From a virus, in the IMG/VR virus record IMGVR_UViG_3300043446_000919, positions 1-29,070 of that record: a DNA stretch of 29,070 bases; one strand, 5' to 3'. Under the pieces are notes generated by a model, which saw only the letters and a list, made by a program, of their open reading frames with translations, was not told the DNA's origin and made no database searches. Shown here piece after piece: positions 1-29,070 of the stretch. Within the stretch, counting starts at the first letter, position 1; each line of letters starts with the position of its first letter. A program made the translations under genes and the position numbers.

Positions 1-779
1 GCTTCTTTACCGACCTTGAGTAATCCAACACCCGGAACATAAGTCAATGGGTCAGCAGCAAGGTTAAGTACGAATCCAGATACTGCTTGGAAAGTTCTAG
101 CAGCCTTAGTTTCTGGATCGTCAAATAGTGCTTGAGTAAGTCCTGTGGAATAAGTCCAAGGAACTCCACCCTTCATCTTTGGGCCAGCAGCAATCTTTGC
201 CGCAAGGAGAGCCTTACCTACTTCAGAGGTTGGATCTGTTCCAAGAAATCCAGTACCGACATCAACACGACCAGTTCTAAAGAACTGATTAAGTGCTTGA
301 CCAGTTTGTGTCTCGTCAAAAGTATTTGAAAATGGTCTACCTGCTACAGCATTACGAACGCTTGCTTCGAGCATTTCGAACGGTGTAGACAAAAGCATGA
401 ATGCTGTACGAGTTAGTGGTGCAAGAAAGTCGGCAGGTGATCCCTTAGGTGTCTTGTTCTGCTCACGCAACTTAGCAGCAGCAGCCTTAGCTGCTTCACG
501 CTGTTGATCGATGAGTGCTTCACCATCCATGGTTGCAGCAGCAGTAGCTGTGTTTCCATAAGGAATTGCACCAGATTTAGCAAGACCTATAACTACACCC
601 GGCGAAGCATTTGGATATGCCTTTGCCATTCCAGCAACTTGCTGTGCAAATTGTGGGTTGAGGTAGCGGTTTTCTTGCTGCCTTCTGTAAACATCATATT
701 CAGGAGTTCCGGGTAGTGGAATGTTTCCAACTACACTCGGCAGACTTCCTGTACCTTTAACTCCGCCGACTCCTGCCAT
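1..779 (-). CDS. Large virion-associated protein, N-terminal 259 residues (cut by window edge)
   Basis: The frame is open from an ATG at 779 to the left edge with no stop, so only the N-terminus is present. The start overlaps the upstream stop in a TAATG junction. The first 30 residues are Gly/Pro-rich, followed by an Ala/Lys-rich helical stretch (about residues 85-125). Near the edge is the phrase AADPLTYVPGVG, a kind of ADP-hydrophobic-Gly turn I associate with very large internal or polyvalent virion proteins of environmental phages. It lies downstream of terminase and portal in the same orientation, which fits a head or ejected protein. No enzymatic motif is visible in this part. Being a real gene is nearly certain; function is inferred from position only. 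Confidence 0.8.
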   Translation of the reverse strand, partial: MAGVGGVKGTGSLPSVVGNIPLPGTPEYDVYRRQQENRYLNPQFAQQVAGMAKAYPNASPGVVIGLAKSGAIPYGNTATAAATMDGEALIDQQREAAKAAAAKLREQNKTPKGSPADFLAPLTRTAFMLLSTPFEMLEASVRNAVAGRPFSNTFDETQTGQALNQFFRTGRVDVGTGFLGTDPTSEVGKALLAAKIAAGPKMKGGVPWTYSTGLTQALFDDPETKAARTFQAVSGFVLNLAADPLTYVPGVGLLKVGKE

Positions 780-1159
780 TAAGCACGACCCTCTGCCTTA
801 ATTCGCTGGGCAAGTCGAGTGAGATCTGGATCTGGATACAGTTCTGCCAGCGACATGATCAGTTGAGCAGTTGGGTCTTGTGCCAAAGGTGGAGTTGGTA
901 AAACTTCAGGGCCACGACCCGGGCCAAACGATGCACCATCAGTAATAGGAACATCTTTGTCTGGATTAGGTGTTGTAAGACTTAATGTTGGTCTCTGAAC
1001 TGGAACAGCGTTAGCAACTGCACCCATTTGTTCAGCAGAAACTTCAGAGGCTGCAAGGTTTACACCCGGTGCAGTTTGCAATGCCATGAGTTCTGAACCC
1101 TCACCGTATGCTCCACCCGGGATGTACTGAGCTGCTTGTCTTCCTGTGTACTCAGCCAT
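779..1159 (-). CDS. Hypothetical head-region protein, 126 aa
   Basis: The reading frame extends upstream to 1183, but the ATG at 1159 has a GGAGG 9 nt ahead of it and gives the start MAEYTGRQAAQY, so I chose it. It overlaps the upstream gene by 8 nt and the downstream gene by 1 nt (TAATG), so the three are co-translated. The protein is Pro/Ala/Gly-rich in the middle (about 45-95) and ends in a predicted helix containing LAELYPDPDLTRLAQRI. No recognised domain. A small scaffold- or connector-associated protein next to the portal is possible, from position only. Confidence 0.75.
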   Translation of the reverse strand: MAEYTGRQAAQYIPGGAYGEGSELMALQTAPGVNLAASEVSAEQMGAVANAVPVQRPTLSLTTPNPDKDVPITDGASFGPGRGPEVLPTPPLAQDPTAQLIMSLAELYPDPDLTRLAQRIKAEGRA

Positions 1160-1397
1160 CTTTCTTAGCCTCCATTTTTTCAATATCTTTGGACAACTTC
1201 TCCCACATATAACGCTTCTTTGCTTCGTTCACGGAATGTGAATGTACGATTCTTGAGAGAAGAGAGAAAAATTCTGTAAATGAAACGCTGATGTTGTACA
1301 TCAATGCAACAAAAGCGTAAAGGAAATCTATCTTCTTAGCAGGTCGGGCTAGGATAAACATATCGTCTATGTCATCAAACTCTTGATCGTGATTCAT
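1152..1397 (-). CDS. Hypothetical small protein, 81 aa
   Basis: An acidic N-terminus (NHDQEFDDIDDMF) is followed by a hydrophobic aromatic segment around residues 22-48 that could be one membrane or amphipathic helix, and a charged C-terminus (about residues 55-81) rich in Lys and Glu. A weak purine-rich site (GAAAGG) precedes the ATG at 1397. The 3' end contains the Shine-Dalgarno of the next gene. I do not recognise the family. Confidence 0.65.
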   Translation of the reverse strand: MNHDQEFDDIDDMFILARPAKKIDFLYAFVALMYNISVSFTEFFSLLSRIVHSHSVNEAKKRYMWEKLSKDIEKMEAKKDG

Positions 1398-1418
1398 AGC
1401 CCGACCTTTCTAAGTTAG

Positions 1419-1565
1419 TTACTTAACTTTCTTTCCACCTGCTGATGCTGGCTTACCGGGCTTACCAGTATTCTGCATCGCAGCTTTGCCCTTTGGTGTT
1501 CCAGTAGGCTTGATTGGGCCTTTAACTGGTGCTGGGGCAACTTTGCCTTTCTTTGTGCCGAACAT
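1419..1565 (-). CDS. Small basic Lys/Pro/Gly-rich peptide, 48 aa
   Basis: A short frame with a very strong ribosome site (AAGGAGG, 5 nt before the ATG at 1565). It reads MFGTKKGKVAPAPVKG and continues with Lys-Gly-Pro repeats to GGKKVK. It is strongly basic and probably disordered. It sits just downstream of the portal gene in the same orientation. Similar lysine-rich peptides occur at 27041-27750 beside the capsid gene. A DNA-binding or internal virion peptide is inferred; no named family. Confidence 0.7.
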   Translation of the reverse strand: MFGTKKGKVAPAPVKGPIKPTGTPKGKAAMQNTGKPGKPASAGGKKVK

Positions 1566-1582
1566 ATTTCCTCCTTGTTCGT

Positions 1583-3355
1583 TTAAGCGGCCCCAGTTAG
1601 GGCTGCTAATAGTTGTGACATTTGCGGAGATCCGCCTTGTGCTAGATCTGTCCGTCTTGAGAACTGACCGGGGCCAGCCACCATTTGGGAGCCAGCGGCC
1701 GGGGCCGCTCCCGGAACCATACCCATCATTTCAGGGGGTAATGGTTGCGAAGCACCGGGGGCCATCGCAGTCGCCGCTGGCTGTTCCTGCGGAGCAAATG
1801 CTTTAGAAACAATCTGCTCCAAACTTTCACCCTTTTGACGACCTTGGATAATGTCAGCGATTCGTTTAACCGCTTCTGTTGGGTCGCCACCTTGTGTTGC
1901 AAGCATTGGAATAGCCGTTGCATATTGCGATACGGCGTTGCGTAGAGAGTCACGAAGATCTTCGATATCAACCTTTTGTTCTTCTTGTGTGACATTAATA
2001 GAGAATGGAAGATTACGGCGTAGAAAATCACGGCTGATGAGTTTGTCACCACGAAGTTGTAATCCGAAGATAGCTGCACGATTAGGATCGAGTCCAGCCA
2101 TGAGACCATACTGAACATCTACGGTGTAATCACCCTTGATGTCACGAGATGGTGTGTAGTTTAGTTCGAAAGGTGTACCGTCATCGGTTCCACGAATAAC
2201 TTTTCGATCATTAGGGAAGACTTTCTCGTCTACCTCAAATGCAATACCGATGAGATTGATTAGGAATCTAGCGAATACTGCTTGTGCAGCCTTGACCTGT
2301 GAGTCAAAACCACCCATAAGAGCCTGTACACCACGACCAGTAACGATAGATGCATCGATCTGACCTGTACGACCTTCTGGATAACGAGATCCCATACGGA
2401 GTTCTCGTTCAAGATTAGATGATTCTGCGAATACTCCGCTAGGAAGTTCGATTGGAACTCGGCGGATTCTTTCTGGAGTGTTAGAACGAAGCAATGCATC
2501 AGGGCCAAGAGCAAATTCTTGGACATCTGGTGGGATAGCAATCGGTGCTTCTACTGATTTCTTCGCTGCTTCTAGTTGTAGAAGAGCAAAACGAGCCTTA
2601 GCCATCTGTACTGGAAGCACATCATCGAACTGACCACGAGCTTGACCATCAACAGTTGGGCGTTCTGCAATGTCAACCAGTACTCGACCGATGACATTTG
2701 GGGTATTTGAGAGAACCAGATTGTCAAGATCTGGGATAAAGATCATGTCTTGGTACTTATCGTGGTAACGAATCATCGCTACATTGGCGTTCTGTCCACG
2801 ATACTTCTGCTTAATCTTGTTTGTATGCTCTGGATACTGGTAGATAATCGACTCAACATCCATGATAATGGTTTGAGAAACGCAAGTTACATTGCCGAAT
2901 CGATCCTTGTCATAGTAAAGACCGAATGGATCGAGCAAACGAATGCGTGGAGTATCGGTTTCAAAGTCAATATCAACAATACCTGCACAGAACCCATAGG
3001 TGTAATACCAGTCTGCACCCTTATAGAACTGTAATTGTAGGTCTGATTTGTTAGCGTAATGGTTTGCAATGCGTGTACGGATCTCCGATTTACGCCTTGC
3101 AGAGTCGCTAGTCATGTTAGATGAAGAGCAGTTGATTGCAGGGAGTGGGGCTGTGACTTCCGCTAGGTCACGAGCTGCGATATCCACCATGTTTGCGATA
3201 AGTGGTTTTGGATATTCGTCAGAGAATTGACCAAAGAAAACATCCTGCATCTTTCCTTGGCGTACAGCAAGTACATCGGACATACGGCGATCACGATCCA
3301 TGTTACGGTGCTTTAGCCGTTGTACCTTTGCTGCTACTTCCTGTGGAGTAAGCAT
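1583..3355 (-). CDS. Portal protein
   Basis: A 590-aa protein directly downstream of the large terminase, the usual place for the portal. The ATG at 3355 follows AAAGGAG with 6 nt spacing, and this site overlaps the end of the terminase gene. Residues about 110-150 carry a pattern seen in many portals: ADWYYTYGFCAGIVDID, then RIRLLDPFGLYYDKDRFGN. The middle is alpha/beta, and the last 80 residues are rich in Pro, Ala, Gln and Met and look disordered, typical of a portal C-terminus facing the capsid lumen. The portal ring anchors terminase and is the channel for DNA entry and exit. Identification rests on position, size and motif style, not on an alignment. Confidence 0.82.
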   Translation of the reverse strand: MLTPQEVAAKVQRLKHRNMDRDRRMSDVLAVRQGKMQDVFFGQFSDEYPKPLIANMVDIAARDLAEVTAPLPAINCSSSNMTSDSARRKSEIRTRIANHYANKSDLQLQFYKGADWYYTYGFCAGIVDIDFETDTPRIRLLDPFGLYYDKDRFGNVTCVSQTIIMDVESIIYQYPEHTNKIKQKYRGQNANVAMIRYHDKYQDMIFIPDLDNLVLSNTPNVIGRVLVDIAERPTVDGQARGQFDDVLPVQMAKARFALLQLEAAKKSVEAPIAIPPDVQEFALGPDALLRSNTPERIRRVPIELPSGVFAESSNLERELRMGSRYPEGRTGQIDASIVTGRGVQALMGGFDSQVKAAQAVFARFLINLIGIAFEVDEKVFPNDRKVIRGTDDGTPFELNYTPSRDIKGDYTVDVQYGLMAGLDPNRAAIFGLQLRGDKLISRDFLRRNLPFSINVTQEEQKVDIEDLRDSLRNAVSQYATAIPMLATQGGDPTEAVKRIADIIQGRQKGESLEQIVSKAFAPQEQPAATAMAPGASQPLPPEMMGMVPGAAPAAGSQMVAGPGQFSRRTDLAQGGSPQMSQLLAALTGAA

Positions 3356-3365
3356 TTAGTCTCCT

Positions 3366-5222
3366 TTAACCGATTCTTCTACTAGCAGCCCACTCGTCTA
3401 GGTTTACAACCATCTGACGATTCTGGTCTGATCGAGTTAAAAACTCATTTCTCATAAACTTGCCACCGTAATCTCCGTACTGACAGATCTCTCTGGCACG
3501 AATCTCACAGAACCAAAGTGCCATAACCAAGTCGGTTTTGTTCTTTGTCTCTGGTGACCAAGTGACAAGTTGGTCGATTAGTAATCTAACGCCTTCGTTT
3601 CTATCCGATGGAAGGTGAATTAGATTATCTCTACGGTGCTTCCCTTGAGGATCTGCTGATCCAAAGAGAGGTGCCATAGCTGCCACACCGAAGCCGACAT
3701 CCCACTTATTGCGAGATGTTGTATGTTCCCGGAGCATCACTCCACGGTTGGCTAACCACATCCGTAGATTCTCATCTTGTGTCAGGTAGCCCTGAAATGC
3801 GTTTCGTTCAACCATCCATTCGGAAGGTTTGTACTTATCAGTAAATGTTGTGATGAGATCACGGATCGCTTGTGGCGAAGGTCGAGTAATAGTTGCCGCA
3901 TCAAGTACATAACGCTTTTTACGGCGGCGATCTATAGCCATTACTACGGCCGCTGTATCACCAACGATTGCTGGGTCAAGCCCTGCAACGATGGTAAATC
4001 CTTCTGTCTCCTCTGGGTGTCCGGGGTTTCCAGAAACCAAAGGCCCAATCATTCTCATACGATCTACGGAGCCTTTTACACAGGTGACATTAAATGTCGA
4101 ATCTTCATCAACATCTGCTTGCTGATAAACCATCGACCATGTTTTTGGATCGAGAGCTGATCTACGCATTGAAAGGTGGTGTCCATCCCAGCGAGGATAT
4201 AAACCACTCTCATCTGGTTCTTCTTCGGAACCTTGCCATGGGCGGTCTGATTTTGGCCAGAGGGTTTTCCAGTCGTTCGGGCTTTCACCGAACTCAAGAA
4301 CCGCCGGCATGGCTAGGTATGTCCACGGAGATTGACCTGTTGGGTAGCGTTCTCCGTTACGGAGTTCCCTATACAAGTCGATGGAATCCACTCGGGTTCC
4401 TAAAACTAAAAGCTTTCCGGTGGGCCCAAGACGAGTTAAAACTTCTTGCTGGATCCAACGAATCTGTTTCTCATACTCGTGAGCGTTACTCATAGTTACG
4501 CAGTCATCGAGAATAATCAGGTCTGCTCTCGCACCGTAGACCTGACCTCCAATACCAATGGCTTGAAGGGTAGGGTCTTTCTGATCGGAGTCACGGAGTT
4601 CATCTCCGAGGTAAACTTGTGTTGCTTGCCATGTAGCAGATTTGGACTTGAAGCCAGAGCCAGCAGCGTAGGCAAGTTGTAGCTTTTGCCAGCCGGGGTG
4701 GGTAAGTCTTTGCTTGATGGCGTAGATAAATTCTGTTGCCTTTTGTTGACTCTTCGAGACAATCATGATTCGGACATTGGGATCCATACAGATCCGATAG
4801 ACCGGGTAGTCAATCGAGGTAGTCATCGACTTGGCGTGTTCAGGCGGAACATTGACCAAGACATATTGGGGGCGACCCTTTTCATACTGCATGGAGCTGT
4901 GGATCCACGCTGGGTCACGACCTTCCAGTAGATCGATGATGTTCATCTGGTGGTCGAAAGTTTCGGAGTCTAGGTACTCCTTGCGGAAATCACGAAAACC
5001 TTTGGTGAGAGATTCCTCAGATTGGGTACGGCCCTTAGTTACTCTGGCGGCACGAATTTTGTCGGCGTTCTCTTTGAACTCTTTATCGGTGGATCGGTAG
5101 TACTCCCAGAGTTTGACCGATTTGCCGACAGCCCTCATGGCTTCTTCGACTGTATAGCCTTGGGTGATGTAGCCAAGCACCTTCGCTTTAGTCTTGGCGG
5201 CTTCTTCTTGCCGTTTATTCAT
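3366..5222 (-). CDS. terL: Terminase large subunit (ATPase and nuclease)
   Basis: A 618-aa packaging motor. I chose the ATG at 5222 (MNKRQEEAAK) because GAGG lies 6 nt upstream; the frame continues to 5303 but that extension has no ribosome site. Residues 1-45 look like a small-subunit-type helix-turn-helix (TQGYTVEEAMRAVGKS). The ATPase has a Walker-A-like PPEHAKS at 126-132, Walker B LIILDD at 235-240 and the motif VLGTR at 273-277. The RNase-H-like nuclease begins at GLDPA (Asp416) with further acidic candidates Asp431, Glu472 and Asp564. No separate small terminase gene is seen nearby; it may be fused at the N-terminus or lie elsewhere. Confidence 0.95.
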   Translation of the reverse strand: MNKRQEEAAKTKAKVLGYITQGYTVEEAMRAVGKSVKLWEYYRSTDKEFKENADKIRAARVTKGRTQSEESLTKGFRDFRKEYLDSETFDHQMNIIDLLEGRDPAWIHSSMQYEKGRPQYVLVNVPPEHAKSMTTSIDYPVYRICMDPNVRIMIVSKSQQKATEFIYAIKQRLTHPGWQKLQLAYAAGSGFKSKSATWQATQVYLGDELRDSDQKDPTLQAIGIGGQVYGARADLIILDDCVTMSNAHEYEKQIRWIQQEVLTRLGPTGKLLVLGTRVDSIDLYRELRNGERYPTGQSPWTYLAMPAVLEFGESPNDWKTLWPKSDRPWQGSEEEPDESGLYPRWDGHHLSMRRSALDPKTWSMVYQQADVDEDSTFNVTCVKGSVDRMRMIGPLVSGNPGHPEETEGFTIVAGLDPAIVGDTAAVVMAIDRRRKKRYVLDAATITRPSPQAIRDLITTFTDKYKPSEWMVERNAFQGYLTQDENLRMWLANRGVMLREHTTSRNKWDVGFGVAAMAPLFGSADPQGKHRRDNLIHLPSDRNEGVRLLIDQLVTWSPETKNKTDLVMALWFCEIRAREICQYGDYGGKFMRNEFLTRSDQNRQMVVNLDEWAASRRIG

Positions 5223-5298
5223 TGGATTCCTCGGTGTCTTTTCATTGGATCCACGGTCTGTGGATAAACCTGTGGATACAGAAAACGACAGACCTGTC

Positions 5299-5441
5299 CA
5301 CACTCAACTATGAGTGTGTTAGGGGGTCTTCGGTCGCTAGAAGCTCCCTACGCCCCCCTAGGGGCGTGTAGGTCGTCTAATTACCTTGGTCGGTAATTAT
5401 CCTCCTACTATGTATAAGCCGGGATAAAGGGTGTTTATCCC
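5299..5441. repeat. Cluster of four tandem hairpins
   Basis: Four perfect inverted repeats in 143 bases: CACACTCA/TGAGTGTG at 5299-5318 (4-nt loop); ACGCCCC/GGGGCGT at 5350-5367 (4-nt loop); TAATTACC/GGTAATTA at 5378-5399 (6-nt loop); GGGATAAA/TTTATCCC at 5421-5441 (5-nt loop). None is followed by a T tract on either strand, so they do not look like simple intrinsic terminators. They would lie in the 5' leader of a terminase transcript starting further right, or could be protein-binding dyads of an origin. Confidence 0.85.
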
Positions 5442-5843
5442 ACCCTAAGGGGTGTGATTTACCTCACAGTCTATCCAATGCAGCTAAAAGCAGTTAAAAT
5501 CAATGGTTTTGTAACCCCTGATCCTATCAAAAATTTATTTCTGGGTACATATACATGGGCCCCACCGCCACTTAAAGCACTCGGGTCAATCTACTAGGGG
5601 CGTGTCGCAAGGCTTACTTTACATAATATATGTTATCGGCTACCGCTTTGACCCGATTTTCTAGGGGCTGGCAGGGCATGACTTGGGCTTCTGACTAGGC
5701 ATTTAGAAAAGTTCCCTACCTGTAAAACCGCCTAACCTTTAAGGGGGCAGGGGGTCAGGGCAGGGGCAGGGGCAGACATCAAAAGGGGCAGGGCTTGGGG
5801 CTTTTGGCAGGGCTTAGGGGCTGGGGCTTTGGGGTCTAGGGGC
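5358..5843 (+). repeat. Dispersed CTAGGGGC direct repeats
   Basis: The octamer CTAGGGGC occurs at 5358, 5594, 5661 and 5836, always in the same orientation. The first two copies extend to a shared 12-mer, CTAGGGGCGTGT. Same-direction spaced copies in a non-coding region resemble iterons or operator sites. Confidence 0.7.
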
Positions 5844-5847
5844 AGGG
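5743..5847 (+). repeat. G-rich tract with GGGGCA-like repeats
   Basis: About 105 bases with more than a dozen runs of three or more G separated by short CA, CTT or T spacers, including back-to-back GGGGCA units near 5762-5773. The strand asymmetry is extreme (G far above C). The run spacing would allow several G-quadruplexes on the plus strand or in its RNA. No reading frame with protein-like character covers it. Confidence 0.8.
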
Positions 5848-5870
5848 CTTCAGACCCCGACCCCTTGCCG

Positions 5871-6043
5871 GAATCTCTGGGAATCGGTCGGGGCTTCCGG
5901 AATCTTTGGAGAATCAGACCTTCAGAAAACCATTGAAAACCGCCACTTTTCAGGGGGTAAGAATCTTTTCTGTGGATCTAGAAAAGAAGCTTTGGGTGAT
6001 TGAATCTGCCCCCCTTTTCTGTCAGACTTTGGGGGTGGGAATC
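5871..6043 (+). repeat. Seven same-direction GAATC pentamers
   Basis: GAATC starts at 5871, 5881, 5900, 5911, 5961, 6002 and 6039, all on the plus strand, and most are followed by T and pyrimidines. The first four form two units of an imperfect direct repeat of about 22 bp (CCGGAATCTCTGG... at 5868 and CCGGAATCTTTGG... at 5897). The 10, 19 and 11 base steps are near whole helical turns, as for a cooperatively binding protein. Confidence 0.7.
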
Positions 6044-6080
6044 TCTCCCACTCTTTACCTACAGAAAGAAGCAAAACATG
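6035..6080 (+). promoter_or_regulatory. Start-associated leader, copy 1 (hairpin plus CCTACAGAAA)
   Basis: A hairpin GTGGGA/TCCCAC with loop ATCTC (6035-6051) is followed by CCTACAGAAAGAAG at 6058-6071 and the ATG at 6078. There is no GGAGG-type site. The same arrangement precedes the genes at 6792 and 7905, so this is probably a shared start or control element. Confidence 0.7.
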
Positions 6081-6554
6081 ACTAGCAAAACCGCAAAACT
6101 TCCCACTCATTCAGAAGCGAAAACCGCTTTTGATTCTGCTCTTTCCGCTTTCGTTGATTCTCAAGCGATAGCAGAAGCAGACCTTCAGACCGCTTTCAAT
6201 GGAATCACGAAGTCATTAACTATTCGTGACTATGCACTTGGGGCGGTCGGTTATGGAATCTCTGACGATTCCGACCGAATCGCTTTTCTGAATCTCTTTT
6301 CTGTCTGCGGTGAATCGGCAGACATTGAAGCGATTCTTTCCGCTTACTTCTACGAAGCCGAAAACATGGCGGAAGCAAAAGCACACCTTCAGAAGGCTTT
6401 TGAGATAAACCCTTCTCACTCACTTTCGACCCTATTGAATCGGGTCTTTTCTGCTGGCTGGCCTTCAGGGGCTTTTGCAACTATGCGAAACGAACTTCAC
6501 GCAAAAGTCATTGAGCAGATTCAAGCCGATTCAGAAGTGAAGGTCGGTGAGTAA
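6078..6554 (+). CDS. DUF4192-like protein, first gene of plus-strand operon
   Basis: 158 aa. I chose the ATG at 6078 because it follows leader copy 1; the frame extends upstream to 6000 without a start signal. The C-terminal half (about 75-145: a helical stretch with FYEAENMAEAKAHLQKAF, then NPSHSLSTLLNRVFSAGWP) resembles the end of the actinobacterial DUF4192 family, where a P-x-HSLA-x-LL phrase is typical. Function of that family is unknown. The protein is all-helical with no membrane segment. As promoter-proximal gene it is likely made early and abundantly. Twelve GANTC sites by eye count in 477 bases is unusually many. Confidence 0.8.
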   Translation: MTSKTAKLPTHSEAKTAFDSALSAFVDSQAIAEADLQTAFNGITKSLTIRDYALGAVGYGISDDSDRIAFLNLFSVCGESADIEAILSAYFYEAENMAEAKAHLQKAFEINPSHSLSTLLNRVFSAGWPSGAFATMRNELHAKVIEQIQADSEVKVGE

Positions 6555-6694
6555 TGAAAACATCAAAAGAGTTCGTCACGCTTCTAGATTCTGAAACTGG
6601 GGAAGTGCTGGTCTATGCCCCACTATCTAAGACCCGACTCAATGCCTTAGTGAAGGCATACAGCAGGGCAGGAATAGAAGCCCTAGTCGCTTAG
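6554..6694 (+). CDS. Hypothetical protein, 46 aa
   Basis: Starts at an ATG overlapping the previous stop (TAATG), so it is translationally coupled. It begins MKTSKEFVTLLDSETGEVLV, a beta-hairpin-like stretch, and ends in a short amphipathic helix (ALVKAYSRAGIEALVA). Soluble, no Cys, no known family. The next gene is separated from it by 97 bases with two hairpins. Confidence 0.65.
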   Translation: MKTSKEFVTLLDSETGEVLVYAPLSKTRLNALVKAYSRAGIEALVA

Positions 6695-6705
6695 GCGTTG
6701 AGTGG

Positions 6706-6794
6706 GGGGCAGGTCGCAAGGTCTGCCCCTTGCTCAATGTTTAAGGGTGAAACCTTAAGCAGAAGCAAAACACCTACAGAAAAGAGAAAACATG
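6706..6794 (+). promoter_or_regulatory. Start-associated leader, copy 2 (two hairpins plus CCTACAGAAA)
   Basis: Hairpin GGGGCAG/CTGCCCC (6706-6729, 10-nt loop) and hairpin TTAAGG/CCTTAA (6741-6758, 6-nt loop) precede CCTACAGAAAAGAG at 6774-6787 and the ATG at 6792. The layout matches copies 1 and 3. The first hairpin could end part of the upstream transcript, although no long T run follows. Confidence 0.7.
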
Positions 6795-7106
6795 AACGCA
6801 AAAGAAAACGGGGCTTTGGCTTGGTCTGATACCTGCCCCGATTACTGCGACCCTATTCGGTCGCTTTATTCATGGTCTGCTAACTGTGAAGGCTTCAAGC
6901 CTTTTCGGGTTTTCTTAGACCTTATCGGATACTCAGAAGAGCAGGGAATCGGAAGCCTTGCCGACTATGCCGACCCTTCTAAGGGCTTGGGATACATGGA
7001 ATTAGGAAAACTGGGAGAAGCTTTGACGGCTTACAGCGACCGACCTTCCGACCTTTCCGACTTCATTGACGAACTTCTAGAAGTGGAAAGAGAGTTCGGG
7101 CTATGA
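6792..7106 (+). CDS. Hypothetical acidic protein, 104 aa
   Basis: Preceded by leader copy 2. The N-terminus has Trp/Tyr/Cys residues (WSDTCPDYCDPIRSLYSW). The rest has the phrases FRVFLDLIGYSEEQG, LGYMELGKLGEALTAY and DLSDFIDELLEVE, a helical, acidic protein. The combination looks conserved in style with hypothetical proteins of actinobacterial phages, but I cannot name the family. It overlaps the next gene by ATGA. Confidence 0.75.
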   Translation: MNAKENGALAWSDTCPDYCDPIRSLYSWSANCEGFKPFRVFLDLIGYSEEQGIGSLADYADPSKGLGYMELGKLGEALTAYSDRPSDLSDFIDELLEVEREFGL

Positions 7107-7273
7107 GATCCAAAACCTTTTATCGGGTCAGGTTCGGGGTTCGCCTTTTGTTTTGGGGTTCGCTGGTCGCTGGTCTTTTCTATGTGGTCGGGAATCTTTG
7201 GTGGGTCGGTGACGGCTACTGCTGGGGGTCAATGATTGAATGCCACTTTCCAGAGTCAGAAGGGGGGAAGTAA
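7103..7273 (+). CDS. Small single-span membrane protein, 56 aa
   Basis: Starts in an ATGA overlap. Basic N-terminus (MRSKTFYRVRFGVR) followed by one hydrophobic segment at about residues 14-36 rich in Leu, Val, Phe and Trp, then a short outer part with two Cys (Cys40 and Cys47). By the positive-inside rule the N-terminus is cytoplasmic. No family recognised. Confidence 0.65.
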   Translation: MRSKTFYRVRFGVRLLFWGSLVAGLFYVVGNLWWVGDGYCWGSMIECHFPESEGGK

Positions 7274-7569
7274 TGCCCTTAATGTGTGATGAGTGCAAAT
7301 GCTCAAACTGGCTATGCCACGACTGCGGAGAGTCGAATAAACACGACTGCGACTGCACCTGCTGTGGCTGTGAATGTCAAAATGGCGACAGCGATAACAG
7401 CGATAACAGCGATAACAGCGAAGCCGACAGCGTGGCTTTGATTCTTAATAAGGAAACAGCGTTGCTTTTGGCGGATTCATTACGAATCGCTATCAACAAC
7501 TATGACTTTGACGGAGATTATGAAACTTCAGAAAAGGTCGAAGAGATTCTGAAGCAGGTTCAACCATGA
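7273..7569 (+). CDS. Cys-rich putative metal-binding protein with DNS repeat, 98 aa
   Basis: I chose the ATG at 7273 (TAATG overlap) over an in-frame ATG at 7240. Residues 1-40 carry ten Cys in close CxxC and CxC pairs (CDECKC, CHDC, CDCTCCGCEC) with a His, consistent with one or two zinc sites. Next comes a tandem DNS repeat from a 9-bp DNA repeat, then a helical C-terminal half (about 54-98) beginning ALILNKETALLLADSLRIAI. The two halves differ so much in character that a fusion of a zinc knuckle to a helical domain is plausible. Function unknown. Confidence 0.7.
   Translation: MPLMCDECKCSNWLCHDCGESNKHDCDCTCCGCECQNGDSDNSDNSDNSEADSVALILNKETALLLADSLRIAINNYDFDGDYETSEKVEEILKQVQP
7390..7421 (+). 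repeat. 9-bp tandem repeat AGCGATAAC inside a gene
   Basis: Three exact copies at 7390-7398, 7399-7407 and 7408-7416, then a partial copy. In frame it encodes repeated Ser-Asp-Asn, forming a linker between the Cys-rich and helical halves of the protein. It is a likely site for slipped-strand length change without loss of frame. Confidence 0.9.
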
Positions 7570-7658
7570 CGACTATCCACTTGGGTGACTGCGAAACCGA
7601 CTGCCCTACCTGTAGGGCTAATTGCTCATGCGAAAAGTGTGAAGGGGGTGAGAAATGA
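7566..7658 (+). CDS. Tiny Cys-rich peptide, 30 aa
   Basis: Coupled on both sides by ATGA overlaps. Six Cys (9, 13, 16, 20, 22, 25) in 30 residues, including CPTC and CSCEKC, look like a minimal zinc-binding knuckle. It directly follows another Cys-rich gene and may derive from it or work with it. The gene is very short, so confidence comes mainly from tight coupling and Cys pattern. Confidence 0.5.
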   Translation: MTTIHLGDCETDCPTCRANCSCEKCEGGEK

Positions 7659-7822
7659 CAGTTCATAAGACTTGGGTCGTGATTTATTCAAGCGACCCTT
7701 TGGCGAATCACGACTTGAGCAGAAGGCTTCAAGGTCTTGAGTGGTGGATTACCGACAGGGATAACAGCGAAGAGTCGAAAACAGCGACACGAATGATTGA
7801 CCTAACAGCATTAAAAGATTAG
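7655..7822 (+). CDS. Hypothetical protein, 55 aa
   Basis: ATGA-coupled to the previous gene. Begins MTVHKTWVVIYSSDPLANH, a beta strand plus loop, then LSRRLQGLEWWITDRDNSEE and a short helix. The RDNSEE phrase is coded by DNA resembling the AGCGATAAC repeat of the gene at 7273. No known family. Leader copy 3 follows it. Confidence 0.6.
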   Translation: MTVHKTWVVIYSSDPLANHDLSRRLQGLEWWITDRDNSEESKTATRMIDLTALKD

Positions 7823-7831
7823 CGACCTATG

Positions 7832-7907
7832 GGGCAGGGGGATTCTCCCTGCCCTGTGGGGTGTTCGTCTTGGACACCAAACAACCTACAGAAAGAAAGA
7901 GAAAATG
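7832..7907 (+). promoter_or_regulatory. Start-associated leader, copy 3 (two hairpins plus CCTACAGAAA)
   Basis: Hairpin GGGCAGGG/CCCTGCCC (7832-7854, 7-nt loop) and hairpin GGTGTTC/GGACACC (7860-7878, one G-T pair) precede CCTACAGAAAGAAAGAG at 7885-7901 and the ATG at 7905. The first stem shares the GGGCAG/CTGCCC core with copy 2. Confidence 0.75.
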
Positions 7908-8240
7908 AATAAAGAAAACAGCGTGTTAAGCGAGAAAGTCGCTGACATAAAAGCTTTGGGTCAATGTGTAAGTGACTTCTCGGCTAAGCACAAGGAATCT
8001 TCTGTGCTTTTGGATCTATGGTTTCTCGATACAGTTGAGGACAGAATCGTAGATTCTAAATCTGATTGCCCTTCTTATGTAATGAAGAAGAATCTTGATG
8101 AGATTCTGAACTATTACTTTGAGAAGAATGTTTTATTCACCCTTCAATATGGATACGAAGATAACTCTGAAGCGATTAACGATTGGCTCATTGAGAATGG
8201 TTTCATGGGTCTAGTTGATGATGAGGAAGAGGTCGCCTAA
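7905..8240 (+). CDS. Hypothetical acidic helical protein, 111 aa
   Basis: First gene after leader copy 3. Mostly helical and acidic with SAKHKESSVLLDLWFLDTVEDRI and a C-terminus ending DDEEEVA. No membrane span and no recognisable motif. TAATG overlap to the next gene. Base use is more AT-rich than the genes at 6078-7822. Unknown function; a host-takeover role is only a positional inference. Confidence 0.75.
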   Translation: MNKENSVLSEKVADIKALGQCVSDFSAKHKESSVLLDLWFLDTVEDRIVDSKSDCPSYVMKKNLDEILNYYFEKNVLFTLQYGYEDNSEAINDWLIENGFMGLVDDEEEVA

Positions 8241-8350
8241 TGAAGATTCAGACGAAGGCTAAGTGCATTGAATGCTCAAGGGTCTTTGACCTATTGAATG
8301 AAATCGAAGCCGAAGAATGGGCTTATGGACACGATTGTGAGGTGGCGTAA
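8240..8350 (+). CDS. Small putative zinc-finger protein, 36 aa
   Basis: TAATG-coupled at both ends. CIEC at residues 9-12 and HDC at 31-33 give a possible C-x2-C...H-x-C metal site spanning a helix (FDLLNEIEAEEWAYG). Single small zinc knuckles of this size are common in phage early regions and often contact nucleic acid or host proteins. Family not identified. Confidence 0.6.
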   Translation: MKIQTKAKCIECSRVFDLLNEIEAEEWAYGHDCEVA

Positions 8351-8544
8351 TGCCTAGATTCGTAGTCGGAGTGCATGAGGAATACGACAACAAGTGGGGC
8401 TTTGATGCCGACAACCTTGAACACGCTAAGAAACTGATTCAACAAGTAGAAGAAGGCGACATATCTTGCGAAGAGTTGCCTAACTTCTATGAGAAAAACT
8501 ATGGAATAGACACGACTATCTATGAAGTGGAAGAGGTGGAGTAA
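8350..8544 (+). CDS. Hypothetical protein, 64 aa (paralogue of 8789-8968)
   Basis: A beta strand (FVVGVHEEYD), then ADNLEHAKKLIQQVEE (helix), NFYEKNYGID and a final acidic strand (TIYEVEEVE). The gene at 8789 shares the same order: strand, ADN-x-E-x-A helix, FYGID, acidic strand. The two are probably paralogues of one beta-alpha-beta fold. TAATG junctions on both sides. Confidence 0.7.
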   Translation: MPRFVVGVHEEYDNKWGFDADNLEHAKKLIQQVEEGDISCEELPNFYEKNYGIDTTIYEVEEVE

Positions 8545-8789
8545 TGCCTATTCATGTTAAGTATGAAGTCAGAGATATAAACGGCAACTTAATGAATGAA
8601 CACTCGACCTATACGGAAAGAGAGTTCAACACGATTCCGGAAGCGGAAGAATGGGTTCGTAATGAAAGCGATTGGTTCGTTGAATCCTGCACGATTGACA
8701 GTAATCAGATAAACGAAGTCATAAGTGACGACTTGGTTATTGTTGAGATAAACGGCTTCCCTGTGACAGAAGAAAAGGTGGTGGCGTAA
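8544..8789 (+). CDS. Hypothetical protein, 81 aa
   Basis: Beta-rich with a helix: MPIHVKYEVRDINGNLMNEH, then REFNTIPEAEEWVRNESDWF, then a strand LVIVEINGFPV. The strand-helix-strand order is like the neighbours at 8350 and 8789, although the ADN and YGID phrases are absent, so membership in that family is uncertain. Coupled by TAATG on both sides. No known function. Confidence 0.7.
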   Translation: MPIHVKYEVRDINGNLMNEHSTYTEREFNTIPEAEEWVRNESDWFVESCTIDSNQINEVISDDLVIVEINGFPVTEEKVVA

Positions 8790-8968
8790 TGGATACACAA
8801 TTCAATGTGACTTTTACGGCTTCATACTTCACTCTTCATACGACAATAAATGCTGATAATGAAGAACAAGCGGAAGCAAATGCGGTCGCTAATCTTCAGG
8901 ACTTCTACGGCATAGACCTTAATCAGATCCGTTGTCAGGTAGAAGTAGAGGAAGCGGTGGTCGTATGA
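8789..8968 (+). CDS. Hypothetical protein, 59 aa (paralogue of 8350-8544)
   Basis: Reads FNVTFTASYFTLHTTI, then NADNEEQAEANAVANLQDFYG, then a strand and an acidic tail ending EVEEAVVV. It shares the ADN-x-E-x-A helix and FYGID phrase with the gene at 8350. TAATG at its start and ATGA at its end. Confidence 0.7.
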   Translation: MDTQFNVTFTASYFTLHTTINADNEEQAEANAVANLQDFYGIDLNQIRCQVEVEEAVVV

Positions 8969-9114
8969 AAACAAGCTTTAATACAGGACTCGACTGTGTG
9001 CCACCTTCTGAATGGACATGGCTTGACTGTGACATTGAAGGACACGAAGAAGGTTGCTTTATGGCTGTCTGCCCTGCGTGTGGCACTACTGACAGAGATT
9101 GTGAGTATCGCTGA
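8965..9114 (+). CDS. Small zinc-ribbon-like protein, 49 aa
   Basis: ATG at 8965 chosen for its ATGA overlap; an in-frame ATG at 8932 would overlap the previous gene further. Cys at 11, 22, 31, 36, 39 and 46, with CPAC at 36-39 and His27, could bind one or two zinc ions. Ends TTDRDCEYR. It follows the pattern of tiny Cys-rich proteins in this operon (7273, 7566, 8240). No specific function. Confidence 0.6.
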   Translation: MKTSFNTGLDCVPPSEWTWLDCDIEGHEEGCFMAVCPACGTTDRDCEYR

Positions 9115-9275
9115 TGTTGGGTTATAGCAGAGAGCAGGTAGAAGAAATGGCGAAGGTTATGAATTACACCCTTCACCATCACCTTACGAACACTAAGTTC
9201 ATAGAAGAAGATAAGGCTGTGCTTGAGCAGATAGAAGATTTGCTCAATGGACTTTTAGCAGAAGGGAGAATCTAA
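9114..9275 (+). CDS. Hypothetical protein, 53 aa (tandem paralogue A)
   Basis: Begins MLGYSREQVEEMAKVMNYTL and ends LLNGLLAEGRI; two helices joined by a His-rich turn. The next gene begins MLGYTEEEVINMIDCINIAY and ends LLTKLILEGRK, so the pair is a tandem duplication. It overlaps the upstream stop as TGATG and the downstream start as TAATG. The codons for Glu-Gly-Arg (GAAGGGAGA) also form the ribosome site of the next gene. Confidence 0.7.
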   Translation: MLGYSREQVEEMAKVMNYTLHHHLTNTKFIEEDKAVLEQIEDLLNGLLAEGRI

Positions 9276-9424
9276 TGTTGGGCTATACAGAAGAAGAAGT
9301 AATAAACATGATTGATTGCATAAACATAGCCTACGAAATCGTAGATGTTCCAGAGTGGGTGGATAAAGGTCTATCAAAAAGCATTGACCTTTTGACGAAG
9401 TTGATTCTCGAAGGGAGAAAATAA
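9275..9424 (+). CDS. Hypothetical protein, 49 aa (tandem paralogue B)
   Basis: Paralogue of the gene just upstream: same MLGY start, same length class, same EGR end. The middle differs (EIVDVPEWVDKG). Two helices, acidic. Its final codons GAAGGGAGA again sit 4 nt or so ahead of the next start at 9425 and serve as Shine-Dalgarno. No known family. Confidence 0.7.
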   Translation: MLGYTEEEVINMIDCINIAYEIVDVPEWVDKGLSKSIDLLTKLILEGRK

Positions 9425-9898
9425 ATGTCTAAGCACTCGTTTATTCTGACCTATGACACCGATACCAGAGAGTGGGAGTGGGATACCGAACAAGAGGGAA
9501 ACCGATTAGACGGACTTACCTACGCCCCCGATTGGTCTGTCATTAACTATGAACAAGTTGGTTATTCTCGTGAGCCGATTCACTTTGCCTTAGAAGATGA
9601 ACTGGCAAACAAGATTGGCTTTGCAAGAAGAACTCTCAATGACATTGAGAAGCACGAAGATTCTTTGGAGAAGGCTGTAAAGAACTCTCCTAGATTCTTT
9701 GATTGTGTTATTCGATTCGCTGGCGAAGAACAGAAGCAGACTAGACGAATCGGAATCCTGCCTTTGGGATACGAAGGCGATACTGAATCCTTGCCAAATG
9801 ATGACAAGGTTTTCTACTGGTTAGATCCGTTGAAGCTTTATGAGGGCTACAAGAATCCGACTGACGGCTGGGAGATTGAAGCGATTGAGGTGGAATAG
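9425..9898 (+). CDS. Hypothetical protein, 157 aa
   Basis: One of the two largest proteins of the plus operon. Acidic, mixed alpha/beta: N-terminal strand FILTYDTDTREWEWD, central helix with ELANKIGFARRTLNDIEKHE, and a C-terminal beta part with VFYWLDPLKLYEGY and DGWEIEAIEVE. No Cys pattern or catalytic motif. The start has AAGGGAG upstream and follows the previous stop directly. Function unknown. Confidence 0.75.
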   Translation: MSKHSFILTYDTDTREWEWDTEQEGNRLDGLTYAPDWSVINYEQVGYSREPIHFALEDELANKIGFARRTLNDIEKHEDSLEKAVKNSPRFFDCVIRFAGEEQKQTRRIGILPLGYEGDTESLPNDDKVFYWLDPLKLYEGYKNPTDGWEIEAIEVE

Positions 9899-10030
9899 TT
9901 GGGATACTTTCTATTCTTTCTTACATTCTTCACGATTCCGCTAGGACTGGCAGAGGATTCCCCCCTGCTGGTGATTATCCCGATTCTGATTTGGCTCGGG
10001 GCTATTATGTTAGGAAGTGAGGTTAAATGA
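9899..10030 (+). CDS. Small two-span membrane protein, 43 aa, holin candidate
   Basis: A TTG start directly follows the preceding stop in the same frame, with GAGGTGG 6 nt upstream, so initiation is plausible. Two hydrophobic segments (YFLFFLTFFTIPLGL and LLVIIPILIWLGAIML) are separated by AEDSP, a hairpin topology like small holins. It overlaps the Rpf-like gene by ATGA, and membrane protein next to a cell-wall enzyme is the usual lysis-cassette layout. No sequence family recognised, and the non-ATG start keeps confidence moderate. Confidence 0.5.
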   Translation: MGYFLFFLTFFTIPLGLAEDSPLLVIIPILIWLGAIMLGSEVK

Positions 10031-10428
10031 TTGCTCGACTGTTAATCGGGCTATTCGCTTTCGGGGCTGGCGTAATGCTAGCCCCGAAGGGGATACCTGT
10101 TAAGGAAGTAGTTATTACCGAAAAGATAGAAGTTCCGGTTGTGTATGAAATGACACTTGCGGATCTTCCAAAAGCTTGGCAAAAACTTGCCATGTGTGAG
10201 AGTTCCGGAAGGCTTGATGCTGTCAGCGGCACTCGCAAACAATTTCAAGGGGCATTCCAAATTGAATACCCAAGAACTTGGGTTGCACATGGTGGCCACA
10301 GCGGCACTCCGCCAAAGAAGGCAAGCCTTAAAGAACAGTTCCATGTTGCACTTCACATCTATGCAGATCGTGGTGCCAAGCCATGGCCTTATTGTGGAAA
10401 ACACTTGAAGGCCGAATACGGCAGGTAA
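10027..10428 (+). CDS. Rpf-like transglycosylase-type muralytic protein
   Basis: 133 aa. Residues 1-19 form a hydrophobic N-terminal signal or anchor (ARLLIGLFAFGAGVML). Residues 50-126 match the layout of the resuscitation-promoting-factor / transglycosylase-like domain of Actinobacteria: W51, CESSG at 57-61 with Glu58 as the likely catalytic acid, FQGAFQIEYPRTW, then an A-S-L-KEQ helix, and WPYCG at 120-124. Cys57 and Cys123 would form the family's disulfide, so it acts outside the membrane. It may help lysis or open the wall. It is the last gene of the plus operon, followed by a strong terminator. Rpf-type domains strongly suggest an actinobacterial host. Confidence 0.85.
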   Translation: MIARLLIGLFAFGAGVMLAPKGIPVKEVVITEKIEVPVVYEMTLADLPKAWQKLAMCESSGRLDAVSGTRKQFQGAFQIEYPRTWVAHGGHSGTPPKKASLKEQFHVALHIYADRGAKPWPYCGKHLKAEYGR

Positions 10429-10464
10429 TTTGCCAATGCCGACAGCGGCATATATGATGAGACC

Positions 10465-10505
10465 AAAGACCCTTGGACTGTAGGCCGAGGGTCTTTCTCT
10501 TTTAT
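10465..10505. terminator. Intrinsic terminator between convergent operons
   Basis: A 12-bp stem, AAAGACCCTTGG (10465-10476) with CCGAGGGTCTTT (10485-10496) including one G-T pair and an 8-nt loop, followed on the plus strand by CTCTTTTATTTCC. It ends the plus operon after the Rpf-like gene. On the minus strand it lies just past the stop at 10502 and could serve the leftward operon too, though without a T tract there. Confidence 0.85.
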
Positions 10506-10687
10506 TTCCTAAAGTTATCTGTGGAGTAGAAGCCAGTAGCTTTGAAGATCGTAGGGTTGGCAGAATAAACTCTTCTTAACTTTGATCCACAAGTTGGGCA
10601 AGCATAATCACCTTCAGGTTCAGACATTGGTCTTTCAATGGTGATTATCTCTCCGTCTCCTGGACACTCGTAGTCATAACTAGCCAT
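10502..10687 (-). CDS. FmdB-family zinc-ribbon protein
   Basis: 61 aa, last gene of the leftward replication operon. The order YDYECP, IERPMSEP, ACPTCGSKLRRVYS and FKATGFYSTD matches the FmdB regulatory-protein zinc ribbon (Zinc_ribbon_8) end to end. The first metal pair is degenerate: Cys8 is followed by PGD where the family normally has a second Cys, while Cys30 and Cys33 remain. The zinc site may use another ligand or be lost. FmdB-like proteins in phages have no defined role. Confidence 0.85.
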   Translation of the reverse strand: MASYDYECPGDGEIITIERPMSEPEGDYACPTCGSKLRRVYSANPTIFKATGFYSTDNFRK

Positions 10688-11153
10688 AATAACCTCTGAA
10701 TTTTCGTAACTTATCTTCAGGAACGCAATAGATTTCAGGTCTCTTCCAATCGGGTTTATCTAACCATTCAGGATTCTTTGCATCTGCACCCATGATCCAG
10801 CCAATCAACTCGTAATCTGGCATTCCACCTCTTACAAGAACGAACTTAACATCATCTTTAGCTTCAGGTCTAACAAGCAATCTACCTTGTTCATGCTTTG
10901 TGTATTTAACATCTATGTTTGGTTCTATATCTACCCCACCTTGACCGAATGCACCAGACCAATAGACACCTAAGTATTTGGCGACAGCGATTTCTGCTCC
11001 GCATCCATCGACATCAAGAAGGATTCTCTGCCATGGGTTGAGATCTCCAAGACCTCTCATCTGTTGATTCTTCATCGTAGATACATATCGTTCTACTGCT
11101 GTATTCACCGCCATCACAACCTCATATCTTTCGAGGTTGATCTTTACGCCCAC
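10680..11153 (-). CDS. PD-(D/E)XK-like nuclease-fold protein
   Basis: 157 aa. A helix with GAEIAVAKYLG (Glu54), then GVDIEPNIDVKYT containing Asp75 and the Asp81-x-Lys83 pair, resembles the E...D...(D/E)xK core of restriction-like nucleases or Holliday-junction resolvases. A later strand FVLVRGGMPDYELIGWIMG fits that fold. The GTG at 11153 has GGAGGG 8 nt upstream; an internal ATG at 11114 with GAGG is an alternative start. It overlaps the sigma-like gene and the FmdB-like gene. Nuclease activity is inferred from motif spacing only. Confidence 0.55.
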   Translation of the reverse strand: MGVKINLERYEVVMAVNTAVERYVSTMKNQQMRGLGDLNPWQRILLDVDGCGAEIAVAKYLGVYWSGAFGQGGVDIEPNIDVKYTKHEQGRLLVRPEAKDDVKFVLVRGGMPDYELIGWIMGADAKNPEWLDKPDWKRPEIYCVPEDKLRKFRGYYG

Positions 11154-11779
11154 GGAGTTGGCCCTCCAAGGTGGTCAATAATTTTTCGTAAGATTCTCTG
11201 GATCCTGCGATCTACTGTGGAGTCTGAAACTCCCATCGCTTTTGCTATGTCAGATAATGTCATTGGGGAAGCTCCGTATCTGAGATCAAGTATGTATTGT
11301 TCATCTTTATCAAGTAGTTCAAGTGCCGATCGAATGTCGATCACCATAGCAAGAAGATTTCCACCTTCATTGGGTGCCGGTGATCTGCGTGGTTGCCCAT
11401 CGTCTACCTTGTCAACAAGGACAACACCCTTCGTATCAAACTGAAATGCAACAGGGAGAAGTTCTGCTACCTTGGCGGTGTCGTAGAAGAACTCATCACC
11501 TGTTGAATAACCAAGCATTGTTGCCTTCTCTTTACGAGAATACTTTTCAATATGGCGGCGGAACCTAGCCATAATCTTTCGGGCAACCCACTTAGTTTCA
11601 TCTTTGCTGACTGTGTAAGAAGCATCAAGGTCTTCTTCAAGTTTCGGTCGTTGAAGTACATAGACATTCAACTCTTGAACTAGATCTTTATGCTCTACAT
11701 AACCAGCAAATCTGCGGTGGATAGTGTGAGAAGAGATGTTGATTAGATCGGTGAGATGTTCTTTAGCTCGATCACTCAT
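11144..11779 (-). CDS. Sigma-factor-like transcription regulator
   Basis: 211 aa from the ATG at 11779, chosen because GGGGA lies 7 nt upstream and the start overlaps the previous stop; an ATG at 11794 is also in frame. Residues 28-90 resemble sigma region 2 (VEHKDLVQEL, then a basic helix KWVARKIMARFRRHI). Residues 155-204 form a region-4-like helix-turn-helix: LLDKDEQYILDLRYG, then TLSDIAKAMGVSDSTVDRRIQRILRKI. The linker is acidic and variable. This is the layout of a small sigma-70-family protein, so it may direct host polymerase to phage promoters. A plain HTH regulator is the alternative. Confidence 0.75.
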   Translation of the reverse strand: MSDRAKEHLTDLINISSHTIHRRFAGYVEHKDLVQELNVYVLQRPKLEEDLDASYTVSKDETKWVARKIMARFRRHIEKYSRKEKATMLGYSTGDEFFYDTAKVAELLPVAFQFDTKGVVLVDKVDDGQPRRSPAPNEGGNLLAMVIDIRSALELLDKDEQYILDLRYGASPMTLSDIAKAMGVSDSTVDRRIQRILRKIIDHLGGPTPWA

Positions 11780-11891
11780 CGAGTAAATCCCCATCTTCCA
11801 GTTCTAGTATTGCATCAATGATAAATCGAACTGCTAAATACAATGATGTAATTACAAGAATTGGAATTAAAAAAAATAATAGTTTCTTCAT
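11772..11891 (-). CDS. Tiny membrane protein, 39 aa
   Basis: ATG at 11891 sits in an ATGA overlap with the gene upstream and ends in an 8-nt overlap with the sigma-like gene. A single hydrophobic segment (KKLLFFLIPILVITSLYLAV) is followed by the acidic tail ILELEDGDLLDE. Very AT-rich DNA. No family; possible small membrane anchor or regulator. Confidence 0.6.
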   Translation of the reverse strand: MKKLLFFLIPILVITSLYLAVRFIIDAILELEDGDLLDE

Positions 11892-12331
11892 TGCTTATTC
11901 GCTGGCCACTTTCCACGCTGAACCATCATGGCAATGATGGCGTAGTTGGCTAGATCCTTGAATGAATCTTCGATTGGTTCATGCTGTGGCTTACCGCTAC
12001 CGAACATAAATAAATTCTTGAGGCGTTCAAACTTATCCCCCATACGAACAAGCAGACCATTCATTGGGCCACCGAATGCGTTGTTTATATTGCCGGGGCC
12101 ATAATCCCTTTGCTTGCTTATCAGAAGATTTCCAAGCTCATCGATGATATCCCAGACATCGGTGACAAACTGGTTCATCTCTGGATCGGCGGAACTCGAA
12201 CTGTTATCTCTAGGCCCGAAGGTTGATTGCTTACCCTTATTACTTTTAGGCCATGACTTTCCAATAATCTTGTCAAAGTCTCTATTGTCTCTTGGTTTTC
12301 CAAGGCCATCCTCATATCTGCTGTCACTCAT
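11888..12331 (-). CDS. Nmad1/DUF1599-like protein
   Basis: 147 aa. Residues 1-50 are polar and probably disordered. Residues 55-143 carry ISKQRDYGPGNINNAFGG, LLVRMGDKFERLKNLFMFG and PIEDSFKDLANYAIIAMM, the pattern of the DUF1599 / nucleotide-modification-associated domain 1 family common in actinophages. The family is linked by context to modified nucleotides, and it resembles all-alpha nucleotide pyrophosphohydrolases (MazG-like); activity here is unproven. It lies between the primase and sigma-like genes. Confidence 0.75.
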   Translation of the reverse strand: MSDSRYEDGLGKPRDNRDFDKIIGKSWPKSNKGKQSTFGPRDNSSSSADPEMNQFVTDVWDIIDELGNLLISKQRDYGPGNINNAFGGPMNGLLVRMGDKFERLKNLFMFGSGKPQHEPIEDSFKDLANYAIIAMMVQRGKWPANKQ

Positions 12332-12926
12332 CTAGCCCTAACCTCTTTCTTAATCCTTCTAATCCTTCTTCTAATACAACAGAGTTAACATCAGAGCCTT
12401 GTGGCAATGGTATCAGCTCTGCGTGTTCGACTTCTTGCAAAACCTTTTCGGCGAGTTCCATACCCGGATTGCTACCATCCTTCTTTCCTTCGTCATTATC
12501 TGCAAGGACAAGTACTCGTTTGTATCCTCCGAATAATCTGTTGAAGTGTGGTCGCCAAGCTTTGACACCCGGTACTCCAACTGAAGGCAACAGTTGGCTG
12601 GCAACAACTGCATCGAGTTCTCCTTCGCAGATTGCAACAACATCTGAAGCTTTCTGTAGATCGATGGCATTGAAGAGTCTTGCTGGCTGATGCATTGGAG
12701 CCATGTATTTAGGGCCCGGAGATCCATCGACTCTTCGGAACTTGAATCCTGCCACCCCATTGACAACTCTGTATGGGATGGATAACCAACCGATAAATTG
12801 CACATGGCTAGGATCACAATCTACTGGTACGGTGCCGAGTAGATGATCCTCGGCTAGTTCTTTGCTGAACCCTCGACCCTGTAAGTAAGCCACCGTCTCT
12901 TCGCTTATCTTTTTGTGATAAGTCAT
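12324..12926 (-). CDS. Primase Toprim half (C-terminal part of split primase)
   Basis: The open frame runs 12324-12980; the first useful ATG is at 12926, with no clear ribosome site. From that ATG the Toprim core shows AICEGELDAV with Glu101 and LVLADNDEG with Asp143 and Asp145, the metal-binding residues of DnaG-type primases. Residues 7-30 (ISEETVAYLQGRGFSKELAEDHL) form the helical link that in DnaG-like proteins follows the zinc domain. The zinc domain lies in the other frame just upstream. Loss of one A from the A5 run (minus strand) at 12910-12914 would join the two into one protein of 289 aa. Confidence 0.8.
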   Translation of the reverse strand: MTYHKKISEETVAYLQGRGFSKELAEDHLLGTVPVDCDPSHVQFIGWLSIPYRVVNGVAGFKFRRVDGSPGPKYMAPMHQPARLFNAIDLQKASDVVAICEGELDAVVASQLLPSVGVPGVKAWRPHFNRLFGGYKRVLVLADNDEGKKDGSNPGMELAEKVLQEVEHAELIPLPQGSDVNSVVLEEGLEGLRKRLGLDE

Positions 12927-13194
12927 AGCCAGATCGTTTAGCAATGTCAGCCGCTCTATCGATAGCAACACGAAAATCAACTCCCTCTTTCCACATCAAC
13001 AACGAATATGCATCTCCACCTATGCCACAGGTGTGGCAGAAGTAGAGACCAGCCTTCTCTCCATCGGTCGACATAACAGCCGACCTTCTAGTGTCATCGT
13101 GGAAACAACACTTTACTGCTCTGGAGTAGCCATCTCTTACCTCGCCACCGTAGTGGCGAATGACTGCCTTCAATAGTTCTGCATCGGCAGCCAT
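12814..13194 (-). CDS. Primase zinc-binding half (N-terminal part of split primase)
   Basis: 126 aa as read. Residues 25-65 form a CHC2-like zinc finger: Cys29-Cys30-x-His32, then YFCHTCGIGGDAYSLLM with Cys53 and Cys56. After about residue 93 (SGYDLSQK) the frame becomes Arg/Thr/Ser-rich and no longer looks like a primase, while the Toprim continuation lies in the +1 frame. The zinc domain recognises the template start site in primer synthesis. Either the two halves are joined by frameshifting or an indel is present. Confidence 0.8.
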   Translation of the reverse strand: MAADAELLKAVIRHYGGEVRDGYSRAVKCCFHDDTRRSAVMSTDGEKAGLYFCHTCGIGGDAYSLLMWKEGVDFRVAIDRAADIAKRSGYDLSQKDKRRDGGLLTGSRVQQRTSRGSSTRHRTSRL

Positions 13195-13199
13195 GGTTT

Positions 13200-13403
13200 C
13201 TACTTCTTCTTAGCTGCGGTTTTCTTAACAGGAGTCTTGGCTACCTTCTCAAGACTCTTGATGTAATCCTCAAATTTTGAGATCTCTTCTTCGTGTTTCC
13301 ATTCATAGAACTTATCTTCGATCTTGTAATAGCCCCACTCAAGGAAGTGATAAAGGGCAACACCTGCCGTTACTGACAAGATTAACGCTAATGATTCATT
13401 CAT
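13200..13403 (-). CDS. Membrane-anchored basic protein, 67 aa
   Basis: One N-terminal hydrophobic segment (LALILSVTAGVALYHFLEW), then a charged helix with KIEDKFYEWKHEEEISKFED and a Lys/Ala-rich C-terminus resembling a nucleic-acid-binding tail. ATGA overlap with the nuclease gene upstream. It could tether DNA or replication proteins to the membrane; this is inference. Confidence 0.65.
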   Translation of the reverse strand: MNESLALILSVTAGVALYHFLEWGYYKIEDKFYEWKHEEEISKFEDYIKSLEKVAKTPVKKTAAKKK

Positions 13404-13762
13404 TGTATTAACTCCATAAATTCGTCTAGTTGGATTATGACAAACGCTTTACTGACATTGCTTTGCCTACGCTTGGCAATGACCAGAGGAACAACCTTTC
13501 CGCCATTCTTTCTTCGCTTCTTCCAGTTATCCCTTTCAAGCACCGCTTCTTGCATCCAAGGCCCGGGCTTGAAACCTTTTTCATTTTTTGCTTCTACTAC
13601 GAAGTAGATCTGATTGGCATAGAACCAAAGATCCCCTTCGTCATAATTACCAGAGAGTCGTAACCTCTCCGATATCAATTCCAATGATCGGAAATACTCA
13701 ACGAGATCTGTCTCCCATTGAGAACCCTTTCTTTTATTAGCCCTAGATTGCTTCGTGTCCAC
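13400..13762 (-). CDS. PD-(D/E)XK nuclease, Holliday-junction-resolvase-like
   Basis: 120 aa from a GTG at 13762; the site upstream is weak. The order is a basic N-terminus, QWETDLVEYFRSL (Glu17), SGNYDEGDLWF (Asp41, Asp44) and YFVVEAKN (Glu57, Lys59), the E...D...ExK active-site spacing of Hjc-type resolvases and related nucleases. The basic stretch RDNWKKRRKNGGK fits DNA contact. It overlaps the DnaB-like gene. Likely role: resolving branched replication or packaging intermediates. Confidence 0.75.
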   Translation of the reverse strand: MDTKQSRANKRKGSQWETDLVEYFRSLELISERLRLSGNYDEGDLWFYANQIYFVVEAKNEKGFKPGPWMQEAVLERDNWKKRRKNGGKVVPLVIAKRRQSNVSKAFVIIQLDEFMELIQ

Positions 13763-14591
13763 GCCAGTAAATCAATCCCGGTCTTACATCAGCTCGACCT
13801 TGTGCATCTCCGTCTGCAATCTGTACCCTCGATGGATCGATGAGTAGCGTTGCATACTTAGTGCCATCTGCTGAGTGTTCACCGAATCGGTTCTTGACTG
13901 CGGCAACTTTGAGTTGCCCATATTCAGGGTTCATTGCAATGGACAGAATCATCGAAGGCAACTGAGATGCCTTACCCAAGATTGCTCTTCGTGGTGCTGG
14001 CTTGTCTGCTTCGTAATCTCTTTGCTCAGACATATGTGTAAGAGCAAGGACACAGGCACCTGTCTTTCTAGCAACATGATGAAGTTCGGACATGATTGCC
14101 CTTATGCCTGACCATTCTTCCCCTGTAACGGACACGCAATTCATCAGGTTATCTATCACGACAAGTGCCGGTGCCATGCCGTAGACCTCACCATAGGCAA
14201 GGATCTCTAGTTCAATCGTATCGATGTCGGGTGACGGATCAAAGACCCACCTAATATGTGAGCCTTTCTCATGCAACATCAGATCGAAGAAGTGTGAGTC
14301 TTGATCTAGGTTCGTTTCTACTTGTTGTTGTGGTATCCCACTCAAAGCTGCAACGGTACGAAACATCTGTGTGATTGGATCCGTATCGGCAGAGAAGTAA
14401 AGCGTTGGTACTCCACTCTTGAGAGCGTAGACCAATGCCATAAGACTCTTACCGGAGTTTGGTTGCCCAGCGATTAGGCATAATTGTGATTGACGGAACC
14501 TCATCCCATAGCTCTTCAATGATTCCCACACATCGGGCAATGGTTTCGCTGATGAGTTTGTACTGTGTACTGCTTGAAGTAGGTTCAACAT
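13743..14591 (-). CDS. DnaB/RecA-like replicative helicase ATPase
   Basis: 282 aa. Walker A GQPNSGKS at 42-49, Walker B LVVID at 143-147, and a later strand with CVLALTHMSEQ containing His and Gln sensor-type residues. This matches the C-terminal helicase domain of DnaB without the N-terminal primase-binding domain, a form common in phages. RecA-type recombinase is less likely because of the short, domain-only layout. It stands between WhiB and the resolvase-like gene, with the primase two genes on, so it fits a phage replisome. Confidence 0.85.
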   Translation of the reverse strand: MLNLLQAVHSTNSSAKPLPDVWESLKSYGMRFRQSQLCLIAGQPNSGKSLMALVYALKSGVPTLYFSADTDPITQMFRTVAALSGIPQQQVETNLDQDSHFFDLMLHEKGSHIRWVFDPSPDIDTIELEILAYGEVYGMAPALVVIDNLMNCVSVTGEEWSGIRAIMSELHHVARKTGACVLALTHMSEQRDYEADKPAPRRAILGKASQLPSMILSIAMNPEYGQLKVAAVKNRFGEHSADGTKYATLLIDPSRVQIADGDAQGRADVRPGLIYWRGHEAI

Positions 14592-14896
14592 TATGCGGCT
14601 ATGCTTCGCTTTCTTTCGATATTGTAAATCCTACGAATATGTTTTCGATCATGTGCAGAAGATCCTCCCCAATAGTGGAAGTCTTCATTATGTAATGCCC
14701 AGTTGAAGCAAGCCTTCAATAGTGGACATTGACTACAGACACCTCGAAGAACTTCATAGTGACTGAAGTCTTTCTCATCGGTACAGAACATCTCTGATCC
14801 GATGGAGGCACAGGGTTCTTTGCCGGTGAATGCCGGGTACTTTGGTGTACCCGGCTCCACCAACTGAGCTAAGAAGCGTTGGCTCTGTAGTCGCAT
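14591..14896 (-). CDS. whiB: WhiB-family Fe-S transcription regulator
   Basis: 101 aa from the ATG at 14896, with AGGG 6 nt upstream; a TTG at 14920 is an alternative. Cys29, Cys54, Cys57 and Cys63 give the C-xn-C-x2-C-x5-C cluster of WhiB proteins, with an additional Cys38. The WGG turn (76-78) and basic tail (HIRRIYNIERKR) complete the family pattern. WhiB proteins hold a 4Fe-4S cluster, bind sigma factor region 4 and occur in Actinobacteria and their phages. The phage copy may redirect or block host transcription. It overlaps the preceding gene by 28 nt. Confidence 0.92.
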   Translation of the reverse strand: MRLQSQRFLAQLVEPGTPKYPAFTGKEPCASIGSEMFCTDEKDFSHYEVLRGVCSQCPLLKACFNWALHNEDFHYWGGSSAHDRKHIRRIYNIERKRSIAA

Positions 14897-15276
14897 TGCT
14901 GACCCTGTGGTCGTTGGCAAGCATAGAAAGCACGATAAGGCTTTCCACTTGATTTAGATACACCAGCAGGAACTAACTTTGCTGGTTCTCCATGCTTACA
15001 AACAGGGCCAGAAGCAGGGGCTGAGGCTACCTGATTAGCAGCACCACCCCATTTATCTGTTGAGATCACAGTTCCACCCAATGCTTGGGCGATCTGTGCA
15101 GTATTCATTGGCTGTCCTGCAAACGCTGTCTGCATCGCATTTAGTACAGCATCTGCACCAGCAGGATCCAAGGCTTCTGCTAACTTCTGTGCAAAGCCTG
15201 TGTATGTTGCATCAGCAATGACAAAGATGGTTCCATCTGCTGTCTTTGTTGATACTTGAAAGCCGAGTTCGGCCAT
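14869..15276 (-). CDS. Protein with C-terminal zinc finger, 135 aa
   Basis: N-terminal strands (GFQVSTKTADGTIFVIA), an Ala-rich helical middle, and a C-terminal metal site: Cys93-x-His95-G, FYAC with Cys120, and Cys128. The CxHG...YRAFYACQ...C pattern resembles GRF or topoisomerase-type C4 fingers that bind single-stranded DNA. It lies between the Cas4/RecB-like nuclease and WhiB, with a TAATG start. Probably part of the replication or recombination set; exact family not named. Confidence 0.7.
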   Translation of the reverse strand: MAELGFQVSTKTADGTIFVIADATYTGFAQKLAEALDPAGADAVLNAMQTAFAGQPMNTAQIAQALGGTVISTDKWGGAANQVASAPASGPVCKHGEPAKLVPAGVSKSSGKPYRAFYACQRPQGQQCDYRANAS

Positions 15277-16232
15277 TACTTTACCTCCGTGTGTTTGATC
15301 GACAACCGTACTGATTCTTTTCCGGCTGTCTTCTTTGGAACGAAACCCAATTTAGCAAGCACTTCACTTTCATCAATCGTTTGGCGTGGAGCCACAGTTG
15401 TCCAGTTAATTTCTACACCGGACAATGTACGACCAAAGACACCCTCAAGAGAAGATTTGAGTTCATCGGATTTCGCTTCGAGTTTCTTCAACTCGTTGTT
15501 GATTTGTAGGTACTCCAAGGCGTTGGAGTCAATGTTGGGATCATCAATCAGAACTTCTGACGGAGTGATTCCAGTTTTTTTTAGACCAGAACAACCAAGC
15601 TCACCGCTTGCATCAAAGTACTTGCAGTAGAACTGGCAGTAACTAGCATCCTTTCCGGGTGCTGGTGCTTCAGCAGAGTTCTTGATTGCTTGCAACCACT
15701 CAAGAGCTTCTTCTGCTACTGATCTGTCGTATGGTTCTGAGTGAACCTTGATGTCTCGTTCATCCCCATCTCTAGGAATTGCTACGAGGTTTACAGTATT
15801 GACTTCAAATCCCGATTCGGAAAGAAGTAAACCATAAACTTGAACCTGCCAACGCTGTTGCTTTGATGGAAAGTAATTAAGGTTCTTTGACTTAACACTC
15901 TTCCAATCCACAACTGCACCAGTAGATCGGACATAAAGATCGACATGGGCTTTAATCCCAAATGCTTCGACCTCTTGCTCAACGAGATACTCTTTGTGTT
16001 CTGGATCTGCAAGTTCGATTGCCTCTTCGATGGCTCCGTGGATTGCAGTACCCATAATTGCAGCGAGTTTCAACTCGTTGTTATTGGTTTCAGGTTGTTG
16101 ATTCAACCTGTACCAAACCTTTCTTGCACAACCACCAAGTTCTGATGGCCCGACTTGAGTCTGTAATGATCGACCTCGTGAAGCATCTTTTGCTTTGAGG
16201 AGATCAACTACGATCTCTTTAATTTCCTTCAT
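15276..16232 (-). CDS. Cas4/RecB-like Fe-S exonuclease
   Basis: 318 aa. RecB-family nuclease motifs appear in order: GTAIHG with His65, AHVDLY with Asp98, VVDWKS with Asp109 and Lys111, and QVQVYG (131 region). One Cys before the core (Cys35 in GGCARK) and three after it (Cys199, Cys203, Cys214) match the 4Fe-4S arrangement of Cas4 and AddB-type nucleases. The last third adds a coiled helix (ELKKLEAKSDELKSSLEG). Likely a 5'-3' exonuclease for recombination or end processing. No CRISPR array or other Cas gene is present. Confidence 0.88.
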   Translation of the reverse strand: MKEIKEIVVDLLKAKDASRGRSLQTQVGPSELGGCARKVWYRLNQQPETNNNELKLAAIMGTAIHGAIEEAIELADPEHKEYLVEQEVEAFGIKAHVDLYVRSTGAVVDWKSVKSKNLNYFPSKQQRWQVQVYGLLLSESGFEVNTVNLVAIPRDGDERDIKVHSEPYDRSVAEEALEWLQAIKNSAEAPAPGKDASYCQFYCKYFDASGELGCSGLKKTGITPSEVLIDDPNIDSNALEYLQINNELKKLEAKSDELKSSLEGVFGRTLSGVEINWTTVAPRQTIDESEVLAKLGFVPKKTAGKESVRLSIKHTEVK

Positions 16233-16974
16233 CTACCTTTTCCGTTTCCTCAGCTTCTGCCTTCGCTTGCATCTGCCGTTCGTATTCTTTCCAATACAAA
16301 CCATAGTACGCCACATCGAAACTAAATCGCTTCATATGTTGAGCCAATGCACCGGTGTGTGCAAAGACTTTGATACCGGCTTGCTTTAGTTTACGGAAGA
16401 AGATGATGTCTTCACCCACAAACTTTTCATTGCCTAGATCTTTCTCGGCAAAGAAAGATTGATCCGGGAACTTCTTGCGAAGTACTGGAACTATTGACTT
16501 GTGCATTAGAACTAAACCCATACCTGCTGAATCAACAGGAATGATCTCATTATACGGCATAGGATGAATGAAGTTCATCAAGTACTCATCCTCTGGATGA
16601 TCAAGGAACAACGCTGGCATCGGTGTCATCAATGTTCCTTCCATTGCCTTGGATACAAAGTACACCCCAGTTACGACAGGTCGTGCCATTTTATCGGCAG
16701 TATCCCAAAGCTTCTTCAAGATATCTGCTGTGAGAACTACATCAGAATCAACCCACAATAACCAATCAGTACCCACATGATCAGCCCACAGCTCGAGAAG
16801 ATCCATACGCTGTCTTGCAATCTGATTACCCTGCACTCGAATAGCATTGTTAATAAATATCCCATGCTTTGCAGATGTTAGAGATGTGTAAAGTAATCCT
16901 TCGGTAAACTTTCCATCAGTCATACCATTATCACACCAACCGATTGAAAGAGTTTCTTTGCTGCTATGCGGCAT
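16219..16974 (-). CDS. GT-A family glycosyltransferase
   Basis: 251 aa. A Rossmann-like N-terminal part leads to WLLWVDSDVV, where Asp76-x-Asp78 is the DxD metal and nucleotide-sugar motif of GT-A enzymes. FVGEDIIFFRKLKQAGIKV near residue 195 is the matching acceptor-side ED motif. The C-terminal 25 residues are Glu/Lys-rich. Cytoplasmic, no membrane span. It sits at the front of the replication operon, so DNA-base or protein glycosylation are both possible; substrate cannot be read from sequence. Confidence 0.8.
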   Translation of the reverse strand: MPHSSKETLSIGWCDNGMTDGKFTEGLLYTSLTSAKHGIFINNAIRVQGNQIARQRMDLLELWADHVGTDWLLWVDSDVVLTADILKKLWDTADKMARPVVTGVYFVSKAMEGTLMTPMPALFLDHPEDEYLMNFIHPMPYNEIIPVDSAGMGLVLMHKSIVPVLRKKFPDQSFFAEKDLGNEKFVGEDIIFFRKLKQAGIKVFAHTGALAQHMKRFSFDVAYYGLYWKEYERQMQAKAEAEETEKVDEGN

Positions 16975-17194
16975 TTACTTTCCACTCCTTCCAATGCGGA
17001 ACATCTTTACCTTCAGGTTGTGTAGCCTTCCACGCTTTCCAAGCTTCTCGCTTTGCGTGATTCGCAGGAGACCTGCCATTAACTGTATCGCTGTTGGTCT
17101 TTGGTTGTCTTGGGTTTTTCTTCCAAGCTTTTCCATTTGGCCTGTTCGAATTTCGATCACCGCTACCTTTTCTACCTTTCTTCGGTTTGCCCAT
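16964..17194 (-). CDS. Small very basic protein, 76 aa
   Basis: ATG at 17194 chosen over an upstream GTG at 17218 because GAGAGAAG precedes it. The first 50 residues are Lys/Arg/Asn/Pro-rich (GKPKKGRKGSGDRNSNRP), followed by an HAKREAWKAWKAT helix and a Trp-rich end. It looks like a nucleic-acid-binding protein of unknown family. Overlaps both neighbours in other frames. Confidence 0.6.
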   Translation of the reverse strand: MGKPKKGRKGSGDRNSNRPNGKAWKKNPRQPKTNSDTVNGRSPANHAKREAWKAWKATQPEGKDVPHWKEWKVNAA

Positions 17195-17333
17195 CGCTTC
17201 TCTCTTTCTTGAGTACACCTATCGCATATTCCAAGCCATCTACTAAACCTTGTTTATACTCAGTATCTGGTAGCGGTTCTGCTTCTTTGATCTTCTTGCA
17301 AAACTTATCGATGTAGAAATCCTTAAGTAACAT
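17172..17333 (-). CDS. Hypothetical protein, 53 aa
   Basis: ATG at 17333 lies inside the end of the previous gene (11-nt overlap) with AAGGGA 7 nt upstream. Reads MLLKDFYIDKFCKKIKEAEP, then LPDTEYKQGLVDGLEYAIGV, then a charged end; mainly helical. The DGLEYAIGVLKKE phrase is typical of small phage helical proteins. It overlaps the next gene by 23 nt. Function unknown. Confidence 0.65.
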   Translation of the reverse strand: MLLKDFYIDKFCKKIKEAEPLPDTEYKQGLVDGLEYAIGVLKKERSDGQTEER

Positions 17334-17682
17334 TCTGATATCCCTTGATGTAGTCCTCTACGAGTTTGGAAATCTTGGCTTCACCATCAATAGGTTTCCA
17401 AACAATCATAGTTCCCGGCAGTATTAAGTTTTTCTCTTCGGGTAATGGAACAAGACTAACCATCTTGTCTGCAATAAGGAACCCCTCATGGAACCAATCA
17501 ACAAGATCGAGCTTGCCCAATAGGTACTGGCTTGATTCATAGGCATGATCCCACCAGATAGATATACCACCATCCCTGCCATAAGAAAAGCCCATAACCC
17601 AAGGATGAGGTCGTAGCGAGGTCTCAGACAATTCAGACATCTGTGCATAAATGTTGTCAACCTCTATAAGTTTTTCACTCAT
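17323..17682 (-). CDS. Hypothetical protein, 119 aa, first gene of leftward replication operon
   Basis: Mixed alpha/beta with WVMGFSYGRDGGISIWWDHA, then YLLGKLDLVDWFHEGFLIA, and a beta part LILPGTMIVWKPIDG. No Cys or catalytic signature. The ATG at 17682 has no recognisable Shine-Dalgarno. Being first after a 250-base spacer, it may have its own promoter there. Not recognised. Confidence 0.7.
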   Translation of the reverse strand: MSEKLIEVDNIYAQMSELSETSLRPHPWVMGFSYGRDGGISIWWDHAYESSQYLLGKLDLVDWFHEGFLIADKMVSLVPLPEEKNLILPGTMIVWKPIDGEAKISKLVEDYIKGYQNVT

Positions 17683-17880
17683 GCCATAAGTGTGACACAG
17701 GGGTCTGACAAAGTGTGGGATTTCGGCGTGTCGTGATATTGTTGGGTCACCTCGTAAGAGGTGGGGCAGAAACTTCAGGCGACACTATACGGTGTAGCAC
17801 CTAACCAACCATAAGTTTTTTATGGGGGGTAGGGGGGCATTTCTTAGGCTCTCCTGCCGGTGTAGTTTATTTTAGGCAAC
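17683..17880. promoter_or_regulatory. Spacer upstream of replication operon, probable promoter/operator
   Basis: No gene is visible. It contains a hairpin CACCTC/GAGGTG with loop GTAA (17748-17763), a short GGTG/CACC dyad near 17795, and a G-rich stretch near 17824-17838. It separates the structural operon's terminator from the replication operon, so the promoter for the latter should lie here on the minus strand. I found no convincing -35/-10 pair. Confidence 0.5.
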
Positions 17881-17909
17881 AAAAAAAGGGGCCACCCGAA
17901 GGTGGCCCC
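17881..17909 (-). terminator. Intrinsic terminator with UUCG loop ending the structural operon
   Basis: On the minus strand GGGGCCACC-TTCG-GGTGGCCCC forms a perfect 9-bp stem with the very stable UUCG tetraloop (17909-17888), followed immediately by seven T (17887-17881). It stands 23 bases past the stop of the last structural-operon gene at 17933. Confidence 0.95.
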
Positions 17910-17932
17910 AATGTTTTGCCGATATTAAGTTG

Positions 17933-18154
17933 TTAGTCGAGATCCTCTGGATCAGTCCAAAGGGCTGCTTCAGTCTTTTCATTCTCGACTCTCTGAGCAT
18001 ACTCACCCAGACCCAAAGATGACAAGACAAAGATAATTGCTTGCTCTACTGGAATCTCTGGTGAGATGTAAGAGACTACTAATGCAACAGCCGAGGAGAT
18101 GAATGCAGCTACTCGAGCAGGGTTGCGGTGGATCAATGATTTGATCTTTTCCAT
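17933..18154 (-). CDS. Small membrane protein, holin candidate, 73 aa
   Basis: Short basic N-terminus (MEKIKSLIHRNPARV), then two hydrophobic segments (AAFISSAVALVVSYI and QAIIFVLSSLGLG) and an acidic soluble C-terminus ending TDPEDLD. Size, topology and position right after the M15 endolysin fit a class II holin. Strong terminator follows. No specific family match can be claimed. Confidence 0.65.
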   Translation of the reverse strand: MEKIKSLIHRNPARVAAFISSAVALVVSYISPEIPVEQAIIFVLSSLGLGEYAQRVENEKTEAALWTDPEDLD

Positions 18155-18640
18155 TTAGCCCTCCTTAGGACTTGGTACTTCACATTTCTGTGGGTTTCGA
18201 TTCTTCAGACTTTGAATGACAGCATCTGGAGAACTGAACACTTTCTTCTTTGTCCAAGGGAACCAAGAGCTTGTGTCTTTGTCGTGCTTTGGATCGATGG
18301 ATATATGCATATGTTTTGAGTGTGGGTTCGATCCGGTGTACCGGCGGTCACCCTCACTTGCTCTGGCACGAGACCAGATCTTGCTATCAAAAATCAAGTA
18401 GACAACTCTCTTGTCTTGCTTGAACTTCTGAAACAGTTCGTGACAGTCTACCCCTGACTTCGGATCATGGGTGAGATCTACTGCGTGTCCTGTGTTGTGG
18501 TCTGAGTCAGGACTGGCTGCAAGATGTGCAGCCGAAGGGAGTAATCCATCGCTGGCTTTCGCCCTCTTTGGCCACAGCTTGGTGGCTTGTCTCAAGACTG
18601 ATTTGGCAGCAGGTGTCGCCGTCTTTGCAACAGGTTTCAT
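18155..18640 (-). CDS. Endolysin, peptidase M15 (VanY-like)
   Basis: 161 aa. The VanY/M15 signature SxHxxGxAxD is present at 46-55 (SDHNTGHAVD), giving zinc ligands His48 and Asp55. HMHISI supplies the third, His112. Such enzymes cut peptide bonds in peptidoglycan stem or cross-link peptides. There is no signal peptide, so it needs a holin for release; membrane proteins flank it at 17933 and 19206. The N-terminal 30 residues are Lys/Ala-rich and variable. Confidence 0.88.
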   Translation of the reverse strand: MKPVAKTATPAAKSVLRQATKLWPKRAKASDGLLPSAAHLAASPDSDHNTGHAVDLTHDPKSGVDCHELFQKFKQDKRVVYLIFDSKIWSRARASEGDRRYTGSNPHSKHMHISIDPKHDKDTSSWFPWTKKKVFSSPDAVIQSLKNRNPQKCEVPSPKEG

Positions 18641-19209
18641 TCATTCTTCCTAATCCATATCTGGGAGCCAGAGTCAATCAACTCCATCTCTTCCTTCAGT
18701 AAGGTCACAAACAGGTCTATAGCCGGCTGTGGCCGCTTCTCGAGGGGTAATTCAGCCCCCCAAAGGTAATCATCAAAGGCCATAATTCCACCCGGTTTAA
18801 GGGCTTTCCAGCCGTTTATGGCATCGTAGAAGACAGCCTGAGCCGTATGATCCCCATCGATGTAGATGAAGTCGTATACGCCAACTTCGTCAAGATCGTG
18901 GAAGAACTGAAGGCTAGGCATCTTGGTCTTTATTACTCGTGGGTAACTTAGCAACTTCCAGTCATAGGTCTTCTCGACATCGGTAAAGTCCATCTTGTGG
19001 TGGGCTTCCTCATCAGATCCCTGCCAAGTGTCCACATCAATCAAGGTTGAGGAGGAATGGGTCAAGACATTCTGTGCCAGCCAGAGACTGGCATCGCCTG
19101 TAAAGGCACCTATCTGGAGATAGGAAAGGTTGGGTTGATCCTTATATTGAGACAGGTGTCTCTGGAAATACTCCATAGCATAGCTTGCGAACCAGTTAGG
19201 GTAAGTCAT
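18637..19209 (-). CDS. Class I SAM-dependent methyltransferase
   Basis: 190 aa. LQIGAFTGDASLWL (about 31-44) is motif I for S-adenosylmethionine binding, LIDVDTWQG the motif II acidic strand, YDFIYIDGDHTAQAV and LKPGGIMAFDDY motifs IV and V of the Methyltransf_24 group. Substrate unknown; such genes among tail genes may modify sugars or virion proteins. It lies between a putative membrane protein and the endolysin, an unusual place for a methyltransferase. ATGA-type overlaps on both sides. Confidence 0.8.
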   Translation of the reverse strand: MTYPNWFASYAMEYFQRHLSQYKDQPNLSYLQIGAFTGDASLWLAQNVLTHSSSTLIDVDTWQGSDEEAHHKMDFTDVEKTYDWKLLSYPRVIKTKMPSLQFFHDLDEVGVYDFIYIDGDHTAQAVFYDAINGWKALKPGGIMAFDDYLWGAELPLEKRPQPAIDLFVTLLKEEMELIDSGSQIWIRKNE

Positions 19210-19400
19210 TTCTGAATCAGAAACTCGTATAGTTTGTCAACCTTTGCCTCTAATCTGTCGACCTTATCACGGATCGAAGATCCACCATTGGGTTTAAGTT
19301 CAGCAAGATAATGCTTTACTAACCATCGGATTGCACCAGCGAATGCGGTGACGATTGTTGTTACGGCGACCGCAAGGCCAGCCCAGTCCAAGTAGTTCAT
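19206..19400 (-). CDS. Membrane protein with coiled coil, holin-like, 64 aa
   Basis: One hydrophobic segment at residues 7-28 (AGLAVAVTTIVTAFAGAIRWL), then a KPNGGSS turn and an amphipathic coiled coil KVDRLEAKVDKLYEFLI. This membrane-segment, LKPNGGSS, coiled-coil order is frequent in small membrane proteins of actinophages often annotated as holins. ATGA-type coupling to the methyltransferase. Confidence 0.7.
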   Translation of the reverse strand: MNYLDWAGLAVAVTTIVTAFAGAIRWLVKHYLAELKPNGGSSIRDKVDRLEAKVDKLYEFLIQK

Positions 19401-21409
19401 TAGACAACCGTTCTCATTGTGATAGTGATGATTCCTCCAAAGTTCTCATTATTCTGAGATGGAGGAGTCATGCGAGTGAATGCGATTTCTTCGATGACAG
19501 TATCGAAGTTTTCACCAGAGGTGAAATCCTGTACGAGAACGGTGGCACCCGATGACTCGAGTTGCTCAAGTGCTGCCAAACGGATCTTAGCTCCGTCTTC
19601 AGTTCCGAATCTGACACCTCTTCGATCGGTCTCAAAGTCGTAACACATAATAGGCATTTGGATAAGTCGTGAACGAGTAGGCGATGGGATTGCCTTGATT
19701 GCATAACCCTTCAGTTCTGCACCCTTGGTTGCATCTGTGGATTTACGGTAAAGAGTAAAGGTGAGTTGACCATTAACCTGTGGTTGAACGAATGCAGCAG
19801 AAATGTCAAAGTCTGTGTTGTATTCATTACCTTCGGTCAAGGTAACAATCTGTGATCTTCCTTCAATGGAGTCACCATAGACTTCAATCTTTCCTTGGAG
19901 AGTATCGGTCTCAATACGGACACGCTTCCATGCTTTCTTCTCGAGAGTTCCCCAGTTAACGATTGCTGTTTGAATTGTTCCTTCTGCTACCAGTTGTGTT
20001 GCGTGTTCAATCCACACACCACTTGCTGTGATCGAGAAGAATAACTGACCAGTTGTTGGGAAGAAGCCAAGGTTATCTACAGATCCTGTAGTTCCTGCTG
20101 CATAGATATCGCTGGCATATGGGTAGCCACCATCATCGAGTAATTGACCTAGATAGATTCGATAGGTGCCAGATGCACCGCCGATTCCCTGTCTTACTCC
20201 TGCCCAGATATATGAGTCACGAGCTGCAAAGGAGACTACCGGGTATGTAGTTTCAAAAATGATTGGGCCATAGACAATGGTTGCATCATCGGCAATGGCT
20301 GCAATACGAACACCACGAGATGTACCGATTGCAAGATATGTACCAAGATAACCAAAGATAGTACGGACAGTTTCACCTAATGGAATATCTGCCACGGAGA
20401 TGGCAGGGCCAAGGTTACCTGTCGTTGCATCTGGTTGAATCTTAAAGATTGAAGACTTATCTCCAGCATAGCCAGAGATATAGATAGCTCCACGACCATC
20501 AGCAATACCTGTCCATTTCCAACCGATTGGTACTGTCTTGGTATTAGCAATAGCAGTTACTGTTGAAAGGTTAGCAAGAGTTCCATGGCTGGCAAATGTA
20601 AGTTCGTATACACCTGCAATAGTTGATCCTGAAGCAAAGGTAATACCTGCAAGTAATCTATTCTTTACAAACTTAAGAGTTACATTGGATGCAGAAGCAA
20701 TAGATGCAATGTGATAATGCTGATGAAGTGTTGGACTTCCAGCAGTTAGATCGATGTCATAGATGTAGTCTGCTGTAGCGAGATAGAGAGAAGATCCATC
20801 TGTTTCAGCAGCAAGGATCTCGGCAGATAGATCTGCACCAGTAAGAACTGTTGTAGCAGATCCAGCAGCAGTTACCTTGGATACACGAATAGCAGATGAT
20901 GATGTAGAAGTAGATGTGCAGTTAACAGCAAGTACAAAATCTGTACCATTAAGAGTTGCTGGGATAGCAATAGTTCTGGCAGTAGATGAAGTGCTGGTTA
21001 CATTGTAAAGTTTTGAGGTGTCCTTAAGGAGAGAAAGTTCACCTGTATTCCATGGGTTGATACCTGTGGATGTGAAGTAACGGAAGCGAAGAAGATCGGG
21101 ATTACCCTCAAGAGCTTCTTGGAATTGAATACCTGCACCAAGATGCCATGATGTCTGAGATCGAACCCAAAGACCTGAGTCAAGGGTCTGTTCACCCGGC
21201 TCTCTGGCTTGGTCAACACGCTCATACTTCCATCGGGCAGTCGATCTACGATAAGGAACTGTGTCTGTGATGTTGTAGAGGAATGGCAAACCACCAATAG
21301 CAACATCAAAGGCATAGGTATCTGGATCATAGTATTGAGATGTACGACCAGTAAGATCATAGATAACGGATTCTGTAATATCCGGTGACTTAGATACCTT
21401 TAATACCAC
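19400..21409 (-). CDS. Large beta-rich minor tail protein
   Basis: 669 aa, starting at a GTG (21409) with GGAG 8 nt upstream. The N-terminal part carries WHLGAGIQFQEALEG and STGINPWNTGELSLL, phrases of a kind seen in tail proteins of actinophages. The middle shows repeated beta blades of Ser/Thr/Ala-rich strands (about 140-480), suggesting a beta-propeller. The C-terminal third is beta-sandwich-like. It is probably a receptor-facing or nozzle-type tail protein. The stop overlaps the next start. Confidence 0.75.
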   Translation of the reverse strand: MVLKVSKSPDITESVIYDLTGRTSQYYDPDTYAFDVAIGGLPFLYNITDTVPYRRSTARWKYERVDQAREPGEQTLDSGLWVRSQTSWHLGAGIQFQEALEGNPDLLRFRYFTSTGINPWNTGELSLLKDTSKLYNVTSTSSTARTIAIPATLNGTDFVLAVNCTSTSTSSSAIRVSKVTAAGSATTVLTGADLSAEILAAETDGSSLYLATADYIYDIDLTAGSPTLHQHYHIASIASASNVTLKFVKNRLLAGITFASGSTIAGVYELTFASHGTLANLSTVTAIANTKTVPIGWKWTGIADGRGAIYISGYAGDKSSIFKIQPDATTGNLGPAISVADIPLGETVRTIFGYLGTYLAIGTSRGVRIAAIADDATIVYGPIIFETTYPVVSFAARDSYIWAGVRQGIGGASGTYRIYLGQLLDDGGYPYASDIYAAGTTGSVDNLGFFPTTGQLFFSITASGVWIEHATQLVAEGTIQTAIVNWGTLEKKAWKRVRIETDTLQGKIEVYGDSIEGRSQIVTLTEGNEYNTDFDISAAFVQPQVNGQLTFTLYRKSTDATKGAELKGYAIKAIPSPTRSRLIQMPIMCYDFETDRRGVRFGTEDGAKIRLAALEQLESSGATVLVQDFTSGENFDTVIEEIAFTRMTPPSQNNENFGGIITITMRTVV

Positions 21410-21501
21410 GCCAGACTCCTTGGGTTAGAAAGATTGATAAGGGTTCTTACTTACGACATTAGGCTAGAACACCCTTGAAACTGCCTCTGTTTCGAATTTG
21501 A

Positions 21502-21858
21502 TTAACCTAAAGATTCTTCCCAAGATTGAGATTCTTCATTCCATGACCAACCACTTCCTTCTGGTCTAGGAACAGGTGCAACCCATCTTGCATTGGAATC
21601 TAAAGTCCAAGAAGGATAAGGCTGTTGTGGAATAAATGCATCTAGGTTTGAATCGTATGTATATCCAATACCTGCATAATTTTTACGGAATGATCCGTTA
21701 TATGAAGTCTGCTTCCAGTTGTTGTGACCATGAAGATCAGCAAGGAAGTCGATACCTGCTTGCTCTGACTCAACACCGTCAACGGTGATTACATCATTGT
21801 TCACTACATGAACAGCAAGGACAACATTATTGTCATCGAGTTTTGCAAAGTGTGCCAT
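21502..21858 (-). CDS. Conserved small virion protein of aquatic phages, 118 aa
   Basis: Reads MAHFAKLDDNNVVLAVHVV, then EQAGIDFLADLHGHNNWKQT and SYNGSFRKNYAGIGYTYD, then FIPQQPYPSWTLD and a Trp-rich end. From memory, near-identical patterns occur in virion-associated proteins of cyanophages and other aquatic phages. Beta-rich, probably a fibre-associated or tail-decoration protein. GGAG-type site ahead of the ATG at 21858. Confidence 0.8.
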   Translation of the reverse strand: MAHFAKLDDNNVVLAVHVVNNDVITVDGVESEQAGIDFLADLHGHNNWKQTSYNGSFRKNYAGIGYTYDSNLDAFIPQQPYPSWTLDSNARWVAPVPRPEGSGWSWNEESQSWEESLG

Positions 21859-21867
21859 TAGTTCTCC

Positions 21868-22716
21868 TTAGTAAGTGATTGAACCATCACCATTGAATTG
21901 ATAAATATGCCAAGATCCTGATGTTGTATAAGTTGGGGATCCTGTAGTTGTAGATGCTGGCTTTATAGCTCTTACGATAACAACACCAGAGCCACCATTA
22001 GCACCATCTTTTCCGCCAAAGGTTCCTCCGCCACCACCACCGGTGTTTGAAGTACCTGCTACTGGGTTTAGTGTTGCATCTCCACCAGCACCACCACCGC
22101 CCGATCCACCTGCACCTCTTAAATTGCTAGTTCCAGAGCCACCACCACCGCCACCTGCATAGGTTACAGAAGTTCCTGTAATGGAAGATGCTGATCCATT
22201 TCCACCAGCACCACCATTTGCTGAACCATCACCTGATCCACCAGTAGCACCGGCTCCACCACCTCCGCCAGAAGCCCAAGAAACATTTGAACCGCCACCT
22301 GCATTACCTTGTGATGAATAGCCAGCAGCTCCAGTAGTGGTGCCGACCATTCCTGATGCACCACTTCCTGATCCACCTTGTTTTCCTTTGCCACCATCGG
22401 TGCATCCACCACCACCGCCAACAGATCTAATTGATCTAAAAATAGAATCTGATCCATTTAATCCATAACCGTTGACACCACCATCGGCAGTACCTCGAGT
22501 GCCACCACCACCAACAGTTACTGTGTATGTAGTTCCAACTACGGCAGTAGTGGTTCCAGTTCTAAATCCACCAGCACCACCACCTGAGCCATAACGGCGG
22601 CCACCGCCACCACCACCAGCAACAATTAAGTATTCAACTGATACTAAACGATCAGTTACTCCAGATATTTTTGATCCATTCTTAATGGAAGATGTAGAAA
22701 ATTTACGAGTAGACAT
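21868..22716 (-). CDS. Glycine-rich fibre/adhesin protein, copy 2
   Basis: 282 aa. N-terminal short region, then VEYLIVAGGGGGG and long Gly/Ser/Ala-rich tracts with GTTYTVTVGGGG, ending SGSWHIYQFNGDGSITY. The polyglycine sandwich style resembles phage receptor-binding proteins such as T4-type gp38 adhesins. It is a tandem paralogue of the next gene upstream, with the same start motif and end. Stop and start overlap (TAATG). Confidence 0.75.
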   Translation of the reverse strand: MSTRKFSTSSIKNGSKISGVTDRLVSVEYLIVAGGGGGGRRYGSGGGAGGFRTGTTTAVVGTTYTVTVGGGGTRGTADGGVNGYGLNGSDSIFRSIRSVGGGGGCTDGGKGKQGGSGSGASGMVGTTTGAAGYSSQGNAGGGSNVSWASGGGGGAGATGGSGDGSANGGAGGNGSASSITGTSVTYAGGGGGGSGTSNLRGAGGSGGGGAGGDATLNPVAGTSNTGGGGGGTFGGKDGANGGSGVVIVRAIKPASTTTGSPTYTTSGSWHIYQFNGDGSITY

Positions 22717-23642
22717 TAGAAAGTGATGCTCCCATCTCCTGTGAATTTGTAGTAACGATAACCACCAGATGTAGTAGTAGAAGGAGATCCTGTTGTATTA
22801 GCTGGTGGGAAAACATCTAAGTGTCTAATCAAAACAATACCTGATCCACCATTGCCACCTGTTTGTGTTCCATATCCACCACCGGTGTTACCGCCACCGC
22901 CACCGCCGGTGTTTGCTGTACCAGCGACTCCTGAGTTTCCACTACCACCATTGAATCCACCGTTACCGCCTCCACCAGAACCGCCTTCACCATTACCTGC
23001 TGAATTGTTCCAATGGCCACCACCGCCACCACCGCAAAAATAGTATGTTCCAGAAACATTTTGTCCTGATGTTGTTGCAGAACCCCAAGTGGAGTATGAA
23101 GAACTTCCTATTCCACCATCTCCATCAATGCCATCTGCATCACAAGTAACGCCAGCACCAGCCATGCCACCGCCACCGCCGCCACCTCTGTCGTTTTGTG
23201 CATTACCACCTTTGAATCCCTGAAGTCCTACATTTCCAATAGTGAAATCAGCATTCCATTGACCGGATCCACCACCACATCCGCCTACACGACCGGGGTG
23301 TTGGTTTGCACCACCACCACCGCCACCTAAAGCAACATCTATTGATAGTGAACCGCCAGTTATGCTTGAGTCTCCGCCAGTTGCACCAGATCCGTTATAG
23401 GAACCTCCAGATGCACCACCATTGCCACCGTTTCCAACTGTTACTGTATATGTAACTCCAGTTTGAACTTCAACATTTGATGCATAGACGAGACCTCCGC
23501 CTCCTCCACCACCGCCACCATCCCAGCCACCTCCACCTCCACCAGCGATAATCAATGCTTCAAGAATAAGTGGTGTTGAAAAGTCTTGTTGCTTAACTAA
23601 AGCATTAGATAAAGATGATTTTGAGAATACAGAAGTAGCCAT
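22716..23642 (-). CDS. Glycine-rich fibre/adhesin protein, copy 1
   Basis: 308 aa. Same layout as the downstream copy: LEALIIAGGGGGG, GVTYTVTVGNGG, many polyglycine runs and the end SGGYRYYKFTGDGSITF. Differences cluster in the Gly-rich loops, the part expected to contact receptor. The polyglycine DNA is rich in CCACC repeats (plus strand) and is a likely recombination hot spot between the two copies. Confidence 0.75.
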   Translation of the reverse strand: MATSVFSKSSLSNALVKQQDFSTPLILEALIIAGGGGGGWDGGGGGGGGGLVYASNVEVQTGVTYTVTVGNGGNGGASGGSYNGSGATGGDSSITGGSLSIDVALGGGGGGANQHPGRVGGCGGGSGQWNADFTIGNVGLQGFKGGNAQNDRGGGGGGGMAGAGVTCDADGIDGDGGIGSSSYSTWGSATTSGQNVSGTYYFCGGGGGGHWNNSAGNGEGGSGGGGNGGFNGGSGNSGVAGTANTGGGGGGNTGGGYGTQTGGNGGSGIVLIRHLDVFPPANTTGSPSTTTSGGYRYYKFTGDGSITF

Positions 23643-23665
23643 TTAAGTGGATACCTTTCAGTAGA

Positions 23666-23998
23666 TTAAGCGGATAGTTCAGAACCAAATGCTTGGAAAG
23701 TCAATGAAGATGCTGCTGATGCATAGCAACTAATTGTATTTCCAGCGGCAAGAGTAATTCCAAGCGTTAAAGCTACGGAATCATTAGCGGCAATAGATAC
23801 ATCATATGCAAGATAATGATCATTACCCAATGTTGTACCAGTTGTTGGCTTAACAGCCAAACGATAAGTACGAGCAGAGGTTGATCGATTAGCAATAACA
23901 ATAGATGAAACTACGGCTGCTGAGGATGTAGGAACTGTATAAAGAGTTTCCTCTGTAGTCGCTGCTGAAGCAAGACGACCCAATACCTTATATGCCAT
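23666..23998 (-). CDS. Small beta-sandwich virion protein, 110 aa
   Basis: Reads MAYKVLGRLASAATTEETLY, then VVSSIVIANRSTSARTYRLAV and a final beta-strand pair. The alternating hydrophobic strands and TVPTSSAAVVSSIVIAN phrase fit small tail or capsid-decoration proteins found beside fibre genes. No membrane span, no catalytic motif. Between fibre genes of the structural operon. Confidence 0.7.
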   Translation of the reverse strand: MAYKVLGRLASAATTEETLYTVPTSSAAVVSSIVIANRSTSARTYRLAVKPTTGTTLGNDHYLAYDVSIAANDSVALTLGITLAAGNTISCYASAASSLTFQAFGSELSA

Positions 23999-24002
23999 TT
24001 GT

Positions 24003-24203
24003 TTATGCTCCCATCAATAAGAACGGATCTAAAGCCCCACCGGCTTCAGAAGCTTTGGCTAATGGTATTCCACCAGCCGTAGACCCATCGTGAACTACGA
24101 GAGTCTTTTTGTCTGTATCGACTGTTACCTCTCCAGACAAACCTGTAAATGTAGAGTGCTGACTTGTTGTGCCTCTACGCAATTGAATTGCAAATGCTGG
24201 CAT
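24003..24203 (-). CDS. Short tail-fibre-type protein, 66 aa
   Basis: Contains AIQLRRGTTSQHSTFTG, GEVTVDTDKKTLVVHDGSTAGG, the repeated beta unit found at the N-terminus or shaft of many phage fibre proteins. It ends LLMGA, like the fibre gene just upstream (MMMGA). Possibly a stand-alone fibre attachment module split from a longer fibre. Confidence 0.75.
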   Translation of the reverse strand: MPAFAIQLRRGTTSQHSTFTGLSGEVTVDTDKKTLVVHDGSTAGGIPLAKASEAGGALDPFLLMGA

Positions 24204-24204
24204 C

Positions 24205-25866
24205 TTATGCTCCCATCATCATAAAGATATCTGTCAATGGATCGGTAACAATTGTTGCCCATGATGCTGTCGATCCATTAGTAGTTAAGTATTTACCAGA
24301 GTTACCTGTCTGGCTAGGAAGGGCATCGACCGTGGCCCACTTAACACCATCTGCTTGAGTACTATCAGCTTGAAGGTACTGACCATTAGTTCCAACAGTT
24401 TGAACTGTATATGTTCCGCTACCTGTACCTACAAGAATTGCACCCTTAGCTGTATAAGCAGAAGCAAGGATTGCTGATCCAAGCAATGCTGCTGAGTTAG
24501 CAGCAGAGGTTGCAGAAGTAGCAGCAGAGTTAGCAGAGGTTAAAGCAGATGATGCAGATGTACTTGCACTAGATGCAGAAGTTGCTGCTGATGTTGCACT
24601 TGTTGCTGCACTAGATGCAGATGTTGCTGCACTATTAGCAGATGTTTGAGCATTGGATGCAATGGTTGCAATGTTGATATATGTAGATGTGGTTGTATCA
24701 GACTCGGTAATCGTACCCATATCACGGACAATGCCAGCACCTGTTAGACCAGTAATCGAGGTGTAACTATTGGCTGCTGATGTGGCTGATGTTGCCGCTG
24801 ACGATGCTGATGTAGCAGCCGAAGTCGCTGAGGTCTGAGCAGATGTTGCCGAGGTAGCAGCAGAACTTGCTGAGGTTGCTGCACTTGAAGCAGAGTTAGC
24901 CGCAGATGTGGCAGATGTAGCTGCTGAAGATGTCGATCCAAAGAGTGTATCGATATAGGACTTATTGACAGCATCAGTAGATGCAGTAGGTGTACCAAGA
25001 GATGTGATCTTGTTATTACCCATTGACAAGGCACCAGTCATGCTGTCGCCAGCCTTAGAAACCTTTGTGGCAATATTGTTAGTTACTGTCGTTGAGAAAC
25101 TTGCATCATTGTTAATTGCTGCTGCAAGTTCATTGAGAGTATCCAAAGCACCCGGTGCAGAAGCAACAAGGTTTGCTACCTGAGTATCTACATAAGACTT
25201 AGTAGCTGCATCGGTATTAGCAGATGGAGTGCCAAGACCAGTAATCTTGTAACTTCCAGCAGCAAGATCAGAACCCAAGGTTCCGCTTGTGATTGTCTTA
25301 GATGTAAGTGTTGAAGCAACACCATCAAGGGTTATAGTTCCAGAAGCATTAGGAAGTGTGATTGTTCGATCTGCTGTTGGATCAGTAACAGTAAGGGTTG
25401 TTTCAAAAGCATCATCAGTTGCACCTTCAAATACAACACCATCTCCGATTACTCGAGGAGAGGTAAGTGTCTTATTGGTAAGTGTCTGGGTATCGTCTTT
25501 ACCAACGATGTCGCTAGTTACGCCATGGACTCCCGACTTAGTAGGCGTAGCAGTAGAACCTTGGTGTGAAGAAAATTCATTAAAGTCACGACCAGAGATG
25601 ATGTGACGAACTGTTGCACCAGCAGAGTGGGCAACGCTTGAGGTACCGTCTTCTCCACGAGTGATATTAAGTGTCGTTCCACCACCAGAAGAGTTGACTG
25701 TAATGATCTCTTCTTTGTTGGTATCTGGATCGATAACCAAAGAATATGGATAGTTGGTTGGGAAGCCAGTCGTTAGATCCAGCGTAATCGATGTAACAAC
25801 ACCATCGATTGAGGATGATAGCGAGGCTTGCTTTGCCGTTGAGGCATAGTATCTAGTTTGTGCCAT
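24205..25866 (-). CDS. Tail fibre with Ala-Ser-Thr coiled repeat, 553 aa
   Basis: N-terminal beta region with ITRGEDGTSSVAHSAGATVRH, then the fibre repeats TLTNKTLTSP and GTITLDGVASTLTSKTI, a helix region with KSYVDTQVANLV, then long heptad-like SAATSATSA repeats (about 305-470, interrupted once) and a globular C-terminus ending DPLTDIFMMMGA. The pattern is a trimeric long-tail fibre shaft. Good GAGGT site ahead of the ATG at 25866. Confidence 0.88.
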   Translation of the reverse strand: MAQTRYYASTAKQASLSSSIDGVVTSITLDLTTGFPTNYPYSLVIDPDTNKEEIITVNSSGGGTTLNITRGEDGTSSVAHSAGATVRHIISGRDFNEFSSHQGSTATPTKSGVHGVTSDIVGKDDTQTLTNKTLTSPRVIGDGVVFEGATDDAFETTLTVTDPTADRTITLPNASGTITLDGVASTLTSKTITSGTLGSDLAAGSYKITGLGTPSANTDAATKSYVDTQVANLVASAPGALDTLNELAAAINNDASFSTTVTNNIATKVSKAGDSMTGALSMGNNKITSLGTPTASTDAVNKSYIDTLFGSTSSAATSATSAANSASSAATSASSAATSATSAQTSATSAATSASSAATSATSAANSYTSITGLTGAGIVRDMGTITESDTTTSTYINIATIASNAQTSANSAATSASSAATSATSAATSASSASTSASSALTSANSAATSATSAANSAALLGSAILASAYTAKGAILVGTGSGTYTVQTVGTNGQYLQADSTQADGVKWATVDALPSQTGNSGKYLTTNGSTASWATIVTDPLTDIFMMMGA

Positions 25867-25869
25867 TCG

Positions 25870-26772
25870 TTACCTCTTATAGTGGAGTCGGGGAGGATAA
25901 AGATCTCTGAGTCCAGCAGCTTCTTGCTGAAGTCGCTGAGTGTAAAGACCAAGGTAGAACCGAGCCGTTGAGGATCCTGCCCCAATAGGCTTAGTTTGAT
26001 CGAGCATATCTGACTCGACAGATTGTGCAGGTACTCGAGCTGCATCGATATTCATAAGCAGACGAGCCATGGCACCGTATGTAATACAGTCAACTGAACT
26101 TGATGGGAAACCTGTAACGGTTTCATAGACATCACTATCAGAAGTCAGTACTGATGGAGCTTTAGCATAGACAACCTGAACTGTACGACCCGGATCGATA
26201 GAGTCAAAGATATTGATTGTCTTGCCATTGGCAAACTCTGTTGTGTTGGCTACCTTGTCGGTATTGTAACGCCGAACATTAAGCCATTCTTTAGTTGATC
26301 CAATGGTCTGCCACTTAACATCAAGAACATATTCTGTAGTCGCTGGAAGCGAGTAGGTAGTTACTGCTGAGTTGAAGGAGAAGGTGTGGGTTCCTACTGC
26401 AAAGAGTTCTGGGTAGGAAGCCTGAATAGTATCGTTGATTGCATCCTTGATAAGTTTACGAGGATAGACAGGAGCAATAAGAACCTTGGCACTATTGGCA
26501 GCAGATGCTGCTGTGGTACCACGGAATCCTCGACCCCAAGGTGCAACGGTGACAGTCTTGGTTAGGTTATCAACCTTATCTACATAGATGAGTTCATCAC
26601 CAATCTCGATAAGACCACGACCCATTTGGTTGGTTTCATTCACAATAAATGTGGTAGCAGATGAAGTAATACCAGCCGCTTGATTGATCCAAGTAGCAGT
26701 CTCTTGTTGAGCTGCACCGCTTTGGATATTGAATGCAACCTTATCTACGAGTTGACCAAAAGTAATTGACAT
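25870..26772 (-). CDS. Tail adaptor or baseplate-type protein, 300 aa
   Basis: Begins MSITFGQLVDKVAFNIQSGA, then strands with NQMGRGLIEIGDELIYVDKV and helix PRKLIKDAINDTIQASYPELFAVG, beta strands, and a C-terminal helix LYTQRLQQEAAGLRDLYP. The mixed helix-beta layout and position just upstream of the fibre fit an adaptor or fibre-attachment protein. Start and stop overlap neighbours (TAATG). Confidence 0.6.
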   Translation of the reverse strand: MSITFGQLVDKVAFNIQSGAAQQETATWINQAAGITSSATTFIVNETNQMGRGLIEIGDELIYVDKVDNLTKTVTVAPWGRGFRGTTAASAANSAKVLIAPVYPRKLIKDAINDTIQASYPELFAVGTHTFSFNSAVTTYSLPATTEYVLDVKWQTIGSTKEWLNVRRYNTDKVANTTEFANGKTINIFDSIDPGRTVQVVYAKAPSVLTSDSDVYETVTGFPSSSVDCITYGAMARLLMNIDAARVPAQSVESDMLDQTKPIGAGSSTARFYLGLYTQRLQQEAAGLRDLYPPRLHYKR

Positions 26773-27041
26773 TATGACTCTCTTGCTCTTAGGGCAGCAG
26801 CAGGAGCCTTATCGGTTGTGCCACCAAGTTGATTACATACACCACGAAGGTCTTTGTAATTAGGTCTGGTATTACCAGCCTTGACATTCAAGGCACCAAC
26901 GACATCCAGACCAGTTGTGCCAGCCCAAGTGTTTGCAGCCTTAGCATCATCAACATAACTCTGTAACGCTGGATAAGTGCCACCATTAGCAAGACGATTA
27001 AGTTCTGCTGTAAATGTGCTTCCGTTAGTACCTGTTGCCAT
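26772..27041 (-). CDS. Hypothetical structural protein, 89 aa
   Basis: Contains FTAELNRLANGGTYPALQSY, then KAANTWAGTTGLDVVGALNVKAG and a charged end ALRARES. Similar layout (NGGTYP, KDLRGVCNQL) is seen in structural genes of actinophages, but I cannot name the family. It is TAATG-coupled with both neighbours. Confidence 0.7.
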   Translation of the reverse strand: MATGTNGSTFTAELNRLANGGTYPALQSYVDDAKAANTWAGTTGLDVVGALNVKAGNTRPNYKDLRGVCNQLGGTTDKAPAAALRARES

Positions 27042-27202
27042 TACTTACCCTTCCTCATAACTGCCGCATTGTCGACAAGGTTTGGATACTTACGACCTGC
27101 TGCTTTGGCACGAGCCTTAGCCTTTGCCTTCTGGGTAGGTGTTAGTTTGGTTGATTTCTTCTTTGGGTTCTTCTGATCCCAGAATGCTTTCTTCTTCACC
27201 AT
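27041..27202 (-). CDS. Lysine-rich small protein, 53 aa
   Basis: Begins MVKKKAFWDQKNPKKKSTKL and continues with KAKAKARAKAAGRKYPNLVD; ends MRKGK. Strongly basic, helical middle. One of four adjacent basic peptides (27041-27750) downstream of the Ntn-hydrolase gene. Likely DNA-contacting, internal virion or host-chromatin-type peptide. The GRKYPNLVDNAAV phrase looks conserved. Confidence 0.7.
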   Translation of the reverse strand: MVKKKAFWDQKNPKKKSTKLTPTQKAKAKARAKAAGRKYPNLVDNAAVMRKGK

Positions 27203-27471
27203 TTCACCTTATCTGCCCAATAGGCTGCTGACATCTTTCCTTTTGCAATGTTCTTTGCATGACGAGCCTTGAATGATGCTTGTCGTTTTGTTGGTTTCTT
27301 ATCGCCAGTAACACCTTGCTGACCGAATCTAATGGTCTTAACCTTTGATCCTTCTTTGGCTACAACCACATGAGATTTAGTTGGGTGAGATGGTGTTCTC
27401 TTTGGCTTATTAAAGCCAGATACCCCGGCTCTCTTAAGCCGAGGATCTGCCTTACTTCTTTTTTCCGCCAC
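27196..27471 (-). CDS. Conserved basic phage protein, 91 aa
   Basis: GTG start at 27471 inside the end of the preceding gene. Reads HVVVAKEGSKVKTIRFGQQG, then SFKARHAKNIAKGKMSAAYW and ADKVKW at the end. This pattern is one I associate with a conserved small protein of aquatic phages of unknown function. Basic, likely nucleic-acid binding or virion. Confidence 0.75.
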   Translation of the reverse strand: MAEKRSKADPRLKRAGVSGFNKPKRTPSHPTKSHVVVAKEGSKVKTIRFGQQGVTGDKKPTKRQASFKARHAKNIAKGKMSAAYWADKVKW

Positions 27472-27622
27472 GCTTCTTGCCCTTCTTGGACATTCCTGCT
27501 TCGGATAATGCTATTGCGATAGCTTGTTTACGGCTCTTAACTACAGGGCCTTTCTTTCCAGAATGAAGAGTTCCTGATTTGAACTCTTTCATTACCTTCT
27601 TGACTTTGGCTGGCTTCTTCAT
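27452..27622 (-). CDS. DUF6496-like small protein, 56 aa
   Basis: KKVMKEFKSGTLHSGKKG, then PVVKSRKQAIAIALSEAG, then a Lys/Gly-rich tail. This is the DUF6496 pattern found in many phages and mobile elements. Short, basic, one helix. Start overlaps the upstream stop (TAATG). Confidence 0.8.
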   Translation of the reverse strand: MKKPAKVKKVMKEFKSGTLHSGKKGPVVKSRKQAIAIALSEAGMSKKGKKRGGKKK

Positions 27623-27750
27623 TACTTCTTCTTTCCAGCCTTCTTCATGCCCTTCTTGCCGTATTCCATCATGCGTTCTTTTTTGCCCTCAGACTTTTCG
27701 TGCTTCATCTTTGCCTTTTTGGACTTGTACTTTTCGCCTTTTGCTGACAT
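27622..27750 (-). CDS. Lysine-rich small protein, 42 aa
   Basis: ATG at 27750 with AGGGAG 8-9 nt upstream. Reads MSAKGEKYKSKKAKMKHEKS, then EGKKERMMEYGKKGMKKAG. Basic, helical. The first 62 bases overlap the 3' end of the Ntn-hydrolase gene in another frame, so both frames are used there. Similar MMEYGKKGMKK peptides occur in other aquatic phages from memory. Confidence 0.7.
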   Translation of the reverse strand: MSAKGEKYKSKKAKMKHEKSEGKKERMMEYGKKGMKKAGKKK

Positions 27751-28330
27751 CGATCTTCTCCCTTTGAGTGATTACCTTGACTTTTCCACCTGTGTTTATG
27801 TCAAACGAAGCGGAAATCTCTATTGCTTTTCTGGCCTCATTGGCCGCTACCTTCGTATTGGTTAGTGAGATTGTTGCCCTCGATAGAGAACCTGCTGCAT
27901 AGGATCCACCAGATCCAACTGCATATATTCCTCGATCATCTCTACACCAAGAGAAGTCATTGTCTATCTGATAGATCCTGCCACGGATGCATATAAGGGC
28001 ATCAAAGCCAGCATCCTCATTTGGCATTCCGTCTTCCTTCTTTGGAGAAGGATCGTATCCATAATCTGCATACGCTTGACGAAGTGACGGAAGAAGATCC
28101 GTCATCATAAACTTATCTAAGTTGACCACCTTAGGTATCTTCGGTGGAGTCCAACTAAAGTTTGCTATATCCCCGGCGATTGCATCGCCAGCAAAGGCAA
28201 AGACATACTCGCCTTTTTCTATGACCTTATCCATACCAGTTGCTATGAACTTTTGGCTACCAGATACCATCAATGAATCCGCTGCTATAAGGCCCCAGCC
28301 TTTGCCTTGGATTCCAACGATGGTTGTCAT
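27689..28330 (-). CDS. HslV/proteasome-beta-like Ntn hydrolase
   Basis: 213 aa. After removal of Met1 the protein starts TTIVGIQGKGWGLIAADS, like HslV (TTIV...). Counting from that Thr as residue 1, Asp17 is in the exact HslV/proteasome place and Lys34 is the equivalent of Lys33. FAFAGDA follows the usual place of the AGxxxD-type strand; YAVGSGGSYAAGSLSRA matches the GSGG-x-YA-A motif that carries the active-site Ser; ANEARKAIEISASFDINTGG fits the C-terminal helix and Asp. A basic tail of about 23 residues is additional. These residues make a working threonine protease likely. No HslU/ATPase partner is seen. Position next to the capsid gene suggests a role in virion maturation, or host protein turnover. 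AAGGAA precedes the ATG at 28330. Confidence 0.85.
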   Translation of the reverse strand: MTTIVGIQGKGWGLIAADSLMVSGSQKFIATGMDKVIEKGEYVFAFAGDAIAGDIANFSWTPPKIPKVVNLDKFMMTDLLPSLRQAYADYGYDPSPKKEDGMPNEDAGFDALICIRGRIYQIDNDFSWCRDDRGIYAVGSGGSYAAGSLSRATISLTNTKVAANEARKAIEISASFDINTGGKVKVITQREKIDVSKRRKVQVQKGKDEARKV

Positions 28331-28332
28331 GT

Positions 28333-28605
28333 TTATTCCTTAAAACTATTGGTGTTGGCATCGAAGGCTTTACCAGCCATATTCGATAACTCAACAGCTC
28401 CTCGAATGTCTTTCATATTCGTTGTTGCTGGTTCAATGCCTTGGTCAATCGCTGACTTGTAAGCATTGAGTTCTGCATCCCAAGCCTTCTGAGACATCGT
28501 TCTCCTGCTATTGGCATCACCTGTATTAACTTGTAGACCTGAAGCTCTTAGGCACTCTCCCCAGTTTTCGTGATCTTGTGTGGGGCAACCTGTTCTACAC
28601 GGCAT
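28333..28605 (-). CDS. Conserved Cys-rich head-region protein, 90 aa
   Basis: Begins MPCRTGCPTQDHENWGECLR (Cys3, Cys7, Cys18), then an Asn/Gly-rich bridge and WDAELNAYKSAIDQGIEPAT. The CRTGCPTQDH...WGECLR start and W-D-A-E-L-x-A-Y phrase are typical of a conserved small protein near capsid genes in actinophages. Function unknown. Coupled to the upstream gene by overlapping codons. Confidence 0.75.
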   Translation of the reverse strand: MPCRTGCPTQDHENWGECLRASGLQVNTGDANSRRTMSQKAWDAELNAYKSAIDQGIEPATTNMKDIRGAVELSNMAGKAFDANTNSFKE

Positions 28606-28916
28606 TATGACCTCAATACTAAGAATCCACTATGTGCTTCATCCGATGCTGCATCGGCTTCCGCTTGAGTCTTTATTGTATATCCCAGACCCACTAAAAC
28701 ATCTTTAACCGCTTCGCTTACGACATGACTTCTTCCACCGAGAAAGACATAATCATATTCTTCTAATTCGTCTTCAGTTACTGCTCGAGATGTGGTTACA
28801 GTCGATCCATCAATCAAGACTGCCACTCCTCGTGGAGATACAACTCTCCTCCACCACTTGTCTCGTAGTGGGAAACCTTCCATCACTTGCGGTGGGTAAA
28901 AGGTATAAGTTGCCAT
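28605..28916 (-). CDS. Head-completion/connector-type protein, 103 aa
   Basis: First gene after the major capsid gene, with AAAGGAG ahead of its ATG. Beta-rich (MATYTFYPPQVMEGFPLRDKW..., VAVLIDGSTVTTSRAVTEDE) with a final helix ALADA-like region near residues 85-95. Could be a head-tail adaptor or capsid decoration protein from position; no specific family. Confidence 0.6.
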   Translation of the reverse strand: MATYTFYPPQVMEGFPLRDKWWRRVVSPRGVAVLIDGSTVTTSRAVTEDELEEYDYVFLGGRSHVVSEAVKDVLVGLGYTIKTQAEADAASDEAHSGFLVLRS

Positions 28917-28933
28917 TTCTCTCCTTTAGTAGA

Positions 28934-28959
28934 GAGGGGGTGAGTTGCCCCACCCCCTC
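28934..28959 (-). terminator. Hairpin just after the capsid gene (possible attenuator)
   Basis: GAGGGGGTG/CACCCCCTC forms a perfect 9-bp stem with an 8-nt loop, 17 bases past the capsid stop and 18 bases before the next gene start. The minus-strand downstream side (TCTACTAAAGGAG) is not a T tract. It may act as a weak terminator or 3'-end stabiliser that keeps capsid mRNA high and downstream genes lower. Confidence 0.75.
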
Positions 28960-28975
28960 AACTAATTAACTCTGA

Positions 28976-29070
28976 TTACAGAGCTGATGCACCGGTTTCC
29001 AAACGGCAAACTGCTGCATCACGGAAGATGCCCCAGCCACCGAAGTACTTCCAGCCGAGTGCTGACTTAC
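28976..29070 (-). CDS. Major capsid protein, C-terminal 31 residues (cut by window edge)
   Basis: The open frame enters from the right edge and ends at TAA (28976-28978). It reads KSALGWKYFGGWGIFRDAAV, then CRLETGASAL. The GWKYFGGWGIFRDAAVCRLE style, with aromatic residues and a charged end, is typical of HK97-like or similar capsid protein C-termini. Head-completion proteins follow directly, which supports the call. Only the last 31 residues are here, so this is moderate. Confidence 0.7.
   Translation of the reverse strand, partial: KSALGWKYFGGWGIFRDAAVCRLETGASAL

Follow-up and report, generated by a model that had tools for sequence, protein, structure and literature searches.

A proteasome-like threonine hydrolase in the head-gene module of freshwater actinobacterial phages: a possible accessory head protease

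Introduction

What does a relative of the proteasome cutting subunit do among the head genes of a tailed phage? AAH and PPH are proteasome homologs of bacteria and phages, and tailed phages carry group I proteasome-like proteins whose gene context gave no functional clue (Fuchs, Alva and Lupas 2021, PMC8665760). The question is raised again by the record of an uncultured virus (29,070 bases), the whole of which is referred to here as the window. It encodes a proteasome-like Ntn threonine hydrolase of group I type with 213 aa (27689..28330, minus strand) close behind the major capsid gene. The evidence from family models, structure prediction, active-site conservation, dN/dS and gene neighbourhoods in relatives points, with a probability of about 0.4, to an accessory, dispensable late protease associated with the head, the mechanistic steps of which we infer. 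The enzyme is probably a useful extra and not the one that matures the capsid.

Gene map and host of the window phage

The 3' end of the major capsid gene (28976..29070, minus strand; frame reading ...GWKYFGGWGIFRDAAVCRLETGASAL*) runs off the window, and the full gene was read in relatives (307 aa in L006; PF13252, phrog_1357). Directly behind it on the same strand follow two small head-module proteins, p103 (28605..28916; phrog_8987) and p90 (28333..28605; phrog_10483), and then, after a gap of 2 bases, the Ntn gene, three genes after the capsid gene as the sequence-only reading had placed it. Further along this strand lie a Lys-rich DUF6496 protein (27452..27622; PF20106), a basic 91-aa protein (27196..27471; phrog_7595), a Lys-rich 53-aa protein (27041..27202; phrog_34011), the head–tail adaptor (25870..26772; PF24175 SU10_adaptor) and the portal protein (1583..3355). 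The slot behind the portal gene holds an 81-aa ORF (1152..1397) in the window and the Ntn gene in a sister lineage.

Because the window carries a WhiB-like transcription factor gene (14591..14920, minus strand; PF02467, 35.8 bits versus 23.6), which is an actinobacterial-host marker, the host is assigned to the actinobacteria, and the virus infects freshwater actinobacteria. The SU10-type adaptor points to a podovirus. The window shares its gene order with OX376640 (39,112 bases, assembly name LanE43-AprE7), with 51% identity in the terminase and 47% in the portal protein. OX376640.1 and OX376641.1 were deposited without annotation as 'Caudovirales sp. ct2KA10' and appear to be the Planktophila phages LanE43AprE7 (E7) and LanE43AprF5 (F5). 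The isolation paper gives LanE43AprE7 as a 39.1-kb phage infecting 'Ca. Planktophila' LanE-43 (PMC10202952).

Three other loci of the window deserve mention. The phrog_7595 protein (27196..27471) is 96% identical to its counterpart in E7/ct2KA10 at the protein level but only 78% at the DNA level, and these proteins of 84–91 aa are extremely conserved while the terminase is about 51% and the capsid protein about 43% identical. Two adjacent glycine-rich (GGGGG) proteins of phrog_2295 type (21868..23642, minus strand) behind the tail fibre gene likely belong to the tail tip. A protein that phage E7 also has (16219..16974, minus strand) matches PHROG 34859 'glycosyltransferase' (8e-112); since a methyltransferase family is among the Pfam hits in the scanned set, this annotation may deserve checking.

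Active site and family membership

The Ntn ORF starts with ATG behind an AAGGA-type ribosome-binding site, and its product consists of a catalytic domain (residues 1–190) followed by a basic C-terminal tail. The MTTIV start, Thr1, Asp17, Lys33 and GSGG motif named in the sequence-only reading are all present: Thr1 is T2, Asp17 is D18, Gly47 is G48, GSGG occupies residues 139–142, and Lys33 is K35 owing to a one-residue insertion. Thr1, Lys33, G139 and G141 are invariant in 110/110 distinct relatives. Position 17 is D in 99 of them and E in 11, and Gly47 and Ser129 (as S or T) are each kept in 108. The 'late acidic helix' of the same reading is there as a helix (residues 159–176), but one of mixed charge, and the protein ends in a strongly basic C-terminus. 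The median pairwise dN/dS of the Ntn gene, about 0.07, is lower than the values for the capsid (0.11) and scaffold (0.20) genes. The ORF is, on this sequence evidence, an active-site-complete enzyme under strong constraint.

A search with the Pfam model PF00227, which the sequence-only reading had proposed as a check, gives 24.5 bits for the window protein, above the gathering score of 22.4; L048 (25.6 bits) and ct2KA10 (25.5 bits) also exceed it. The PHROG 1040 profile 'peptidase HslV family' gives 93 bits (E = 4.7e-26), which makes the protein a direct member by score of a family whose name is silent on role. In a sequence search of the PDB, proteasome and HslV chains match only weakly (E about 0.05). 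The NCBI equivalog models of HslV score far below their cut-offs (NF003964, 28.3 versus 137 bits; TIGR03692, 25.3 versus 157.75 bits), which rules out HslV proper. Of the earlier label 'HslV/proteasome-like threonine hydrolase', the superfamily is borne out by PF00227, phrog_1040 and the fold, whereas 'HslV' by itself is too narrow, the nearest solved fold being that of BPH (betaproteobacterial proteasome homolog). No cellular relatives were found in GTDB genomes by an alignment-based scan, the peptide patterns of which were probably phage-specific.

Predicted fold and comparison with known systems

With 20 window or IMG/VR sequences as input, AlphaFold predicts the four-layer Ntn fold (pLDDT 85, pTM 0.80), in which two helix pairs (50–59/71–89 and 142–150/159–176) flank the beta strands. 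A Foldseek search of the PDB returns 1090 matches at E <= 0.001, and the 50 of these listed are all BPH, HslV or proteasome chains, with BPH ranked first, followed by HslV and proteasome beta. The structural comparison with HslV suggested beforehand places it among the best PDB matches after BPH. Tens of phage proteins share the fold. Given the HMM scores, the predicted fold and the invariant active-site residues, chance resemblance to the proteasome is ruled out. Sequence and model together predict that the gene product is an Ntn threonine hydrolase of the proteasome-like superfamily that is competent for catalysis, a real and apparently active relative of the proteasome cutting subunit.

BPH (5ovs, 5ovt, 5ovu) is the best solved-structure match (E 1.5e-10; TM 0.72–0.76 by target length for 5ovs/5ovt). 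The two have in common the Thr1/Asp17/Lys33 triad and a longer acid-containing loop after H2. BPH has a long acidic pore loop and lacks an unfoldase (Fuchs et al., PMC8665760). In the window model, the loop at about 90–110 has several acidic residues (about 92–110) and is the sole long low-confidence loop, placed after H1/H2. However, the window protein is only about 21% identical to BPH, is phage-encoded and has a Lys-rich tail. HslV (ClpQ) resembles it in the MTTI start without propeptide, the triad, GSGG and the fold. HslU/ClpX or another AAA+ unfoldase was not found among the 25 listed of the 28 Pfam families in the 34 proteins of the window and L006; host HslU could be a partner.

The window protein also resembles AAH and PPH, which are likewise group I proteasome-like and encoded by tailed phages. 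PPH is about 140 aa long and lacks helix H2 (PMC8665760); with 213 aa and both H1 (50–59) and H2 (71–89) predicted, the window protein is not a PPH. AAH, judged from its description, is nearer in size and has a compatible H1–H4 layout. Fuchs et al. met with no AAH in Actinobacteria-specific phages (PMC8665760), and the host group of the window phages would fill this gap.

The superfamily also contains the ligase connectase (PMC8665760), so that a protein ligase or amidase instead of a protease has to be considered. This is very improbable. Both helix pairs are predicted in the window protein, and its long low-confidence loop follows H1/H2, whereas the insertion of connectase lies between S3 and S4 (PMC8665760).

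The Lys-rich tail

A Lys-rich ORF of 42 aa (MSAKGEKYKSKKAK...KKAGKKK, pI 10.2; 27622..27750, minus strand) overlaps the Ntn gene at its 3' end, though in a different frame, and has a ribosome-binding site of its own within the conserved TQREK codons of that gene. In many window-lineage relatives, such as L048 and L040, the Ntn domain is fused in frame to the Lys-rich peptide, giving proteins of 235–259 aa. In E7-like phages, p90 is followed by a series of small Lys-rich ORFs (MPKVG.., MSAKGEKYKS.., DUF6496 and others); in the window lineage, the Ntn gene takes this slot, and its fusion partner is the first such peptide. The pI is about 10.2 for the fused tail, 5.5 for the Ntn domain and 4.7 for the scaffold protein. 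A programmed frameshift joining the two ORFs is rejected on the varying frame offset between relatives, the ribosome-binding site of the second ORF and a stop/start overlap in L015; judging from these sequences, translational coupling would be simpler. The fusion suggests a functional link, and binding of the tail to DNA or scaffold is guesswork. A basic tail is also present in the actinophage DSL-LC01, whose Ntn gene lies elsewhere in the genome. In the sister lineage, the enzymes encoded behind the portal gene lack a Lys-rich tail.

Small Lys-rich ORFs (DUF6496, MPKVG.., MSSG.., AYTKPELR..) also form a hypervariable cassette that separates the head genes from the adaptor gene of these actinophages, in the slot after p104 (L151:19581-20373; L194-L273), and may encode DNA-binding virion proteins.

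Presence, loss and exchange of the enzyme

In the window lineage, all 68 distinct contigs of one scan that include the capsid gene and extend 1.3 kb or more beyond it carry the Ntn gene, about 650–780 bp behind the capsid gene and nearly always at 644–776 bp. In the E7-like sister lineage, which includes the cultured phages E7 and F5, it lies directly behind the portal gene in 76 of 94 portal-bearing loci with a judgeable interval and is absent from 18, these loci being pooled from two scans so that one contig may count twice. Most IMG/VR records are fragmentary, and absence holds for the interval or record examined. Two near-complete gene-lacking sister records (37.5 and 37.6 kb) gave no match anywhere, while positive controls were detected. 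Nor was the gene found in FlowerPower and Immanuel3, complete genomes of Streptomyces Beephvirinae, which share homologous capsid (35–37% identical to the 307-aa protein of L006), adaptor (39%) and several late proteins with the window phages.

On the portal tree, the lack of the Ntn gene requires at least two changes and falls mostly in one clade. On the Ntn tree, the copies behind the capsid gene are not united in a single group, and L145 falls inside a post-portal clade (99/95 support), which implies repeated relocation or replacement of the enzyme. Within the E7-like lineage, where capsids are 80–85% identical, the mean identity is 36% for the Ntn protein, 68% for the scaffold and 73% for the portal protein, so that, of the head-module proteins of this lineage, the enzyme diverges fastest or is exchanged most often.

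Gene displacement is seen in L140 (5656-6186) and L145 (5697-6272), the capsids of which are 81–84% identical to those of the window lineage while their Ntn proteins, in the same slot but without the Lys-rich tail, are only about 37–50% identical to the queries. A protein of 75–88 aa occupies the Ntn slot between portal and g147 in L206, L237, L241, L257 and others (9/10 without the Ntn gene, 0/44 with it); because the gene-lacking phages are mainly one clade, this mutual exclusion is not independent evidence. No other gene content was associated with Ntn presence.

Is the enzyme a capsid-maturation protease?

The sequence-only reading had raised the possibility of an uncommon maturation enzyme. 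According to such a model, the basic tail would recruit the enzyme to the acidic scaffold in the procapsid, where it would digest scaffold or internal proteins before packaging and replace the usual serine proteases. The head-module position in both lineages, the constancy of the gene in the window lineage (68/68) and the charges of scaffold and tail are in line with this model. Furthermore, the post-portal position in E7/F5 relatives is the usual slot of classical prohead proteases (U35, S14-like, S49-like and T4 gp21 type), and no second protease appears among the Pfam families listed for the window and L006 (25 of 28 families, 34 proteins).

However, the enzyme differs from classical prohead proteases in its unrelated fold and chemistry and in the lack of a capsid delta domain. 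The capsid proteins align from residue 1 whether or not their lineage carries the gene, with no N-terminal extension, propeptide or delta domain, and a separate acidic scaffold gene precedes the capsid gene; neither a cleavable capsid extension nor a fused scaffold is found. A prohead protease gene is expected wherever its capsid system occurs, whereas this one is lacking in close relatives whose portal, scaffold and capsid genes are homologous, as well as in the Beephvirinae, and the one near-complete gene-lacking genome scanned has no other recognised protease. The enzyme also outpaces the capsid and scaffold proteins in divergence or in swapping. For these reasons, an obligatory capsid-maturation protease is unlikely, being weakened by the absence of the gene in relatives, and a prohead protease acting on scaffold or internal proteins remains rather improbable.

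An accessory head-associated protease

The enzyme could also act late in the cytoplasm without being packaged, degrading host, defence or misfolded proteins or recycling amino acids, and its place among the head genes would reflect late expression only. Homologs in DSL-LC01, Psychrobacter phage D'Alembert and Vibrio phages lie among non-structural genes, and several PHROG 1040 members sit outside head modules, unlike the window gene. Gain, loss and swapping would suit such a role, and the E7/F5 description lists genes for host-protein degradation (PMC10202952). However, the constancy of head-module placement and the fusion to Lys-rich head-module peptides would then be coincidental, and we regard a purely cytoplasmic role as doubtful.

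An accessory protease associated with the head is favoured because the fold is well predicted (pLDDT 85), Thr1 and Lys33 are invariant and dN/dS is lower than that of the capsid gene, and because the gene is placed in the head module in both lineages (68/68 behind the capsid, 76/94 behind the portal) with a Lys-rich peptide that is fused, overlapping or coupled. That it is accessory is indicated by its loss at least twice, its swapping and its identity of about 36% where capsids are 80–85% identical. Only the constant placement and the tail lead us to prefer head association to the cytoplasmic role. The tail-less post-portal members of the sister lineage count against an accessory head-associated protease, as does the presence of the gene in every window-lineage contig tested, which would be expected of an essential gene.

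The following sequence of events may be envisaged. The enzyme would be synthesised late, alongside the head proteins, and removal of Met1 by host methionine aminopeptidase would expose Thr1 as the nucleophile. The subunits would assemble into rings that act without the help of a dedicated AAA+ unfoldase. The basic tail may bind DNA or the acidic scaffold and so place the enzyme in the head, where it would most likely be ejected with the DNA or act on unfolded or host proteins. The Lys-rich tail lends plausibility to retention in the virion, which the sequence-only reading had mentioned. We know of no precedent for the ejection of a ring-forming protease.

Conclusion and perspectives

Phage proteasome homologs are already known (Fuchs 2021, PMC8665760), and PHROG 1040 and several GenBank annotations name such genes. 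What is new is the linkage to the head module, seen in two slots, together with the fusion to the Lys-rich tail and the pattern of loss and swapping. In the literature searched, neither head-module linkage or tail fusion of phage proteasome homologs nor an Ntn prohead protease was found. The main text of the E7/F5 isolation paper does not mention HslV, proteasome or peptidase (PMC10202952), and Kavagutti 2019 (PMC6802176) does not mention protease, peptidase or podovirus.

It is a tentative idea that freshwater-actinobacterial phages carry a proteasome-type protease in the virion head by means of a Lys-rich tail, to be injected with the DNA or to clear the scaffold. Phage proteasome homologs had no functional clue, and in a large actinophage group the enzyme is now linked with the head module, in two different slots, and with a Lys-rich peptide. 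Because the relatives E7 and F5 are in culture on 'Ca. Planktophila' LanE-43, a virion or head-assembly role of a threonine protease could be quickly addressed.
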